Below are positions 1-63,920 of a DNA stretch of 63,920 nucleotides, in pieces. A program made the position numbers and the translations under genes. This DNA is from an uncultured Verrucomicrobiota bacterium (GTDB taxonomy: Bacteria > Verrucomicrobiota > Verrucomicrobiia > Opitutales > Opitutaceae): assembly GCA_913058185.1 (NCBI GenBank), contig CAJXQX010000015.1, forward strand, positions 1 through 63,920, written 5' to 3'. The stretch's first letter is position 1. Each line of letters opens with the position of its first letter. The notes under the pieces were generated by a model. It saw only the letters and a program-made list of their open reading frames with translations. It was not told where the DNA came from and made no database searches.

Positions 1-48
1 TCTACACGTAAGGAGTCGTCGGCAGCGTCAGATGTGTATAAGAGACAG
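1..48 (+). other. Nextera i5 adapter (library contamination)
   Basis: Bases 1-7 read TCTACAC, the end of the P5 flow-cell primer; 8-15 are an 8-base index (GTAAGGAG); 16-29 are the Nextera read-1 primer TCGTCGGCAGCGTC; 30-48 are the 19-bp Tn5 mosaic end ending AGAGACAG. Genome sequence starts at 49. This is synthetic and must be trimmed. Confidence 0.98.
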
Positions 49-99
49 CCCCTAACGCCACCGTGAAAAGGAATTTCCTATCAGTAAAGGCTGGCGGTT

Positions 100-618
100 T
101 TGGCCGAAGAAACTCAAACCTTGAAGATCGGAGGATGCTACCAGCCTGAAGATGGTCCCGATGATGAGTGCGGCGAACAGGTGATTCAACACCTGCTTCA
201 CTTTGCCTCTCGCGGCGCCATGGGGATCAGAGGACTGGGTCCGGGGCTGGCTCAAAAACTCGTGGAAGGTGGATTGGTAGAATCTCCGGCCGATCTCTAC
301 TATCTTCGCGAGGAGCAGCTCATCGCCTTACCTGGTGTTGGGTCGAAGACGGCGTTGAAGTTATTGTTCGCGATTGAGGGCAGCCGGACTAGGTCGCTGG
401 AGCGGGTGTTGGTGGGATTGGGGTTGCCGGGAGTTGGGCCATCCGGTGCCGAATCAATCGCAGCGCGACTCACGAATCTTGAGCAGTTGTTAGGTGAAGA
501 ATCTATGGATCTCGCGTTAGGATCATTGGGACTCGCGACCCAGGTAGAGGTTTCCCGGTTTCTTGATCAGACCGGCACGCGTAACGGCGTCTTACGATTG
601 GCCGAAGCTCTGCGGTAA
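100..618 (+). CDS. ligA: NAD-dependent DNA ligase, C-terminal fragment (helix-hairpin-helix part, no BRCT)
   Basis: The 172-residue product matches the C-terminal half of LigA, which seals nicks during replication and repair. The HFASRGAM segment and two helix-hairpin-helix units (GIRGLGPGLAQKLVEGG and LPGVGSKTALKLL) follow a degenerate zinc-finger region with only two obvious cysteines. The adenylation and OB domains are missing because the contig starts here. In-frame stops at 64-66 and 85-87 precede the TTG used as start, so the fragment is cut by the contig edge and probably also by sequence errors. It ends before the BRCT domain that normally closes LigA, so it could be a BRCT-less paralogue. 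The family call is firm; intactness is not. Confidence 0.7.
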   Translation: MAEETQTLKIGGCYQPEDGPDDECGEQVIQHLLHFASRGAMGIRGLGPGLAQKLVEGGLVESPADLYYLREEQLIALPGVGSKTALKLLFAIEGSRTRSLERVLVGLGLPGVGPSGAESIAARLTNLEQLLGEESMDLALGSLGLATQVEVSRFLDQTGTRNGVLRLAEALR

Positions 619-692
619 GGAGGGACGAACCTCGAAACAAGTGAGGTTGGTTCTTGCATCCATCGGGTTGAGTGAGGGTGTTGAGTCACCTC

Positions 693-1235
693 ATGGACTT
701 ACCCCGCTCATTTGGAATTTTTGGCCTGTTGGCGATGGGAATGCCGATGATGAGCGCAGCCGATCTCGTGCCGGATTTCAGCCGTGAGATTTTGCCCATT
801 CTTTCGGACAACTGTTTTCAGTGTCATGGCCCGGATGCGAACCATCGTGAGGCGGATTTGCGGTTGGATTTGGAATCGAATGCCAAGGCTCCGCGCGATA
901 GTTACAATATCATTGATCCCGGTAACAGTGCTGGCAGCGAACTCGTTTATCACATTACGACTGATGACGAGATGGACCGGATGCCGCCGCTGGATTCGAT
1001 CAAATCGCTCAGCGACGATGAAAAGAATTTGCTCACGCGGTGGATTGATTCAGGGGCAGAGTGGGGACAGCATTGGTCGTTCGATCCTATCATGCGTCCG
1101 GCAGGAAAACCCTATCGACTCGATTGTAGGAGAAGGATTACGACACGCAGACTTGTTGCCATCTCCGGAAGCGGATCGGGGTTCACTCATTCGCCGGGTT
1201 TCACTCGATTTGACTGGCTTGCCACCAACTCCTGA
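693..1235 (+). CDS. Planctomycete-type cytochrome c (PSCyt1) protein, N-terminal part of a frameshifted gene
   Basis: Encodes a signal peptide (MDLPRSFGIFGLLAMGM...SAAD) followed by a PSCyt1 domain with the heme motif CFQCH, then the conserved segment EWGQHWSFDPIMRP. At about 1095-1110 the homology leaves this frame and continues in the next one as ENPIDSIVGEGL, the start of the DUF1549 (PSCyt2) domain. The residues after GKPYRLDC to the stop at 1235 are out-of-frame noise. Usual family members have about ten more residues at this point, so a small deletion rather than one lost base is likely. An upstream GTG at 672 is an alternative start. The protein should be exported; its reaction is unknown. 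Confidence 0.7.
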   Translation: MDLPRSFGIFGLLAMGMPMMSAADLVPDFSREILPILSDNCFQCHGPDANHREADLRLDLESNAKAPRDSYNIIDPGNSAGSELVYHITTDDEMDRMPPLDSIKSLSDDEKNLLTRWIDSGAEWGQHWSFDPIMRPAGKPYRLDCRRRITTRRLVAISGSGSGFTHSPGFTRFDWLATNS

Positions 1236-3162
1236 CGAGGTCGCCGAGTTCTTGGCTGATTCATCGGATGACGCTTTTAGCAAGGTGGTGGACCGGCTGC
1301 TGGCTTCCCCTGCCTACGGAGAGCGCATGGCTTGGGATTGGTTGGAAATCGCCCGCTACGCCGATACCAACGGATATCAAGGTGATCGCACCCGTTCGAT
1401 GTGGGTGTGGCGTGATTGGGTGGTAAATGCATTCAACGAGAATCTGCCGTTTGATGAATTCTCCGTTTGGCAGCTCGCCGGTGATTTATTGCCTGAAGCA
1501 ACCCAGGAGCAGGTGCTCGCCACCGCATTTCTACGCAATCATCCGATCAACGGTGAGGGTGGTCGGATTCCCGAAGAGAACCGCGTCGATTATGTGCTCG
1601 ATATGACCGAGACGATGGGCACCGCGTGGTTGGGACTGACGCTAGGTTGCGCCCGTTGCCACGACCATAAATTCGATCCGATCAGTCAGTCAGAATATTA
1701 CGCGTTTTCGGCCTACTTTAACCAAACCCCGGTCGATGGTAGCGGTGGAAGTGCGCAAACTAAACCGGTTCTAGATTTCTCCACGCCGGAGCAACACGCT
1801 CGTGAGGCGGTCGAGCAGGAGAAGATCCCCGTGCTGGCTGCGGTGGTGGACGAACTGGAACTCACCGTTTTCCCCCGAGAGGAAGGAGAACCGGCGTCGA
1901 AATCCCTCAAAGTGAGCGAATTCGACGCGACGGTTTTGAACCCGCTCGACGGACCCGCCAGTAAGCGAGGGTCGAGTTCGTTGCGCCGCATCATGAAAGT
2001 TGCGGCGGTGGGCGAGCCCGAATACATCGCTGCCCTGATCGCGTTGCTGGAAGTGGTCGAGCGACGGGAAACCATCGCGGCGGAGATGATCCGAGTCATG
2101 GTGATGGGCGATCGCGAGGAGCCGCGCGAAACGTTCGTGCTCGATCGAGGGCTCTACAACGCGCCCTTGGATTCGGTCACCGCCGGAGTTCCGCAGAGTT
2201 TGCCGGCGTTGCCCGAAAGCGCGCCCAGCCATCGACTCAGCCTGGCGCAGTGGATCGTGGCGGACGAAAACCCGCTCACCGCTCGGGTGGTGGTGAACCG
2301 TTATTGGCAGATGTTGTTTGGGATGGGTCTCGTGAAAACGCCGGAAGATTTCGGCGTGCAAGGCGAGGTGCCATTGCAGGCGGACTTGTTGGATTGGTTG
2401 GCCGCCGAATTCCGAGACTCGGGATGGGATGTGAAACATGTGATGCGCACGATTGTGACTAGCGCGACCTATCGCCAATCGGCTCGGGTGATGCCGGAAC
2501 TGCTGGCCCGCGATCCGGATAACCGGTGGTTCGCGCGTGGGCCGCGATACCGCATGCCCGCGTGGATGCTACGCGATCAGGCATTGGCGGTCAGCGGGCT
2601 TCTTGTGGATAAGCGTGGAGGTCCCGGCGTTTTCCCGTATCAGCCGCCGGGAGTTTGGGCGGAGGCTTCGTTTGATAAATTCCGCTATCAGGCGGATACG
2701 GGCGAAGGTCTTTATCGTCGCAGTCTCTATACCTTCTGGCGGCGCACCGCGAGTCCCACGGTGTTCTTTGATTCGCAAGCTCGGTTTGTTTGCACGGTTA
2801 ACACGCCGCGCACCAACACGCCGATGCATGCGTTGGCGCTGCTCAACGACACGACCTACGTTGAGGCCGCGCGAGTCTTGGCGGAGCGTGCCCTGCAGCG
2901 TGCGGAATCGCCTGCCGCGCGGCTGGAATATATTTTTGGTCGGACGCTGGCCCGGTCTCCGGCGGACGAAGAAGCGGAAATTTTATTGAGTGGCTTGGTT
3001 AGGCACGTAGCGGAGTTTTCTGCTGAAACCTCTCGAGCCGATGAACTGATGACGGTGGGAGACTGGCCGCGGGCGCAGGACCTCGATCCAGTCGAGCATG
3101 CGGCTTGGACGTTGCTTTGCCTGAGTGTCCTCAATTTGGACGAAACCCTGAATAAAAGCTGA
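1102..3162 (+). CDS. DUF1549/DUF1553 domain protein, C-terminal part of the same frameshifted gene
   Basis: Continues the PSCyt1 protein in another frame and has no start codon of its own at the domain border. It holds DUF1549 (RRVSLDLTGLPPTPDEV, ERMAWDWLEIARYADTNGYQ, and CARCHDHKFDPIS with a second CxxCH) and then DUF1553 (NPLTARVVVNRYWQMLFG, LVKTPEDFGVQGEVP, GWDVKHVMRTIVTSATYRQS, TPMHALALLNDTTYVEAARV). The three-domain architecture is abundant in Planctomycetes and Verrucomicrobia, is exported, and lies directly upstream of a DUF1501 gene, as here (3 bp gap). The pair is often seen near sulfatases and glycosidases, suggesting a role in polysaccharide use; the activity is not established. 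Confidence 0.8.
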   Translation, partial: QENPIDSIVGEGLRHADLLPSPEADRGSLIRRVSLDLTGLPPTPDEVAEFLADSSDDAFSKVVDRLLASPAYGERMAWDWLEIARYADTNGYQGDRTRSMWVWRDWVVNAFNENLPFDEFSVWQLAGDLLPEATQEQVLATAFLRNHPINGEGGRIPEENRVDYVLDMTETMGTAWLGLTLGCARCHDHKFDPISQSEYYAFSAYFNQTPVDGSGGSAQTKPVLDFSTPEQHAREAVEQEKIPVLAAVVDELELTVFPREEGEPASKSLKVSEFDATVLNPLDGPASKRGSSSLRRIMKVAAVGEPEYIAALIALLEVVERRETIAAEMIRVMVMGDREEPRETFVLDRGLYNAPLDSVTAGVPQSLPALPESAPSHRLSLAQWIVADENPLTARVVVNRYWQMLFGMGLVKTPEDFGVQGEVPLQADLLDWLAAEFRDSGWDVKHVMRTIVTSATYRQSARVMPELLARDPDNRWFARGPRYRMPAWMLRDQALAVSGLLVDKRGGPGVFPYQPPGVWAEASFDKFRYQADTGEGLYRRSLYTFWRRTASPTVFFDSQARFVCTVNTPRTNTPMHALALLNDTTYVEAARVLAERALQRAESPAARLEYIFGRTLARSPADEEAEILLSGLVRHVAEFSAETSRADELMTVGDWPRAQDLDPVEHAAWTLLCLSVLNLDETLNKS

Positions 3163-3165
3163 ACC

Positions 3166-4641
<1,476 letters not shown>

Positions 4642-4655
4642 CCGACTTACTTTGA

Positions 4656-4787
4656 TCAGTGGGTGAGTGTGAGGAATGCGTCGTTGGCGTCTTTGAAGAC
4701 CAGTAACGTGTCTCCTTCGGCTAGCCCCTCGAAGGTGATTCGGTAAAACGGAGCCCCATAGGGCTCCGTTTGGAAGAGTGAATGTAG
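4656..4787 (-). pseudogene. Possible 3' remnant of an unidentified gene
   Basis: Downstream of the DUF1501 stop the minus strand reads a stop-bounded stretch ending EGDTLLVFKDANDAFLTLTH and preceded by FQTEPYGAPFYRITFEGLA. The composition looks like a real protein C-terminus, but there is no start and a stop lies just upstream. The hairpin at 4746-4771 sits inside it. I do not recognise the family. Confidence 0.25.
4746..4771. terminator. Bidirectional hairpin terminator
   Basis: Perfect 11-bp stem AAACGGAGCCC / GGGCTCCGTTT with loop CATA, between the convergent DUF1501 (+) and DinB (-) genes. The A/T-rich stem ends give a short T-run on either strand. Confidence 0.6.
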
Positions 4788-4802
4788 CTAAGCTCGACAC
4801 GC

Positions 4803-5354
4803 TTACTTACTCCAAGGCGGAACGATGTGGTTGGCGCGGGCGTAGGCGATCAATTGACCGAGGTGCTCGTGCTGGTGATCGGCTGCCATGAGGGCCAAGC
4901 GGGCGCGAGGGGCGGTCATACCGAAGAACTTGATCTCTTCAGCCATCGCACCGGCAGTCACACCTTTAATCGCCTTCTTCACATGCTTCGCGGAGGCGTT
5001 GTAGATTTTAACCAGCTCAGCCTTATCGGCACCTTCGCCGAGCGTTTTAGTATCGATACCTTCGGGCACATCATGACCGAGCATGTTACCGATGTAGTAG
5101 TTGGCGCTGGCGACGTGCATGAGCACTTCGCTCACACTGGAGACACCTTCCATCGGCCGGTAGCCATACTTGTCGGCGGGAATCGCATCCGCGAGTTGTC
5201 CGATTTTGTCTTGAGCGTCTCCGATACTCATAACGATCAATTGATTCGTCAGCGGAGTTTCGGCATGATCGTCACCTTCGTGGTGGGCGGCGAAGGCCGA
5301 GAACGGCATCGAGAGGGCGGTTACCACCGCGAGGGTTTTGGCGAATTTCTTCAT
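4803..5354 (-). CDS. DinB-like putative metal-binding secreted protein
   Basis: A 183-residue protein starting at MKKFAKTLAVVTALS with a clear signal peptide cleaved after AFA; longer in-frame starts upstream lack sense. The mature part is a four-helix DinB-fold domain. The usual three-histidine metal site is visible as VLMHVASANYY (first His) and DHQHEHLGQL (second and third). DinB-fold proteins are bacillithiol- or mycothiol-type transferases or metal-dependent proteins of unknown substrate; many Opitutales copies are exported like this one. It stands alone, convergent to the DUF1501 gene. Function is not predictable beyond a periplasmic metal-binding helical protein. Confidence 0.8.
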   Translation of the reverse strand: MKKFAKTLAVVTALSMPFSAFAAHHEGDDHAETPLTNQLIVMSIGDAQDKIGQLADAIPADKYGYRPMEGVSSVSEVLMHVASANYYIGNMLGHDVPEGIDTKTLGEGADKAELVKIYNASAKHVKKAIKGVTAGAMAEEIKFFGMTAPRARLALMAADHQHEHLGQLIAYARANHIVPPWSK

Positions 5355-5617
5355 AGGTAGATTATGCAACGAGGAATTAGAATACGTCGGAGGGTTGGAC
5401 AGTCGACAATCGGACAGGCTCAAGCCCTCGGGGTCAATCAGAGGGGCAGAAAATCAGCACGGTGTTTATCCTGCGTTTCGGAGCTAATTCGTCGCCCACC
5501 GCCCATCGATCCCGGGCCAAATACGACTACCCTAGACTCTGAAGGATTCCCTTCTCGTCCATCCCCCCATAATCACTTGACTACAAGATCGTAGATTTCC
5601 CCCCAAACCCCCACCCC

Positions 5618-6646
5618 ATGAAATACCAACAACTCGGCCGTTCCGGCCTGCTCGTTTCCCGCACCTGCCTCGGCACCATGACCTTCGGCAATGACGCCTG
5701 GGGTTGCGATGCCGCTGAATCCAAAAAACTCACCGACGCATTCGTCGCGGGTGGCGGTAACTTCATCGATACGGCCGATCTTTACGCCAACACCGTATCC
5801 GAATCGATTTTGGGCGACGTCCTACAAGACCACGACCGCGACGCACTGGTCGTTGCGACCAAATGCTGGTTCCCCCAGGCCGAAGAGCCCAATGCCCGCG
5901 GCCTTTCGCGCCGCCACATCATCTCCGCCTGCGAGGCCTCCCTGCGCCGCCTCAAGACGGACTACATCGATCTCTACCAGTTTCATGGTCCTGACCCCTA
6001 CACCCCAATCGACGAGTCGCTCGCGGCGATGTCTGATCTGATTAGCTCGGGCAAGGTGCGCTACGCCGGCCTCTCCAACTTCCACGGCTGGCAAGTCGTG
6101 CAAGCCAACGAGGCCGCCAAACGCGCCGGCATCACTACGCTGATCTCCGGTCAATACCTGTTCAATCTGCTCCGCCGCGACATCGAGCGCGACATCCTCC
6201 CCGCTTGCCGTTCCGAAGGACTCGGCGTGATTTGTTGGAGCCCACTCGCCAGCGGTTTCCTTTCGGGGAAATACCGCGGTCTCGACAAGCCGCCCGAAGG
6301 TTCCCGCTTCGATCAAATGGGCAAGGTGCTCCTCCCCCGCTTCTGGAACATAAAGACCGTCGCCCTGGTGGAACGCATGGCCGCCATGGCCGACGAACTC
6401 GGCGAGAGCATTGTTGCCGTCGCGTTGGCGTGGTGCATGGCGCAACCCGGAATCACTTCGGTCATCGCAGGTGCGAGCAAACTCAGCCACCTGGAACCCC
6501 AACTCCGTGCCACCGACATCACCTTACCCGAAGCCATGCTCACCGAGCTCAACGCCACCCTACCCTGCGACATGGGTTACCCCCACGATTGGTATCAAGT
6601 CGCCGGAGCCATGACCTTCCCCGCCGATCATATCCGCGTACCGTAG
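5618..6646 (+). CDS. Aldo/keto reductase
   Basis: A 342-residue NADPH-dependent aldo/keto reductase with the complete catalytic tetrad: D51 and Y56 in FIDTADLYAN, K82 in VVATKCW and H123 in YQFHGPD. Cofactor-binding signatures are GLSNFHGW, the NLLRRDIERDILPACR segment after strand 7, GVICWSPLASGFLSGKY, and VIAGASKLSHL near the end. It resembles the group containing E. coli YajO and Tas, which reduce aldehydes or sugars. Cytosolic, intact, monocistronic. The upstream 263 bp hold no recognisable gene; a downstream G-tract and decayed genes follow. Confidence 0.9.
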   Translation: MKYQQLGRSGLLVSRTCLGTMTFGNDAWGCDAAESKKLTDAFVAGGGNFIDTADLYANTVSESILGDVLQDHDRDALVVATKCWFPQAEEPNARGLSRRHIISACEASLRRLKTDYIDLYQFHGPDPYTPIDESLAAMSDLISSGKVRYAGLSNFHGWQVVQANEAAKRAGITTLISGQYLFNLLRRDIERDILPACRSEGLGVICWSPLASGFLSGKYRGLDKPPEGSRFDQMGKVLLPRFWNIKTVALVERMAAMADELGESIVAVALAWCMAQPGITSVIAGASKLSHLEPQLRATDITLPEAMLTELNATLPCDMGYPHDWYQVAGAMTFPADHIRVP

Positions 6647-6675
6647 ATATGATTCAGTCCCGCATTCAAGCAGGA

Positions 6676-6689
6676 GGGGGGGGGGGGGG
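6676..6689 (+). repeat. G14 homopolymer tract
   Basis: Fourteen consecutive G followed by AAGAGGGGG, 30 bp after the aldo/keto reductase stop. It may be real low-complexity sequence or an artefact of two-colour Illumina chemistry. Confidence 0.8.
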
Positions 6690-6707
6690 AAGAGGGGGAA
6701 AGATTCC

Positions 6708-6839
6708 CTACTGAGACCCGGAATATTGAACCACACCGATGCCCTTTCCCCACGCCTTCAATTTGCCCAATAAATGCGTCACCTTTTCAGGATACTTCTC
6801 GGTAAGATCATTTTGCTCAACCCGATCCGTAGTCGCGTT
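6708..6839 (-). pseudogene. C-terminal remnant of a sulfatase gene
   Basis: The minus strand reads a stretch ending in TAG at 6708-6710 with the typical sulfatase tail TTDRVEQNDLTEKYPEKV followed by LLGKLKAWGKGIGVVQY. In intact arylsulfatases this is the end of the 'DxxExxNLaekyPekv' region. It lies directly behind, and in the same frame as, the decayed RAYT transposase, separated only by that gene's stop codon. The rest of the sulfatase is absent. Confidence 0.6.
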
Positions 6840-7235
6840 TTAGAGGCTGGTTTCCCATTCCGTCGACCCAACGGCCCATCCCTCAGCCAACGCCTTTCGC
6901 TCCTCCTTCACCTGCGCGTCCCCAAACCGCTCTTGCAGAATTTTCCCATCCTCTCTCCAACTCGAGACAGTATCCTCCAAGCCCATAGTCGCTAACCGAG
7001 GCTGCGGATCTAAGCCCTGAAATCGCTGATTCTTCTCGGAACAGGCCAAACTGCGCCACCGGAAATTCGACGCCTGATCCATCGATACGATTCTCACTCT
7101 GACCGGATTCTAATTGATGTAATTGGCGCCTCTTGCCCAATTCCTTTCATTTTCCAGCACGATGGATCGATGTCGACCTCGAATCAAATGCTCCTGTTCA
7201 CTGCGGAATCGCTTAAACCGCGCGGCGGAAGTGAC
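6840..7235 (-). pseudogene. Decayed RAYT (REP-associated Y1) transposase
   Basis: Clearly homologous to the intact RAYT at 42040-42984. Reading down the minus strand it gives ARFKRFRSEQEHLIRGRH, then LENERNWARGANYIN, an in-frame stop exactly where the intact copy continues YIHLNPVRAG, then NPVRVRIVSMDQASNFRWRS and LAEGWAVGSTEWETSL. The N-terminal part with the HUH motif is missing and the C-terminal third is lost at the join to the sulfatase tail. It is an old, inactive copy. A TTTACGTCAAGTTTGACC motif just outside (about 7268-7286) could be its terminal repeat. Confidence 0.7.
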
Positions 7236-7414
7236 AAAACCCCTTTGGATTCCCTTGGTTGAGCTAAATTTACGTCAAGTTTGACCTTAGGGATTTTGGA
7301 TCGGGTAAGGGTAGGGTCAAGTTCGCTAGTCTAGATCGTTGAGTCGGTCCCAGGCGACTTCGGATGTGAGAGTGGCTAGGTTGACGAGCTGGGTTTGGCT
7401 TCTGAAGGCATGAA

Positions 7415-7443
7415 AAAGCCCGGCTCGAAGAAAGCCGGGCTTT
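7415..7443 (-). terminator. Rho-independent terminator
   Basis: Stem AAAGCCCGGCT / AGCCGGGCTTT, 11 bp, loop of 7, followed on the minus strand by a T-run (TTTTTC). It lies 22 bp past the stop of the lipoprotein gene 7465-8109. Together with the two remnants it accounts for much of the 6647-7464 stretch, in which I see no intact gene. Confidence 0.8.
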
Positions 7444-7464
7444 GAAAATCAAATTGATTGGGAA

Positions 7465-8109
7465 CTAGTTTTTGTTATAAGGGAATTTTCTGGCGATTCC
7501 GCCCATCAGGGCCTTTGCCATGCCTTCAGCAGAAGAGCCTAGTTTGCCGGTTACTTGATGGTCGTAGCTCCATAGTAGTTTGCCGTTTTCGCCCTCGTGT
7601 AGGTTCATGTTGATATTAACGTTATTTGTTGCGGAGGTGTTAAGGAGGACTTGTGAAAAAACTGCGGCTCCTGTTCCCATTGGTTTCGAACGAGATATCG
7701 TACCTGAGATAATGGAATCTACCCCGAGAATCTCTGCTAGCTCAGATTTTGTATATTCTTTAATGCGTTCGTATTCGATCCCGGCTCTTTGCAGTAAGAT
7801 ATTTGATTTTTCGGCGTCTTGGAAATCGATCGTGTATTTACCTTTTCCATACTGCTGCATGAATTTTGTGTAGATCTGCTGTTGAAAGAGAAATCCTTCG
7901 TCTCTCTCTTGACCTCGGAGGACACTCGCAGTCGCACCCTCCGGGAGTTCCTTGAGATTGATAGTAACTTGGAATGGGAGAATGGCTACTAGTTGGTGGC
8001 TTGATTGATAGTAATCAAAATCGGACGATTCGTATACAGTTGCACAACCTGCTAGGAATGCAGCGAGACCGATTAGGAATATTGCTAAATATTTTTGTGG
8101 TATCTTCAT
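7465..8109 (-). CDS. Putative outer-membrane lipoprotein
   Basis: A 214-residue protein beginning MKIPQKYLAIFLIGLAAF with lipobox LAGC, so it should be lipidated at the cysteine near residue 22. Longer in-frame starts upstream do not look coding. The mature protein opens with HQLVAILPFQVTINL, a beta-strand pattern seen in CsgG/PelC-type lipoprotein domains, then has a charged middle and ELAEILGVDSIISGTIS. Similar proteins are, as far as I recall, more usual in Bacteroidetes. No neighbour gives a function. Base composition is lower in G+C than flanking housekeeping genes, fitting an accessory region. Confidence 0.7.
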   Translation of the reverse strand: MKIPQKYLAIFLIGLAAFLAGCATVYESSDFDYYQSSHQLVAILPFQVTINLKELPEGATASVLRGQERDEGFLFQQQIYTKFMQQYGKGKYTIDFQDAEKSNILLQRAGIEYERIKEYTKSELAEILGVDSIISGTISRSKPMGTGAAVFSQVLLNTSATNNVNINMNLHEGENGKLLWSYDHQVTGKLGSSAEGMAKALMGGIARKFPYNKN

Positions 8110-8663
8110 GGGTTTGGCAGCTTGGATTATGGAAATCGTAAGACTCCTACGGACCGAGACTCTTCTTTGATAATTAAACTGACGGTCCAAAGAAAGCCTA
8201 TTTTTGCATTTGGCGAAATGTTCGGTGTCTATCGGTATTGGCGTTGGGACGATCGGGTATACCGGAAGATACCACCGAAGGTGATGCATGGGCGAATATG
8301 GTTGGTGCTCTCGATACAATGATCGATAAGACCAAAAAATTAGTGACCTAAAAATAACCAAAGAGTAAATCGCGATAGCTCAAAAACGGAGCAAAGGAAT
8401 CTGGGAAGCGCTGGACGCAAGGAAGGCTGACAGTAGGTCTCTCTCAATATCTCAGTTCTCGTAACCCCGCTCCAAGGTGAAACGGAGCGACCCGGTTTGA
8501 TATTTCAACAAAGTGAAATTCTCGGGTACGATTCACTTCCAGAAGGGTTCTTCCCTTCTGCGTCAAATTGTATAAGTTTCGATTCGATGGCACCATCAAA
8601 TCTTAGAAAGAAATTCAACCCTGTGTATCTGTTCTTAGCTTTAACGAGAAAGAATATCTTAAA
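8110..8663. other. Intergenic stretch without a recognisable gene
   Basis: 554 bp between two lipoprotein genes transcribed away from each other, so both promoters should lie here. Apart from the 31-bp repeat at 8439-8469 I see no conserved feature; reading frames are short and broken. Confidence 0.5.
8439..8469 (+). repeat. 31-bp dispersed repeat, copy 1
   Basis: Matches 10601-10631 at 28 of 31 positions (CTCTCTCAAT..CTCAGTT.TCGTAACCCCG). Both copies sit in gene-free stretches of the accessory region on the left of ssrA. Confidence 0.6.
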
Positions 8664-9185
8664 ATGAAGTGTGTGATGACGTTTTTGGCCGTAGCGGTTT
8701 TGCTGTTCACCGGTTGTGATTATGAGGTCCCGTTGACGAAGGAGCACAACAGCGCAGTCGATCCAGCATTGCTTGGTCTGTGGGTGGCAATTCCAGACGA
8801 AGGAGCGGTGGCCGCAGAAGATGAACGGATGTTGATCCTAAGATACTCAGACACTGAATACTTAATCCATTATCCCATTGGTGGCGCGGACGAGACGTAT
8901 TACAGGTGCTATCCCATCAAAATCGGAGGGGTGTCATGTGTCCAAATTGAGGCCATCGGAACCAATGAAGGCCATATTCCGAAGGACGCAAAGAACATCT
9001 TTGAGGTTGCATCGTATCGGTTCGAGCATGCTGAGCTTGAAATCAAATTACTGAACAATGATTTGGTTGATGGAGATCTGGAAACTACTGAAGCACTGAA
9101 ACAGACTTTCCTGAAACACACGAGGAACACGGAGTTGTTCAACGATCCGGGAAGATTCAGAAGAGCAGAAGAATCTCGATGGTGA
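8664..9185 (+). CDS. Hypothetical lipoprotein
   Basis: A 173-residue protein with a type II signal (MKCVMTFLAVAVLLFTGCDY; lipobox FTGC). The mature part has GLWVAIPDEGAV and a beta-rich region with YLIHYPIGG, compatible with a small lipocalin-like or barrel fold, then a charged helical tail. I do not recognise a family. It is preceded by the long gene-free stretch and followed by a 190-bp gap. The cell location, outer or inner membrane facing the periplasm, follows from the lipobox alone. Confidence 0.65.
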   Translation: MKCVMTFLAVAVLLFTGCDYEVPLTKEHNSAVDPALLGLWVAIPDEGAVAAEDERMLILRYSDTEYLIHYPIGGADETYYRCYPIKIGGVSCVQIEAIGTNEGHIPKDAKNIFEVASYRFEHAELEIKLLNNDLVDGDLETTEALKQTFLKHTRNTELFNDPGRFRRAEESRW

Positions 9186-9375
9186 TGTCGATACGGGCAC
9201 ATGGTGCTGGCCACCCAACGCTTCCTCGGTTTGGTTGGCCTGAACCTGATTGATGATGAAAGGCTCCATCAGACAAACTGAAGACATGAAGCTATGCACA
9301 TGACGTATTTTGCAGCGCTGGAGGTTAGGAATGCCGAGTAATGGCGCTTAGCCCAAACACGACGATCGGACAGAA

Positions 9376-9777
9376 ATGCTTTCTGGAGTTTTGGCAGCAC
9401 AACACAATTTGGATCCTGAATCATATGAGGGAACCCGTCTATTAGCTCTCATAGTTGGAGGCGTGATTTTCTGGGGCTTTTACGTCCTCAAAGACAAGCG
9501 TATCGAGTCCAAGCGGGCGAATCTCCGAAATGAGATAGATGCTCGTATCAAAGCAGAAAGAGCGAAGCGCCCCGCTTCCTCATTACCGACGGAAGTCCGT
9601 GTGAGGCTCTCTGGTGGTGAAGTTCGCGACCTCTGGATTACACCGAAGGGGGACACCACGAAATCACATAAGCCAGACCAGGCTGCGATAAATCAACATG
9701 CGACCCTGAATCAGGTTAAAAAAATGGATGCCGGACCCGAAGACATTGAGCGCGAGGTTGACGTGAAGCTGGAATAG
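9376..9777 (+). CDS. Hypothetical single-pass membrane protein
   Basis: A 133-residue protein with one membrane segment (about residues 22-37, LLALIVGGVIFWGFYVL) followed by a strongly charged, probably coiled-coil stretch (KDKRIESKRANLRNEIDARI) and a small soluble tail with VRVRLSGGEVRDLWI. Start is the ATG at 9376. No family recognised. It lies in the accessory stretch next to a phage-like gene and may be mobile-element cargo; that is inference. Confidence 0.5.
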   Translation: MLSGVLAAQHNLDPESYEGTRLLALIVGGVIFWGFYVLKDKRIESKRANLRNEIDARIKAERAKRPASSLPTEVRVRLSGGEVRDLWITPKGDTTKSHKPDQAAINQHATLNQVKKMDAGPEDIEREVDVKLE

Positions 9778-9826
9778 CACCGCAAACTTGCCCGCGAGAA
9801 AGCAAAACAAGTCTTCCCAAAAAAGC

Positions 9827-10015
9827 CTAGTCACACTGTGGAGAACCGTCCACAAAGCGGTCGTTGTTCGATTCCGTGGACACCGGAGTTACACCGACAA
9901 GAGATAAAGGATAGAAAGACTGACGGGTGAACTGGTCATCGCCAAAATAATGGCCGTAGTCGATCAGTTGATACGTCGGTATGGGTTGACCTACAAAGTG
10001 GCTAATTTTCGCCAC
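9827..10015 (-). CDS. Small hypothetical protein with strong ribosome binding site
   Basis: 62 codons starting with GTG at 10015, preceded by an excellent Shine-Dalgarno (AGGAGGT, 4-5 bases upstream), which supports real translation. The segment YQLIDYGHYFGDDQ is repeated in degenerate form upstream of the terminase-like gene (YQLIHYDRYFSGDQDV, about 10471-10518). It follows the terminase small-subunit-like gene by 27 bp on the same strand, so it is likely co-transcribed and phage-derived. Product unknown; it may be the N-terminus of a truncated larger gene. Confidence 0.5.
   Translation of the reverse strand: MAKISHFVGQPIPTYQLIDYGHYFGDDQFTRQSFYPLSLVGVTPVSTESNNDRFVDGSPQCD
9934..9974 (+). repeat. 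41-bp direct repeat, copy A
   Basis: Matches 10478-10518 at 36 of 41 bases. The two copies bracket the terminase small-subunit-like gene and both encode a YQLI(D/H)Y.-.YF..DQ peptide on the minus strand. Confidence 0.65.
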
Positions 10016-10042
10016 GGGGACCTCCTGCGGGCCTGTTGTGGT

Positions 10043-10441
10043 TCAGCTCTGCTGCACCCGTTGGTCTGATCGCTGCCTGACCATAGTCAGCAGGTCGGAC
10101 AATCCAAACGACGGAACTGGTTCCGCCCTGTCATCCCCGCACATCCGATTATCTGCATGCATGGCCTTGATGACGTCGGAGGTGCTGCTGTTGGGGTCCA
10201 TGACGATGTCGCAGAGCTTTTGACGGGTGAGCCCCTTAGTGCGATCCAGCGTGGCCTGCTGCTGCATGTAGGCTTGGATGCCTGGGTGACGTTTGAGTTC
10301 TGCTGCTTTTACGGAAACTACCTTAGGGCTACCCTTGGCTGGGTAGGCACGACGGTAAGCCTTACTTGAAGCCAAGCCTTCGAGTAACGCATCAGCGAAT
10401 GCCTGCTGCTTGGATGTGAGTTCTCGAGGTGCGGTTTGCAT
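10043..10441 (-). CDS. Phage terminase small subunit-like protein
   Basis: A 132-residue protein starting MQTAPRELTSKQQAFADALL, with the family-typical LEGLASSKAYRRAYPAKGS, then VKAAELKRHPGIQAYMQQQ. This is the DNA-binding helix-turn-helix region of small terminases (Terminase_2), which recognise phage DNA for packaging. Conserved N-terminal motifs are present but no large terminase, portal or capsid gene follows, so it is a phage remnant or a domesticated regulator. It sits on the 3' side of ssrA, a common integration site. A longer start at 10483 is possible but less likely, because the family motif begins soon after 10441. Confidence 0.65.
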   Translation of the reverse strand: MQTAPRELTSKQQAFADALLEGLASSKAYRRAYPAKGSPKVVSVKAAELKRHPGIQAYMQQQATLDRTKGLTRQKLCDIVMDPNSSTSDVIKAMHADNRMCGDDRAEPVPSFGLSDLLTMVRQRSDQRVQQS

Positions 10442-10477
10442 CGGTGTGAGAATAATTAGGACCTCACTACACGTCTT

Positions 10478-10518
10478 GGTCACCGCTAAAATAACGGTCG
10501 TAGTGGATCAGTTGATAC
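10478..10518 (+). repeat. 41-bp direct repeat, copy B
   Basis: Second copy of the repeat at 9934-9974. It lies in the 351-bp gap 10442-10792, which otherwise holds the second 31-bp repeat and a short ribosome-binding site with a mini-frame but no clear gene. Confidence 0.65.
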
Positions 10519-10600
10519 CGTGGGCCTAGGATGGACTGGGAATGGGCTTAGATCCCGCGTGACCAGACTCGTTGGGGCTATTGCAAGGGTCCCCTATCAA

Positions 10601-10631
10601 CTCTCTCAATGGCTCAGTTTTCGTAACCCCG
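10601..10631 (+). repeat. 31-bp dispersed repeat, copy 2
   Basis: Partner of 8439-8469 in the same orientation, 28 of 31 identical. Confidence 0.6.
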
Positions 10632-10691
10632 AGCAATGGCTACTCCATTCAGCAGGACACTGATTATTCCCTAACGCTTACTCGGGAACTC

Positions 10692-10729
10692 AAAGGAGGT
10701 GCGCAGAAATGAGACTGAAGAATGTTTGA
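10692..10729 (+). other. Strong Shine-Dalgarno followed by a 6-codon mini-frame
   Basis: AAAGGAGGTG, a near-perfect anti-16S complement, is followed after 7 bases by ATG and a frame of only six codons (MRLKNV, stop). Most likely the cut-off 5' end of a lost gene; a leader peptide is the alternative. Confidence 0.3.
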
Positions 10730-10792
10730 CAAGCGTTTATTCAGGACCCTAAAAATTTTTCTTAGTCACCTGCTACAAAAACAAACTAGAAC

Positions 10793-11002
10793 ATGTCCGG
10801 AAAAGGTACCACCGCCAACATCATTGCTGCCCTCTGCAGCTTTTTCATCCCGGGTTTGGGACAACTGCTCCAAGGCAGCTGGATTAAAGCCATCTTCATG
10901 TTCGCCGCCGCCTTTGTCTTGTGGTGGATCTTGCTAGGCTGGATCATCCATCTCTGGTCCGTCGTGGATGCCGCCGTGTTCAAGGCCTCGGCCCAAGAAT
11001 AA
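10793..11002 (+). CDS. Small membrane protein with PGLGQ motif (TM2-like)
   Basis: 69 residues with two membrane segments. The first contains IIAALCSFFIPGLGQLLQGS, whose PGLGQ-x-x-x-G turn is shared by TM2-domain and related small bacterial membrane proteins; the second (AIFMFAAAFVLWWILLGWII) ends in a short cytoplasmic tail. Start ATG at 10793. It lies directly 3' of ssrA on the other strand. Function unknown. Confidence 0.7.
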   Translation: MSGKGTTANIIAALCSFFIPGLGQLLQGSWIKAIFMFAAAFVLWWILLGWIIHLWSVVDAAVFKASAQE

Positions 11003-11101
11003 GATCATATTTCAAGCCATATTTGGCACGAATCAGTCACGTGTGGCCCATTGGCCTAGTCCAAAATCACATTAAATTACTTTAGATAAGTAACTTGAGG
11101 A

Positions 11102-11459
11102 TGGTGGAGGTGGCGGGAATCGAACCCGCGTCCTCTCAGCATTCTCGCAACGCATCTACCGGCATAGGTTCAATTTAATCTCGGAGTCGGCAGGCGATGA
11201 ACCCGGCCAAACCTACTCCTAACCCCCGGGTCGAAGATACGACGCAAACTCCGCGGGTCGCAGAATGCGTTATGCCTGAAGTCGGCGATCACGTCAGCTA
11301 TCAGGTGTCACTGGGCGATCGTCACTGCGTTAATTAAGCAGCGAGGGGCATTTCTTCGTAGGTGCCATTTATGTTTTTTTGAAGGAGTTTTAACGAGCAA
11401 CCTTCATACTCGACCGGCAGCGAGACAATCCAACCAAGAGTCGAATCCAGAACACCCCC
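11102..11459 (-). ncRNA. ssrA: tmRNA
   Basis: About 358 nt. The 5' end GGGGGTGTTCTGGATTCGAC and the 3' end with the T-arm GGTTCGATTCCCGCC and terminal CCA (11102-11104) pair as the tRNA-like acceptor domain. The internal tag frame ends ...NGTYEEMPLAA with TAA at 11334-11336, the Leu-Ala-Ala end being the protease signal. tmRNA with SmpB frees stalled ribosomes and tags the product for ClpXP. The usual Ala resume codon is not obvious: in frame upstream of the tag I read AAC ATA AAT GGC. A weak hairpin (TTACTT/AAGTAA, about 11078-11094) follows the 3' end. The 3' end borders the phage-like accessory region. Confidence 0.95.
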
Positions 11460-11559
11460 ATAGCCATCTACAGGTCGCGTTCCGATTGAGTATCTCACTC
11501 AATCAAAGAACAGAACGGTCACCTTGCCTGCCCTTTCCCAAAATGCAAGGGCAGCGAAT

Positions 11560-12273
11560 CTATCGCTGAAACGGATAAAGCGCGCCCAAGCGCAATAATG
11601 ACGTCAACTCCGCCAACGCCGTGCGGCATTCGACTAAAAGTTGGGGATCAGCCAGATCAGCAAACTCCAACCGTTCGCGGTTATGACGCTTCACCCAGTC
11701 CTCCAGTTTTACGGATAGTTCATTATCCAGCATCACGTTACCGCGTACCGCTTCTCGTTCCTTTTCGTTAAGTGTAACCCGTTGTCGCAAACAAGCCGGG
11801 CCACCCCCATTACGCATGCTTTCACGTAGATTGAGGTATTTTACCGCAGCGATTGGATTGTCGGTGGCGGCAATCAGTCGTTCCACCCACTGCGCAGTAG
11901 CGACCATCTCGGCACACTCTTGAGGGGCAATCAGCATCATTTTGCCATCGGGCAAGGTCACGATCTGACTATTGAAGAGATAAGTCCGGACGGCCAAATT
12001 AAGCGGCACCTCTTCCACCCGCACCTGAATCACCGCGAGGTCGTGGTCGCACGATTGTTTGATTTTCTCAATCGCTCGCTCCCCTTCCGCGAACGCCAGT
12101 TCGTGATACATCAGCACATTCACGTGACCGACAGAAATCACATCATTGTGAAATACTCCGGCATCAATCGCTTCGGGTGATTGCTGTAAATAAACAGCTC
12201 GCTCCGGCGAGATCTGGTGGAGCCGGGCGATCGCTTCGCAAGCTTCCAAACTCTGTCTCGCGGGATAACGCAT
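11560..12273 (-). pseudogene. astB: N-succinylarginine dihydrolase, C-terminal half only
   Basis: Matches the last 235 or so of roughly 445 residues of AstB, which hydrolyses succinylarginine to succinylornithine, ammonia and CO2 in the AST arginine-degradation pathway. Conserved landmarks are YPARQSLEACEAIARLH, AIDAGVFHNDVISVGHVNVL, LRESMRNGGGPACLRQRVTL (containing the catalytic Cys) and LADPQLLVECRTALAELTSL. The first half, which should carry the catalytic Glu, is absent: at about 12268-12275 the sequence switches to the antisense of the opposing broken gene. The ATG at 12273 is therefore fortuitous. No other ast gene is in view. Confidence 0.85.
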
Positions 12274-12285
12274 CGGCTGAAGCCG
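12264..12285. other. Inverted breakpoint joining two 5'-truncated genes
   Basis: Head-to-head junction: astB on the minus strand and the WxxxDPxAA protein on the plus strand both lose their N-terminal halves here, with no promoter or intergenic DNA between. This geometry is typical of a chimeric amplification or assembly join; a genomic inversion-deletion is the alternative. Confidence 0.7.
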
Positions 12286-12743
12286 CCGCCTACGTTAACA
12301 CCATTTCGGATTCCCAGACCCGCCAATCGGCGAGCCAAAATCTCCTCAGCCAATGGGCCAACACAGACCCCGTCGCCGCATCGCAGTGGCTCCAGACCCA
12401 ACCCAGCACCGAGGAGATGGAAAACAGCTTTAGCAATCTTGCCGGAAATTGGGCGAGAATGGACCCCGAAGCCGCTACCCGTTGGGTCTCCTCTCTGCCC
12501 GCCAACTCCACGCGTGATCGCGCCGCCCAGAGCTTAATCAACAATTTGATGCAGCATGACATGCCATCCGCGGTGGATCGGCTAGATTTGATCAATGAGC
12601 CCCGACAGCGCCGCAACACCGAGCAACAAATCGCGCATAACTGGTTACAAACCGATCCCGCCACCGCCCGGATCTGGATCCAAAACAGTGACCTTCCGAC
12701 AGAAATGAAAACGCAACTCCTCAACCCCAATCCCGGCGGCTGA
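12274..12743 (+). pseudogene. WxxxDPxAA-repeat protein, 5'-truncated
   Basis: From about DNASAEAAAYVN onward the product is a chain of helical repeats in which the pattern W-x-x-x-D-P-x-A-A-x-x-W recurs: QWANTDPVAASQWLQ, NWARMDPEAATRWVSSLP and NWLQTDPATARIWIQ. Such proteins are common in Verrucomicrobia, usually longer and with an N-terminal signal or membrane anchor; function unknown. The N-terminal part is missing at the breakpoint around 12270. The codons before that belong to antisense astB. Confidence 0.6.
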
Positions 12744-12785
12744 TGGCTCTGTCAAAACCAAGTCGATGACCTAGTGGTCCGCCCG

Positions 12786-13286
12786 CTACCACTGCCCCGA
12801 TTGGCTGTCCTTGATCATCTGTTCGAGCATATTAAAACGCACCTCACCGTAATTGATTGCATAACGCATCCGCGTATCGCGCACCACCCACGTCGTCGGC
12901 ATCCAAGTGAAACGCACCCCGAGCAATGAGCTCGCGCGCTTCCCCTCTCGGCTAGACTCATTGGGGTGGCGCCAGATTTCCAGATTAGGCAAATCCTTGG
13001 TATTGATGCCATTACGCCCTAGCAGCCCTACGTCGTCCTTATCGCTGCCCCAAGTAGAGATAAAGATAAACTTAATCCCCGGATTTTCCTTTATGAAGGT
13101 GGGCCACCCGCCGTCTTGAAATTCGACAATACAATTGTGACACCACGACGCCCAAATATGCACCACTGTCGGCGTCGACGAGTCCGTCGCCTCGACCAGT
13201 CGCGCCTCAAACTGCTCATCGGTTTCGGCCCAAACCGGAATCACCAACAAGCTGGCGAATAAGAGAGAGAAAAGGATTCGTTTCAT
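12786..13286 (-). CDS. Secreted thioredoxin-like protein
   Basis: 166 residues: signal peptide MKRILFSLLFASLLVIPVWA, then a thioredoxin fold with the active-site motif in TVVHIWASWCHNCIVEF (CxxC = C-H-N-C). A cis-Pro loop is seen in FTWMPTTWVVRD. The protein is shorter than DsbE/TlpA but has the right order of elements, so a periplasmic thiol-disulfide reductase or oxidase is likely. The partner is unknown; it stands between the broken WxxxDPxAA gene and a nitroreductase on the same strand. Confidence 0.8.
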   Translation of the reverse strand: MKRILFSLLFASLLVIPVWAETDEQFEARLVEATDSSTPTVVHIWASWCHNCIVEFQDGGWPTFIKENPGIKFIFISTWGSDKDDVGLLGRNGINTKDLPNLEIWRHPNESSREGKRASSLLGVRFTWMPTTWVVRDTRMRYAINYGEVRFNMLEQMIKDSQSGQW

Positions 13287-13321
13287 ATTAATCAGATACT
13301 TGGGCCCATATTTCTATTCCC

Positions 13322-13987
13322 TCAAACAAACGTCGCGATTTCTTCGAGCGGCTTGCGGGTGTTGTTGGGAACTTGGGCATCTTCTGCCGGATAACCTACG
13401 ATGAGGAGTAGGAAGGGTTTTCCCGTGGCGGGTCGATTGAGGACCCGGTTCAGAAAATTCATTGGACTCGGCGTGTGAGTCAGCGTCACCAACCCTGCGG
13501 CGTGAAGGGCGTTGATCAAAAACCCGGCGGCAATACCGACCGACTCCTTCGGATAATAGGTCTGTTGTTTATTACCCGCTTCGTTGATGAAGGCGTTGAC
13601 CGAGAATATCGGAATTAGCCAGGGCGCTTTTTCGATAAACGGCTTAATCGCGTCGGTCCCGAATGGTTTCAGCACATTGAGCCACTCATCCAGAGCTCGG
13701 CTTTCGTAAAATTCGCGTTCCTCCACTTCACTCGCTTCGCGGATCTGACGTTTCACTGCCGGATCACCGACCGCGGCTAAATGCCAGGGCTGCAGATTCG
13801 CTCCACTGGGCGCTGTCCCCGCCGCTCGAATGCAGTCTTCAATAATCTCGCGCGGCACCGGATCGGTGGAGAAATCGCGCACCGTGCGGCGCGTGTGAAC
13901 CATCTCGTAATGCACGCGGGCGGCAATGCGCATGGCCGCTTCGTCGCAACGTTTAAAATTCAAGGGCACCATGGGTTTTGGCTCCAT
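13322..13987 (-). CDS. Nitroreductase family FMN protein
   Basis: About 222 residues of the nitroreductase superfamily. The FMN phosphate-binding start HTRRTVRDFSTDPVPREIIE and the segment RAAGTAPSGANLQPWHLAAV are close to the iodotyrosine deiodinase/BluB-like branch; the second FMN region is YYPKESVGIAAGFLINALH, with the family-typical LTHTPSPMNFLN after it. The enzyme would use reduced FMN from NAD(P)H; its substrate is unknown. Start at the ATG 13987; a GTG at 14005 overlaps a GGGGAG motif and is less likely. It precedes the thioredoxin-like gene by 35 bp. Confidence 0.85.
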   Translation of the reverse strand: MEPKPMVPLNFKRCDEAAMRIAARVHYEMVHTRRTVRDFSTDPVPREIIEDCIRAAGTAPSGANLQPWHLAAVGDPAVKRQIREASEVEEREFYESRALDEWLNVLKPFGTDAIKPFIEKAPWLIPIFSVNAFINEAGNKQQTYYPKESVGIAAGFLINALHAAGLVTLTHTPSPMNFLNRVLNRPATGKPFLLLIVGYPAEDAQVPNNTRKPLEEIATFV

Positions 13988-14022
13988 GGTGTCCAGGATG
14001 ATCACTCCCCAGTGACGTGTCC

Positions 14023-14433
14023 CTAAAAATCGGCGCCGCGCGGTGGTCCTCTCCGATCCCGACCGCGTGGAGGTCCTCCGGGAGGAGGCCCGGGAGGTGG
14101 CATGGCACTTAAAAGTTCACTTTCACTCAGTGCCCCGTCTCCGTTCTCATCATATTCCAGAAGGCGGGCACCGGCCGCAGCTACTTCAGCGGCCGAAACG
14201 ATTTGATCATCGTTTTGATCGAGTAGTCGCAAAAGAGGATGAGGGCCTCGCATTGGAGGTCCGGCATCGGCGCGATCACGCGGCGGCGGGGGGCCTTCAC
14301 CTGTCGCCATGTCTGACGAAAAGTCATTCGCTTCGGCCCCGAGAGCGAATGGCAAGGCTCCCGCGATAAATCCAAATGCCATCAACAAAACTATCAAGAG
14401 CGGCAGGGATCGGGGATAATTGGTCTTGTTCAT
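14023..14433 (-). CDS. Secreted EF-hand protein with Pro/Gly/Arg-rich flanks
   Basis: 136 residues: signal peptide (MNKTNYPRSLPLLIVLLMAF...ALG), a linker with GEGPPPPRDRADAGPPMRGP, two EF-hand loops (LDQNDDQIVSAAEV and YDENGDGALSESEL) and a tail PPPGPPPGGPPRGRDRRGPP. The EF-hand loops have Asp at positions 1, 3 or 5 and a terminal Glu, so calcium binding is plausible. The Pro/Gly/Arg-rich stretches resemble the periplasmic loop of the histidine kinase encoded just upstream. A CTTTAT-N5-CTTAAC box and a CATATT -10-like element precede it. I infer a periplasmic partner or target of that two-component system. Confidence 0.75.
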   Translation of the reverse strand: MNKTNYPRSLPLLIVLLMAFGFIAGALPFALGAEANDFSSDMATGEGPPPPRDRADAGPPMRGPHPLLRLLDQNDDQIVSAAEVAAAGARLLEYDENGDGALSESELLSAMPPPGPPPGGPPRGRDRRGPPRGADF

Positions 14434-14465
14434 AACACCCCAAATCTAACCGCCAAATATTTAGC

Positions 14466-14508
14466 TAATATGTACCAAAAGAGCCTTTTTTGTTAAGCCT
14501 CGATAAAG
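14466..14508 (-). promoter_or_regulatory. Putative response-regulator box and -10 of the EF-hand gene
   Basis: On the minus strand CTTTATCGAGGCTTAAC (14508 to 14492) is an imperfect direct repeat with 11-bp period, then 19 bp, then CATATT. The same half-site, the same 19-bp distance and a near-identical -10 (CATAAT) occur before the YHYH gene. Confidence 0.5.
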
Positions 14509-14515
14509 GCGCGGA

Positions 14516-16108
14516 CTAAACGGCGACCCCATTCAATTCCAACGTGACGGCGAATCCTCGCGGTTCGCGATTCGCAAATGTCACCCGGCCTGCCATGGCT
14601 TCAATCGATTCGCGCACGATCGATAGGCCCAGTCCCGTGCCTCCTAATTCTCGCGATCGCGCCGCATCGGGTCGGTAAAATGGTTCTCCTAAGCGAGCCA
14701 ATGATTCCTCGGGCACACCCGGCCCATCATCCGCGATCTCCACGGTAATCTTGCCGTTGGGAGCATCGCGTGCGACCACTCGGATCTCCGCCGTTTCACC
14801 CGCATAGCGCACCGCGTTACGCAAAATATTGCTCAACACTTTGACCAACAGATTGGCGTCTCCCCCGACAATCATCTCCGGTGGAATATCAATTGGAATC
14901 GACCTATCGATCGCTTCTCGGCGCAGTGCTTCATTCATGGCGTCACGTAATACCACCGGCTGAATCGCGGCCTCGCGGGCCTGCATCCCTGCTTTGGTGA
15001 AGACGAGTAACTCGCCCAACAGCTCGCTCATCTGCTGCACCTCTTCCTGCACATCACGCACGGTCGGCATGAGATCTTCCGGCACCCGGTCCTCCAAAAT
15101 CGCCGAACCCAACTGCAACCGGCCCACCGGCGAACCCAACTCGTGGGCAATATCGGCTAGGAATTTTCGCTGCCCGTTGACCAAGGCATCAAGACGGGCC
15201 GCCATCCGGTTGATACTATCACCGAGCGCCCCCAATTCGTCATGACGGTCCGGGTTCAACCGCACATTAAAATTACCCCGCGCGATCTCGCCAGTCGCTT
15301 GAACCGCTTGACGCAGCGCCCGCGTAATACCGGCCACGAGTGGTAACCAAAAAATTACCGAGACCACCACCACCCCACCGACGATCAAAACCAATGGTCG
15401 CAAATCGAGGAGCTCGCCGAAGGACCAGGTGGAATCGGAAATGGCAAATAGGGTGGCCGGCACAGGCGGACGATTCTCCTCCAATGCCAACGGAATTCGC
15501 ACGCCGGCCCACCATCGGCCTTCCTCCCGATCATATTCAAAAAATCTGCTCTCCGGCGGGGGCTCTCGAGGCGAGCCCGCAGGTGGTCGTCCCCCTTGAT
15601 CGGGCGACGATGGCGGCGGCCCCAGCGGGCGGTTGCCATCCCGCGGCAGAGGAGCGCCTCGGGGTGGAATGCCCCGCGGTGGAGGTGGGCGACCTTCCGG
15701 TTGGCCACGAGGTCCCATCCGACTAACCCCCCCGCCGTCCGCAAGCAGCGGTAGAATACTCTCGGGCAACGTCAGTGGAGCGCCACCCAGTTGTAGGGCT
15801 CCCTCATTGGCAAAAACCATGAAGGCGAGACCGTAGTTCGTTTCGTAGCGCGCCAGCACCTCATCCACCGAAAGCCCGTGGCGCAACAAGGCCGTCATAC
15901 CTTCGCTGATCAATTGTAACCGCTCCGTCACCGGTTCCCTCAACCAACCTTTAATTCCGCCACGCCAAAACAAAACGGCCACCGCCACGGTGAAAATCAG
16001 CAGTAGATTGAGACCGAGCCAAACGGAGATTTTGAGCGAAAGCGGATAACGAACATTCATGGCATTGAACCCCAATTTACCGAATCTAGATTGGGAATGC
16101 TCGTCCAT
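14516..16108 (-). CDS. Sensor histidine kinase with Pro/Gly/Arg-rich periplasmic domain
   Basis: 530 residues. TM1 about 28-49, a periplasmic sensor region to about 237 whose segment 131-187 is extremely rich in Pro, Gly and Arg (e.g. RPPPPRGIPPRGAPLPRD), TM2 about 238-260, HAMP, then HisKA with phospho-accepting H322 in LADIAHELGSPVGRLQ (HELGSP in place of the usual HELRTP) and HATPase_c with NILRNAVRYA, ADDGPGVPEES and GGTGLGLSIVRE. Start ATG 16108 has a good Shine-Dalgarno (AAGGGCGAG). It follows the response regulator by 23 bp, so the two are one operon. The layout recalls CpxA/RstB-type sensors. The signal is unknown; a metal or envelope cue is inferred from the neighbours. Confidence 0.9.
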   Translation of the reverse strand: MDEHSQSRFGKLGFNAMNVRYPLSLKISVWLGLNLLLIFTVAVAVLFWRGGIKGWLREPVTERLQLISEGMTALLRHGLSVDEVLARYETNYGLAFMVFANEGALQLGGAPLTLPESILPLLADGGGVSRMGPRGQPEGRPPPPRGIPPRGAPLPRDGNRPLGPPPSSPDQGGRPPAGSPREPPPESRFFEYDREEGRWWAGVRIPLALEENRPPVPATLFAISDSTWSFGELLDLRPLVLIVGGVVVVSVIFWLPLVAGITRALRQAVQATGEIARGNFNVRLNPDRHDELGALGDSINRMAARLDALVNGQRKFLADIAHELGSPVGRLQLGSAILEDRVPEDLMPTVRDVQEEVQQMSELLGELLVFTKAGMQAREAAIQPVVLRDAMNEALRREAIDRSIPIDIPPEMIVGGDANLLVKVLSNILRNAVRYAGETAEIRVVARDAPNGKITVEIADDGPGVPEESLARLGEPFYRPDAARSRELGGTGLGLSIVRESIEAMAGRVTFANREPRGFAVTLELNGVAV

Positions 16109-16131
16109 TTACTCGCCCTTAACAAAATTAT

Positions 16132-16866
16132 CTACTGAGCAACGGGGTCGATAAACAGATATCCCACCGAACGCAGCGTCTGAATGAACCGAGGATTCTT
16201 GGCATCATCCCCCAATTTCTTCCGCAGCGCCGAGATGTGCACATCAATCGATCGATCGAACACATCGTAGTTTCGTTCCCGCACTTCATCGAGCAAAGAC
16301 TCCCGCGTCTTCACCCGCCCTTTGGCTTTGGCCAAGCCCCACAACAAGTCGAACTCCACCGCCGTCAGACCCAGGGCACGGTCACCCAGCACGACCGTGC
16401 GAGCTTCGGGCCGTATCCGAAGTTCGCCTACGACAATTTCCGCGACCGTCTCGTCCGACGATGATTCCGCCGCACGACGTCCGCGACGCAACACCGCCCG
16501 CAATCGAGCCAATAATTCACGGGTGGAAAACGTTTTAGGCAAATAGTCATCTGCGCCCACCTCGAGGCCGACGATCCGGTCCATCTCATCACCTCGGGCC
16601 GTTAACATCAGCACCGGCACATCACTCTTAGCTCGGATGCGCTTGAGTACCTCGAACCCATCCATCCCCGGCAGCATCACATCCAGCAGAACCACATCCC
16701 AAGTTTCGGCCAATACCCGTTCCAAACCACTGGGTCCATCATGCACCGCTGTGATTGTAAACCCGAGGGTGCCCAAATATTCATTCACCATCCGGCATAG
16801 TTTCTGATCGTCATCGATCATCAGCAGACGAATAGCATTAGAAGCAGCAGGGGCGGTGGTACTCAT
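16132..16866 (-). CDS. OmpR-family response regulator
   Basis: 244 residues from the ATG at 16866 (longer starts are not conserved). Receiver domain with acidic pocket (MIDDDQ, residues 16-21), phospho-acceptor D62 in DVVLLDVMLPGMDG, T89 in LMLTARG and K111 in DYLPKTF (Thr replaces the usual Pro). The C-terminal winged helix has LTAVEFDLLWGLAKAKGRV, DRSIDVHISALRKKLGD and a closing VGYLF. OmpR-type regulators bind direct repeats with an 11-bp period, and exactly such CTTAAC repeats occur at 16925-16941, in the shared promoter region with the divergent YHYH gene. Partner of the kinase 14516-16108. Confidence 0.93.
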   Translation of the reverse strand: MSTTAPAASNAIRLLMIDDDQKLCRMVNEYLGTLGFTITAVHDGPSGLERVLAETWDVVLLDVMLPGMDGFEVLKRIRAKSDVPVLMLTARGDEMDRIVGLEVGADDYLPKTFSTRELLARLRAVLRRGRRAAESSSDETVAEIVVGELRIRPEARTVVLGDRALGLTAVEFDLLWGLAKAKGRVKTRESLLDEVRERNYDVFDRSIDVHISALRKKLGDDAKNPRFIQTLRSVGYLFIDPVAQ

Positions 16867-16924
16867 CACCGTCACCTGAATTGATCCGTCCATCACACGC
16901 AACCTCGGAGCTTTTTTTCCGGGC

Positions 16925-16966
16925 CTTAACGCGGTCTTAACAAATCTGTCCAATTCTCCACATAAT
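16925..16966 (+). promoter_or_regulatory. CTTAAC-N5-CTTAAC box and -10 of the YHYH gene
   Basis: CTTAACGCGGTCTTAAC (16925-16941) is a perfect direct repeat with 11-bp period, the geometry bound by OmpR-family regulators and close to the PmrA consensus. After 19 bp comes CATAAT (16961-16966). It lies 57 bp before the YHYH start and 59 bp before the divergent regulator gene. Confidence 0.65.
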
Positions 16967-16997
16967 CGCTTTACCTACTTCGCCTAAATTTTGCGGC

Positions 16998-19598
16998 ATG
17001 AATCCACGACTCTTTTTCATTAGCGCCTCCGTTTTGGCCGCTTCAGCGCTAAATGCCGTCGACCCGGATCCGCGCTACAACAGCTGGCTCACCAACCCCA
17101 GTGGCACCTACGCCCGCCTCTACGAGTCCACCACCGCTCAACTCGCGGGCACCGCCGTGACGACTTGGAGCCGCGGCCAGGGCACGCAATCCACGCCTAC
17201 CTACGCCGGCGTTAACCAAGTCTCCTACTCCGCCGACTGGGTCTACATTCGCGGGTCCGGTCTCGGCTTCCACACCATGGGGCCATGGTATCTCAACGCC
17301 GCTCAAACCCGCGACTTCCCCAGCTATCCCGGTAACACCGACGTGCTCTACCGCATTCCCCGCACGCCCTCTGTGCCAGCCACCAAAACCCAAACCAACC
17401 TCGGCGCCATTGGCTACTTCGTCGATGGCGTGGCCATGTTCGACAACACCGACTCGTTTTCCTACAGCACCAGCAACGCCGCCGACGCCAGTCCCGTCGC
17501 CTCATTCTCAGGCCGCGGCGATGGCGTTTGGAATCGCGACGCCTATGTGAACGAGGGAGTCACCTTCGATCCGGCCTTCGCTCACCAAGCCGGTTCGCTC
17601 TATCACTACCACGCCAACGCTCCCGCCCTTCGCTATCAACTCGGCGATAACGTCACCTACGATTCCTCCACCAAGACCTACGCCGAGGACTCCGCCAACG
17701 CATCCAAGCATTCACCTATCGTTGCCTGGACTCGCGACGGTTTTCCCGTCTATGGCCCCTACGGCTACGCCGAGGCCAACAACGCCAGCAGCGGCATCCG
17801 TCGCATGATTTCTGGTTACATCAAACGCGATGGCACGAGTGGCACGACCGATCTCAACTCCACCGGTCGCACCACGCTCCCCTCTTGGGCGGCCACTGCG
17901 CAAGACCGCAGCGCCACCCTCGCCGCCAGTGCACAAGGTCCCGCCGTCAGCACCACCTACGTCCTTGGCCACTACCTCGAAGACTACGACTACCTCGGCG
18001 ACCTGGGCCAAACCCAAGGCACCGACTTCGACCTCGACCTCTACAATGGTCGCACCTGCGTCAGCCCCGAGTTTCCTGATGGCACCTATGCTTATTTCCT
18101 TTCGGTGGAAACTGACGGCACGCCCAAATTTCCTTACATCATCGGTCGTTATTTTAATGGCTCTCCCACCGGGGATTCCGTCAACAGTATCAGCGAAACG
18201 GTGACAGAATACCTCCGCGCCGCGCCCACCGCCGATCTCGTCGTTTCCTCGACCACCAACGGCTCCGCCGTCGACGTCGCTTGGAACTCCGTCGAAGGGG
18301 CCACTTACCGCGTCGAGTCCTCCGCCGACCAATCGAATTGGACCACCCTCGCCGCCTCTGTCGCCAGCGCGGGACTCACCACCACTTACACCGCAACCCG
18401 GGCCGACTTCTACCGGGTGACCCTCGCCAGTATCGCCTCTTACGATACCTCCGGCACCAGTGGCACCGCCGTAGGCAGCACGGGCACGGTCGCCCACTCC
18501 ACCGATTCCACACCCGCTATCACGGCCAATCCGACCTCTCCTACCGTAGCCACGGATGGAAGCGTAACGCTATCCGTCAGCGCTTCGGGCACCGGCCCTC
18601 TAACTTACCAATGGGCGAAGGATGGCACCGACATCATCGGAGCAACTTCGTCGACCTACGCTATCACTGCTGCCGCCGCGACCGATGCCGGAAGCTACAC
18701 CGCCACCGTCACCAACGCCCTCGGCAGCACCACGAGCGTCGCTGGCGTGGTCTCGGTCACGAACATCGTCACGCCAAACCCAGTCACCCGGATCGTAAAT
18801 CTCTCCACTCGAGCCGAGGTCGGAGGAGAAGCAGGCACTCCTGTCATCGGCTTGGTAATTGGGGGCACGGGAACCAAGTCGATCCTTGCTCGATCCGTCG
18901 GCCCCACCCTTGAAAGCTACGGCGTCAGCGGCGTTCTCTCCGATCCTGAACTCAAACTTCAACGGTCATCCGACGATGTTGTCGTGGCCTATAACGACGA
19001 CTGGGGACTCGCGCCCAATAGTTCCAACATCGCGAGCGCCACCAGCACCTTGGGTGGATTTGAACTCACCACCGGCAGCTCCGACGCCGCCTGGTATGGG
19101 GATCTTGCCACGGGTGGCCACACCGCCCCGAGCCTCGATGATCGCGGCGAAGGCATCGTGCTGCTCGAAATCTACGATGCCGGTTCCGCGACTGATTCCG
19201 CTCAGTTCACCAACGCCTCCACTCGAGCTTGGGTAGGCACCGGCGATTCCATCCTGATCACGGGATTCGTGCTCGCGGGCACCGAATCACGCCAGGTGTT
19301 GCTACGGGCGGTCGGCCCCACTTTGACCGACTTTGGTGTCACCGGAGAGCTCACCGACCCATTCGCCAGTCTTTACACCGGAGAGACGCTGATCGGCAAC
19401 AATGACAATTGGGGCGACTCCCCGAACGCCACTCAAATAACAACTGCCGCATCGAACGCTGGAGCCTTTGCGCTGCCATCCGGAAGCGCCGACTCCGCCC
19501 TCCTAGTAGAGCTCGCGCCCGGCGCCTACACCCTGCAAGTCGGCGGAGTGAGTGCGGCCACGGGCACCGCGCTAGTGGAGGTATACTTGATCGACTAA
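16998..19598 (+). CDS. Secreted YHYH-domain protein with Ig-like domain and C-terminal repeats
   Basis: 866 residues: signal peptide (MNPRLFFISASVLAASALNA), a YHYH domain to about residue 395 with YHYH at 202-205 (SLYHYHANAPALRYQ) and SPIVAWTRDGFPVYGPYGYA, a fibronectin-like stretch, an immunoglobulin-like domain (GPLTYQWAKDGTDI, DAGSYTATVTNALG), then two copies of an Opitutales surface repeat (NLSTRAEVG...SILARSVGPTLESYGVSG and NASTRAWVG...VLLRAVGPTLTDFGVTG). The histidine motif suggests metal binding. It is divergent from the two-component genes, has its own CTTAAC box and a strong terminator, and is followed by the MbnP-MbnH fusion. Probably exposed at the cell surface; no enzymatic role is known. 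Confidence 0.9.
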   Translation: MNPRLFFISASVLAASALNAVDPDPRYNSWLTNPSGTYARLYESTTAQLAGTAVTTWSRGQGTQSTPTYAGVNQVSYSADWVYIRGSGLGFHTMGPWYLNAAQTRDFPSYPGNTDVLYRIPRTPSVPATKTQTNLGAIGYFVDGVAMFDNTDSFSYSTSNAADASPVASFSGRGDGVWNRDAYVNEGVTFDPAFAHQAGSLYHYHANAPALRYQLGDNVTYDSSTKTYAEDSANASKHSPIVAWTRDGFPVYGPYGYAEANNASSGIRRMISGYIKRDGTSGTTDLNSTGRTTLPSWAATAQDRSATLAASAQGPAVSTTYVLGHYLEDYDYLGDLGQTQGTDFDLDLYNGRTCVSPEFPDGTYAYFLSVETDGTPKFPYIIGRYFNGSPTGDSVNSISETVTEYLRAAPTADLVVSSTTNGSAVDVAWNSVEGATYRVESSADQSNWTTLAASVASAGLTTTYTATRADFYRVTLASIASYDTSGTSGTAVGSTGTVAHSTDSTPAITANPTSPTVATDGSVTLSVSASGTGPLTYQWAKDGTDIIGATSSTYAITAAAATDAGSYTATVTNALGSTTSVAGVVSVTNIVTPNPVTRIVNLSTRAEVGGEAGTPVIGLVIGGTGTKSILARSVGPTLESYGVSGVLSDPELKLQRSSDDVVVAYNDDWGLAPNSSNIASATSTLGGFELTTGSSDAAWYGDLATGGHTAPSLDDRGEGIVLLEIYDAGSATDSAQFTNASTRAWVGTGDSILITGFVLAGTESRQVLLRAVGPTLTDFGVTGELTDPFASLYTGETLIGNNDNWGDSPNATQITTAASNAGAFALPSGSADSALLVELAPGAYTLQVGGVSAATGTALVEVYLID

Positions 19599-19634
19599 CC
19601 CTCGATCCCTGCGGGATATTTTCGGGTGCTCTTC

Positions 19635-19671
19635 AACGCCCTCCGCGCCACCTAGCCGGAGGGCGTTTTTC
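19635..19671 (+). terminator. Rho-independent terminator of the YHYH gene
   Basis: Stem AACGCCCTCCG / CGGAGGGCGTT (11 bp) with an 11-base loop, followed by TTTTTC. It separates the YHYH transcript from the downstream fusion gene, which therefore needs its own promoter. Confidence 0.9.
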
Positions 19672-19681
19672 TTTACCCAGA

Positions 19682-19719
19682 CTTAACAAAACTCCCCCGC
19701 TCGTTCACATCCGCTTAAC
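19682..19719 (+). promoter_or_regulatory. CTTAAC boxes upstream of the MbnP-MbnH fusion gene
   Basis: CTTAAC at 19682-19687, and GTTCACATCCGCTTAAC at 19703-19719, an imperfect direct repeat with 11-bp period. TATGCT (19730) or CATAGT (19741) could be the -10. The leader to the start at 19942 would be about 200 nt and holds no other feature that I recognise. Confidence 0.5.
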
Positions 19720-19941
19720 CCGACTCCGGTATGCTCCCGGCATAGTTCGTCATCGACCTCACGTTTACCTGTCTTTACGCCCTGCTTGGTTGAGATCCTC
19801 TTCGCCAAGTAGCACGCCTCCCCTCCCTTCCATTGCGAGTCACTATCCTCAATTTCCTAGCGAACATCTCGGACTCATCCAAAGTCAGCGCGGATCGCTC
19901 CAGGTCGATCTCCGTCCTGCTTCCAACTCATCTTACGACGA

Positions 19942-21726
19942 GTGGCTCTCTCTTTCAAATCCGTGGCTAAACGACACCTAAAATTCCTCGAACGAGTTGG
20001 GCTCGTGGCATCCATCGTTATCACCGCGGCTACGGTAACCTCCGCGGCCAATGTCTCCCTAGATTTCGCATTCGGTTGGCAAAAAACTGCCATCACCGTA
20101 CCCTCGATGCCGGTCACCTCTCCAGCTGGCCAGACCCTCTCTATCACCAGAATTTCAGGGCTTATCTCTGAGATCGAACTCGTCCGCGCCGACGGCATCA
20201 GTGTGCAACTCACCGGCCAATACGGTTTCTTCGACGCCGCAGACCCCACGCGCCACAACGTCGCCCTTCACAGCGTGCCGGTCGGAGACTACACCGGCAT
20301 GAATCTCCGCGTGGGCGTCGCACCCGAGCCCAACCATTCCGACCCCAGCCTCTGGCCTGCCGGGCATCCGCTCAATCCCATCACCAATAGCCTGCACTGG
20401 GACTGGACCGGCGGTTACGTTTTCCTCGCGATCGAAGGCCACTACGCCAACTCCGCCACCGCGCCTCGCGAGGACGGGTTCTCCTTCCACCTCGCCACCG
20501 ACGAGCTCCCGCTCCCCGTTCGTTTCTCTCAACCCTTTTCCATCAACGGAGACAGCAGTATCCCGCTGCTGTTTGATGTGGCTGATCTTCTCGGTGACCT
20601 CCACCTCGATCCCGCTGCCGATACCACAACCACCCACTCCCGCGAAGACGATACCCTCGCCCCAATTCTCGCCGCTGCCGTCGGACCCTCCTTCTGGTTC
20701 GGTAACGCCGTCGCCGCCAAGCTGACTCAATCCGAAACCCAAGATTTAGAATCTGAAATCGCCGCCGCCAAACCCTTGCCATTCCCGATCCCCGCCGGTT
20801 GGCCCCAACCTGCTCTCCCGCACGACAACGCTCCCACTGCACCGGGGGTCGCTCTCGGCGAAAAACTCTTTCAGGATTCCCGCCTCTCGGGCGACTCCAC
20901 CCAGTCCTGCGCCGACTGCCACCAGAGCACCTTCGCTCTCGCAGATGACACCGCCTTCAGTCTCGGCATTCACGGCAAACCCGGCACACGCAACGCCATG
21001 CCGCTCTTCAATCTCGCCTGGTCTCCCGACTTCGCTTGGGACGGTTCTCAACCTCGTATTCGCGATCAATCCATCGCCGCGATGACCCACCCCATTGAAA
21101 TGGATGGTGACCCCGCTGAAGTCGTGGCAGCCCTCGCCCCAGACGAATCTCTTCAAGCCGCTGTCGCCGCCGCGTTTGGCGACACCGCCATCACCGTCGA
21201 GCGCATCGGCCTCGCCCTTGAACAGTTTCTCCTCACCGAAATTTCGGCCAACTCCCGCTTCGATCAATCCCTCCGCGGTGAAGTCGAACTCACCGCCACC
21301 GAGCTCCATGGTTTGGAGCTCTTCAATACCGAATTTGATCCCCGCCGTGAACAATTCGGAGCCGACTGCTTTCACTGCCACGGCGGCGGGCTCTTCACCG
21401 ACTTCGGTCACAAAAACAACGGCCTCGATCTCGTATCCATCGATCAAGGACGCAAACTCGTTACGAACTCCGACGCCGACGCCGGAAAATTCAAGACTCC
21501 GTCTCTGCGCAATATTGCGCTCACTGCGCCTTACATGCACGACGGCCGATTCGCTACCCTAGAGGAGGTCATCAATCACTACACCAGAGGCGTAGAGCGT
21601 GCCCCTCAACTTGATCCCAACCTTGCCAAACACCCCGGCCCCGGCGTCCCTTTGAGCCGCGAAGATCGCGCCGCCCTAATCGCGTTTCTCGAAACCCTCA
21701 CCGACTCCAAATTCACTGCCAAATAG
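19942..21726 (+). CDS. Fused MbnP-like copper-binding domain and MbnH/MauG-like di-heme peroxidase
   Basis: 594 residues. Signal-like N-terminus, then an MbnP-type domain (about 37-215): VSLDFAFGWQ with W46, VGDYTGMNLRVGVAPEPNHS, LNPITNSLHWDWTGGYVFLA and FSFHLATDELPLP. Then a cytochrome c peroxidase/MauG-like domain with two heme sites: CADCH at 323 and CFHCH at 476, with GEKLFQDSRLSGDSTQSCAD, GKPGTRNAMPLFNLAW and PSLRNIALTAPYMHDGRF. In known pairs the separate enzyme MbnH oxidises a Trp of MbnP to kynurenine and MbnP binds copper; here both are one chain, so modification in cis is inferred. Start GTG 19942 is tentative (GTG 19963 possible). Periplasmic or outer surface. Confidence 0.88.
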   Translation: MALSFKSVAKRHLKFLERVGLVASIVITAATVTSAANVSLDFAFGWQKTAITVPSMPVTSPAGQTLSITRISGLISEIELVRADGISVQLTGQYGFFDAADPTRHNVALHSVPVGDYTGMNLRVGVAPEPNHSDPSLWPAGHPLNPITNSLHWDWTGGYVFLAIEGHYANSATAPREDGFSFHLATDELPLPVRFSQPFSINGDSSIPLLFDVADLLGDLHLDPAADTTTTHSREDDTLAPILAAAVGPSFWFGNAVAAKLTQSETQDLESEIAAAKPLPFPIPAGWPQPALPHDNAPTAPGVALGEKLFQDSRLSGDSTQSCADCHQSTFALADDTAFSLGIHGKPGTRNAMPLFNLAWSPDFAWDGSQPRIRDQSIAAMTHPIEMDGDPAEVVAALAPDESLQAAVAAAFGDTAITVERIGLALEQFLLTEISANSRFDQSLRGEVELTATELHGLELFNTEFDPRREQFGADCFHCHGGGLFTDFGHKNNGLDLVSIDQGRKLVTNSDADAGKFKTPSLRNIALTAPYMHDGRFATLEEVINHYTRGVERAPQLDPNLAKHPGPGVPLSREDRAALIAFLETLTDSKFTAK

Positions 21727-21812
21727 TCGACCGCCCCACCCTTGGTTCCTCACTCGTTCTCATTCTCGTTCTCGCCGTTTTTTAGCTCCATCGCCCTCCA
21801 GCTTTACTCCGC

Positions 21813-21851
21813 CTTAACAATAAACCGCCTCGGCCTTAATCTTCGCTTAAC
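21813..21851 (+). promoter_or_regulatory. Phased CTTAAC boxes after the fusion gene
   Basis: CTTAAC at 21813, CTTAAT at 21835 and CTTAAC at 21846; starts differ by 22 and 11 bp, so all three lie on one helix face. A strong terminator stands about 75 bp downstream, so any transcript started here would be a short RNA unless it reads through. Confidence 0.5.
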
Positions 21852-21923
21852 GCCCTCGGCCTAAACTCGTTTTCGAAGTTGGAAAAAACCTAACCGTCAA
21901 TCCGACTTCATGATATCAATATC

Positions 21924-21961
21924 CCCGTCTGTGAGATGGCCCTCTCACAGGCGGGTTTTTT
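21924..21961 (+). terminator. Strong rho-independent terminator
   Basis: 13-bp stem (CCCGTCTGTGAGA / TCTCACAGGCGGG, one G-T pair), 6-base loop and six T. It may end the fusion-gene transcript or a short RNA begun at the phased CTTAAC boxes. The 301-bp gap 21727-22027 holds nothing else I recognise. Confidence 0.9.
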
Positions 21962-22027
21962 GTGCTTCAGAACATTCACCGATACCCTGAGCTCGCCTAT
22001 TCACCTCCCTTGTGACACGATTACGTC

Positions 22028-22786
22028 ATGACTCGGTTTCATCCCAAACGAACAATCCAATCTCGCTCGAGCTCCTTGTTACTCGCGAGCGTGGGTGCGG
22101 TTCTAATGTGCGCTTCAGCGATGGCCCAAGATACCAATATCCAAGTTCAAGGAACCTTGGAGGCTCTGATCCCCTCGAGTCTACGTTCGCTGCATATTGA
22201 TAAGCCTTACGTTGATTTCAGAATCGATCTCGGGGCCGACGGCACGCTGTTCGACGCCATGCCCATCAAATCCAATCACCGCGAACTGCTGCCAGCTGCT
22301 CACGAAGTATTGCAATCCGTGACCCTCATTCCTGCCACCAAAGACGGCCGACCCATCCGGAAGCGCGCCAAAATTCGTGTCTCATTTTACGATGCTGAGC
22401 AACGCGCGTGGCGCAGCGGGGCCAGCATGTCCCCATTTGGCGACACCCCCGCCGATGCCGCCCGCCGGCGGATATACGCCAATTCAGCGAGTAGCTACTT
22501 TTACGATATCAGCGATGAAGCAGAACTCGACAGTCCCCTCACCCAGCTGCTCGCCCGCCGCCGCATTTACAGCTCACAAGAAGGCGTGAAGACCCAAGGG
22601 AAATGTTTGGTCGAATTCTACATTGGCCCCAACGGGCGAGCCCGGTTTCCCCGCGCCATCGAAAGCGACAGCAACGACGTTGCGATCAGCGCCGCGCTAA
22701 CGTTACTGAAAACCCGTTTCACGCCCCCGCGCAAAAACGGCAAACCTACTTACGTCATGATCCAACAGGATTTCGAGTTCCGCTAG
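22028..22786 (+). CDS. Secreted protein with TonB-like C-terminal domain
   Basis: 252 residues with a signal peptide ending SAMAQ. The C-terminus (about 185-252) resembles the TonB/TolA energy-transduction fold: [49 protein letters not shown]. Because the protein is exported rather than anchored by a TonB-type N-terminal helix with a Pro-rich stalk, it is not a standard TonB. The middle holds a partly similar unit ([20 protein letters not shown]), so the protein may have two such domains. The last bases overlap the convergent asnS stop by 4 bp. Function unknown. Confidence 0.7.
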
Positions 22787-24174
22787 AACTCGGCGTTACC
22801 TGGAGTGCGGGCGAAGGGAATCACGTCACGGATGTTGGCCATGCCGGTAACGAACATGAGCATGCGCTCAAAGCCCAGACCGAAACCCGAATGCGGCACA
22901 CTACCGTAGCGGCGGAGATCGAGATACCACTTGTATTCTTCTTTGTTCAGTCCGTGGCGATCCATGTTGGCTTCGAGCACATCAAGGCGCTCTTCACGTT
23001 GGCTTCCACCCACGATCTCGCCGATTCCCGGCACGAGCACATCCATCGCAGTGACGGTTTTATCGTCATCATTTAAGCGCATGTAGAAGGGCTTAATTTC
23101 TTTCGGGTAATTGTAGACGGTCACCGGACACTTGAAGTGTTCCTCGGCGAGAAAGCGTTCGTGCTCGGATTGGAGATTTTCGCCCCACTTGACCGAGGTC
23201 TCCCACTCGCGACCACTCGCCAGTATGATGTCCATTGCCTCGGTGTAGCTCACGCGCTGAAACGGACGCTCCAGCACGAACTTGAGCCGCTCAAGTAGGC
23301 CTTTATCCACAAACTTACCGAAGATCGCGAGGTCGTCCGCACAGTGCTCCAAGACATCAGCGATGAGGTATTTCACGAACTCCTCCGCGAGGTCCATGTT
23401 CCCCTGCAGATCGGTGAACGCCATCTCTGGCTCGATCATCCAAAACTCACTCGCATGACGGGAGGTGTTGGAGTTCTCGGCCCGAAATGTCGGTCCAAAC
23501 GTGTAGACGTTGCCCAACGCACAGGCGAAGACCTCAGCTTCAAGTTGACCGGAGACGGTCAAGTAAGTCGGACGCGCGAAGAAATCCTGCCCGTAGTCAA
23601 TTGCGCCGTCTTCGGTCTTCGGCGGGTTAGCTGGATCGAGGGTGGAAACGCGGAACAGCTCGCCCGCTCCTTCGCAGTCGCTCGCCGTCACGATAGGCGT
23701 GTGCACGTGAACAAATCCACGATCCTGATAAAATTGATGCACTGCGAAGGACAAACGACTGCGCACCCGGAACACCGCGCCAAACAAATTTGCCCGCGGC
23801 CGCAGGTGAGCAATTTCCCGCAAAAACTCCATCGAGTGCCCTTTCTTTTGCAGCGGGTAACTTGCATCGGCGGCCCCGACCAAAGTGACCTCGGTGGCCT
23901 TCACTTCCCAGGACTGCCCCCCTCCCTTTGATGCCACCAATTCACCCTTCACGGAAACCGCCGCACCCGTGGTGATTTGCTGCACCGTATCCACATAGTT
24001 TGGCAACTCGGCATCCGCGATCACCTGGAGGTTTTTCAGGCAGGAGCCATCGTTGATTTCAATAAAGGAAAATGCTTTGGCATCACGACGCGTCCGCACC
24101 CAACCATTAACGAGAATGGTGTCGGTGGATTCGGTCGCGCCGAGGGCAGCTTTGACGGAGGTGGCTTTAAACAT
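22783..24174 (-). CDS. asnS: Asparaginyl-tRNA synthetase
   Basis: 463 residues from [12 protein letters not shown]; the ATG at 24174 fits the family N-terminus, while the upstream frame start does not. An OB-fold anticodon-binding domain ([20 protein letters not shown]) is followed by a class II catalytic core: [20 protein letters not shown], motif 2 [20 protein letters not shown], and motif 3 [15 protein letters not shown]. AsnS charges tRNA-Asn with asparagine in the cytosol. Length and motifs are complete. Two perfect palindromes lie upstream in the divergent region shared with the YqhD-like gene, though their spacing makes regulation of the latter more likely. Confidence 0.97.
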
Positions 24175-24242
24175 GCTCACCACCCAACGCTCCCTCTCCG
24201 GACTCGCAAACCGAAAGATCACAACCGATCCACAGAACCCCC

Positions 24243-24265
24243 ACTTTAACCATATTGGTTAAAGT
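24243..24265. promoter_or_regulatory. Palindromic operator 1
   Basis: Perfect inverted repeat, arms ACTTTAACCA / TGGTTAAAGT around TAT. It lies 69 bp before asnS and 185 bp before the YqhD-like start. Its centre is 65 bp from operator 2, which shares the AACTTTAACC arm. Confidence 0.7.
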
Positions 24266-24306
24266 ACTCCTCGGGGATCGCTCCGTTAACCGAACCATGA
24301 TATTTC

Positions 24307-24331
24307 AACTTTAACCAATATGGTTAAAGTT
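24307..24331. promoter_or_regulatory. Palindromic operator 2
   Basis: Perfect inverted repeat, arms AACTTTAACC / GGTTAAAGTT around AATAT. Same core as operator 1. Two identical cores at 65 bp suggest cooperative or looping repression or activation; the binding protein is unknown and no regulator gene lies next to it. Confidence 0.7.
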
Positions 24332-24449
24332 CCACGGGGTAACGAGCGGAATTGGGGTGCTGAATAGGGAAAGAGAGGAACGGTTGGGGGCATCATTTAG
24401 CGGGGTGCCGCTTGCCGGGATATGGGTTTGCGCTACAGTTTCTCTACCC

Positions 24450-25607
24450 ATGGAGAACTTTACCTTTCACAACCCAACCCGGATCCACTTTGGCCGTGGC
24501 CAAATCGAAAAGATCAGCTCGGAGATCCCCGTCGACGCTAGGGTCCTACTCCTCGCGGGCGGTGGTTCAATCAAGGCCAATGGCGTCTACGACCAGGTAA
24601 AAACCGCCCTCGGCGAACGCACGGTTCACGAGCACTGGGGCGTCGAGGCCAACCCCGACTACGATACGCTGATGCCGGCGGTTAAGATTTGCCGAACCGA
24701 GCACATTGATTGGGTGCTCGCGGTAGGCGGCGGTTCGGTGCTCGACGGCGCGAAGTTCGTTTGCGCCGCGGTGCCCTACGACGGCGATCCTTGGTCCTTG
24801 GTCGAAGACTTCGGCAGTTCCATCACCTCTGCCCTGCCTCTCGGCACGGTGCTGACGCTCCCCGCCACCGGCTCCGAAGCCAACTCGGCTTCGGTGATCA
24901 GCCGTCGGGCGATGAGCCTGAAGTTGCCGTTCATGAGTCCGTTCGTGTTTCCGAAATTTTCCGTGCTCGATCCTGAGGCCACATTTTCGCTCCCCCCTCG
25001 CCAAGTGGCCAACGGGATCGGCGATGCGTTCTGCCACGTGATCGAACAATACCTTACCTACCCGACTAACGCAGCGGTGCAGGACGAATTTGCCGAGTCA
25101 ATCTGCCGTGTTTTGATCGAGATCGGCCCCAAAACTCTAGCTGACCCTAAGGACTACGACGCCCGCGCCAATCTCGTGTGGGCCGCGACTTGCGCGCTGC
25201 AAGGCATCGTGGGCACAGGCGTTCCTCACGACTGGTCGAGCCACATGATCGGTCACGAACTCACGGCGCTTCATGGGATCGATCACGCCCGCACCTTGGC
25301 GATTGTTATGCCCAATTTACTCGATGCCCAGCGGGTCACTAAACGCGAAAAACTTCTGCAATACGCCGAACGCGTTTGGCAGATCACCGAGGGAGATGAC
25401 GAAGCTCGTATTTCCGCGGCGATCCAACACACCCGGGAATTCTATGAATCACTGGGTATTCCCACTCGTCTGCAGGACTACGAACTGACGGCCGATGTAG
25501 CACCGGTGATCGCAGCTCGTCTGGCGGGTCGTGGTATGGGTGCGATCGGTGAACGGGGTGACCTCACTCCCGAACGCATCGAAGCCATTCTCCGCGCGGC
25601 AGCCTAA
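24450..25607 (+). CDS. Iron-containing alcohol dehydrogenase (YqhD/BdhA type)
   Basis: 385 residues starting MENFTFHNPTRIHFGRGQIE, the typical YqhD opening; an upstream frame start at 24357 would add an unlikely 31 residues. NAD(P)-binding GGGS at 93-96 and LTLPATGSEANSASVISRR, metal ligands D192 and H196 in GIGDAFCHVIEQY, and two further His in SHMIGHELTALHGIDHARTL. YqhD-like enzymes reduce short aldehydes with NADPH and act in butanol formation or aldehyde detoxification. The two palindromic operators directly upstream point to specific control, perhaps by aldehyde or redox stress (inference). Confidence 0.92.
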   Translation: MENFTFHNPTRIHFGRGQIEKISSEIPVDARVLLLAGGGSIKANGVYDQVKTALGERTVHEHWGVEANPDYDTLMPAVKICRTEHIDWVLAVGGGSVLDGAKFVCAAVPYDGDPWSLVEDFGSSITSALPLGTVLTLPATGSEANSASVISRRAMSLKLPFMSPFVFPKFSVLDPEATFSLPPRQVANGIGDAFCHVIEQYLTYPTNAAVQDEFAESICRVLIEIGPKTLADPKDYDARANLVWAATCALQGIVGTGVPHDWSSHMIGHELTALHGIDHARTLAIVMPNLLDAQRVTKREKLLQYAERVWQITEGDDEARISAAIQHTREFYESLGIPTRLQDYELTADVAPVIAARLAGRGMGAIGERGDLTPERIEAILRAAA

Positions 25608-25648
25608 ACATTTTACCGACGAGCCGCCCGCTAAATGCGAGGGAAGGC

Positions 25649-26086
25649 TCAATAACGTTTCCCGACGACAGCGCCCGTCCGATCTTTAAATATCACCAAG
25701 TTCCGCTCGGCATCAACGCGGTCAAAAGTAATGCCGAACTGAGCATTAACCGAGTCTCCCTGTTCGACCAAAATACTGTTGATGAAGGCTCGAGGTCTAC
25801 TGCCTTCGCGCACCCCGCTGATGACCGCGCTACTTACCCAGACTTGGACGTCTTGCGATGGCAAAGCTGCGGTCGGTGGGACCGGAGTTGCTGGTGCGGT
25901 ATCGACCGTGACTTCGGGAGTATCAGTCACTGGCACCTCCGCCGGCGCCTCTTGATCACCTAAGGCGGTGTTGACTGCATCGGCCACTTCTTCTTGTGAA
26001 GCCGCAGCGTCCTGTGCTTTTTGAATGAGTTTACCCGCAGTTGAGCGGGGACCAGCCGGCTCAGCGACTAGGTTCAGCAGGTGTCA
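25649..26086 (-). CDS. C-terminal periplasmic part of a frameshifted membrane protein
   Basis: Third piece of the gene 25649-27027. In this frame LVAEPAGPRSTAGKLIQKAQ leads to ADAVNTALGDQ, an Ala/Pro/Val linker, and a compact C-terminal domain: DVQVWVSSAVISGVREGSRP, SILVEQGDSVNAQFGITFDR and LVIFKDRTGAVVGKRY. That domain resembles small beta domains in PilP/GspC-like proteins. The only start codon for a free-standing product is the GTG at 25987, which would omit part of the linker. It joins the middle piece if one base near 26080 is removed. Confidence 0.6.
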
Positions 26087-26400
26087 CAACGGCGGGTGGT
26101 GGACGAGGCGTGAGTTCGATGAAAACATCCGGCGCACCAAACATGATTTTATAAACCATATAGCCACCGGCCCCGATCGCTCCGATCAGCACAATACCGA
26201 TGATGACCACCACTGGTTTGAAAATTGGGCGCTGTTCCGGCCGCAGGCGTTTCCGCGCCGGTGCCTCAGAGTCATCATCCTCTTCATCCACCGGCATCGG
26301 GATGGGAGGAGCGGTCGCTGATTCACCCGCTTCATTGGTCACTACTGGAACAGGCGGAGGCAAATCGGTATTTTTCTCAATACCCCGGAGGCGGCGGGAG
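26061..26400 (-). CDS. Middle (transmembrane) part of the frameshifted membrane protein
   Basis: Second piece: GIEKNTDLPPPVPVVTNEAG, an acidic patch (PVDEEDDDSEAPARKRLRPE), one membrane helix KPVVVIIGIVLIGAIGAGGY, then VYKIMFGAPDVFIELTPRPP and a stop after AEPSR. It follows the first piece if the GGGG at about 26385 is read as GGG, restoring LPPPPGIEKNTDLPPP. Confidence 0.6.
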
Positions 26401-27027
26401 ATCGATTTTTGGGGCAGGCTCAGCCGGTTCCTCTGGAGTTTCCTCGGGAGCAACGGCCTCTACCGGCTTACTGATACTAAGCTTCAGCTTGGGCTTTTCA
26501 GTTTTGACCTTTTGAAGAGCCTCCCGAACTGCGGGATCCAGGGCGGGATTAGTTTCATCGCGGTGTTCGGCCACAGGTGGCTGCTCCTCGGCAGCTTCGG
26601 GAGCGGGTGGAACCGTAACGGGAGGCTCGGGAACGGATGCCAGTTTCTCTTCGGCCGAAGGAATGGTCGCCGAATCGGTTCCGAGCGAAAGCTTGGGCTT
26701 GAGCTTCGGCGTGGACTCGGTGGTAGGCTCTTTCGCCTCATCCCCTTCGAGACTAATGGAAAATTTGGGTTTGGCGCGCGATGCTACCGCCTCGGGGGCA
26801 GCAGTTTCTGGGGCTGGCGCTTCCGCCGATTTTACCTCTGGTTCGGCCAATTTTGGTTTCAGAGACAGGACGGGGGCTTCCTGGTCTCCAGTATCAGCGG
26901 GAAGGCTGGCCGGCTCAGCCGGCTTGGCTTTCGGCTTGAGTGACAGTTTCGGCCGCTCCGCATCGGTGGAGCTGGAACCAGCCGCCGCATCATCATCCGC
27001 CGGCTTTATACGGGGGCGAAGACTCAA
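26377..27027 (-). CDS. Membrane protein with repeated KPKLSL motifs, N-terminal part, frameshifted
   Basis: Opens the broken gene 25649-27027 (about 455 residues if repaired). This cytoplasmic part is rich in Pro, Ala, Glu and Lys and repeats a short motif: PKLSLKPKAKP, PVLSLKPKLAEP, AKPKFSISLEG, PKLKPKLSLGTD and KPKLKLSISKP. Two apparent one-base insertions then break the frame, at about 26385 (after LPPPPGY) and about 26080. The gene would encode cytoplasmic repeats, one membrane helix and a periplasmic domain. I do not recognise the full family. The repeats suggest a docking or tether function, inferred only from composition. Sequence error or a true pseudogene cannot be told apart here. 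Confidence 0.65.
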   Translation of the reverse strand: MSLRPRIKPADDDAAAGSSSTDAERPKLSLKPKAKPAEPASLPADTGDQEAPVLSLKPKLAEPEVKSAEAPAPETAAPEAVASRAKPKFSISLEGDEAKEPTTESTPKLKPKLSLGTDSATIPSAEEKLASVPEPPVTVPPAPEAAEEQPPVAEHRDETNPALDPAVREALQKVKTEKPKLKLSISKPVEAVAPEETPEEPAEPAPKIDLPPPPGY

Positions 27028-27167
27028 AGCAGGAGGATCTTACTCGTCACTCATGACCTGAATTTCACCAACGGCTGGGCTGGTTACGATTCCTTTTTTT
27101 GCAAACGGGTCAACTTAACGTGCGGCGTTGACCCCGGCCATTGACGGACCGTTAGGACAACCAAATC

Positions 27168-28097
27168 GTGAACACTCTGAAATCTCCTGCTTCCAATGAC
27201 TTGTCCACCGCCCGGCGCGGCGCGGGCGCGGCGTTTACTGCCTACCTGCTCTGGGGGACTTTGCCGATCTATTGGAAGATGCTCGAGGACATTCCCGTGG
27301 TGGAGCTCATGGCTCATCGCGTGCTGTGGACTCTTCTGGTAGTGCTCGGATTTCAGACCATGCGGGGCCAACTCGGTGCCCTCAAGACGACGTGGCAAGT
27401 TCCCGCGAATCGTCGCGCCCATCTGCGCGGAGGACTAATGGTATCGATCAACTGGTGCTGTTTCGTCTGGGCGCTGCTGCACGATCAGATGATCGAAGCC
27501 AGTCTGGGCTACTTTCTAGTGCCGTTGGTCAACGCGGCGCTGGGACGCCTGATTTTTAAGGAGCGACTGGATCGTTTGCAAAAATTTGCCTTAGTTTTGG
27601 CGGGATTGGGCGTGGCCGCTCTTTTTACCCAGATCAACAATCCACCGTGGGTTTCGCTCGGGATCGCGGCGAGTTGGTCCACTTACGCCGTGGGCCGGAA
27701 ACAGTCGAATGCGAGCGCGATCAACGGGTTGGCGCTCGAAATGAGCTACGTCGCGCCCGTTGCCCTCGCCTACTTAGTCGGGGTGCACGTCCTCGGGGGC
27801 GGCGCGTTTGGCGACATCTCACGCCAAATCGATCTGACCATCGCCGGCACGGGCGTGATGACCATGATACCCTTGATATTGTTCGCTTACGGAACCCAGC
27901 GGCTGACCTATACCACTCTCGGCCTACTCCAGTATGTCACGCCCATCTTTCAGTTTCTGATGGGATGGTTGATCTTTCAGGAATCCTTCAGCGGCGTGCG
28001 CGTGTTTGGATTCACGCTAATCTGGATCGGCCTGGTCTGCTACGGGTATGGCACGATGCGGGTGCATCGCGCTCGGCAACTTAATCGCGCGGAGTGA
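27168..28097 (+). CDS. rarD: RarD-like EamA-family transporter
   Basis: 309 residues with ten predicted membrane helices in two EamA halves. RarD signatures: GAAFTAYLLWGTLPIYWKML at the first helix, VELMAHRVLWTLLVV, SINWCCFVWALLHDQMIEAS, LGYFLVPLVNAALGRLIFKE, MIPLILFAYGTQRLTYTTLG and LLQYVTPIFQFLMGWLIFQE. RarD is an inner-membrane drug/metabolite exporter of unsettled substrate. Start GTG 27168. The 3' end overlaps the convergent FKBP gene by 17 bp. Confidence 0.93.
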   Translation: MNTLKSPASNDLSTARRGAGAAFTAYLLWGTLPIYWKMLEDIPVVELMAHRVLWTLLVVLGFQTMRGQLGALKTTWQVPANRRAHLRGGLMVSINWCCFVWALLHDQMIEASLGYFLVPLVNAALGRLIFKERLDRLQKFALVLAGLGVAALFTQINNPPWVSLGIAASWSTYAVGRKQSNASAINGLALEMSYVAPVALAYLVGVHVLGGGAFGDISRQIDLTIAGTGVMTMIPLILFAYGTQRLTYTTLGLLQYVTPIFQFLMGWLIFQESFSGVRVFGFTLIWIGLVCYGYGTMRVHRARQLNRAE

Positions 28098-28548
28098 CTT
28101 TCAGCATCTCGACCTCGAAAATGAGCGTCGCCATGCGAGGGATATCTGGAGCGCGTCCGCGCGTGCCGTATCCCATTTCGAAGGGAACGATGATGAGTCG
28201 TATCTCACCTTCGCGCATCATGAGCATGCCATACTCCCAACCAAGAATAACTTTACCGCGGTCGAGTTGGAATGTGAACGGTTCGTCGCGGTCTTCGGCA
28301 GCATCGAATTGAGTGCCATCGAGCAAGCTGCCTTTGTAGAGCACGGCTACAGTGTCGCCCCGTTTAGGCAACGCCCCGGTGCCTTCGCGCAGGGTTTGAA
28401 CCCAGAGACCCGTGGACGTACGAACCGCATTGGGCCACTTCTGCTCCACTTGGATCAAATCACGTGGAGGCAACTTCTCCCGCTGGGCCGAAGCCAGGGC
28501 GGGAAACAGTAAGGTTGAAACAATCAACAGCAGAAAGAAACGGCGCAT
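28081..28548 (-). CDS. Secreted FKBP-type peptidyl-prolyl isomerase
   Basis: 155 residues: signal peptide MRRFFLLLIVSTLLFPALAS, then one FKBP domain with GDTVAVLYKGSLLDGTQFDA, FTFQLDRGKVILGWEYGM, EIRLIIVPFEMGYGTRGRAP and TLIFEVEMLKV. It would speed proline isomerisation of exported proteins in the periplasm. The active-site pattern is largely kept (Y, F-D, V-I-x-W, Y). It is a single-domain form without the dimerisation domain of FkpA. Confidence 0.92.
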   Translation of the reverse strand: MRRFFLLLIVSTLLFPALASAQREKLPPRDLIQVEQKWPNAVRTSTGLWVQTLREGTGALPKRGDTVAVLYKGSLLDGTQFDAAEDRDEPFTFQLDRGKVILGWEYGMLMMREGEIRLIIVPFEMGYGTRGRAPDIPRMATLIFEVEMLKVTPRD

Positions 28549-28633
28549 GACCGGAGGTTAGATCATTTAATCCCCGGGGCGAAAGCTCGATTTACCATTG
28601 GTTTCATTCCGCTCCTCCGCGACTGGGCACAAA

Positions 28634-28661
28634 AAAACGGAGTCCGAGGGGACTCCGTTTT
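28634..28661 (-). terminator. Rho-independent terminator of the RRM gene
   Basis: Stem AAAACGGAGTCC / GGACTCCGTTTT, 12 bp, 4-base loop, followed on the minus strand by T7. It is 32 bp past the RRM stop. Confidence 0.9.
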
Positions 28662-28692
28662 GAAAAAGAAGGGGTTTAACCCGTCAGATAGC

Positions 28693-29094
28693 TTAGTAGC
28701 GATCGCGTCCGCCGCCACCGCCGTAGCCACCGCCGCCGCCGCCACGACGATCACCGCCGCCACCGCCACGACGATCTCCGCCACGACCGCCGCCACCGTA
28801 TCCGCCGCCGCCGCCGCCGAATCCACCGCCGCTAGGACGATCTTCTTTCGGACGAGCTTCGTTAACGGTCAATGCGCGACCACCGAAGTCACGGCCATTG
28901 AGGGCTTCAGCTGCCTTAGCTGCATTCTCGTCTGTGTCCATGGTGACGAACGCGAAACCGCGTGGGCGGCCGGTCATCTTGTCCATGGCGACAAAAACGT
29001 CAGTGACGTCACCGAATTCGGCAAACGCGTCGCGCAGCTCGTCTTCGGAAGTTTTAAAGGACATGTTTCCTACGTAGAGTTTGGAATTACTCAT
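28693..29094 (-). CDS. Glycine-rich RRM RNA-binding protein
   Basis: 133 residues from MSNSKLYVGNMSFKTSEDEL. One RNA-recognition motif: RNP2 is KLYVGNM, RNP1 is RGFAFVTM, with DVFVAMDKMTGRPRG between. The tail after residue 85 is Gly/Arg-rich (GGGGYGGGGRGGDRRGGGG), typical of bacterial and cyanobacterial cold-inducible Rbp proteins that act as RNA chaperones. A longer in-frame start at 29157 lacks conservation. The 235-bp upstream stretch (29095-29330) holds a long leader or promoter and a weak hairpin (about 29280-29303); cold regulation is inferred from the family only. Confidence 0.95.
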   Translation of the reverse strand: MSNSKLYVGNMSFKTSEDELRDAFAEFGDVTDVFVAMDKMTGRPRGFAFVTMDTDENAAKAAEALNGRDFGGRALTVNEARPKEDRPSGGGFGGGGGGYGGGGRGGDRRGGGGGDRRGGGGGGYGGGGGRDRY

Positions 29095-29330
29095 AATGTT
29101 GATGATTTTCGTCGATACTCGTCTGCCTGCAGTCCGTTCCCGACCATCGGGTTTCAAATCATCACCTAAGCCTAACCCAAACGACGATCTACCAGTTCCT
29201 GTTAACTAACGCTTTTCTAACGAACGAGGGCCAGCACAAGCGGGAAAAACCCAAATGCAACAACAATCCTAGGGGGCTATAGGAGGTGAAACCCACCTAT
29301 AACACCGGTAAATCCTCATGGAGAAGCCGC

Positions 29331-30962
29331 TTATTCAGATCGTTCGAGCCAGATATCGTGCAAGGGGTGGATATCTAGCAACGTGTCATACCAGCCTTTC
29401 ACCTCGGTGCTGACCGCATTCACGCTCGTATAGAAGTAAAGGGGGATGACAGGGCACTCCTCACCGATGATACGCTCCATGTCGTAGAACAACTCCGCTC
29501 GTTCGACGGGATCGCGCACCGATTGCACGTCCTGGATAAGTTGATCGTAACGAGTATTTGACCACCCCGTGCGGTTGTTGCCGCCATCCGTAACCATCAT
29601 ATCGAGAAAGCTCATCGGGTCCACGTAGTCGCCGATCCATGCACTCCAAGCCACGTCGTAGTCCTGATTATTCGTAGAATCCAAATAGACCTTCCACTCT
29701 TGATTATAGAGCGTCACGTCGATTCCTAGGTTGGCCGTCCACATCGACTGGAGGGCCTCCGTGACAATACGACCGGAATCCGAAGTCGGGTAAAGAATCT
29801 CGATCTGTGGATAATCTTTAACGTCCGCGATCCCCGCATCTGCCATGGCCTCCGCGAGCAATGCCCGGGCCTCCTCCACGTCATCCTTGAAGGTATCCGC
29901 AGGTTCGTAGCCGGACATCTTGGGTGAAAAATGCCAGGCGGGGAACTTCGCTCCGCGTAGGACTTGCTTCGTGAGCCCCACCCGATCAATCGCCAAAGCG
30001 AGGGCTCGACGCACGCGCGGATCCTTCAACTGCGGCCGATTGACATTCACTTTATAGTAGGCGGCGGCCAAATAGGGCGCTACACGCAGGACGTCCTGCC
30101 GGTTTTCCCGATAATCATCGATCTTGTTCAACGGCATGCCGTTGGTCACATCTAGCTGGCCCGCGCGAAACATGCGTTCCTCCGTGTCCGTATTCTCAAT
30201 CGGATAGAACCGCACTCCATCAATTTTCACGTCCGCCGCTCCCCAGTAGGTGGGACTCCGCACGACATCGATGTGCTGATTCGGATTCCACTCGGCCAGA
30301 ATGAACGGACCGTTGCCCACGTAATTCTCGGCACGCGTCCAGCGGGAGCCTTTCTTCTCGAGGCCACCAAATTTTTCGACGGTCGGCAGGTGCACGGGGA
30401 ACCAACTCTGGTGCAACAACAGGTTCAAGAAGTAGGCCGTTGGATTACGCAACTGCACGGTCAGGGTGCGCTCATCGATGGTGCGAAAGCCGACCGTGTT
30501 GAAATCGGTTGTTTCGCCCTTATTGTAGGCCTCAGCCCCTTCGACAATGTAAAGTTGGTAGGAGTATTCCGAACCCAGTGACGGCGTGAGCATGCGTTTC
30601 CACGAGCCCACAAAGTCCTGAGCGGTAACCGTGTCCCCATTGGACCACTTCGCGTCGGGGCGCAGACGGAACGTGTAAGTCTTGCCGTCCTCCGAGACAT
30701 CCCACGATTCCGCCTGCCCCGGCAAGGGCGCCACACCCTTCGGATCATCCCTCACTAATCCCTGAATTAACGTGCGCAATATCGTGCTCTCCGGCCGACC
30801 GGTCACCGTTTGGGGATCGAGATCCGCCGGCTCAGTGCCATTGGCCATATGCAGGATGTTACCTTTGGCCGAGGGGGATTGACCGCCGCAACCAGCCAGA
30901 AGTAAGCCGAGCAAAGTCACCCCTAGGAGTGAAAGAATGAGTCGTCGTAAGGAGATATTCAT
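29331..30962 (-). CDS. Peptide ABC transporter substrate-binding lipoprotein (SBP family 5)
   Basis: 543 residues from MNISLRRLILSLLGVTLLGL with lipobox LAGC. The mature chain has the OppA-type start ILHMANGTEPADLDPQTVTG, YTFRLRPDAKWSNGDTVTAQ DF, the family signature region around VDVRSPTYWGA, DPRVRRALALAIDRVGLTKQ, and NQEWKVYLDSTNNQDYDVAW. It binds oligopeptides outside the inner membrane for an Opp-type transporter, but no permease or ATPase gene is in the window. A paralogue lies at 40159-41802. The thioesterase gene ends 4 bp upstream, so these may share a transcript. Confidence 0.93.
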   Translation of the reverse strand: MNISLRRLILSLLGVTLLGLLLAGCGGQSPSAKGNILHMANGTEPADLDPQTVTGRPESTILRTLIQGLVRDDPKGVAPLPGQAESWDVSEDGKTYTFRLRPDAKWSNGDTVTAQDFVGSWKRMLTPSLGSEYSYQLYIVEGAEAYNKGETTDFNTVGFRTIDERTLTVQLRNPTAYFLNLLLHQSWFPVHLPTVEKFGGLEKKGSRWTRAENYVGNGPFILAEWNPNQHIDVVRSPTYWGAADVKIDGVRFYPIENTDTEERMFRAGQLDVTNGMPLNKIDDYRENRQDVLRVAPYLAAAYYKVNVNRPQLKDPRVRRALALAIDRVGLTKQVLRGAKFPAWHFSPKMSGYEPADTFKDDVEEARALLAEAMADAGIADVKDYPQIEILYPTSDSGRIVTEALQSMWTANLGIDVTLYNQEWKVYLDSTNNQDYDVAWSAWIGDYVDPMSFLDMMVTDGGNNRTGWSNTRYDQLIQDVQSVRDPVERAELFYDMERIIGEECPVIPLYFYTSVNAVSTEVKGWYDTLLDIHPLHDIWLERSE

Positions 30963-30966
30963 AAGT

Positions 30967-31392
30967 TCAAATGCTGTATTTTTTGCGAACGTCGTCCGGG
31001 ATTGCGACCGATCGCCCACTGGTTAAATCAACCAACGAGTAATCGCAAAAGCCGTCGCAAGATCGTTTGCGGGTAGGCAGACGATCAATCTCAAACCCCA
31101 CCCGACAGCCTCGCTCCGTAATCGATTCAATCCAACACCGCACCACCATCCGATCACCCAAACCGAGCGGGCGCTTATAATTCACCTGCGAGCTCGTCAT
31201 GAACCAGCCGAGTCCGCGATCGGTGAATTCCTGCATCGACATCCCGTAGTCGCGTTCCATCTGCGTGAAGCGGGCGGCCAACACATAGTCCAGATAACGC
31301 GTGCTGTGAACGTGTTGATAGAGATCGATGTCGTCAGGGCGCACATCCAACTCTGTCTCGAATTTCGCGAAAATGTCGGGAGCGTCACTCAT
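30967..31392 (-). CDS. Acyl-CoA thioesterase (4-hydroxybenzoyl-CoA thioesterase family)
   Basis: 141 residues of the hot-dog fold. The active-site segment is RPDDIDLYQHVHSTRYLDYV, with the Asp and His of the YbgC/4HBT group, followed by SQVNYKRPLGLGDRMVVRCW. Cytosolic hydrolysis of an acyl-CoA is expected; the acyl group is unknown. Its ATG overlaps the S4-domain gene stop by 4 bp (ATGA), so the two are translationally coupled. Confidence 0.88.
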   Translation of the reverse strand: MSDAPDIFAKFETELDVRPDDIDLYQHVHSTRYLDYVLAARFTQMERDYGMSMQEFTDRGLGWFMTSSQVNYKRPLGLGDRMVVRCWIESITERGCRVGFEIDRLPTRKRSCDGFCDYSLVDLTSGRSVAIPDDVRKKYSI

Positions 31393-31814
31393 GATTGATC
31401 GATCACATCGACGAGCCTACGGCGGTCACGCTTGGTCGGCCTCCCGGCCCCCCGCTCCCGCGTCCACCCGGCTTCACCGCTGGCAATTTGTTGTTCGGGT
31501 TTTGGTTTTGGCGGAGTCTTATCTTCGAGGTAATCAGCCACCAACTTAGCGCCCACCCGTAAAACTGGGAAATCTCGCACGACCAATATCCGCGTGTCCG
31601 GCCCATCGCGCACCGTCACGGTTTCGCCCGCCTTCAGCTCACGCGCCGGCTTCGCCGCCACATCCCCCACTTTGATACGGCCACTCCGGCAGGCTGCCAC
31701 CGCCAAGTCCCGTGTTTTGAAAATCCGAGTCGTCCACAGCCACCGATCTACTCGGTTCAAACTGGGGGACGATTTTTTGGCGGGAGGGGTATTCAAAACA
31801 AAAACAGCCGCCAC
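31389..31814 (-). CDS. hslR: S4-domain RNA-binding protein (Hsp15-like)
   Basis: 141 residues with an S4 domain near the N-terminus: NRVDRWLWTTRIFKTRDLAV, CRSGRIKVGDVAAKPARELK, and GETVTVRDG. Hsp15 binds free 50S subunits carrying a stalled peptidyl-tRNA and returns them to use. The C-terminal basic tail (GRPTKRDRRRL) is typical. Start GTG 31814 is likely; the following Val/Leu-rich residues are less conserved. Coupled to the thioesterase gene. Confidence 0.85.
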   Translation of the reverse strand: MAAVFVLNTPPAKKSSPSLNRVDRWLWTTRIFKTRDLAVAACRSGRIKVGDVAAKPARELKAGETVTVRDGPDTRILVVRDFPVLRVGAKLVADYLEDKTPPKPKPEQQIASGEAGWTRERGAGRPTKRDRRRLVDVIDQS

Positions 31815-31854
31815 CCTAGCGGGTTCGCGGCCGGTATCAAATCAAACGATCCGT

Positions 31855-32358
31855 TTAAGTAAGCGCCGATTCTCGGAACTCGCGACGAATCCAGTCCGAC
31901 AAAATGGTCTTTTCATAACGCAGCAGATCCGAATTCAACGGACGCACTGAATACATGAAATTCAAGTCGCGCAGCTTGCGATCACCTTGAATGACCAATT
32001 CGCCAGCCTCATCGACGACGCGGAAACTGAGGTTGATTCTGGGGGGATAGAGATCTTTGACGATGCGGACATCATCAAACCCGCTACTGCGCCAGGGCTC
32101 AAACTCGCCGGCCATATCCACATCGGTGATCACAACCTCCGCCCGAAATCCCGGCGGCAACCGGTCTTCCATTTTCCGAGAAATAAACTTCGATAGCTCT
32201 TTTACGAAGCTGGCCGAGGTCGAACGAACTCCAGATGTAGCGGTGAAGTCGGTGAATTTATCCGAGTCCACAAAATTTACGGCGACCGCATTCGCAGCCG
32301 ATGCCGAAATACAACCAAGCGTAAGCCCGAGGATTATGTATAGTTTTGAAGTTTTCAT
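31855..32358 (-). CDS. DUF3016 domain secreted protein
   Basis: 167 residues, signal peptide MKTSKLYIILGLTLGCISASA. The mature chain matches DUF3016: VNFVDSDKFTDFTAT, the LPPGFRAEVVITDVDMAGEF signature, PPRINLSFRVVDEAGEL and KLRDLNFMY. The family is periplasmic and of unknown role, common in Gammaproteobacteria and scattered in Verrucomicrobia. It is 40 bp upstream of hslR on the same strand. Confidence 0.88.
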   Translation of the reverse strand: MKTSKLYIILGLTLGCISASAANAVAVNFVDSDKFTDFTATSGVRSTSASFVKELSKFISRKMEDRLPPGFRAEVVITDVDMAGEFEPWRSSGFDDVRIVKDLYPPRINLSFRVVDEAGELVIQGDRKLRDLNFMYSVRPLNSDLLRYEKTILSDWIRREFRESALT

Positions 32359-32535
32359 GACTTTTAGTATTTCCCTCTACGACCACCAAAAACGCGGAAA
32401 TGTTTCCTCTGAAGCTTAGATTGTTGTGAATCCTATCCGTAAATCAGTTTGGCTTCAGAGGCCCATCACTCGGTCGAATTTTCCTGTCCTCCGGCTTTGC
32501 TTCAGGCGAGAAACCTCCTACCGTGACTGGTTCCT

Positions 32536-32808
32536 ATGTTCGCCAACCTCTTACCATTTCTGCGCCGTCGTTCCGATATTTCCTCAGAAGGTGCCTTTGT
32601 CCAGGAGGTGAAGATTCATCGGCCCGTCGGACGGAGTAAACGGTCGGAGTTCTGGATCGTTCTCGGTTGGTTCCTGATCGGTCTTAAAACATGGGGCACG
32701 TTTTGGTTGGTCGAAAACTACCAGATGCCTTTCAACCCTTGGTGGATCGTGCTTCCTACGCTCTTCGCCGCCACGGTCTGCACTTGGATCTATTTGCGGC
32801 GCAACTGA
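32536..32808 (+). CDS. Small two-helix membrane protein
   Basis: 90 residues with a basic N-terminal third and two membrane helices: FWIVLGWFLIGLKTWGTFWL and PWWIVLPTLFAATVCTWIYL, ending LRRN. Start ATG 32536. Not recognised. It precedes the DUF5069 gene by 21 bp and may be co-transcribed with it. Confidence 0.55.
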   Translation: MFANLLPFLRRRSDISSEGAFVQEVKIHRPVGRSKRSEFWIVLGWFLIGLKTWGTFWLVENYQMPFNPWWIVLPTLFAATVCTWIYLRRN

Positions 32809-32829
32809 TCACTTCTTCATTTCCAACTT

Positions 32830-33267
32830 ATGCCCGCTGTTCCCGGACTTCGCAGTCCTCACGATACCCTTGGCTCACTCGTTTACGTCGGACGGATGTT
32901 CGACAAGATTCGCCTGCACGATCGCGGTGAACTTCCGGAAGATTTCCATGCCGCCCTCGGAGTGGGACTAGACAAGCGAGCCGGCGCATTTCTCGGTATC
33001 GATTACGCCGAACTCAAATCGAAGGTGCTCTCCGGCGCCTCGGATGAGGCAATTTTGGCATGGTGTTTCGGAACCGGCATATCCCGAAACGAGCACGACT
33101 GCACCGTCTGGAGCGCTTTCCTCCAAAAACTCGGTTGGCACGATGATCGATCGGAGTTTCTCCAAGATCGCGTGACCAAATCCGGCTTGGCGAATCGAGG
33201 CATCCACACATTTTTCGACCTCATCGAGATCGATGAAGATCGTCCTATCCGCTCATTCTATGCCTAA
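32830..33267 (+). CDS. DUF5069 domain protein
   Basis: 145 residues of DUF5069: SLVYVGRMFDKIRLHDRGEL, FHAALGVGLDKRAGAFLGID, ILAWCFGTGISRNEHDCTVW. Family members are small cytosolic proteins frequent in Opitutales and Planctomycetes; function unknown. A divergent paralogue is at 38139-38600. Its end overlaps the gluconokinase start by 8 bp, indicating coupling. Confidence 0.85.
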   Translation: MPAVPGLRSPHDTLGSLVYVGRMFDKIRLHDRGELPEDFHAALGVGLDKRAGAFLGIDYAELKSKVLSGASDEAILAWCFGTGISRNEHDCTVWSAFLQKLGWHDDRSEFLQDRVTKSGLANRGIHTFFDLIEIDEDRPIRSFYA

Positions 33268-33778
33268 CGCCAACAATTCTCATGCCGTCATCGTGATGGG
33301 CGTCTTTGGCACCGGAAAGTCAACTATTGGAAAGAGTCTCGCCGAACGCCTTGGCTGCAGCTACGCCGACGCCGAGGATTACCACCCGGAGAGCAATATC
33401 GCCAAAATGGGCGACGGCATCGCCCTCAGCGACACCGACCGTGAACCCTGGCTCGACCACCTGCGCGAACTGATTGAGGGGCACCTTCTCAATGGCACTG
33501 GTATCGTGCTCGCCTACTCCGCGTTGCGCGAAATCTATCGCGAACGGCTCCAACCAGCCGAGGGCCAACTCAAGTGGATCTTCCTCCAGGGCGACCGGGA
33601 ATTGCTCGCCGCCCGCATGGCTGCCTGCACCGATCACGCCATACCGTTGACGCTACTCGACTTCCAACTCGCCACCCTCGAAGTGCCCGCTCCCCGCGAC
33701 GCGCTTTGGTGCAATGTCGCGGATTCTCCCGAAAATATCACCGCCGCCGCCCACCATCACATCACCACAACGAGTTAA
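33260..33778 (+). CDS. gntK: Gluconokinase (shikimate-kinase-like)
   Basis: 172 residues from the ATG at 33260, which overlaps the upstream stop; an ATG at 33233 is the alternative. P-loop VMGVFGTGKSTIGKSLAERL, the gluconate-specific segment YADAEDYHPESNIAKMGDGI, LSDTDREPWLDHLREL, and LDFQLATLEVP near the end. It phosphorylates gluconate to 6-phosphogluconate with ATP for the pentose phosphate or Entner-Doudoroff route. No gluconate permease is in the window. Confidence 0.92.
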   Translation: MPNANNSHAVIVMGVFGTGKSTIGKSLAERLGCSYADAEDYHPESNIAKMGDGIALSDTDREPWLDHLRELIEGHLLNGTGIVLAYSALREIYRERLQPAEGQLKWIFLQGDRELLAARMAACTDHAIPLTLLDFQLATLEVPAPRDALWCNVADSPENITAAAHHHITTTS

Positions 33779-33849
33779 GCAGCCATGATTTCGAAACCAC
33801 ATTCTGCACCTCGACAAGTGAACGCATTGGTTCAGAGACTGGTCCTCGC

Positions 33850-36246
33850 ATGAAAGATACCCGCGTGATTCGCCGGACCGGCCTGATCGGTTGCCTCTTC
33901 GTATTCCTAGTCCTGCTGGCCTTTGCTTGGACCTGGAATCGCATTGAATCCAGTCTGCCACCCCTCGACGGCGAATTCGCCACAACCGGTCTTTCCGCTC
34001 CCGCTCAAATCGCGCGTGACGCCACTGGCATCGTCACCATCACGGCGGCCGATCGTTTCGATGCCGCTCAGGCTCTCGGCTTCGCTCATGGCCAAGATCG
34101 ATTCTTCCAAATGGATCTCTCCCGGCGTCGCGCGGCGGGGGAATTGTCCGAACTCTTCGGTGATGCCGCTTTTGACCTCGATCGCTCCACCGTAGGGCAC
34201 CGCTTTCGCACTCTCGCCGAACAAGCCATCGACAACCTCCCCACCGACCAACGGGCTGAGCTTGAAGCTTACACCCGCGGCGTAAACGACGGCCTCGCCT
34301 CCTTGCCCAAAACTCCTTGGGAATATGCCGTCCTGCGCGTCGAGCCGCGAAATTGGATCGTCGCAGATTGCGGCCTCGTCTTCTACGCCATGGTGCTCGA
34401 GCTCCAAGACGCACATGGCAATTACGAACGAAACCTAAACACCTTACATGATGTTTTAGGTGCCCCCGGTGTCGCGTTTTTTAATCCTATCATCGGCCCG
34501 AACGACAGCGCGCTCGATGGCAGCGCTCAACCGCTGCCCGCCCCACCCAGTCCCGCATTTATCGACTTGCGCGATGGTGGCCCATTACCCGAACCCGAGC
34601 TGGCTTGGGATCGAACCGAAATGCCTACCCTTGGCTCAAATGCCATGGCCCTCAGTGGCGCAGCAACGGCATCCGGTGCGGGCCTCATCGCCGGCGACCC
34701 TCACCTTAATTTGCAGGTTCCTAATACCTGGTATCGGGCGTGTCTAAAGTGGCCCGGGACCGACGGAAGCAGGCATCGCGTGAGTGGTGTCTCCCTTCCC
34801 GGCGTGCCCGGCATCATCATCGGCTCGAATGGTAACATCGCCTGGTCCTTCACCAATGCGACGGTCGACACCGGAGATCTTGTTCCCATCGACCTCAATC
34901 AGGTCGCTCCCGAAATCCTCTACCATCATGGTGCCGCATCAATCGAGTTCGCTGAACACATCGATCTGATAACTTCAAAAGACGGCGATACCGAAGAAGT
35001 GCTCTCTACCTGGACCATCCACGGTCCCATCGTGGCGCGCACGGCCAAGGGCAAATCCCTCGCCTATAAGTGGACCTTCCACGATGCTGCCGCCCTCAAC
35101 TTCGATGTGCTTAATTTAGCAACCGCAAGCACCGTCGACGAGGCCATCGCGATCGCCAGCACATCCGGTATGCCGAATCAAAACCTGTTCGTGGTAGACA
35201 CCGCTGGAAAGACAGCATGGACCCTCACCGGCAAGTTGCCCAAGCGTTTCGGTTACGACGGACAGTTTCCCGTTTCTTGGACGTTTAGTGATCGCGGTTG
35301 GGACGGATACCTGACCTCGGCAGAGCGACCAGTCGTGCGCGGATCCATCGATCAACCGCTGTGGTCAGGCAACCAACGTAAGGTCTCTGGCGATGATCTC
35401 ACCTTGCTCGGCGACGCGGGTTATGACGGCCCTTCTCGCGCCGCTCAGATCGGAGACGCGCTCACCGTACTCGACCCCAACGCTGCTCCCGCCGACATGC
35501 TCGCAATCCAATTGGACGATCGCGGCCAATGGCTCACCCGCTGGCAGGAGCTCCTCATCCGCACGCTGCAAGAGGCCGGAGTGCAGCGCGACGAAGAGGA
35601 ACGAGGAGAGCTTTTGACAATAGTAGAAAGTTGGTCCGGACATGCCGCGACCGATTCGGCCGCCTACCGGATACTGCGCGAATGGCAGTCACGTTTAGCA
35701 GCCACTACGCTCGAACCCATCTTCGCCAAATGCCGTCGTCGTGACCCCGCATTTCGTTACCAACGCCTGCGATACGACGAGGCCCTTTGGGCGCTGCACC
35801 GCGACGAACCCGAACATCTTCTCGCCCCCGATCATGCGACCTGGGCTGCCCTCAGAATATCCGCTGTCGATCAAGTCCTTGAGGCCATAGACGACGACGG
35901 TTCTTCGATGAAGGAATACGTTTGGGGCGAAACCAACCGCCTCGCCATGCGTCACCCGTTTTCCCACTTCCTGCCCAATTCTGTGGCGAAGATCCTCAAC
36001 ATGCACCCCGACCAACAATCGGGCGACGGTCGCATGCCTAAAGTTGCCCGCCCAACCCACGGCGCATCCATGCGATTCGCGGTGTCGCCCGGCGAAGAAG
36101 AGTCCGGCTACATGCACCTCCCCTCCGGCCAAAGCGGCAACCCTCTCTCCGTCTTTTACCGCGCAGGTCACGAGGATTGGCGAACCGGTAAACCCACCCC
36201 CTTCCTCCCCGGTGAATCTCAACACCTGATCGTCCTCCAACCCTGA
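33850..36246 (+). CDS. Penicillin acylase family (Ntn) amidase
   Basis: 798 residues from the ATG at 33850. An N-terminal anchor or signal (LIGCLFVFLVLLAFAWTW), then a chain typical of the penicillin/acyl-homoserine-lactone acylases: ALGFAHGQDRFFQMDLSRRR, the autocatalytic cleavage site GSNAMALSG with nucleophile Ser at about residue 263, GLIAGDPHLNLQVPNTWYR, GVSLPGVPGIIIGSNGNIAW and the terminal LPSGQSGNPLS. The precursor is exported, self-cleaves before the Ser and hydrolyses an amide. The substrate could be a lactone signal, a beta-lactam or a lipopeptide; nothing here decides. It is 71 bp after gntK. Confidence 0.93.
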   Translation: MKDTRVIRRTGLIGCLFVFLVLLAFAWTWNRIESSLPPLDGEFATTGLSAPAQIARDATGIVTITAADRFDAAQALGFAHGQDRFFQMDLSRRRAAGELSELFGDAAFDLDRSTVGHRFRTLAEQAIDNLPTDQRAELEAYTRGVNDGLASLPKTPWEYAVLRVEPRNWIVADCGLVFYAMVLELQDAHGNYERNLNTLHDVLGAPGVAFFNPIIGPNDSALDGSAQPLPAPPSPAFIDLRDGGPLPEPELAWDRTEMPTLGSNAMALSGAATASGAGLIAGDPHLNLQVPNTWYRACLKWPGTDGSRHRVSGVSLPGVPGIIIGSNGNIAWSFTNATVDTGDLVPIDLNQVAPEILYHHGAASIEFAEHIDLITSKDGDTEEVLSTWTIHGPIVARTAKGKSLAYKWTFHDAAALNFDVLNLATASTVDEAIAIASTSGMPNQNLFVVDTAGKTAWTLTGKLPKRFGYDGQFPVSWTFSDRGWDGYLTSAERPVVRGSIDQPLWSGNQRKVSGDDLTLLGDAGYDGPSRAAQIGDALTVLDPNAAPADMLAIQLDDRGQWLTRWQELLIRTLQEAGVQRDEEERGELLTIVESWSGHAATDSAAYRILREWQSRLAATTLEPIFAKCRRRDPAFRYQRLRYDEALWALHRDEPEHLLAPDHATWAALRISAVDQVLEAIDDDGSSMKEYVWGETNRLAMRHPFSHFLPNSVAKILNMHPDQQSGDGRMPKVARPTHGASMRFAVSPGEEESGYMHLPSGQSGNPLSVFYRAGHEDWRTGKPTPFLPGESQHLIVLQP

Positions 36247-36326
36247 CCACCCATCTCGTCAGTCGTGAATTGCCCCGCTGAGTCCGCGGTGTAATTTAAT
36301 CTCCATCTCTTCCGCTTTCTCTCCTT

Positions 36327-37046
36327 GTGAAAAAGAAATCTGCCTCTGCCTCTCGTCCCTACTCGGTGTATTTCGCCGGGGAGCTTTTCGACATCAAACA
36401 CCTCGCCGGCAACGCCATCTTGGCGGAGTCGATTTTCGCTCAATCGAAAGGCAAATACCTATGTCATCTGCCGCAGGATTTTGAGATGCGGGGCCTCAAC
36501 CCTCACGTCATCCGCGATCAGGACATCGAGTCGTTGTTCGAGTCTGATTTAGCAGTCTTCAACTTTGATGGCACGGAGCTCGATAGTGGCACCGTCGTCG
36601 AGTTCATGTTGGCGAAATTCGCCGACATTCCATCGGTCCTATTGCGCTCGGATTTGCGCGCCGCGGGTGACCAAGGTAGCGTGAAAAAAGATCCCTGGAA
36701 TCTCATGGCCAGTTTCTATCCCCGCACTGAAGTGGTGCGGGCCCTCAGCCTGGTCGACTATCGCGTGTTACAGCAAAAGACTCTCAAGAAAAATCCCAGT
36801 ATCGCCACGCGACTATCTGGTCAATACGCATCAAAAACCGCCGAAGCTGTCGGGCAAGAACTCTCCAAGCGCGTCATCAAAGCACTGGATAACGTGCGCA
36901 AAATCCCGCCTGTCCTCCAGCCGGAACTGCGAGCCAATGTCTACGCCTGGATCGCCCAAATGCCCGGTCTGAAAGGACGCCCCAAGGCGCTCCACGAAAA
37001 ACTCGCCACCATCCTCGTTCACAAGGTCGAACGCGGTCTGCTATAA
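36327..37046 (+). CDS. Nucleoside 2-deoxyribosyltransferase
   Basis: 239 residues, GTG start. The catalytic and sugar-binding region is visible: VYFAGELFDIKHLAGN, LAVFNFDGTELDSGTVVEFM (Asp and catalytic Glu), and LLRSDLRAAGDQG. The enzyme moves deoxyribose between bases in nucleotide salvage. The C-terminal helical extension (after about residue 150) is longer than in the classic 160-residue enzymes. It stands 23 bp before upp, a sensible salvage pairing, and opens a run of five closely spaced genes. Confidence 0.88.
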   Translation: MKKKSASASRPYSVYFAGELFDIKHLAGNAILAESIFAQSKGKYLCHLPQDFEMRGLNPHVIRDQDIESLFESDLAVFNFDGTELDSGTVVEFMLAKFADIPSVLLRSDLRAAGDQGSVKKDPWNLMASFYPRTEVVRALSLVDYRVLQQKTLKKNPSIATRLSGQYASKTAEAVGQELSKRVIKALDNVRKIPPVLQPELRANVYAWIAQMPGLKGRPKALHEKLATILVHKVERGLL

Positions 37047-37069
37047 TTCCCCAACCCACCTGGTCCACT

Positions 37070-37684
37070 ATGCATCACGTGCTTCAACATCCCCTCGCCT
37101 CCCACATTCTTACCCACCTGCGGGACCGCACCACCAAACCCGCTACATTCCGCACCTTGTGTCATCAAATCGGTCTGCTCCTCGCCCTCGAAGCGACCAA
37201 GGATTTGCCGACCCAAGACGCATCGATCGAAACCCCCCTCGAACCCATGCAGTCCCCGGTATTGGCTCAGAGTTTGGTGGTTGTGCCTATTCTGCGCGCA
37301 GGCTTGGGCATGCTCCAACCGTACACCGATATGTTTCCCTCGGTGAGTGTCGGTTACGTCGGCATGGAACGAGATCACGACACCGCGGAGGCTCGCAGTT
37401 ATTATTGTAAGCTGCCGCCTTTGGAAGGCTGCCGCGTGCTTTGCGTCGACCCCATGCTCGCCACCGGCGGATCAGCCGTGCAGGCCCTCAATGTCATCAA
37501 GGAAGCAGGGGCTACCGATCTGCGACTCGTGACCATCGTCAGTTCGCCTGAGGGTATTGCTGAGATTGAATCCTCCCACCCCGATGTACCCCTCATCACC
37601 GCCGCAGTGGACCGCGAACTCAACGACCTGCGTTACATTTTGCCAGGTCTGGGTGACTTCGGCGATCGCCTCTACGGCACCTGA
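37070..37684 (+). CDS. upp: Uracil phosphoribosyltransferase
   Basis: 204 residues, full length. QHPLASHILTHLRDRTT at the start, VVVPILRAGLGML, PRPP-binding loop RVLCVDPMLATGGSAVQAL (about 122-140), and the end LPGLGDFGDRLYGT. It makes UMP from uracil and PRPP in the cytosol. The uracil permease gene uraA lies 11 kb away on the other strand, and the deoxyribosyltransferase is directly upstream, together giving a pyrimidine-salvage set. Confidence 0.97.
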   Translation: MHHVLQHPLASHILTHLRDRTTKPATFRTLCHQIGLLLALEATKDLPTQDASIETPLEPMQSPVLAQSLVVVPILRAGLGMLQPYTDMFPSVSVGYVGMERDHDTAEARSYYCKLPPLEGCRVLCVDPMLATGGSAVQALNVIKEAGATDLRLVTIVSSPEGIAEIESSHPDVPLITAAVDRELNDLRYILPGLGDFGDRLYGT

Positions 37685-37693
37685 TCTTTCACC

Positions 37694-38146
37694 GTGTCTG
37701 ATTTTCAAATATGCGCCGCCACCAGCACGGGTGACGAGGCTTGGTCACGGCTTCGAGCTGCGCTCTGGCCTGACTGCTCAATCGAACGGTTAAATCTTGA
37801 GCGAGAGCTTTATCGCCGCTCCCCAGGTGCCGTCGCTCTGGCCGTGGATGAAAACGATCATGCGTTCGGATTTGCCGAAGTAAGTATTCGGCGCGAACAC
37901 GTTACCGGCTCACGCGATGACGTGGTGCCCTATCTCGAGGGCTGGTATGTCGACGAAGCTTGGCGCGGAAAACAGGTCGGCCGAGCCTTAATCGATTTCG
38001 TTAGTGATTGGGCCCGGTCTGCCGGCTACCGCGAAATCGCGAGTGACGCGGAACTGGAAAACGTGTTGAGCCAACACGTCCATAAACGGCTCGGTTTTCG
38101 CGAAGTAGATCGCACGGTTTCATTCATCAAGGATCTCGATGCCTAA
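37694..38146 (+). CDS. GNAT acetyltransferase, aminoglycoside 6'-acetyltransferase-like
   Basis: 150 residues, GTG start 9 bp after upp. GNAT core: GFAEVSIRREHVTG, the acetyl-CoA-binding strand and loop YLEGWYVDEAWRGKQVGRAL, then GYREIASDAELENVLSQHVH and LGFREVDRTVSFIKDL. The pattern LEGWYV...ASDAE.....H..LGF..V is that of the AAC(6')-I group. In a marine-type heterotroph the true substrate may be another amine, so resistance should not be assumed. Confidence 0.85.
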   Translation: MSDFQICAATSTGDEAWSRLRAALWPDCSIERLNLERELYRRSPGAVALAVDENDHAFGFAEVSIRREHVTGSRDDVVPYLEGWYVDEAWRGKQVGRALIDFVSDWARSAGYREIASDAELENVLSQHVHKRLGFREVDRTVSFIKDLDA

Positions 38147-38600
38147 CCACAACCCACTACGACGCCCTTGGGACGACAGCATCGCGGATTGCATGTGGCT
38201 AGCGCGACTCACCGACAAGACCCGGCTCCATCTCGACGGAAACCTGAACGCAGACTTCGAACCTTTCTTCGGTCACAAGCTCGGAACCGATGGTGAATTT
38301 TTCCGCTTCTTCGAAATCGATTTGGAAACCCTTATCGCCATCGTCCGGAATTCCCCGACCAACGATCAGGCAGTCGCAGCATGGTTCATCAGCCGACCCA
38401 GTGTAACCGACGATAGAATCACCGCATGGAACGCCGACGCATTTGATCTCGGTAAATCCGGCCACTCCATGTCACGCGCCTTTTCGTGGGCAAAGCGCAA
38501 ATACTACGGCGGTGATAAAGCCGATCCCGCGGTCGTGAGTGTATTCAGCGGCATTGCATGGGACGAAGGATACTTGGACGAGATGCCTACCGACCAATGA
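38139..38600 (+). CDS. DUF5069 domain protein (second copy)
   Basis: 153 residues: MWLARLTDKTRLHLDGNLNA, FFGHKLGTDGEFFRFFEID, QAVAAWFISRPSVTDDRITA. It overlaps the acetyltransferase stop by 8 bp and the next gene start by 4 bp, so it is translated as part of the operon. It is clearly a diverged paralogue of 32830-33267. Unknown function. Confidence 0.82.
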   Translation: MPNHNPLRRPWDDSIADCMWLARLTDKTRLHLDGNLNADFEPFFGHKLGTDGEFFRFFEIDLETLIAIVRNSPTNDQAVAAWFISRPSVTDDRITAWNADAFDLGKSGHSMSRAFSWAKRKYYGGDKADPAVVSVFSGIAWDEGYLDEMPTDQ

Positions 38601-39442
38601 ATGAAATCGTCTTCCGCCCCGCCAACGATACCGACCTACCGTCCTTTGCGGCCATCCATATCGACGCCGTGGATACGCTCGGTCCTCGAGCCTACACCGC
38701 TGACCAAATCGCTGCATGGCGACGATGGCCCGGTGATGAGCCTGACGAATTTAGACGTCGACTGACTGCCGGTCATTGTCGGGTCGCCGAAATTGGTGGA
38801 GCCCCCGTTGCGTTCGCGGTGTTCACTCCGCCAGACCACCTTGATTTTCTCTACACCAGCGGTGAATTTGCGGGCCGCGGATTAGCCACCAAAATTCACG
38901 AACAATTAGAGACCATCGCACGTGATTCAGGTTCTTCCGTGCTCCGCACCGAGGCCAGCTATCTGAGTCGGCCCGTTTTCAACCGACTCGGATACGACGT
39001 CATCGAGATCGAGGACGTCGTCCGATTTGGCGAAACGTTTCGCCGATTCAAGATGCGTAAAATTTTGCGGCCAGGACCACCAGCCACCGGACCAGAGCGT
39101 CAATGTATTCGAGCCCACGGGCCTTCTTTCGACCAATCCCCCCGCGTCCTCGCCGAGGAACGAATTACTTTCAAACGTCACGACGAAAATAACCCTGGGT
39201 GGTTCGAAGGAACCGACGTTCACGGGGTCTCCGGTTACTTCCCCACTGAATGGTTTTTGATCGAAGCGTCCGCAAACTCCGCGATTGCTCTTCGAAATTA
39301 TTCCGCCGCCGAGCTCGCTGTCCAAATCGGCGATTCTGTCCACCTCATCGAATCCGTCGGCCCGTGGGTGCAGGTGATCGACCTGACGGGTAAAAATGGG
39401 TGGGTTCGTCGCAATCGCCTCGAGAACGAGCCTGCATCTTAG
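38597..39442 (+). CDS. GNAT acetyltransferase fused to two SH3-like domains
   Basis: 281 residues from the ATG at 38597, overlapping the DUF5069 stop. Residues 1-155 are a GNAT domain (IVFRPANDTDLPSFAAIHID, LDFLYTSGEFAGRGLATKIH, LSRPVFNRLGYDVIEIE). The rest holds two SH3-like units: CIRAHGPSFDQSPRVLAEER with PGWFEGTDVHGVSGYFPTEW, and ALRNYSAAELAVQIGDSVHL with NGWVRRNRLE. Eukaryotic-type SH3 modules (ALxxYxA...GW...GxxPxxxx) are rare in bacteria. The acceptor is unknown; the SH3 part probably recruits a protein partner. Confidence 0.82.
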   Translation: MNEIVFRPANDTDLPSFAAIHIDAVDTLGPRAYTADQIAAWRRWPGDEPDEFRRRLTAGHCRVAEIGGAPVAFAVFTPPDHLDFLYTSGEFAGRGLATKIHEQLETIARDSGSSVLRTEASYLSRPVFNRLGYDVIEIEDVVRFGETFRRFKMRKILRPGPPATGPERQCIRAHGPSFDQSPRVLAEERITFKRHDENNPGWFEGTDVHGVSGYFPTEWFLIEASANSAIALRNYSAAELAVQIGDSVHLIESVGPWVQVIDLTGKNGWVRRNRLENEPAS

Positions 39443-39483
39443 CCTTGGCGACCGGGTATTCTTCCCCACCATTCGCCTAACAC

Positions 39484-40140
39484 ATGGACGCCCTTAATCG
39501 CCTTTTTGCCCAGAACCGCCAATGGGCTAACTCGATCACTAAGCATGATCCTGACTTCTTCAAACGACTCTCCGAACAGCAGAAGCCCGAATACCTATGG
39601 ATCGGATGCTCGGATAGCCGGGTAACGGCCAATCAGATTGTCGGGCTACAGCCGGGGGAGGTCTTCGTTCACCGCAATATCGCCAATGTGGTTGATCCCG
39701 ATGACCTTAATTGCGCATCCGTCATTCAATTTGCCGTCGATGTGCTCAAGGTGCGTCACATATTGGTCGTCGGCCACTACGGCTGCGGCGGAGTCAAAGC
39801 CGCACTACGCTGCGAACGCGTGGGATTGGCCGACAAATGGCTACGTCATGTCGAAAAGGTGAAAGACATTCACCGCGAATGTCTGTGTTCTTTGCCCGAC
39901 TCCGGAGCGCAAGAGGATCGACTCTGCGAACTAAACGTCATAGAGCAGGTCGCTCATGTTTGCTCGACCGAAACGGTCCAGGAGGCGTGGGCACGCGGTC
40001 AGTTTCTCATGATCCACGGCTGCATCTACGGTCTCAAAGACGGGTTATTGCAGGACATGAAAATCAACGTCGCTTCCGCCGAAGAAGCTCCACGGGTTTA
40101 CGCCTCCGCGGTTGCTCGGTATCAATCGACAGCAGAATAG
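39484..40140 (+). CDS. can: Beta-class carbonic anhydrase
   Basis: 218 residues, full length. Zinc ligands C42, H98 and C101 with D44-R46 dyad: WIGCSDSRVTANQIVGLQPG and ILVVGHYGCGGVKAAL; conserved EVFVHRNIANVV between. It interconverts CO2 and bicarbonate in the cytosol. It follows the operon by 41 bp on the same strand and converges with the peptide-binding gene. Confidence 0.96.
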   Translation: MDALNRLFAQNRQWANSITKHDPDFFKRLSEQQKPEYLWIGCSDSRVTANQIVGLQPGEVFVHRNIANVVDPDDLNCASVIQFAVDVLKVRHILVVGHYGCGGVKAALRCERVGLADKWLRHVEKVKDIHRECLCSLPDSGAQEDRLCELNVIEQVAHVCSTETVQEAWARGQFLMIHGCIYGLKDGLLQDMKINVASAEEAPRVYASAVARYQSTAE

Positions 40141-40158
40141 ACCGCCTGCGCGAGTCGA

Positions 40159-41802
40159 CTACTCTTCCAAGCGAACGTATTTGTAGAGCCGTTTGTCATA
40201 CGGACCTGGGATCCAGTTCTTAACCCGGGGATCGATCAGGTAGCTGTTCGTGTAGTGATAGATCGGCGCCACCACCCCTTGGTCTATCAACATAGCATCG
40301 AGACGCTGCAGCGTCTCTTGCCGGCGTTTCGGGTCGGATTCCCGCATCGAAGCAGTCAATAAATCGTGATAAGCCAAATCCGCCCATCCCGTGTGATTGT
40401 TGGGGTTTTCGGGCGCGAAAATCTCGAGGAACTGGTTCGCATCATCATAAACCGCGGTCCACCCCGATCGCGTCACGTCGAAGTCCAAACTGTCGAGCGA
40501 ATCAAGATACACCTTCCATTCCTGGTTGTAGAGTGAGATATCGATTCCGAGCTCCACCTTCCACATCTGCTGAATCGCCTCCGCAATCGTGCGATGACTT
40601 TCAGAAGTATTGTAGAGCAGATCAGAATTTGGAAATCCACGCCCCTCCGGGAAACCCGCTTCAACTAACAAACGGCGGGCCTCGTCGGGATCAAAAGACA
40701 CCAACTGGGTCGGTTCAAAACCACCGACACTCGGTGGCGTAAAACTTCCTGCCGGAGCCTGACCGCCTCGCGTCACTTTGTTCACAATGGCTTCGCGATC
40801 GATGGCCAATGAGAGGGCCCGCCTCACCCGCGGATCATCGAAGGGTTCACGAGTGGTATTAAACCGAAAGAAATACGTTCCGAGTAGAGGGTCATCCCGC
40901 AATGGGGAGTGCTCCATCGCTAGATACGTCTCTCGTTTCGTAAGAGGGACGTTAAGCGTGATGTGAAGTTGCCCACTCCTAAACATCCGCTCCTCCGTAT
41001 CGTAACTCTCGACCGTATAGAAATGGATGGCGTTTAACCCGACGGTCTCCGCGTCCCAGTAGTGCGGATTACGCTCCACCACCAATACGCGATTCTGCTC
41101 CCAACGTGTAAGCTGGAAGGGGCCGCTGCTCACCAGGTTACCCGCGCGAGTCCAACGACTACCGGGCCGCCGCAGACCGTCATGCTCCTCGATTACGTCG
41201 ATGGGTAGAGGCCGCCAACAAGGATAAGTCAGCAACGACAGAAAGTAAGGCACCGGATGAGCGAGTCGGATCTCGAGAGTGTGGGCATCGACTGCCTTGA
41301 CTCCGACCGCCGTAAAATCAGTGAGCTCACCGCGCGAGTAAGCCGAACCACCATCCAGCACCTCGAACAGATAAGCATAGTTACCGCCCAGCAACGGGTT
41401 GAGCGCTCGTTCGTAACTGCGCACAAAATCATCCGCCGTTAGCGGGCGACCATTCGACCACTTCGCTGTGGGTCGCAGCGAAAATGTGTAGGTGCACAGA
41501 TCCGTCGAAACCTCCCAAACCGTGGCAATAGCCGGCAGAATCTCTCGAGTGGTTGGGTCCTGTTCGACCAAACCTTCGAATAAGGCATCCATAACATGAA
41601 ATTCCGGCGTCCCCGTGACCGTATGGGGGTCGAGATCAGGAACCTCCGTGCCATTGTTGATATGGAGAATTCCATCGCGGACCCCGCTATCCACCGCCCG
41701 TTCGGTTCTGGCGCACCCGCCAACCAAGATCCCGATCAGAACCCCGGCCAAAGTAATCCACCGACGGTTCGAACGTTTAAAACGAAACTTGAAATTCGGC
41801 AT
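40159..41802 (-). CDS. Peptide ABC transporter substrate-binding lipoprotein (second copy)
   Basis: 547 residues from MPNFKFRFKRSNRRW; lipobox VGGC near residue 30. OppA-type features: ILHINNGTEVPDLDPHTVTG, YTFSLRPTAKWSNGRPLTAD, DDPRVRRALSLAIDREAIVN and LYNQEWKVYLDSLDSLDFDV. It is a close paralogue of 29331-30962. Again no permease is next to it. The upstream region 41830-42030 is notably A+T-rich and may hold the promoter; a stretch around 41900-42000 is the lowest G+C in the window. Confidence 0.92.
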   Translation of the reverse strand: MPNFKFRFKRSNRRWITLAGVLIGILVGGCARTERAVDSGVRDGILHINNGTEVPDLDPHTVTGTPEFHVMDALFEGLVEQDPTTREILPAIATVWEVSTDLCTYTFSLRPTAKWSNGRPLTADDFVRSYERALNPLLGGNYAYLFEVLDGGSAYSRGELTDFTAVGVKAVDAHTLEIRLAHPVPYFLSLLTYPCWRPLPIDVIEEHDGLRRPGSRWTRAGNLVSSGPFQLTRWEQNRVLVVERNPHYWDAETVGLNAIHFYTVESYDTEERMFRSGQLHITLNVPLTKRETYLAMEHSPLRDDPLLGTYFFRFNTTREPFDDPRVRRALSLAIDREAIVNKVTRGGQAPAGSFTPPSVGGFEPTQLVSFDPDEARRLLVEAGFPEGRGFPNSDLLYNTSESHRTIAEAIQQMWKVELGIDISLYNQEWKVYLDSLDSLDFDVTRSGWTAVYDDANQFLEIFAPENPNNHTGWADLAYHDLLTASMRESDPKRRQETLQRLDAMLIDQGVVAPIYHYTNSYLIDPRVKNWIPGPYDKRLYKYVRLEE

Positions 41803-42035
41803 CTCTATCAAATGCCGCACCAAAACCACATTCGCAACGTCGAACGATTGCCCACCTCAAGAACTTACCCCAGTTTCTGCAACAATTCTGGACCTAAAAT
41901 TACCTCAAAAACTCATTTATGCATCATAATATCCAATTTTATCCTCAAAAATGAGACAATTAGCCAAATTTAACCCAAAAACTACCCAACTTCTCAATAC
42001 CCATCATTAATCATCCGAATAATCCTCTATAAAAC

Positions 42036-42052
42036 GGGGTCAGGTCGTGTTT
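42036..42052 (-). repeat. 17-bp RAYT-linked repeat, copy 1
   Basis: Reads GGGGTCAGGTCGTGTTT on the plus strand, the reverse complement of copies 2 and 3. It overlaps the last codons and stop of the RAYT gene. Confidence 0.8.
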
Positions 42053-42984
42053 CCATGATTTTTTCGATATTTCCACAGGTAAGCTCTCACTGAACTCGGC
42101 TGGCCCATATGAAGTGATTCTGCTAACCAAATTGTGGAAGCCCCAGTCTCCCTTTGCAGTCGTTCGGCCAACGCAACTTTCCATCCCGCACTTTTTCGGT
42201 CGGCCATCAATTCCTCAGCAGATTTTGACAGTTCCTTTAGCTCCTCCTCCAATCGGAGCCGCCATTTGATCTGCAACATTTCCCTTGGGAGATGTAGTCC
42301 TTCCGATCGAGGGGAGTCTTTCATTTCAGCCAAAGCACCTTGGAGCGTTTGTTCTTTCCAAATAGTCGACCCAATCGCCCATCCCGAAGTCAAAGCGACT
42401 CGTTCGTCATTGGTATCTGAAGAGGAGTTGGTGTGCTTTTGGAGCAATATATCGGCATACCTAAGCCAGTCTTGCTCGACATCCTGTAATCCGTGAATCT
42501 GAAGCCAGCCAAGAGATGATAATCCATTGAATCGCTGGCTTTTAGAATATCTAGTCAAACTACTCCATCGAAATTGAGTGAGTTGGTCTGGCGCTACTAT
42601 TCCGGCCCTAACTGGATTCAAATGGATATAGTCCGCAACCCGCGCCCAATCAGTATTCGTTTCCAGTAAGATCGCCTTGTAACGTCCTTGAAACAGATGC
42701 CCGCGTTCGTTCCGCAGCCGATTGAACCGAGTCGCAAAGGTGCATTGCAGCCAATGCATGCCAGCCGAGAGATTTGGCTCCGGGGTCTGAAATGTCAGAT
42801 GGTAGTGATTGCGCATCACCACGTATGCCCCGAGTCGCCAACCGAACCGCTCGACCGCTTCCTCGAGTGTCTTGACGAATGCATGAGCCGCTCCCTGATC
42901 TGCAAATATGTCTGACTTATAGTTCCCTCGATTCAGAACGTGATAGATGGCACCAGGAAATTGGATTCGGAGCTTTCTAGCCAT
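42040..42984 (-). CDS. RAYT (REP-associated Y1 transposase)
   Basis: 314 residues from MARKLRIQFPGAIYHVLNRG. HUH single-strand nuclease motif in YVVMRNHYHLTFQTPEPNL, catalytic Tyr in WARVADYIHLNPVRAG, GHLFQGRYKAILLE between. The C-terminal part (after about 190) has GWAIGSTIWKEQTLQ and a helix-turn-helix-like end (TGASTIWLAESLHMGQPSSV). It nicks and moves single-stranded DNA at its repeats. All motifs are intact, unlike the decayed copy at 6840-7235. The stop codon lies inside repeat copy 1. Confidence 0.92.
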   Translation of the reverse strand: MARKLRIQFPGAIYHVLNRGNYKSDIFADQGAAHAFVKTLEEAVERFGWRLGAYVVMRNHYHLTFQTPEPNLSAGMHWLQCTFATRFNRLRNERGHLFQGRYKAILLETNTDWARVADYIHLNPVRAGIVAPDQLTQFRWSSLTRYSKSQRFNGLSSLGWLQIHGLQDVEQDWLRYADILLQKHTNSSSDTNDERVALTSGWAIGSTIWKEQTLQGALAEMKDSPRSEGLHLPREMLQIKWRLRLEEELKELSKSAEELMADRKSAGWKVALAERLQRETGASTIWLAESLHMGQPSSVRAYLWKYRKNHGNTT

Positions 42985-43027
42985 TTCGGATAGGATCACT
43001 GTGTGGCTTACTTGGCAATAATATATA

Positions 43028-43044
43028 AAACACGACCTGACCCC
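43028..43044 (+). repeat. 17-bp RAYT-linked repeat, copy 2
   Basis: AAACACGACCTGACCCC, identical to copy 3 and inverted relative to copy 1; it stands 44 bp upstream of the RAYT start. Confidence 0.8.
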
Positions 43045-43094
43045 ATATAATTAAAGTGTGGCTTGAAGTTCCGGCCTTGGGCCGCACATGGTGA

Positions 43095-43751
43095 ATGATG
43101 GATTCTGAGATCGAAGTGCTGTTTCAGGACAAAGATATAATGGTGGTGAACAAACCATCGGGGATTTTGAGTGAGGGAGGCGACGCACAGGACCGAGATC
43201 TCGAAGCAGTGGTGAGCGAGTCTCTGGGGAAACAGGTCTGGTGCTGTCACCGTCTCGATAAATTGACTTCGGGCGCGATTCTCCTGCGCAAGAACAAGCG
43301 CTTCACGCGCGAATTGGCTCATATGTTCGAAAATCGCCAATTCAGGAAATCCTATTGGGCCATCACCCGAGGCATTTGGCCCAAACAGCAAAATCTTATC
43401 GAAAATCGTCTCACTACTTCAACTCGAGGGCGCACGACGGTTTGCGCAGAGAACGGCAAACCAGCTCGGACTTCGTTCCGGGTATTGGCTCACGACCAGA
43501 AAAACCAGCGATCCTGGCTGGAACTCCTGCTAAAGACCGGCCGCACCCACCAAGCCAGAGTTCACTGCGCTGATTCGGGCCACCCGATCATGGGTGACTC
43601 TCTCTACGGCGACGGTGAGTTGCCAAATTTCTTTGGACTTCACGCTCGAGAACTCAGATTCCGCCATCCGGAAGACGGAAAGGACATTTCCGCCATCGCG
43701 CCCGCTCCAGAGAGTTGGTCCGAGTATCTACCGGATTCTGAGCAAAAATAA
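43095..43751 (+). CDS. RluA-family pseudouridine synthase
   Basis: 218 residues. The catalytic motif is CCHRLDKLTSGAILLRKN with the essential Asp; IMVVNKPSGILSEGGD precedes it and LLKTGRTHQARVHCADSGHP with GDSLYGDG follows, in RluA order. There is no S4 domain, so it resembles RluA, RluE/TruC-like enzymes that modify rRNA or tRNA uridines. It lies between two direct copies of the RAYT repeat (43028 and 43758), outside the transposase unit proper. Confidence 0.9.
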   Translation: MMDSEIEVLFQDKDIMVVNKPSGILSEGGDAQDRDLEAVVSESLGKQVWCCHRLDKLTSGAILLRKNKRFTRELAHMFENRQFRKSYWAITRGIWPKQQNLIENRLTTSTRGRTTVCAENGKPARTSFRVLAHDQKNQRSWLELLLKTGRTHQARVHCADSGHPIMGDSLYGDGELPNFFGLHARELRFRHPEDGKDISAIAPAPESWSEYLPDSEQK

Positions 43752-43757
43752 TCTATA

Positions 43758-43774
43758 AAACACGACCTGACCCC
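43758..43774 (+). repeat. 17-bp RAYT-linked repeat, copy 3
   Basis: AAACACGACCTGACCCC preceded by CTATAAAA, directly after the pseudouridine synthase stop and 2 bp before the TRAP permease stop. Confidence 0.8.
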
Positions 43775-43775
43775 G

Positions 43776-45647
43776 TTAGGTTAGGAAGAGGGTGAGCGCG
43801 GGCCAGAAGGTGATGATGATGACGGTACCAAATTGGAGGCCGAAATACGGTAGCGAGGCTTTCAGCACTTCGCCCATCGGTTTGTTGAATCGGTAGGAGG
43901 AGATGAAAAGGTTCATGCCTACAGGCGGAGTGAGGAATCCGAGTCCAAGATTCGCTAGAAACAGAATACCGAGGTGAATGGGATCTATTTCGTAGGCGAT
44001 CCCGAGTGGCACCAGCAAGGGCACTACAATGATGATCGCGGAAAACACGTCCATCATGCAGCCCAGCAGCAACAGGATCACGACGAGGCAGAGCAAGAAC
44101 ACGGTTTTTGAGGTCACGTGCTCCGTCACATAATCCACCAGTAGCGACGGCACTTCAGCGTCCACGAGGTAATTGGTGAGTCCTTGGGCTACTCCCAGAA
44201 TCAACAACACGCCACCGATCAACAGGCCGCACTCGCGCATCACCCCCATCAGCTTCCCCCACTTCAGATCGCGATAAATCAACGTCTGGGTGAGCAGTGC
44301 ATAAAGAGCGGTGAGAGCCGCCGCCTCGACCGGAGTCGCAAGACCACTGAAGATCCCGCCAAGACTCACCACTGGAATCAACAACTCCCACTTCGCATCC
44401 CAGAAGGCCGTCCAGGCTTCCTTGCCGTCAAAAGTCCAACGTGGACCGACCTCCGTCGCCTTCGGCCGGGTGCAGGTCGCCCACGCGACAGTCGCTGCAG
44501 CCAGCAACAGCCCCGGACCGATTCCCGCTAGGAACATCGTCTTGATTTCAACCTGCGCCACGATCGCGTAAAGGATCAGGGGCAAACACGGCGCGAACAG
44601 CATGCCAATCGAACCAGATCCCGTGAGTAGTCCGATCGAAGCGCGTTCACTATAACGCGCCTCGGTCAGGAACGGCACGATAAGTCCGCCCAGCGCCAAA
44701 ATGGTCACGCCCGAGGCACCGGTGAGCGACGTGAAGAAGGCACACGCAATCACCGTGACGATCGCCGGCCCTGCCCGCATGTCTCCGGTCAGCGCTTTCA
44801 ATAGCCGAACCATCCGGGCCGACGTGCCACCTTCTGCTAAAAAATAACCCGCCAACGTAAACAGTGGCAGCGCTGGAATCGTCGGGTTGGTCGACAGACT
44901 GTAGTGCGACAGCGCCACGGACTCCAACGGGTTCCATGAACCCCAAAACAAAAACACCGCGGCACCACCCAACAGGGTAAAAATTGGCGCACCCAAGACA
45001 CCACTGATCAATACCAACACCAACAAGACGATCGCAGGCGTCCAGGTTTCGGGCTCCACCGAATAGTGCAGCACATACCAGCCAATCACCGCCGCCACCG
45101 CCACGGCCGCTGCTCGCATCCACCAATCGGTGCCTACATTCCGCACCAACCGCAAAGCCACGATCGCGAAGCCACCCGCCAGGGCGATCAGCGCCACCCA
45201 AACCGGCACACCATAAGCGATCACTTTCCCTCCCCCTTTTTCAAACAACAAGAACTTCCAACTCGCCCATGCCAGCAGCCCACAAACACCCGCCGAGATT
45301 CCTACCCGCAGCACCTCGCAGATTTTTCCCCACGGTGATGGCAACCCGGCGAAGCCTTGCGACAACGTCAGCAAACGGGCCTGCCGCGCCGCGACGGCCC
45401 CACCCAGCATGCTCACCAATAAAGTGAAGTGCTGCGTCAGTGCATTACCGCCGATCAGTCCCGATTCAAAAAATGACCGCAGCACCATCTCCAGCAAGGG
45501 CACCACCAGGATCCCCGCCAAGGCGACCGCCAGCAGCACATCTTCACCACCATGAATGATTCGCCAAAACCGATTCTCGGCCACGACCGCAGCCTTAGCT
45601 GGTGCCGTAACATGCTCGCTCGTAGCAGAATCCGAATCAGCCACCAT
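43776..45647 (-). CDS. dctM: TRAP transporter fused small and large permease (DctQM)
   Basis: 623 residues. The first about 190 form the four-helix DctQ part (RIIHGGEDVLLAVALAGILV, GGNALTQHFTLLVSMLGGAV), the rest the DctM permease with GGTSARMVRLLKALTGDMRA, FTSLTGASGVTILALGG, GSGSIGMLFAPCLPLILYAI and the end GLGFLTPPVGMNLFISSYRF. The two units are one chain, as in a subset of TRAP systems. It imports organic acids using the sodium gradient with DctP. Start ATG 45647 overlaps the dctP stop by 11 bp. Confidence 0.95.
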   Translation of the reverse strand: MVADSDSATSEHVTAPAKAAVVAENRFWRIIHGGEDVLLAVALAGILVVPLLEMVLRSFFESGLIGGNALTQHFTLLVSMLGGAVAARQARLLTLSQGFAGLPSPWGKICEVLRVGISAGVCGLLAWASWKFLLFEKGGGKVIAYGVPVWVALIALAGGFAIVALRLVRNVGTDWWMRAAAVAVAAVIGWYVLHYSVEPETWTPAIVLLVLVLISGVLGAPIFTLLGGAAVFLFWGSWNPLESVALSHYSLSTNPTIPALPLFTLAGYFLAEGGTSARMVRLLKALTGDMRAGPAIVTVIACAFFTSLTGASGVTILALGGLIVPFLTEARYSERASIGLLTGSGSIGMLFAPCLPLILYAIVAQVEIKTMFLAGIGPGLLLAAATVAWATCTRPKATEVGPRWTFDGKEAWTAFWDAKWELLIPVVSLGGIFSGLATPVEAAALTALYALLTQTLIYRDLKWGKLMGVMRECGLLIGGVLLILGVAQGLTNYLVDAEVPSLLVDYVTEHVTSKTVFLLCLVVILLLLGCMMDVFSAIIIVVPLLVPLGIAYEIDPIHLGILFLANLGLGFLTPPVGMNLFISSYRFNKPMGEVLKASLPYFGLQFGTVIIITFWPALTLFLT

Positions 45648-46662
45648 TCGAGTCTCGGTATTCCTTGAGCAAGCGTATGATCTCGTCGAATTCCACTTCC
45701 GGCACGACGCCACCCCGGATCTGCGGATGTAATCCTACGCCAAACGTAGTCCACGTTTCCTGCAGTTCCCCGTCAATCGGTTGCACTTTCAGGCCCCGTT
45801 TCACCATCGCGTCGATCGACTCCTGCATCTCAACACGAGCTCGGTCGGTCAGTTTTCGACCCGCGGCGGTCGCACTGGTTTTGACGACTTCACGCTGCCC
45901 TTCGGTCAGCCGATCCCAGCTCTTTTGACTCATCACGATCGCCCCCGATAGCGGCAGCCAATTCACATCCAGCATGTAAGGTGCGGGCTGATAAAACTGC
46001 GCGGCTAGCGCATAAATCGGTGGGGCTGGTGCGATATTCACCAGACCAGTCTGTAAACTCACCAACACATCCGTCGGTTCCAGTTCCACCGGCTGTGTGC
46101 CGATCGAGCGCGCAACCTCCAGCGCTCCCGGACTACCTGGCACGATAAAGACCTTCCCTCCGCGCATGTCTTCGGGTCGCTCAAGCGGTTCCTTGGAAAA
46201 AATCTTGACCCAACCGGTATCGAACCATCCCAGAATTATATAACCTTTATCCGCGAAAATCTTTTCGTATTTCGATCCCAATCGATCGCGCACGTATTCG
46301 ACTTCCTCATACGAATGATAGGCCATCGGAATATTCTGAAGTCCGCCCACACTAAGATCGATTTCGGTCAGCCCAGAAGTCGTGAGTAATCCGGCCTGCA
46401 GCTGCCCGAGCCCAATGCGACGCACCACGTCGCCTTCACCACCCATGGTACCATCCGTGAAAATTGTTAGCCGCACGCCGCCATCGGGTGCCTCGCGCCA
46501 GGCCTGCCCCATCTCTTGGAGGATCAGGTGAAACGACGTGCCCTTCGGAGCCAGGGTAGCAAGTTTTACCCGAGCCTGCCGCGCCGCGAGAGGCAGAGCG
46601 CTCACGAGTCCCGCCAGCACCAGCATTCCTAATACTCGACGCATAAAAATTCGGTTCATCAT
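45637..46662 (-). CDS. dctP: TRAP transporter substrate-binding protein DctP
   Basis: 341 residues with signal peptide (MRRVLGMLVLAGLVSALPLA). Family features: VKLATLAPKGTSFHLILQEM, TIFTDGTMGGEGDVVRRIGL, GYIILGWFDTGWVKIFSKEP, LERPEDMRGGKVFIVPGSPG and the QPVELEPTDVLVSLQTGLV ligand loop. The usual Arg that pairs with the substrate carboxylate is expected in the MRGGKV region. Binds an organic acid in the periplasm. It lies between tatT and dctQM, all on the minus strand. Confidence 0.94.
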   Translation of the reverse strand: MMNRIFMRRVLGMLVLAGLVSALPLAARQARVKLATLAPKGTSFHLILQEMGQAWREAPDGGVRLTIFTDGTMGGEGDVVRRIGLGQLQAGLLTTSGLTEIDLSVGGLQNIPMAYHSYEEVEYVRDRLGSKYEKIFADKGYIILGWFDTGWVKIFSKEPLERPEDMRGGKVFIVPGSPGALEVARSIGTQPVELEPTDVLVSLQTGLVNIAPAPPIYALAAQFYQPAPYMLDVNWLPLSGAIVMSQKSWDRLTEGQREVVKTSATAAGRKLTDRARVEMQESIDAMVKRGLKVQPIDGELQETWTTFGVGLHPQIRGGVVPEVEFDEIIRLLKEYRDSNGG

Positions 46663-46681
46663 AATCTAAAGAATACAGCCA

Positions 46682-47608
46682 TCATTCTAGAAAGAGATCA
46701 TCAACCCGCCCCAACAACCACTCCGCCCGTTGTTGGGAGATCAGGATCGCCAGACGATTATCCGGGTGCGCATCCGCATCGATCGCCAGCGCCTGGCCCA
46801 GCAGGTCTTCATATCCCGCTCGGTCTTGGTCTTGAATACTCACGGCCTCCGCCAGATTCACCAAAGCACTCGCGCTCGCCCCGCCCGAAATACGCACTGC
46901 TTCATGAAAGTGCGTCATCACCATTTCGCGAATCAGAGCCGGATCACCCGTGCCGGCCGCTTTCAGTGTGATCATCAGTTCATGAATCGCGCCCAGTCCC
47001 CATTCAGGCTCCAACTCCAATGCTCGATCCGCCAGAGCATTCACTGCCGGCAACTGCGCTAACCACTCCGGATCGGTGCGGCTATGCGAGATAGCCGACC
47101 CCAAAGCCGCTGCCGTCCAATAGGCCAGATCGACGTCGGCCGGCTCCAACTGCCTAAGCACCGTATCAATATCATCCTGGAAACCCGCTCGAAACCCGGG
47201 GTGCTTCGCCTCCAGCCCACTCAAACCATACTCGTAAGCCCGCAGGTAAAACGCCACCGCCCGCTTATATTGAGCCTGGGCGGCGAAATAATCGTCCTCC
47301 GCCGCGAAATCTGCCGGCTGCTCCACCCACCCTTTGCCGTATTGGGTATACCCCGACGAGGCCGCGAGCAATAGATCCGGATTGTCTGGCTGGGCCGCCA
47401 AAAGCGACTCCACCAGCTTTAAGCTGAACGGGATCGCCTGACCCGCGAATTTAATGTCCCCCTCTTGGGCGAACGCACTGCCCGAGCCTTCAGCCAAGGA
47501 GGATGCGATTTCTTTGATCGCGAAGTTCTTCACCGAGCACCCCGTGAGAGAGAGCCCCAGAACAGCTCCCACGATCGATCGTACAATTTTCATCCGAACA
47601 GTCATCAT
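46682..47608 (-). CDS. TRAP-associated periplasmic protein TatT, lipoprotein
   Basis: 308 residues with a lipobox (LSLTGC near residue 24). The chain is all-helical TPR-like: PDNPDLLLAASSGYTQYGKG, KRAVAFYLRAYEYGLSGLEA, VDLAYWTAAALGSAISHSRT, SASALVNLAEAVSIQDQDRA. TatT (TPR-T) proteins assemble with DctP of some TRAP systems and are thought to hold several binding proteins or hydrophobic ligand. It opens the tatT-dctP-dctQM operon; a GGGAG motif 8 bases upstream supports the ATG at 47608. Confidence 0.88.
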   Translation of the reverse strand: MMTVRMKIVRSIVGAVLGLSLTGCSVKNFAIKEIASSLAEGSGSAFAQEGDIKFAGQAIPFSLKLVESLLAAQPDNPDLLLAASSGYTQYGKGWVEQPADFAAEDDYFAAQAQYKRAVAFYLRAYEYGLSGLEAKHPGFRAGFQDDIDTVLRQLEPADVDLAYWTAAALGSAISHSRTDPEWLAQLPAVNALADRALELEPEWGLGAIHELMITLKAAGTGDPALIREMVMTHFHEAVRISGGASASALVNLAEAVSIQDQDRAGYEDLLGQALAIDADAHPDNRLAILISQQRAEWLLGRVDDLFLE

Positions 47609-47672
47609 AAACTCAACTCCCTATCATGCCGAGTTGGCCCGGCGTCAAAAGGACATATTTCAAAAAATCTGT

Positions 47673-48083
47673 TTACGCGCTGATAGTCATGCAGGTGCAC
47701 GTTCCCGTCGCGACGAGCTGCCCGCGTCCATTATGGATTTCACAGTCCAGAAACCCGATCCGCAGTCCGCGTTGCACGATCCGAGCTGTCGCCACGATTC
47801 GTCCGAATTTCACGGGGCGCATAAAATTCACCTTCAGCTCGATCGTCGAAAAGTCCTCCGACTCCAACAATACCCGCCCGTAAGCCGTGCCCATCGCGGC
47901 ATCCGCCAGCGCACTGATCACCCCACCGTGCACGCGGCCCATCGGATTGGCATGCTTCTCACCGGCCTCGAGCGCCACCACGGTGGGGTCACCCTCACCT
48001 GCGGGTTCCACCTCGAATCCAATCAGACGAGAAATGGGAGCTTCGCTAAATCGGTCGGGTGTTTTTTCGATCGGAACTGACAT
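47673..48083 (-). CDS. PaaI-family thioesterase
   Basis: 136 residues of the hot-dog fold. ANPMGRVHGGVISALADAAM carries the HGG motif and the Asp-equivalent of PaaI; TIELKVNFMRPVKFGRIVAT and VQRGLRIGFLDCEIH follow. It hydrolyses an aromatic or medium-chain acyl-CoA in the cytosol. Between the TRAP operon (64 bp) and uraA (110 bp) on the same strand, so it could be read from either. Confidence 0.9.
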   Translation of the reverse strand: MSVPIEKTPDRFSEAPISRLIGFEVEPAGEGDPTVVALEAGEKHANPMGRVHGGVISALADAAMGTAYGRVLLESEDFSTIELKVNFMRPVKFGRIVATARIVQRGLRIGFLDCEIHNGRGQLVATGTCTCMTISA

Positions 48084-48162
48084 GTCTTCAACGGGCGATG
48101 GATTGGAGCGCGGTGCAAGCTACGGATTGGATTTGGTGCTAGATTGGCCGAGAGGCAGCTGA

Positions 48163-48189
48163 AACTGTCGGGCTTAAAGCCCGACAGTT
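48163..48189 (-). terminator. Hairpin downstream of uraA
   Basis: Perfect 13-bp stem AACTGTCGGGCTT / AAGCCCGACAGTT with a one-base centre, 5 bp past the uraA stop. The GTCGGGC...GCCCGAC core recurs at 59386-59404, so it may also be a REP-like repeat. No T-run follows. Confidence 0.5.
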
Positions 48190-48193
48190 CAGC

Positions 48194-49432
48194 CTACTCT
48201 ACCATTGTCCTCGGGAGCAGGAGATTGAGCAGAATGCCTACCACGGCACCCAGACCGATTCCGCTCAAAGCGATCCCAGCCCCTTCGATCGAAAGTCCTC
48301 CTAGTGCGGAAACGAGGATCAAAGACACGATGATCATGTTACGAGGCTGTCCCAGATCGACCTCCGCTTTCACCAAAGTCTGCAATCCGACCGACGCGAT
48401 GATACCAAACAACAGGATCAATATTCCGCCCATCACGGGAACCGGAACGGTTGCGAGCAACGCACCGAGCTTACCAGAGAATGCGAACACGATCGCAAAC
48501 AACGCCGCCCAAGTCATGATCGCGGGGTTATAGGCCCGGGTCACCGCCACAGCTCCTGTCACCTCCGAGTAAGTTGTATTCGGTGGTCCGCCCAACAGCG
48601 CCGCGAGGGAGGTCGCCAGACCATCGCCCAAGATCGTTTTCCGGAGCCCCGGTTTCTTGAAATAATCCACCCCAGTTATCCGACTGATCGCGAGAATGTC
48701 TCCGATGTGCTCCACCGCTGGAGCGATCGCCACCGGCAGCATAAATAGCACCGCGTGCCAGTTGAGCTTGGGGGTAACAAACTCCGGGAACGCCAGCACA
48801 GGCGCCGTGGCCACCGCCGAAAAATCGACCAACCCCATCATCAGCGCCGCTCCATAACCCGCTCCCACGCCACAGAGGATCGATAAAAGTCGCGCCATTC
48901 CATTGCCCTTCAACATCACTACTATTGTCACTGCTAGAGCCAGTCCGGAGACAATGAGAGCCTGCGATCTAGGGACCAGTTCCACGCCCCCATCGCCGGT
49001 GCGGCCTATCGCCATATTGACGGCGACCGGAGCGAGTAACAGTCCGATGGAAGCGATCACGGGACCCACCACAATCGGAGGGAGCAAGCGATGCACGAAG
49101 TCGGTGCCAAACCGACTGATCGCCATACTCAGCAGCACATAACCAAGCCCCGCCGCGACCAATCCGGAAAGTGTCTCGGCGACGCCCCAGGTGGAGATAC
49201 CGTGGGCAATCGGTGCGATAAAGGCAAAAGAGGACGCTAAAAATACCGGCGGCACCTGACTTCGATTGATCACCTGAAACAGCAGGGTCCCCGCTCCGGC
49301 AGTGAATAGCGCTACATTGGGATCAAGCCCGGTCAGGAGCGGCACCAACACCAAGGCGCCGAACGCGACGAACAGAAACTGCAGGCCCAGCAGGCTGCCT
49401 CTCAGCCTAAATCGAAAGGTCGCATCACCCAT
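48194..49432 (-). CDS. uraA: Uracil/xanthine permease (NCS2 family)
   Basis: 412 residues, about 13-14 membrane segments. NCS2 signatures: LGLQFLFVAFGALVLVPLLT, LLPPIVVGPVIASIGLLLAP, the substrate-site helix VEHIGDILAISRITGVDYFK and LGGPPNTTYSEVTGAVAVTR, which are closest to the uracil branch (UraA). Proton-driven uracil import; upp at 37070 would trap it as UMP. The end has the typical GILLNLLLP. Confidence 0.92.
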   Translation of the reverse strand: MGDATFRFRLRGSLLGLQFLFVAFGALVLVPLLTGLDPNVALFTAGAGTLLFQVINRSQVPPVFLASSFAFIAPIAHGISTWGVAETLSGLVAAGLGYVLLSMAISRFGTDFVHRLLPPIVVGPVIASIGLLLAPVAVNMAIGRTGDGGVELVPRSQALIVSGLALAVTIVVMLKGNGMARLLSILCGVGAGYGAALMMGLVDFSAVATAPVLAFPEFVTPKLNWHAVLFMLPVAIAPAVEHIGDILAISRITGVDYFKKPGLRKTILGDGLATSLAALLGGPPNTTYSEVTGAVAVTRAYNPAIMTWAALFAIVFAFSGKLGALLATVPVPVMGGILILLFGIIASVGLQTLVKAEVDLGQPRNMIIVSLILVSALGGLSIEGAGIALSGIGLGAVVGILLNLLLPRTMVE

Positions 49433-49484
49433 GCCTCTAAGATCAAACGTTTGGTCTCAGATTCAATCACCATTCCTACCGACT

Positions 49485-50447
49485 TCACCGTGCCGGTTTC
49501 GGTCGCAACAAGTCGCGCAGCGCCCGGTTGTCGATGAGGATGATTCCCTCCTTCTCAATGATTGCCCAGGTTTCCGGACTCATGGCCCATTCATAATCGA
49601 TCTCGCGCCACTCCGCCCCCCGCAGCGGATGCTCCACGGTGATGGCCCGCATCTCCGGGTCATCATAACCCAGATGCAATACCAGCAGGTTCAGACCTGG
49701 CTTTAGATTCCTGAGGGCATCGTTGTAATACGCCTTCATCCCCTGCGGGTAAGAGTCCGGCGGAGCGCCGTCTATCGCCGTGTAACCTAACGGATAAGCG
49801 GCCAGCCTCGATTGGAGCTCAACATCGACCACGTTTACTCCGTGATGCGCATGAACGCGAATCGGCAACCGATACTCGTTTCCGATCCGTAAATACAACG
49901 CGGCCAATTCGTCCGTCGCCAACATCACCCCCATGTGACCATCGAGATGCGTCACATCAAAACCCTGTTCCAGCGCACGCTCGATTTGGGCCCGCACCTC
50001 CGCCTCCACTTCCGCAACGTTTGCCGCCGCGGCAAACGCTGGAACGTTGTCGTGAAACACTCAATCGACCGAGACCAGACTCGGCACATCATCCGCCCCC
50101 AGCAGAGGCCCCCATTTGTAATGCTTCCACTCCGCCGTGAGAGTCAGGTAAACGCCCAGATCCAACTCCGGATGGGCCTGCGAAAGCTCCAGCGCTTCCG
50201 CCACCCACGGCGTCGGCATCATCACACTGGCGGAGGTCACCACCCCTTCCCGCATTGCCTCAATCGTGGCTACGTTCTTGGAGTGCGACAGGCCCAAATC
50301 ATCGGCGTGGATGATCAACAATTTCGCATCTGCCGGATACCCCAACCGCTCCTGCACCGAGATCGCGGAGTCGTGACCGTGCTCATGACCAAACAATTTC
50401 GCACTCCCCGCACATATCAGCCCCATGGCCACCAAGGTTCTCAACAT
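49485..50447 (-). pseudogene. ChbG/YdjC-family carbohydrate deacetylase interrupted by an in-frame TGA
   Basis: The two halves (signal peptide and KLLIIHADDLGLSHSKNVAT, EALELSQAHPELDLGVYLTL, then after the stop FDVTHLDGHMGVMLATDELA, PIRVHAHHGV) read in one frame, separated only by TGA at 50061-50063 in the context SLVSVD-stop-VFHDNVPAF. Family members usually have D-G-x-F here, so GGA to TGA fits. Metal ligands (DD, H-x-D-x-H) are present on both sides. YdjC proteins deacetylate chito-oligosaccharides or similar sugars. It is exported. Nonsense mutation or base-call error cannot be separated. An alternative reading as two genes is unlikely. Confidence 0.8.
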
Positions 50448-50643
50448 TGGGATAGCTTTTATAGCTTCACCCTAGGGGTCCACCCTCATACGAATAGAGC
50501 TCGGTAGATCTTCACGTTAAACGGTTCGCGGGCGGACTTTATGCCCGAAAGATTGGGTCTCATTGCAGTTTTCGCAACGCACTGCGTCCCCATCCCTAAA
50601 CTTGGGGGTTCCAAACCGGGTCAACACCCGTCATCGTCAGGAT

Positions 50644-52083
50644 ATGCCGTTTTCCGCTCTCGGACTTTCAGCCCCTCTAACCCGCGCTCTCACCGCGCGG
50701 CACTACGTCATGCCCACGCCAGTGCAAGCGGAGGCCATACCCACTATCTTGCGAGGAGGCGACGTTTGGGCTCAGGCCCAAACGGGGTCCGGCAAAACCG
50801 CCGCCTTCGCCCTGCCGATCCTCCAACACCTCGGCGAACAAACCCGCCCCGCGGGCCGAACCCTCTCCATCCTCGTTCTGGTCCCCACCCGCGAACTCGC
50901 CGCCCAAGTCGCGGAAGCCTTTCAGGATTACGGCCAACACCTCACCACGGCGCCAAAGATCATCACCGCCGTCGGCGGAGTCTCGATCAATCCCCAGATG
51001 ATGGATCTCCGCGGTGGCGCCGATATCATGATCGCGACACCCGGTCGTCTCCTCGACCTCGTCGACAAGAACGCCCTGAAACTCGACGCCGTCGAAACCC
51101 TCGTGCTCGACGAAGCCGACCAATTGTTCGCGCTGGGATTTTCCAAAGAACTCGGCCGCATCCTGAGTCTCCTGCCCGGCCGTCGCCAGAATCTGCTCTT
51201 CTCCGCTACATTTCCCGATGAGGTCACCGCCCTGGCCAACGAGCTGCTCCACGAACCGCATCACATTGAAATTGATTCCGGTCCGGAGAACACCCCCGAC
51301 ATCACCGAGCGGGCCATCGAAGTCGACTCTCCCCGTCGCACCCAACTGCTGTACCACCTCATCATCGAAAACGACTGGGCACGCGTATTGGTTTTTGTCG
51401 CCACCAAATACTCCACCGGCCACATCGCGGAAAAGCTCCGCGGCCTGGGAATCGAAGCTGGGGAATTACATGGCGAGCTCAGCCAAGGTGCTCGCACCCG
51501 CACCCTCGCCGAATTCAACGAAGGCAAAATCACCGTATTGGTCGCGACCGATCTCGCCGCCCGCGGTCTCGACTTCGATCAGTTACCGGTCGTCCTAAAC
51601 TACGACCTGCCGCGATCCGCGATCGTCTACACCCATCGCATCGGTCGCACCGGCCGGGCTGGCGAATCCGGTGAGGCGATCAGCTTCGTCAGCGCCGCGA
51701 CGTTCGCCCATTTTCAACTCATCGAGAAACGGCACGAGACTCCCATCCCGCGCGAACAGATCCCGGGCTTCGAACCCACCATGGTCGTAGCCCCGGCCCA
51801 GCCGGCCTCCGGAGGCGTGAAGGGAAAACGTAAGAGTAAGAAGGATAAGCTCCGCGAAGCTGCTGGCCTCGCCCCCGGGCAACCGCTCAACGACCCCGGG
51901 CCCACCCCGCAGCCGAAAGCCGCGCCCCGACCGCAGCCCTCGGCAAGACCGAAGCCGTCAGTTAAACCCAGAAGCGCGCCGCCCAAAAGACCCGAGCCTG
52001 CTCCCGACAAACCAGCGTTTGATGCAGAACCGAGATCATTCAGTTGGCGTCAAGTGGACCGGAACCAGCGCGGCTCGCGCTAA
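50644..52083 (+). CDS. rhlE: DEAD-box RNA helicase (RhlE-like)
   Basis: 479 residues from the ATG at 50644 (MPFSALGLSAPLTRALTARH); the frame opens earlier but the Q-motif starts here. Motifs: Q (YVMPTPVQAEAIP), I AQTGSGKTAA, Ia PTRELAAQV, Ib TPGRLL, II DEAD in LVLDEADQLFALGF, III SATFP, IV LVFVATKY, V VATDLAARGLDFDQLPVVLN, VI HRIGRTGRAGESG. A basic, Pro-rich tail (KGKRKSKKDKLRE...PRPQPSARPK) likely binds RNA. Cytosolic role in ribosome assembly or mRNA turnover. Confidence 0.96.
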   Translation: MPFSALGLSAPLTRALTARHYVMPTPVQAEAIPTILRGGDVWAQAQTGSGKTAAFALPILQHLGEQTRPAGRTLSILVLVPTRELAAQVAEAFQDYGQHLTTAPKIITAVGGVSINPQMMDLRGGADIMIATPGRLLDLVDKNALKLDAVETLVLDEADQLFALGFSKELGRILSLLPGRRQNLLFSATFPDEVTALANELLHEPHHIEIDSGPENTPDITERAIEVDSPRRTQLLYHLIIENDWARVLVFVATKYSTGHIAEKLRGLGIEAGELHGELSQGARTRTLAEFNEGKITVLVATDLAARGLDFDQLPVVLNYDLPRSAIVYTHRIGRTGRAGESGEAISFVSAATFAHFQLIEKRHETPIPREQIPGFEPTMVVAPAQPASGGVKGKRKSKKDKLREAAGLAPGQPLNDPGPTPQPKAAPRPQPSARPKPSVKPRSAPPKRPEPAPDKPAFDAEPRSFSWRQVDRNQRGSR

Positions 52084-52089
52084 ACCACC

Positions 52090-52575
52090 GTGGGAGCCCT
52101 TGCTCTTTTCACCGACGGCAGCGCGCACCCGCCGACCGGAGTCGGATTCGCGGCGTATTTCGCCGACCGCGATACCCATCGCACACAACCGCCTGCCATC
52201 GAAGAAATCGTGACCAAACGATTCGAAGCGACCTCCGCCGCGCGCCTCGAGTTATCCGCCTTCCTCTGGGCTTTGGCCGAAGTCGGCGACGACGCCAACA
52301 ACGCGACGGTCTATACGGATTCTCAAACCATCGCCGGATTACTCGATCGCCGTGAGCGGCTGGAGCAGACCGATTTTAAATCCAAAGCGGGACGCCCTCT
52401 GAATAACCACACCCTGTATCGTGCATTCTATCGCAGCTGGGATCGGTGGCAGTTTTCCGTCGTCAAATTGGCGGGTCATACAAGCAACGTTTCATCGTCC
52501 TTGCCCCAACAAACCTTTACCCGCGTGGATCAAGCCGCGCGGCGTGCTTTGCGCGACGAATTATCTCTGAGGTAG
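52090..52575 (+). CDS. RNase HI-like protein
   Basis: 161 residues, GTG start 6 bp after the helicase. Acidic site: LFTDGSAHPPTGVGFAAYF (first Asp), AARLELSAFLWAL (Glu), NATVYTDSQTIAGLL (Asp) and VDQAARRALRDEL (last Asp), in RNase H order. KLAGHTSN matches the GH-T loop. Divergent from E. coli RnhA and lacking the basic handle. It would cut RNA in RNA-DNA hybrids; coupling to the helicase suggests RNA processing. The C-terminus is partly duplicated downstream (52700-52810). Confidence 0.78.
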   Translation: MGALALFTDGSAHPPTGVGFAAYFADRDTHRTQPPAIEEIVTKRFEATSAARLELSAFLWALAEVGDDANNATVYTDSQTIAGLLDRRERLEQTDFKSKAGRPLNNHTLYRAFYRSWDRWQFSVVKLAGHTSNVSSSLPQQTFTRVDQAARRALRDELSLR

Positions 52576-52656
52576 GGCTTGCTCGCCGGTTTCATCCTTT
52601 TGCGCCCCGAAGAAACACACCTCATTTCCGAGTTAGGGCGTGCTCGCCGAGCGCGC
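52571..52656 (+). repeat. GGTAGGG-type hairpin repeats
   Basis: Two diverged copies: GGTAGGGCTTGCTCGCCGG (52571-52589) and GTTAGGGCGTGCTCGCCGAG (52632-52651, followed by CGCGCC). The second matches the inverted copy at 57674-57699. A related hairpin GCGGTCTCGGTGAGACCGC follows at 52688-52706. Confidence 0.6.
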
Positions 52657-52699
52657 CAACGGTAGAGTGGCCATGCCGGATGGAGCAGCGGTCTCGGTG

Positions 52700-52810
52700 A
52701 GACCGCCCACCGGTCGCTCGACTGCGTTGCAACGCGTCTTCGCTCAGGTCGATCGAGCCGCCCGCCGCGCACTTCGCGAATCCCTCACCCACGCCAACGA
52801 CGGCGACTAA
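52700..52810 (+). pseudogene. Duplicated C-terminal fragment of the RNase H-like gene
   Basis: The plus strand reads GRSTALQRVFAQVDRAARRA then LRESLTHANDGD and a stop, matching the end of the RNase H-like protein (TFTRVDQAARRALRDELSLR). No start or upstream domain is present; hairpin repeats separate it from the intact gene. It looks like the original 3' end displaced by repeat insertion, or a remnant of a tandem copy. Confidence 0.55.
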
Positions 52811-53028
52811 AAGAATCCTTCGTCGAAACCGTGGTTGATCCCCGGCTGAGGTATCGGTTTGCGACGCGTGCCGTGGACCTTCGAAGTCGACGCTTTGGGA
52901 GGAGTTGCGACGGGTGCATCCGCCGTGAGGCGAGACCCGATCGCGAGTCCGATGAGCGATGCACCAGCACGCTTAAACCATGACCGGCGATTCAAAGTGG
53001 GGTCGGATTTTGGGGAATGAAAATTCAT
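52807..53028 (-). CDS. Small protein with twin-arginine-like signal
   Basis: 73 residues from MNFHSPKSDPTLNRRSWFKR. RRSWFKRAGASLIGLAIG is a plausible Tat or Sec signal (R-R-x-W-F-K). The mature part is short and basic with no recognised domain. Its upstream end faces the divergent heparinase-like gene. Could be a lipid-free secreted accessory or a spurious frame; modest confidence. Confidence 0.45.
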   Translation of the reverse strand: MNFHSPKSDPTLNRRSWFKRAGASLIGLAIGSRLTADAPVATPPKASTSKVHGTRRKPIPQPGINHGFDEGFF

Positions 53029-53143
53029 CGCGATTCGGTTTTTCCAGAAAGCCACAACCCTCCCCCGCACGCAAGCTTCGACCACGGCAATTCATCGCCA
53101 CCGGTCCTTGCATTCACGGATGCTTTGGCATCACGGTTCCGAC

Positions 53144-54997
53144 ATGGGTGCTCTTGACTTCAATTTCAAAATTCCCGCGGGCGAACGTTACTACGCGAGT
53201 CCGGAACGCGTGAAGGCCTGGCAGCAGATCCTGCCCGACGAAAACTTCGATTTTGCCCCACCCGTCACTGACCGCGCGGCGTGGTCTCACTGGCAAGACG
53301 ATGTATTTGGCCACCAGATTCTGGCCCGTGCCCGTGAGCTCGTTGCCATGGGTTGGCCGGACTACAACGACGCGACATACATCGATTGTCTGGAGACCGA
53401 GTCCGTTACCAAAATCAACACCGTCCTGCCGCTCGTGCGCGAACGCCAAGGCGTGTTTTTGTTAGCCGAAGCCATCTTCGACGAAGGCGAGTTTCTCGAC
53501 GTCATTGCTTCCGATTTTAGAAATCTGACCAAGCTCAGTTCCTGGGTGCACCCCAACAACGATCTCGAACGGCGTAACCTAAATGGCGATACGATCGAAA
53601 TCGATCTCGTCACCGCCCACTACTCCGCCCAGCTCGGTCACACCGTCTACATTCTGGGCTCGCGACTCGATGCTGGCCTCGTCCGCGACATTCGCGCCGA
53701 GGTCGATCGCCGCGCCTTTCACCCTTTACGCAAACGGCTTGAGAGCGGTGAGGACGTTTACTGGTGGGTGGAGGTCACCCACAACTGGAACTCGGTCAAC
53801 CTCGCCTGCATGGTGCAAGCCGCCGCCGCACTGTTGCCCGCGGAAGAACGCGCCTGGTGGTTCGCCACCGGAGAGATGCTCGTCAAATACTTCCGCGAGA
53901 GTTTTAACTCCGATGGATTCTGCACCGAGGGCGTGAGCTACTGGTCCTACGGCGTCGCTAACTACATTTTTATCTCCGAGATGTTTCGCCTCGGCACCAA
54001 CGGCCTCGTCGATCTCTTCGACGAACCGAAGATGTCCCGAGTCGCGCTGTATCCTGAACGGGTCGAGATCCAACCCGGACTGTTCCCGACCTATGCCGAC
54101 TGCCGACTCGGCGCCCAACCCGTCTTCTGGGCTCAATTTTGGTTAGACAATCGCCGCGGCGCACCGACCGACGAATCCCAGCCGATTGCCAATCCCCCTG
54201 ACGCCTTAAACTCCGGAAAGCTCGCCTATCTGGCGCAGGCGATTCTTTGGATGTTCCACACCATCGCCCCCCGGGCTCCTCGCGCAACCAAACGACCCGT
54301 CGAACTACGGAATTGGTTCAAGGATTCATCGCTGCTCATCGCCCGTCCTGGATCAAAAACCAAACGTAAGTTGTCCGCAACGTTGCTCGGCGGTCACAAC
54401 GGCGTGAACCACAATCACAACGACCTCGGCACCTTCACTGTCATCCTCGACGGGCGTGCGCTAATCGTGGATCCCGGACTCGAGATCTACAGCTTTCGCA
54501 CCTTCAGCCTCCAACGTTACGAAAGCCAGTTACTCAACTCTTACGGTCATCCCGTGCCCCGCGTCGCCGGCCAACTCCAAGAGGCCGGACCCGAGTGGCA
54601 ATCTAGTGTGCTCGAAACCGAATTCACCGACGATGTTGACCGCGTGGTCTTCGACCTGCGCCGCGCCTACGACGTGCCCAGCCTGCGTTCCCTCGAACGC
54701 GAATTCATCTACGATCGCCGCGGCGAAGGCAGCGTAACGGTGATCGACCGGGTAGAGTTTTCCGAGCCAGCCGAATTCGAATCGGCGCTCATATCCTTCG
54801 GCAAAGCCAGTATTTCAGAGCATAGGGTCACTTTGGTCGACGGACCGACCACACTTCACGCTGATATCTCCATCGACGGTGCTGATCTCGAATTCGAAGA
54901 AGATACCATCAACCAGACACCGCACCCGATACGAGTCGCTCTGCGCTGTGCGAAGCCGGTGCTGGCCGCGACCGTGACCACCGTGCTACGGCCGTAG
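53144..54997 (+). CDS. Heparinase II/III-family protein
   Basis: About 617 residues. An alpha/alpha-toroid (about 1-340) with the motifs WWVEVTHNWNSVNLACMVQA and FCTEGVSYWSYGVANYIFIS, then a beta-sandwich with the metal-site signature NGVNHNHNDLGTFTVILDGR and LIVDPGLEIYS. These match PL12/PL15/PL21-type uronic-acid lyases, which cleave sulfated or non-sulfated uronates. No signal peptide is visible, so it may act in the cytosol on imported oligosaccharides or the start is mis-set; 53120 is another possible start. With the sulfatases and deacetylase it fits a polysaccharide-degrading lifestyle. Confidence 0.85.
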   Translation: MGALDFNFKIPAGERYYASPERVKAWQQILPDENFDFAPPVTDRAAWSHWQDDVFGHQILARARELVAMGWPDYNDATYIDCLETESVTKINTVLPLVRERQGVFLLAEAIFDEGEFLDVIASDFRNLTKLSSWVHPNNDLERRNLNGDTIEIDLVTAHYSAQLGHTVYILGSRLDAGLVRDIRAEVDRRAFHPLRKRLESGEDVYWWVEVTHNWNSVNLACMVQAAAALLPAEERAWWFATGEMLVKYFRESFNSDGFCTEGVSYWSYGVANYIFISEMFRLGTNGLVDLFDEPKMSRVALYPERVEIQPGLFPTYADCRLGAQPVFWAQFWLDNRRGAPTDESQPIANPPDALNSGKLAYLAQAILWMFHTIAPRAPRATKRPVELRNWFKDSSLLIARPGSKTKRKLSATLLGGHNGVNHNHNDLGTFTVILDGRALIVDPGLEIYSFRTFSLQRYESQLLNSYGHPVPRVAGQLQEAGPEWQSSVLETEFTDDVDRVVFDLRRAYDVPSLRSLEREFIYDRRGEGSVTVIDRVEFSEPAEFESALISFGKASISEHRVTLVDGPTTLHADISIDGADLEFEEDTINQTPHPIRVALRCAKPVLAATVTTVLRP

Positions 54998-55044
54998 TAT
55001 AGCTCGTCTAAAATTGATAATAGCGGTAAACGCCCCTCCGAAAA

Positions 55045-55201
55045 GGTAGGGACGGACCGCTGGGCCGTCCGAGCCCTGAGCCGTGCCGATTCCGTTACCA
55101 TCGCCTTCGCGAAGGAGGACGCCGACATAACGTAAATCAGCCTAACTCGTCGCAACCAGATTTCCTGCACACTGCGGACGGCCCAGCGGTCCGTCCCTAC
55201 C
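55045..55201. repeat. 27-bp GGTAGGG-headed perfect inverted repeat pair
   Basis: GGTAGGG followed by ACGGACCGCTGGGCCGTCCG at 55045-55071 recurs in reverse complement at 55175-55201. Together they could fold the 318-bp gap into a long stem with a loop of about 100 bases. The intervening bases hold no gene. Confidence 0.85.
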
Positions 55202-55315
55202 TCAACCCTTCCGGATACATCAACTCTGGCCGGTCCGTGGCGTCGAAATGAACTAAAAATCGGTTTGGCCTTGAGCCGTGACGGAGAGCCTTTCTGCTCG
55301 TCCGTTTTCACCTCC

Positions 55316-57655
55316 ATGGCCGATACTCCGAACCCCGATCACATCCTTCAAATTGCCGCTGAGCTCGATGTCACCATCGCTCAGGTCGCTGCCACCGCGC
55401 AGCTACTATTGGAAGGAGCGACGGTTCCCTTTATCGCCCGCTACCGCAAGGAGGTCACCGGCTCGCTCGACGAAGTCGTCGTGACCGCTATCCGCGATCG
55501 GATGGAAGCGCTGGCCTCCCTCGACTCCCGGCGGACGAGCATCCTGGCGGGACTGAAAGATCGCGGCCTGTTGGCGGCGGAACTTGAGAAAACACTCAAT
55601 GCCGCGACCACTCTCACCCAGCTCGAGGATATCTACCTCCCGTTTCGCCCCAAGAAACGCACTCGAGCCACCATCGCCAAGGAGCTCGGCCTAGAACCCC
55701 TTTCCGAATCACTCTGGTCGCAGGACCCCACGTTCGATCCGGTGGCAGCGGCCGAAGCCTTCGTCGGCAACTCCGTCTCTCACGAGACCAAGACCAACAC
55801 GCTGGAAACGGTCGAAGACGTCTTGGCCGGCGCCCGCGACATCATAGCCGAGCGCATCAGCGATGACGCGACCGCCCGCACCAAGATACGTGGGCTCTAT
55901 GAGGAACAAAGTGTGGTCTCTTCCAAAGTTCTCTACGGGAAAGAAGAGGAAGCATCCAAATTTAAGGACTACTTTGGGTGGTCCGAGTCCTTCGCCAAGG
56001 CACCTTCCCACCGTATCTTGGCCATGCGCCGGGGCGAAAAAGAGGGTATGCTCATGATGCGCGTGAAACTGTCCGACGAAGAACTCGCCTTAGCTGAGCT
56101 TGACCGCCTCTACGTCACCGGCGGAACCACCCCCACCGCCCAACAGATGCGGCTCGCCACTCAGGACGCGGCCAAACGACTGCTCTTTCCCGCCATGGAA
56201 ACGGAGATGCGTCTCGGCTCCAAGAAACGCGCCGACACCGACGCGATCAAAGTTTTCGCCGATAACATTCGAGAGCTTCTGCTCGCGTCGCCCCTCGGCC
56301 AAAAGGCCGTCATGGCCATCGACCCAGGTTTCCGCACCGGCTGCAAAACCGTGCTGCTCGATCAACAGGGCAAGTTGCTCCACCACGACGTGATCTTTCC
56401 CGATCGCCACGAGGCTGAATCCGCCGAAAAGGTGCGCGGCTTCATCGATTTCTTCAAAGTCGAGGCCATCGCCATCGGCAACGGTACGGCCGGCCGCGAG
56501 ACCGAAGCCTTCATCAAAGGTCTCAAACTACCGCCCGCCATTCCCGTCGTCCTCGTCAACGAATCCGGCGCTTCGATCTACTCAGCCTCTGCGGTCGCTA
56601 GGGAAGAATTCCCCGACCACGACATCACCGTGCGTGGCGCGGTTTCGATTGGTCGCCGCCTGATGGATCCACTCGCCGAATTGGTGAAGCTTGATCCCAA
56701 ATCAATCGGGGTAGGCCAATACCAACACGACGTCGATGCGCACGCGCTCAAACGCTCTCTCGACGACACCGTGGTCAGTTCGGTGAATGGGGTTGGGGTC
56801 GAACTCAACACCGCCTCACGCCAGTTGCTCGCCTACGTTTCCGGCCTCAACAGCAGCACCGCCGCTGCCATCGTGGCTCGCCGCGACGAAGAGGGTCCGT
56901 TCAGAACCCGCACCGAGTTGCTCGACGTGCCCCGCCTCGGACCGATGGCATTTCAACAAGCGGCGGGGTTCCTCCGCATCCGCGACTCCGTGCATCCTCT
57001 CGATGCCTCTGCGGTCCATCCGGAACGTTATGACCTCGTCGCAAAAATGGCGGCCGATCTCGGCGTGACCGTCGCCGACCTCATCGCCGATTCGAAACTG
57101 CGCGCGCGCATTAAACTTGAGGACTACGTTTCAGATGAAGTCGGACTGCCCACGCTCGAAGACATCGTCACCGAGCTCTCCAAACCAGGGCGCGATCCCC
57201 GTGAACAATTCGAGGCATTTTCCTTCACCGACGGGATCAACAACCCCGAGGATTTGAAAACCGGCATGAGACTGCCCGGCATCGTGACCAACGTCACTGC
57301 CTTCGGAGCCTTTGTCGACGTCGGCGTGCATCAAGACGGCCTCGTCCACGTGAGTCAGCTCGCCGACACCTTCTTCAAAGACCCAAGCCAACACGTCAAA
57401 CCCGGCCAAAAAGTTTCAGTGACCGTGGTCGAAATCGATCTCCCCCGTAACCGCATAGCCCTGTCCATGCGCAGCAATCCCGAGATCGGAGCCAAGCCCG
57501 GCGGAGAACGACCAGCGCGCGGCTCGAACGGGGGAGGACGACCCAACCAATCGCGGAGTAATTCCGGTGGCGGCAATCGCCCACCGGCAGGCCGCGATCG
57601 CAACGCTTCGATCAACGACGACTGGTTCTCCGCCGCCGTTAAGAAAAAGCGCTAG
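55316..57655 (+). CDS. tex: Tex-family RNA-binding transcription accessory protein
   Basis: 779 residues from MADTPNPDHILQIAAELDVT. Tex order is clear: N-terminal helical part with ATVPFIARYRKEVTGSLDEV, YqgF-like nuclease fold (KAVMAIDPGFRTGCKTVLLD, AIAIGNGTAGRETEAFIKGL), helix-hairpin-helix (YVSGLNSSTAAAIVARRDEE, LLDVPRLGPMAFQQAAGFLR) and C-terminal S1 domain (MRLPGIVTNVTAFGAFVDVG, QDGLVHVSQL). A Gly/Arg/Asn-rich tail follows. Tex binds RNA and affects transcription and toxin or stress genes in other bacteria. Complete. Confidence 0.97.
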   Translation: MADTPNPDHILQIAAELDVTIAQVAATAQLLLEGATVPFIARYRKEVTGSLDEVVVTAIRDRMEALASLDSRRTSILAGLKDRGLLAAELEKTLNAATTLTQLEDIYLPFRPKKRTRATIAKELGLEPLSESLWSQDPTFDPVAAAEAFVGNSVSHETKTNTLETVEDVLAGARDIIAERISDDATARTKIRGLYEEQSVVSSKVLYGKEEEASKFKDYFGWSESFAKAPSHRILAMRRGEKEGMLMMRVKLSDEELALAELDRLYVTGGTTPTAQQMRLATQDAAKRLLFPAMETEMRLGSKKRADTDAIKVFADNIRELLLASPLGQKAVMAIDPGFRTGCKTVLLDQQGKLLHHDVIFPDRHEAESAEKVRGFIDFFKVEAIAIGNGTAGRETEAFIKGLKLPPAIPVVLVNESGASIYSASAVAREEFPDHDITVRGAVSIGRRLMDPLAELVKLDPKSIGVGQYQHDVDAHALKRSLDDTVVSSVNGVGVELNTASRQLLAYVSGLNSSTAAAIVARRDEEGPFRTRTELLDVPRLGPMAFQQAAGFLRIRDSVHPLDASAVHPERYDLVAKMAADLGVTVADLIADSKLRARIKLEDYVSDEVGLPTLEDIVTELSKPGRDPREQFEAFSFTDGINNPEDLKTGMRLPGIVTNVTAFGAFVDVGVHQDGLVHVSQLADTFFKDPSQHVKPGQKVSVTVVEIDLPRNRIALSMRSNPEIGAKPGGERPARGSNGGGRPNQSRSNSGGGNRPPAGRDRNASINDDWFSAAVKKKR

Positions 57656-57673
57656 GAGTTGTCGGGCGTGAAC

Positions 57674-57743
57674 GGCGCGCTCGGCGAGCACTCCCTACCA
57701 AATTCTCCTAAACGCAAGGTAGGGCGGTTTCGCCGAAACCGCC
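57674..57743. repeat. Pair of GGTAGGG-headed hairpin repeats in opposite orientation
   Basis: 57674-57699 is the reverse complement of GGTAGGGAGTGCTCGCCGAG plus CGCGCC; 57718-57743 reads GGTAGGGCGGTTTCG then CCGAAACCGCC, a perfect 10-bp hairpin. The pair fills the gap between tex and the convergent sulfatase gene and probably also stops transcription. Confidence 0.75.
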
Positions 57744-57751
57744 GTTTCAAC

Positions 57752-59311
57752 CTATCGCGCAGCCGGTGGGGCCCACGTCGCTTGCGCTTCACCAGCCAGC
57801 CCGAGCTCGACCAATTGATCGCGCGAGTATCCGCGGAACTTGGGATCGGTGGGTGGGGTGAATTTCAATCCATCGACGGGCGTTGTGATATTCGCAACGC
57901 GCTCTTCCAATCGAGCACTCAGTTGGGAAACGACATCGGCATAAACTGGGTCGGTTGCGAGATTCACCATTTCCGCCGGATCGCTCAGGCGATCATACAA
58001 CTCGGTGGAGAGACCCGGGGTGTCCGTCCATTGGGTAAAACGATAACGCGGGGTGCGGAGCGAGTAGCCATTTATAAGCTGGGTGATGGTGTCAGGACGC
58101 GGCGAGAATTCGGGGTTATCTATCACTCCCGCGAAGCTCTCTCCTTGGATGTAATCGACGGGTGATTTTACCTCCGCAAGATCACTGAGCGTGCGATAAA
58201 AGTCGACCATCTCGACCATCGCTTGAGTGAATTCACCGCGGGTTTTCATATCGGGTGTCGAAACAATGAGCGGCACGCGGTCAGCATCTTCAAACAGGGT
58301 CGATTTCTGAAAATAGTCGTGTTCACCCATGTGATATCCGTGGTCGGAGGTGAAGAGAACAATCGTATCATCACGCAGACCGAGCTCATCCAAGGCCTGC
58401 AAGACTCGCCCTACCTGAGCGTCCATAAAGGAGATACTGGCGTAGTAGGCATGGATTGATTTCCGCTTAATCTCATCGGACAAACCGATCTCGTGCTTCC
58501 GACTGTGAATCGACTTCACCGCTGGCGCGGGCAATGTGTCCAAATAACCGGTTGGGACGCGCGGGATTTCGATCTCACTCGGATCGTAGAGGTCGAAGTA
58601 TTTCTTCGGAGCGACGAAAGGTGTGTGCGGCCGATAGAAACCCACGCCGAGGAAAAAAGGCTTTTCGGTCTCGGCAAAATACTCGAGCGCACGGATCGAC
58701 TCCTTCGCCACCATACCGTCGGTCTGCTCGTCATCCGTTCCCTCTGCCGCGTGCCAACTCATCGACGCGCCAAACCGGCCCGGCGTAACCGACCAAATCT
58801 TATCTTCTTCAATCCGGTCGCGACCGTAGGGGCTCACCCGCACATCCCATGAAGCGGGGTCATCGTGGCCATTACTGCCGACCCCGAGCGGGTTGTCATA
58901 GTGGTAAAGCTTCCCGACGCGCACCGAGGTGTAACCCTGTTGCTGAAAATGTTGCGGCATCGTTATCACGTCCGGCACATGATCGCGGATCAACTGGCGC
59001 AGATGGACGACGCCATTCTGCTCGGGATAAAGGCCCGTGAGAAAACTGGACCGGGACTGGCCACACACGGGGAAATTGGTGTAGGCATTCTCAAACAACA
59101 TGCCATCGCGCGCCAGTTGATCGAGATGCGGCGTCTTCACCAGCGGATGACCGTAAGCACCGATGTTGCAGTTCAAGTCATCCGAAATGATGAAGAGCAC
59201 ATTCTTGGGTTTTGCGTCCAAACCGGCCGTAGCGGCAAACGCCACAATCAGCAGAGCACATCCAAACTTAAGCAGACGAGACGAACGTAGGGGGTAGTCA
59301 CTAAACAGCAT
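57752..59311 (-). CDS. Sulfatase (iduronate-2-sulfatase-like), atypical active-site motif
   Basis: 519 residues from the ATG at 59311 (signal LLKFGCALLIVAFAATAG). Metal-site start KNVLFIISDDLNCNIGAYG, the formylglycine motif VCGQSRSSFLTGLYPEQNGV, then FFLGVGFYRPHTPFVAPKKY and DTIVLFTSDHGYHMGEHDYF. The order and the GFYRPHTPF block are those of iduronate/choline sulfatase-like S1 families. The consensus is C-x-P-S-R; here a Gln replaces the Pro. The Cys that becomes formylglycine and the Arg are kept. It desulfates a polysaccharide unit outside the cell. Shares a divergent promoter region with the next sulfatase. Confidence 0.92.
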   Translation of the reverse strand: MLFSDYPLRSSRLLKFGCALLIVAFAATAGLDAKPKNVLFIISDDLNCNIGAYGHPLVKTPHLDQLARDGMLFENAYTNFPVCGQSRSSFLTGLYPEQNGVVHLRQLIRDHVPDVITMPQHFQQQGYTSVRVGKLYHYDNPLGVGSNGHDDPASWDVRVSPYGRDRIEEDKIWSVTPGRFGASMSWHAAEGTDDEQTDGMVAKESIRALEYFAETEKPFFLGVGFYRPHTPFVAPKKYFDLYDPSEIEIPRVPTGYLDTLPAPAVKSIHSRKHEIGLSDEIKRKSIHAYYASISFMDAQVGRVLQALDELGLRDDTIVLFTSDHGYHMGEHDYFQKSTLFEDADRVPLIVSTPDMKTRGEFTQAMVEMVDFYRTLSDLAEVKSPVDYIQGESFAGVIDNPEFSPRPDTITQLINGYSLRTPRYRFTQWTDTPGLSTELYDRLSDPAEMVNLATDPVYADVVSQLSARLEERVANITTPVDGLKFTPPTDPKFRGYSRDQLVELGLAGEAQATWAPPAAR

Positions 59312-59385
59312 GGCGATCACACCACACCGGATTCCAAACCACTTCAAGATCCTAGCTATTGGTGTCCAGAATCCTGACCCAGCAA

Positions 59386-59404
59386 GTCGGGCTTTATGCC
59401 CGAC
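59386..59404. repeat. GTCGGGC palindrome
   Basis: GTCGGGC TTTAT GCCCGAC, 7-bp stem with a 5-base loop, in the 184-bp divergent region between the two sulfatase genes. It shares its core with the hairpin at 48163-48189. Confidence 0.5.
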
Positions 59405-59495
59405 ATCGAACCCGCGGACGGTCGTTTTTTGAAATTGTCTCGTCGCCAACCGGCCACCGTCAGCTCTACATTGGTATTTTTCTCTTTTAAACCTC

Positions 59496-60962
59496 ATGAG
59501 TATACCCTTGTTCATTCTAACCCTCGTTGTGCTTAGCGCCGCTTCCGTAGTTCACGCCGCCAACGCCGATGGCCGACCCAACATCCTCTTCTGCATCGCT
59601 GATGACTGGGGTTGGCCCCACGCCTCGATCTACGCCAACGACACCGTCGTGCAGACCCCGGCGTTCGATCAGGTCGCGAACGAAGGCGCCCTATTTCACA
59701 ACGCCTACATCTCATCACCGTCGTGCACCCCTTCGCGCAACGCCATCCTCACCGGCCAATACCACTGGCGACTCGGGCCCGGCGCCAACCTCTGGAGCAC
59801 CCTAAACGAATCACTCGAAACCTTTCCTCATCTTTTGGAAGACGCCGGATACGAAACCGGATCATGGCGGAAATCTTGGGGACCCGGAAAACTATCCGGG
59901 AAATGGAAAAACGACCACCCCGCAGGCAAGGTCTACAAGAAGGGTTTCCCTGAATTTCTGGCTCAGCGTGACGATGACAAACCCTTCTTCTTCTGGCTCG
60001 GCGCCAGCGACCCTCACCGACAATACGAACTCGGATCGGGAGCAGCAAAAGGCATGGATATTTCGAAAGTTAAACTCTTCGGACACTACCCCGATTCAGA
60101 CGAAATCCGCAGCGACGTGGCGGACTACTACTTTGAGGTTGAGCGCTTCGATTCCGACGTCGCCAAGGCACTCAAACAACTCGAAGAGATCGGCGAAACC
60201 GACAATACGATCGTCGTGATCACCGGTGACCACGGCATGCCCTTCCCGCGTTGCAAAAGTAACCTCTACGACAGCGGCACCCGCGTGCCTCTCGCTATTC
60301 GTTGGCCCAAGAGTGTGAATTCTAAACAAGTGTTTCAGGGTTTCGTTTCATTGACCGATCTCGCTCCCACATTTCTCGCCGCCGCCGGCGTAAAACGTTA
60401 TCAGCCCATGACCGGTAAAAACCTGCTACCGGCAATCTTGGAAGGAGATGAATCCGCCCTGCGCCCCTACGTCCTAGCCGGCAAAGAGCGTCACGTGCCC
60501 AGCCAACAAGCGCCCGATATGGGCGGCTACCCATCACGCGCGCTGCGCACACCCGGATTCCTCTACATTCGAAACTACACCCCCGAACGCTGGCCCAATG
60601 GCACCCCTGACTGGGAGAACGCGGCCTTACTAGGCACGTGGTATGGTGATACCGACAACGGTCCGACCAAGACCTACATGGTCGATCACAAGGACGATGA
60701 CGACGAGCACCGCCAAGCCTGGGAGTTGAGCTTCGGCAAACGGCCAGCGGAGGAACTCTACGACTTAGCGAAAGATCCCGACCAGCTCCACAACGTCGCG
60801 GGTGACCCGGCCTACAAAGGCATCAAGGACACGCACGCGATTCGCCTCACCCGTGATCTCGTAAAAACCGCCGATCCCCGCGAAAGCCCTAAACATAGTT
60901 ACGATTTCGACGCGCAGCCCTACCTCGGCGGAGGCCCCCGCCACCCTGACGCCAGCAGATGA
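59496..60962 (+). CDS. Sulfatase (heparan N-sulfatase-like)
   Basis: 488 residues with signal peptide (MSIPLFILTLVVLSAASVVH). RPNILFCIADDWGWPHASIY, formylglycine motif PSCTPSRNAILTGQYHWRLG (Cys type), FFFWLGASDPHRQYELGSGA, and TIVVITGDHGMPFPRCKSNL. The HRxYE-type metal block and PFPRCK segment are those of the N-sulfoglucosamine sulfohydrolase-like S1_8 group. Secreted or periplasmic; removes sulfate from glycosaminoglycan-like sugars. Its stop overlaps the ATG of the broken metallo-beta-lactamase gene (ATGA). Confidence 0.93.
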   Translation: MSIPLFILTLVVLSAASVVHAANADGRPNILFCIADDWGWPHASIYANDTVVQTPAFDQVANEGALFHNAYISSPSCTPSRNAILTGQYHWRLGPGANLWSTLNESLETFPHLLEDAGYETGSWRKSWGPGKLSGKWKNDHPAGKVYKKGFPEFLAQRDDDKPFFFWLGASDPHRQYELGSGAAKGMDISKVKLFGHYPDSDEIRSDVADYYFEVERFDSDVAKALKQLEEIGETDNTIVVITGDHGMPFPRCKSNLYDSGTRVPLAIRWPKSVNSKQVFQGFVSLTDLAPTFLAAAGVKRYQPMTGKNLLPAILEGDESALRPYVLAGKERHVPSQQAPDMGGYPSRALRTPGFLYIRNYTPERWPNGTPDWENAALLGTWYGDTDNGPTKTYMVDHKDDDDEHRQAWELSFGKRPAEELYDLAKDPDQLHNVAGDPAYKGIKDTHAIRLTRDLVKTADPRESPKHSYDFDAQPYLGGGPRHPDASR

Positions 60963-61100
60963 GGCACCTTATGAAAATTACAATCAACGGAGCGGCGGGT
61001 GGCGAGGTCACCGGCTCATGTTATCTCATCGAAACCGATCGGGCACGTGTCGTGGTGGACTGCGGGATGTTTCAGGGCAGTCGCGGGGCGGATGATAACG
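60959..61100 (+). pseudogene. Metallo-beta-lactamase-fold protein, N-terminal fragment
   Basis: About 45 residues: MKITINGAAGGEVTGSCYLI then ETDRARVVVDCGMFQGSRGA, the first two strands and the DCGMFQG motif of RNA-processing-type (beta-CASP) MBL proteins. The metal-binding HxHxDH motif and everything beyond are missing, because at about 61082-61105 the sequence passes into an oppositely oriented sulfatase. Overlap with the upstream sulfatase stop indicates an operon before the break. Confidence 0.75.
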
Positions 61101-61105
61101 CCCGG
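61082..61105. other. Inverted breakpoint joining two 3'-truncated genes
   Basis: Tail-to-tail junction: the MBL gene on the plus strand and a sulfatase on the minus strand both end here mid-domain (after CGMFQGSRGA and after LTGRYHP). It has the same type of geometry as the breakpoint near 12.27 kb and most likely is a chimeric join with short microhomology. Confidence 0.7.
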
Positions 61106-61346
61106 TCAAAAACTCCGCGCGAGTCGGCGAGCAGACCGAACTCACAAAAAAACGGTCCAGTGAAACCCCGCGCTCGGCGATGGAGTCGATGTTGGGCGTC
61201 GAGATCTGCTCATTGCCGGAGAAACTGTAATCGCCCCAACCGGCATCATCCGCGAGGAATACGACGACATTCGGCGGCGCCGCAGTGGCGGCCGAAACAC
61301 AGATTGCTAAGCTAAAAAGAAACAGAGAGGTAGATTTCATCGCCAT
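61098..61346 (-). pseudogene. Sulfatase, N-terminal fragment
   Basis: Begins MAMKSTSLFLFSLAICVSAA (signal) and continues PPNVVVFLADDAGWGDYSFS, ISTPNIDSIAERGVSLDRFF and the formylglycine motif SSVCSPTRAEFLTGRYHP, then loses homology at the inverted breakpoint. About 80 of an expected 450-500 residues remain. A fourth sulfatase of the cluster, divergent from the one at 61489. Confidence 0.8.
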
Positions 61347-61488
61347 AGTTGGGGGTGTTTCATTAACACAATAACTCGCAGGCCACTTCAAGACCAACTA
61401 CGGAACCGAGCCTGCATCTGGCACTACATTTAGCTTTTCCCATCGGATCAGATCCATGATGGCATAACCCCTCACTCCAAATCACCCC

Positions 61489-62820
61489 ATGAGCTTACCC
61501 CGACTCTGCTGCCTTCTCGGTTTTATTTGCACCTCTCTCAGTGCCGCATCCCGACCCAACATCATCGTGATCCTAGCCGACGACCTTGGATACGGGGACC
61601 TCTCGAGCTATGGAGCCTCTTCGACGCTCACCCCTGAAATTGACAAACTCATGGGCCGAGGGATGCGCTTCGATCAGTTCTATTCCAACTGCACCGTCTG
61701 CACGCCAACGCGCGCTTCACTGCTGACCGGACAATACCCCGACAAAATTGGGGCTCCGGGCGTGATTCGCCAAAACGCGGAAAACTCGTGGGGCTACTTT
61801 GATCCCGCCACGACCACCCTGCCCGATATGCTCCGCACCGGCGGCTATCACACCGGTATGGTCGGCAAATGGCACTTGGGTTACGAAGCGCCCAATATCC
61901 CGAACCACCGGGGTTTCGATTTTTTTCACGGTTTCCTCGGCGATATGATGGACGACTACTGGACCCATCTGCGTGGTGACATCAATTGGATGCGCCTCAA
62001 CGAAGACACCATCGATCCCCCCGGTCATGCTACCGAGATCTTTTCGGACTGGGCCATCGACTACATCGACGACCACGCTACTCGCCCCGACGATAAACCG
62101 TTCTTTCTCTACCTCGCTTACAATGCGCCTCATTTCCCCATTCAACCGCCGGACGACTGGATCGCTCGGGTTAAAAAGCGCGAACCGCACCTCACCGAAC
62201 TACGCGCCATCAACGTCGCCTTTGTTGAGCACCTCGATCACCACCTCGGCCGAGTCATCGATGCCGTGGGTTCCGCCGGCATCGATGAAGAAACGATCAT
62301 CGTGTTCTCTTCCGACAATGGAGGTTCAATCCCGCACGGCGCGCTCAACACGCCTTGGCGCGGCGGCAAACAAGACCACTGGGAAGGCGGCATTCGCGTC
62401 CCCACTTGCGTGGTCTGGCCGGGTCAGATTCCGGTAAAACGCTCCGACGTGCCCGGCATGACCATGGATTTTTTTCCCACGCTCGGCCGCATTGCGGGCG
62501 TGGACATTGATCATCAGATCGATGGGCAGGATCTCAGCTCTGTTTGGCTCGAAAATAGATCAGGCGATCCCGATCGTACCATGATTTGGGTGCGCCGCGA
62601 AGGAGGTAATCGCTTCCAAGGACGTGCCTACTACGCCATCCGCCAAGGGCCGTGGAAACTCACCCAAAACACTTCGTTCGAGCCGATGCAGCTCGTCAAT
62701 CTGGAGGAAGATCCCTACGAGAAAAATCCGTTACCCGCCCAGGGCCCGATTGCGAACAAGCTCATCAGTCAGCTCCGTCTCCATATTCAAGAAGCCGGTC
62801 AGGTTCCCTGGCAGCCCTAA
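61489..62820 (+). CDS. Arylsulfatase
   Basis: 443 residues, signal peptide [40 protein letters not shown], formylglycine motif [60 protein letters not shown] and [40 protein letters not shown]. The canonical C-T-P-T-R and [16 protein letters not shown] blocks mark an S1 arylsulfatase of the carrageenan/ulvan/mucin-desulfating type. Complete. Secreted. It is followed after 40 bp by the ABC ATPase gene. Confidence 0.95.
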
Positions 62821-62860
62821 CCAATCCCGCGAATTCCGCCACCCGTTCTCTTTACTCATC

Positions 62861-63095
62861 ATGGCCCGCGTCGTCCTAGAAAATCTCGTCAAAACCTACC
62901 CGCCAACGGACAAAAAGAATCCGGCGTTCACGGCGGTGAAAGGAATCGACCTCGAAATCCGTGACCGTGAGTTCATGGTGTTGGTCGGGCCTTCGGGCTG
63001 CGGCAAATCCACCACCCTGCGCATGATCGCAGGACTCGAGGACATCACTGCCGGGTCCATCGCCATCGATGATCAGGTCGTAAACGAGGTCCCGC
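62861..63095 (+). CDS. Sugar ABC transporter ATP-binding protein, N-terminal part of a damaged gene
   Basis: Starts [15 protein letters not shown] and contains the Walker A site [20 protein letters not shown] and the start of the helical region ([14 protein letters not shown]). At about 63093-63098 the reading frame breaks and the text jumps to [10 protein letters not shown]. In MalK/UgpC-type proteins about 40 residues (the Q-loop region 'MVFQNYALYPHM') separate these points, so a deletion of about 120 bp that also shifts the frame is inferred. Confidence 0.75.
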
Positions 63096-63875
63096 GTGCA
63101 AGAAGCCGCCGACATGCTGGGCCTGTCCGAGCTGCTCGAGCGTAAACCCAAGGCCCTTTCCGGTGGTCAGCGCCAACGTGTGGCGGTTGGTCGTGCCATC
63201 GTGCGTAAGCCCAAGGTGTTCTTGTTCGACGAACCACTTTCGAAACTCGACGCCAAGATGCGGGTTGCGACTCGCACGGAGATATCCCGTCTCCACGCCA
63301 AACTCGACGCGACCATGATCTACGTCACCCACGATCAGATTGAAGCGATGACCATGGGTAACCGTATCTGCGTGATGAAGGATGGGGTGATCATGCAGGT
63401 CGATGAGCCATTGGATCTCTACAACACCCCCGCCAATCTCTACGTCGCGAGTTTCATCGGGTCTCCGCCCATGAACCTTTTCACTGGCCGGCTCGCCGCT
63501 CAAAATGACGGCTGGATCTTCCATGAAGAGAACTCGGCCGAACACGCCATCAGCGTTCCGCTGCCGCCATCGATGTCCGCGATCGCGGCCGACCGAAGTG
63601 ACCAACCGATTGTTTTGGGCATTCGCCCCGAGAACATAACCGAGGTGTCCGAGGATTCCACCGATGCGATCACGATCTCCTTGGAAATTGCCGAACCCAT
63701 AGGCGCCGAGACCTACCTTTATCTGAACACCGGCGCGACCAGCTTCATTGCCCGCGTGGCCCCAACGTCGGCCCATCGCCCTAGAGATAGGGTTTCATTA
63801 CAATTCGATCCGGCCAAACTGCATTTGTTCGATCCTGGTAGTGGCCTGAACCTCCGAGCCGCCCAACCCAAAGAC
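63096..63875 (+). CDS. Sugar ABC transporter ATP-binding protein, C-terminal part, open at contig end
   Basis: Continues in the +3 frame from [20 protein letters not shown]. Signature motif [20 protein letters not shown], Walker [22 protein letters not shown]-loop [16 protein letters not shown], then the MalK-type regulatory TOBE domain ([53 protein letters not shown]). It energises import of sugars. The last native codon is at about 63875; beyond that the frame runs into Nextera adapter. The ORF lacks a start because of the deletion upstream. Confidence 0.85.
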
Positions 63876-63920
63876 CTGTCTCTTATACACATCTCCGAGC
63901 CCACGAGACCGAGGCTGATC
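63876..63920 (+). other. Nextera i7 adapter (library contamination)
   Basis: 63876-63894 is CTGTCTCTTATACACATCT, the Tn5 mosaic end in reverse; 63895-63909 is CCGAGCCCACGAGAC, the read-2 primer; 63910-63917 (CGAGGCTG) is an index; then ATC starts the P7 primer. Translations give the known artefact peptides SLIHISEPTRPRLI and [10 protein letters not shown]. Confidence 0.98.

Follow-up and report, generated by a model that had tools for sequence, protein, structure and literature searches.

MbnH-type di-haem enzymes oxidise a tryptophan of their partner protein MbnP, and kynurenine is formed from Trp in MbnP. In the CpxRA envelope-stress system, the small secreted protein CpxP is itself a target of the system. 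Among phosphate regulators, the SphR box is given as CTTAACCT in the accessible part of PMC1906773, where the tandem repeats of Escherichia coli PhoB lie 10 bp upstream of TAN3T/A. Under the heading 'mysterious partners', the accessible part of PMC3621798 treats MbnP/MbnH as two paired genes whose role is unclear, with pairs ranging far past the methanobactin producers, and describes MbnP as without marked sequence similarity to MopE or CorA. In CorA, the ligands that hold the copper are two His, water, and kynurenine, according to the abstract of PMC3912023, and the YHYH family is named just in a list in the accessible part of PMC11992049.

The locus described here lies in a contig of an uncultured member of the Opitutaceae, and the window refers to the whole stretch of 63,920 nt analysed. 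The features of the locus are compiled in Table 1.

Table 1. Coordinates of genes and predicted promoter elements in the window.
Feature	Position	Strand	Basis
Secreted EF-hand protein with Pro/Arg/Gly-rich tail	14023..14433	-	ORF, weak PF00036
Predicted -10 TAGATT, EF-hand promoter, 9 nt 5' of ATG	14443..14448	-	Promoter alignment
Degenerate downstream half-site (CTAAAT) of dimer 2, EF-hand promoter	14459..14464	-	Promoter alignment
Dimer 1 (CTTTAT-N5-CTTAAC), EF-hand promoter	14492..14508	-	Motif scan
Sensor histidine kinase	14516..16108 (alternative start ATG 16060)	-	ORF, Pfam, NCBIfam
Extra dimer (ATTTAC-N5-CTTAAC) in regulator-kinase gap, direction opposite to operon	16107..16123	+	Motif scan
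OmpR/PhoB-family response regulator	16132..16866	-	Pfam, NCBIfam profiles
Dimer 1 (perfect CTTAAC-N5-CTTAAC), YHYH promoter	16925..16941	+	Motif scan
Downstream half-site (CTTTAC) of dimer 2, YHYH promoter	16969..16974	+	Promoter alignment
Predicted -10 TAAATT, 7 nt 5' of YHYH start codon	16985..16990	+	Promoter alignment
Secreted YHYH protein (PF14240)	16998..19598	+	Pfam
Dimer 1 (CTTTAC-N5-CTTAAC), MbnP-MbnH promoter	19671..19687	+	Motif scan, alignment
Dimer 2 (GTTCAC-N5-CTTAAC), MbnP-MbnH promoter	19703..19719	+	Alignment
Predicted -10 TATGCT, MbnP-MbnH promoter	19730..19735	+	Alignment, composite scan
MbnP-MbnH fusion	19942..21726	+	Pfam, NCBIfam, PDB sequence, fold
Dimer 1 (CTTTAC-N5-CTTAAC), short-RNA/leader promoter	21802..21818	+	Motif scan, alignment
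Dimer 2 (CTTAAT-N5-CTTAAC), short-RNA/leader promoter	21835..21851	+	Alignment
Predicted -10 TAAACT, short-RNA/leader promoter	21862..21867	+	Alignment, composite scan
Candidate short RNA	21874..21961	+	Start inferred 7 nt past -10; hairpin, folding
TonB C-terminal-domain protein	22028..22786	+	Pfam; 3' of short-RNA promoter in three genomes where found

The four direct repeats quoted in the initial annotation (16925, 14508 on the minus strand, 19703, and 21835) are present at these positions. A scan of the region 13901-22100 for CTTAAC-type half-sites with a 5-bp gap (11-bp period) and up to 2 mismatches gave seven sites, three of which (19671, 21802, and 16107) had previously been missed. 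In 300 dinucleotide shuffles of the region, such sites averaged 0.27 and never exceeded 3, and each of the 15 other gaps (0 to 15 bp) gave 0-2 sites; chance origin of the boxes was ruled out by these gap-specific counts and shuffles. The whole window contains eight sites at this threshold, seven of them inside 14492-21851; when the limit was loosened to 3 mismatches, 35 sites were found against 22.7 expected. The exact pattern CTTWAYNNNNNCTTAAC, picked post hoc from these very sites, occurs six times in the genome, five times in this cluster and once near another di-haem enzyme gene, and allowing one mismatch gave 23 sites, below the 46 of the reversed control. At C103 of the same genome, a four-half-site array is oriented away from the di-haem gene.

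Alignment of promoters revealed a larger order, which consists of dimer 1, a weaker dimer 2 with its last half-site 32-33 bp further downstream, a spacer of exactly 10 bp, TANNNT, and in most cases a start codon no more than 25 nt away. The promoters were drawn from 53 sites (37 and 32 aligned for the grammar, 28 for ATG spacing), and the frequencies describe chosen promoters because boxes in which no second dimer was obvious were omitted. A half-site with at least 5/6 matches was located at +32/+33 in 26 of the 32 chosen promoters. TANNNT occurred at offset 10 from the last half-site of dimer 2 in 9/32 and at no other offset from 0 to 29, T occupied position 6 of the hexamer at offset 10 in 30/32, and an ATG followed 5-25 nt past the -10 in 24 of the 28 gene promoters. 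The conserved -10 is TANNNT, 10 bp past dimer 2. The 19-bp distance noted earlier to CATAAT (YHYH) and CATATT (EF-hand) is literally present, but its reading as a spacing to the -10 was contradicted by the alignments of 37 and 32 promoters, and both hexamers fall within dimer 2. The main dimers are those at 19671 and 21802, and the repeats at 19703 and 21835 form dimer 2 of these two promoters. A box does precede the EF-hand, YHYH, and MbnP-MbnH genes as had been proposed, whereas the 21835 box belongs to the promoter of a candidate short RNA or of a TonB-C leader. The extra dimer at 16107 has neither a second dimer nor a -10.

Conservation of the box and the genes was checked in relatives, and the box was kept with the gene across genera and co-occurred with the regulator. 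The regulator-kinase pair and the YHYH and MbnP-MbnH genes, with boxes at homologous promoters, were found in G023, G025, G040, and G049; G064 has the same set, in which the MbnP-MbnH gene follows the YHYH gene without its own box. G020, G006, and G065 carry the pair and an EF-hand gene with boxes and have zero PF14240 matches. In 14 of 16 regulator-bearing genomes, one or more boxes with no more than 2 mismatches were located at most 2.5 kb from the pair; G050 has just 3-mismatch boxes, and the C59 locus of G054 has none. The strict box was detected in 10/13 genomes with the regulator versus 3/48 without it (p 8e-7), and the reversed pattern in 3/13 versus 6/48 (p 0.39). Full-length MbnP-MbnH fusions had an upstream box in five of seven genomes with the regulator and in none of six without it; the fusions of G044 and G054 had no box. 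Conversely, G022, G026, and G038 have a strict box, yet the regulator is absent, and composite sites occur in G138 and G233 (410 and 560 contigs), where the regulator was not detected. The counts were not enriched over the reversed pattern (16 sites in 13 genomes for the strict box versus 12 in 9), whereas the positions and the co-occurrence differed. Because simple box-count enrichment is absent, the case for a regulon is built on position and co-occurrence.

An exact scan for the composite promoter in 252 genomes of the family gave 12 sites, of which 11 precede MbnP-MbnH fusions, YHYH proteins, haem peroxidases, a sulfatase, or the candidate short RNA. Four of the 12 (the MbnP-MbnH and RNA sites of the window, the MbnP-MbnH site of G023, and the RNA site of G064) helped to derive the pattern; of the sites independent of the derivation, 7/8 lie before such genes or RNA. 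The reversed composite control gave 10 sites, none of them at such genes by an ORF and tblastn check, which took in the ORFs and module homologues lying downstream as well as the ORFs to either side. The total of 12 is close to the 10 of the control, and the difference lies in positions and co-occurrence only. The regulator is present in 8 of the 11 genomes with composite sites, three of these having the site and the regulator on separate contigs. One control site (L236) is located 181 nt before a secreted-looking ORF on the other strand.

The local regulator appears to belong to the OmpR/PhoB family, as judged by its receiver (PF00072, 97.0 bits) and winged helix (Trans_reg_C, PF00486, 85.9 bits), both over the cut-offs, and by a direct-repeat box that ends about 10 bp before the -10. 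The recognition-helix stretch DRSIDVH(I/V)S is constant in 17/17 aligned regulator sequences. In the NCBIfam ranking of the regulator, OmpR was best and CpxR next, all below the cut-offs, and the best profile for the kinase was CpxA, also below its cut-off. The equivalog cut-offs were not reached for CpxA (169.9/486), CpxR (206.2/341), or PhoB (185.5 vs 296.2), nor for the heavy-metal CopRS/CusRS/CzcRS models TIGR01386/TIGR01387 (136.6/292.55 and 174.9/279.2). The sensor part of the kinase has a Pro/Arg/Gly-rich stretch, with best 40-aa windows of 0.53-0.75 in 17/17 kinases, and the same fraction is at least 0.50 in the best 40-aa window of 8/12 EF-hand proteins, both being raw fractions. The EF-hand protein of the window scored 20.9 bits against PF00036, under the cut-off of 25.4, and matched no other Pfam family; it has the canonical loop DENGDGALS, each of 12 orthologues scanned has 1-4 canonical loops, and the proteins at this position in L106 and L055 exceed the Pfam EF-hand cut-off. 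It is predicted to be a regulon member and is possibly a sensor accessory.

The fusion protein consists of an N-terminal MbnP domain with HWDW (PF20243, 98.7 bits vs cut-off 27, WxW motif present) and a C-terminal MauG/MbnH-type di-haem domain. It matches PDB 6e1c by sequence and 6e1c and 7l6g by fold, the MbnP-domain fold matching 7l6g. Both Trp residues of WxW, both CxxCH motifs, and the Tyr of VxxHY are invariant across 13 aligned fusions; this Tyr presumably takes the distal axial position, where classical peroxidases have Met. TIGR04052 (MbnP equivalog, 37.3/140) and TIGR04039 (MauG/MbnH, 210/362.85) were not reached. A scan of nine proteins (rather than precursor peptides) encoded at 12177-22786 found none of MbnA, MbnB, and MbnC. 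The only indication of a copper link at the locus would be the family resemblance of the MbnP-MbnH protein.

The YHYH protein scored 122.5 bits against PF14240 (cut-off 25) and carries, besides an Ig-like domain, a C-terminal domain common to other surface proteins. Its profile gave no PDB match below E 0.7, a domain model with a mean pLDDT of 32 was discarded, and a largely open-access literature search returned no paper on YHYH function. In one MAG, YHYH, MbnP, MbnH, and a sulfatase are joined as a single chain. No composite promoter was found at 7/15 YHYH matches scanned in regulator-bearing genomes, including the second YHYH gene of the own genome, at a 3-mismatch limit fixed post hoc with the scores already known. 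The scan took 28 of the 32 PF14240 matches, omitting two that lacked a locus and two that were only partial, and the G026 match starts at a contig end.

In summary, control of a single regulon by the local OmpR-type pair, as the initial annotation had suggested, is supported by the conservation of box and gene across genera, regulator co-occurrence, and the controlled composite scan. We consider it quite likely that this OmpR/PhoB-family pair runs a regulon with a tandem-dimer promoter and secreted or surface targets, several of them haem-oxidising. The phosphorylated regulator would bind directly, as tandem dimers, two 11-bp-period direct-repeat boxes separated by roughly three helical turns (32-33 bp between their last half-sites). 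Because dimer 2 ends 10 bp before TANNNT, it would occupy the -35 contact place of RNA polymerase and recruit the enzyme; activation rather than repression is expected. The products of the activated genes would be secreted or surface-located, and several would serve haem oxidation; they comprise the MbnP-MbnH fusion with its copper-binding-type MbnP part, the YHYH and EF-hand proteins, and in other genomes further haem peroxidases, and the short RNA or leader would be activated too. The messages may be nearly leaderless. The EF-hand protein may feed back on the kinase, and the signal met at the cell surface could be copper, an oxidant, or calcium. The redox theme seems reasonable because the same promoter also precedes other haem peroxidase genes in other genomes. 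Tentatively, and with somewhat less than even confidence, we propose a Verrucomicrobiota surface-oxidation regulon with an EF-hand-coupled pair that brings unrelated haem oxidases (MauG/MbnH type, DHOR, and animal-type peroxidase) and YHYH proteins to the cell surface, a fixed two-dimer near-leaderless promoter, and a regulated short RNA, in which YHYH, MbnP, and MbnH would form one machine.

Other origins of the boxes were weighed against this regulon. A paralogous OmpR-family regulator might bind them, with the local pair merely sitting among the targets; the genome encodes four other full-length OmpR/PhoB-type regulators, and three regulator-less genomes have strict boxes, but the co-occurrence (10/13 against 3/48), the boxes flanking the pair even without YHYH genes, and the constant recognition helix make this unlikely. 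The half-site is the core of the cyanobacterial SphR box and has an equal 11-bp period in the part of PMC1906773 consulted, as a phosphate (PhoB/SphR) regulon would have it. However, C20, a further regulator encoded in the genome, outscores the local one as PhoB (252 vs 185 bits, the cut-off of 296 being reached by neither), the 3.75-kb stretch around the sole pstS match lacks a CTTAAC box even with 2 mismatches allowed and carries a TGTAAC/CGTAAC/TGTAAC array of 11-bp period, and known phosphate genes are not among the targets found; the locus is probably not a phosphate regulon, a reading we regard as very improbable. It is scarcely credible that the repeats are just ordinary sigma-70 elements, with TTAACA as -35 and CATAAT as -10: a consensus scan does give TTAACA-18-CATAAT and TTAACA-18-CATATT, but promoter-like sites numbered 3 against 2.9 expected, and the conserved first half-site, the 11-bp period, the second dimer, and the conserved TANNNT further downstream speak against it.

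That the 21802-21961 element serves the TonB-C gene as its regulated leader or attenuator, rather than being a free short RNA, is possible though short of probable. The TonB-C gene lies downstream on the same strand in 3/3 element-bearing genomes, with a small open frame between in G064, and the G065 hairpin has no clear T-run. Against a leader stand the strong terminator-like hairpin (21924-21955, loop UGGCCC, at the 3' end of the candidate RNA) followed by six T in the window and G064, and the folds of 21849-21961 and its G064 counterpart (z -4.25 and -3.39). Rfam gave no match for the candidate RNA.

With a regulator, a precise promoter grammar, and a co-regulated set, the response and role of MbnP-MbnH and YHYH become approachable by experiment, and the grammar can be used as a search pattern for more regulon members. 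A literature search, with subscription journals mostly outside its reach, returned nothing on such a regulon.

Compared with known systems, the locus appears to be a variant of an OmpR/PhoB-type regulon, with a grammar larger than originally described. Like those of E. coli PhoB and cyanobacterial SphR, as far as the accessible text describes them, its tandem direct repeats have an 11-bp period and end 10 bp before TANNNT, and the CTTAAC half-site is that of SphR. Unlike in Pho/SphR promoters, there are two dimers, spaced by about three turns and weak in the middle, the targets are surface redox proteins, and the array found at the pst region of this genome is of the TGTAAC type. CpxRA is resembled in that the kinase is best matched by CpxA and the pair has as its neighbour a small secreted protein that is also a predicted target, but all scores are below the NCBIfam cut-offs and the small protein matches EF-hand models weakly. 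A surface copper protein with a di-haem partner recalls CorA/CorB and MopE/SACCP of methanotrophs (PMC3621798, accessible part), whose genes are expressed less with copper. The fusion resembles MbnP-MbnH of Methylosinus and other bacteria in both domains, by Pfam, NCBIfam (below cut-off), 6e1c sequence, and 6e1c/7l6g fold; unlike the gene pair described in PMC3621798, it is one fused chain, appears to stand under a two-component system, and lies beside a YHYH gene.

The CTTAAC direct repeats with an 11-bp period, quoted in the initial annotation as preceding the genes of the module (the regulator-kinase pair and the EF-hand, YHYH, and MbnP-MbnH fusion genes), were all found at their places. 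With up to two mismatches to CTTAAC-N5-CTTAAC (the box), eight sites were detected in the 63.9-kb window, seven of them within 14492-21851. Between 13901 and 22100, the 5-bp gap gave seven such sites and 15 other gaps gave 0-2 each, whereas dinucleotide shuffles of this region (n = 300) averaged 0.27 sites and never exceeded 3. A box in the gap between the regulator and kinase genes (16107-16123) is oriented against the operon, and similar boxes are present in G020, G006, and G061.

Genes of the window discussed here
Feature	Position	Strand
EF-hand protein	14023-14433	-
Histidine kinase	14516-16108	-
OmpR/PhoB-type regulator	16132-16866	-
YHYH protein	16998-19598	+
MbnP-MbnH fusion	19942-21726	+
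TonB-C protein	22028-22786	+

The motif search was extended to the whole draft genome (4.09 Mb, the window being one of its contigs). The pattern CTTWAYNNNNNCTTAAC, itself built from module sites, has six exact sites, five in the module and one at C103:6200; with one mismatch it has 23, fewer than the 46 of the reversed control, and thus the degenerate box by itself is uninformative. The C103 site belongs to a four-half-site array 147 bp from the start of a di-haem enzyme gene (L054:4016-6052, PF03150), from which the array points away. The four half-sites (L054:6200-6238) are in tandem with an 11-bp period, and the other flank carries, by eye, a phosphosugar-isomerase-like gene.

Alignment of the box sites revealed a second dimer. 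Relative to the second half-site of dimer 1, another CTTAAC is located at +32 or +33, matching at five or more of six positions in 26 of the 32 promoters chosen for this comparison. It is preceded, 11 bp upstream, by a weak half-site that approximates SYWCAY. The CATAAT/CATATT originally proposed as the -10 was not borne out; it sits at this weak half-site, and a conserved TANNNT lies further downstream. Nine of the 32 promoters have TANNNT exactly 10 bp after the last half-site, the only offset between 0 and 29 at which it was found; at offset 10, YANNNT was found in 18 promoters (at most 6 at other offsets) and T at hexamer position 6 in 30 (at most 19 at other offsets). All four window promoters match this grammar, with predicted -10 sequences TAGATT, TAAATT, TATGCT, and TAAACT. 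Of 28 gene promoters, 24 have an open ATG 5-25 nt downstream of the -10, which predicts messages with little or no leader. The fusion gene of the window is the exception, with a 206-nt leader (19736-19941) and a GTG start, whereas in five relatives only 5-7 nt separate the -10 from the start.

Boxes are conserved at homologous promoters in G023, G025, G040, G049, and G064. The first four carry the pair with the YHYH and fusion genes; G064 has the same genes, the fusion following YHYH without a box of its own. The regulator, kinase, and EF-hand gene with boxes are present in G020, G006, and G065, genomes without any PF14240 match. At least one box (up to two mismatches) was located within 2.5 kb of the pair in 14 of 16 regulator-bearing genomes. 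Near the pair, these 16 genomes contained 34 sites (0.28 per kb) versus 9 outside (0.05 per kb), several of the latter belonging, as additional boxes, to the modules of the window, G064, and G065. Among 61 family genomes, 13 have the regulator (called at E ≤1e-75) and 13 have the strict box CTTWACN5CTTAACA (16 sites). The strict box occurred in 10 of the 13 regulator-bearing genomes versus 3 of the other 48 (Fisher p = 7.7e-7), and the reversed pattern in 3 of 13 versus 6 of 48 (p = 0.39). Eight of the 16 strict sites are at pair loci, one precedes an EF-hand gene on G054 C16, a contig carrying a second, more distant pair, three are near di-haem enzyme genes (C103 of the window's own genome, G026, and G044), and four are elsewhere (G006, G001, G022, and G038). 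Full-length fusions were preceded by a box in five of seven genomes with the regulator and in none of six without. All 17 aligned regulators share the recognition-helix stretch DRSIDVH(I/V)S; one of them is encoded in a MAG bearing the title Akkermansia muciniphila (L123), whose YHYH gene is also preceded by a box with two mismatches.

The composite pattern, TTAAC-N26/27-CTTAAC-N10-TANNNT, was searched exactly in 252 family genomes, giving 12 sites in 11 genomes. Four precede MbnP-MbnH fusions (the window's own genome G000, G023, G129, and G134), two a candidate short RNA (G000 and G064), two YHYH proteins (G233 and G138), and one each a DHOR di-haem oxidoreductase (G119), an animal-type haem peroxidase (G144), and a sulfatase that shares its C-terminal domain with the YHYH protein (G133); the last is inside an open frame (G038). 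Four sites (G000 twice, G023, and G064) were among those used to derive the pattern, and seven of the eight independent ones precede fusion, YHYH, haem-enzyme, or sulfatase genes. The 10 reversed-composite sites (10 genomes), whose neighbours were judged by ORFs and module homologues and not by Pfam, had no module homologue nearby and no secreted-looking ORF start within 160 nt downstream; one of them has a secreted-looking ORF starting 181 nt away on the opposite strand. The regulator was found in 8 of the 11 composite-bearing genomes, in G119, G133, and G144 on a different contig from the site. For YHYH genes, the composite was present at 8 of 15 scanned matches in regulator-bearing genomes (six of these eight had helped derive the pattern; G024 C193 and G054 C16 had not) and at none of 13 (one uninformative) in genomes without the regulator, where the nearest near-misses (G043 and G038) were one mismatch past the limit. 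A composite promoter also occupies the YHYH promoter position in G065 (L213:7795-7935), though YHYH and the fusion are missing from that locus; it may be a remnant or the promoter of a short product.

The fusion matches PF20243 (98.7 bits) and PF03150 (155.7 bits) and falls below the NCBIfam equivalog cut-offs. Its best PDB match by sequence is MbnH (6e1c), which is also the top structural match of the predicted model (mean pLDDT 76), with MbnP (7l6g) lower down. Thirteen fusions have in common WxW and three MbnP-domain His, together with two CxxCH and the Tyr expected of MauG/MbnH-type enzymes. Among 80 of 586 candidate loci, YHYH immediately precedes MbnP in several Verrucomicrobiota, and in a Verrucomicrobiales MAG (L137:7836-12776) the MbnP, CCP_MauG, YHYH, and sulfatase domains share one 1647-aa open frame, which strongly hints at a common function. 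In the same 80 loci, MbnP and MbnH domains occur together in many Bacteroidota (L138-L196), some with two successive MbnH-like domains. A C-terminal domain common to the YHYH protein (18790-19598), the C103 di-haem enzyme (L054:4019-4813), and other surface proteins is possibly a surface-anchoring module. Pro/Arg/Gly-rich stretches in 17 of 17 kinases and in 8 of the 12 EF-hand proteins looked at suggest a possible contact between the two.

The candidate short RNA lies 3' of the fusion, where 56 nt separate a complete composite promoter from a 13-bp hairpin that carries a T-run (21924-21955). Promoter, hairpin, and T-run are all kept in G064; G065, whose locus lacks YHYH and the fusion, keeps the promoter and the loop string GATGGCCCTC with a different stem. 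The window has a single copy of this string against 0.2 expected, and the G020 and G061 loci, from the same genus, lack it at the pair; Rfam gave no match to the candidate. Since the TonB-C gene is next downstream in all three genomes with the element (window, G064, and G065), a regulated leader of that gene is the rival to a separate short RNA.

In summary, the regulon claimed in the initial annotation is well supported by box conservation, co-occurrence with the regulator, and the composite scan. Activation of its genes by the local regulator is the best reading of these sequence comparisons, and a redox theme is reasonable, with copper as a possible signal. A phosphate regulon is probably not the explanation: another regulator of the same genome is the better PhoB, although itself below the cut-off, and a TGTAAC/CGTAAC/TGTAAC array with an 11-bp period, but no CTTAAC box, stands before a porin-like gene (by eye) preceding pstS. 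This array (L207:65-92, contig 16 of the window's own genome), with YANNNT 10 bp after it, is a probable Pho box. According to PMC1906773, the PhoB boxes of E. coli are followed 10 bp downstream by TAN3T/A, and SphR has the half-site CTTAACCT.
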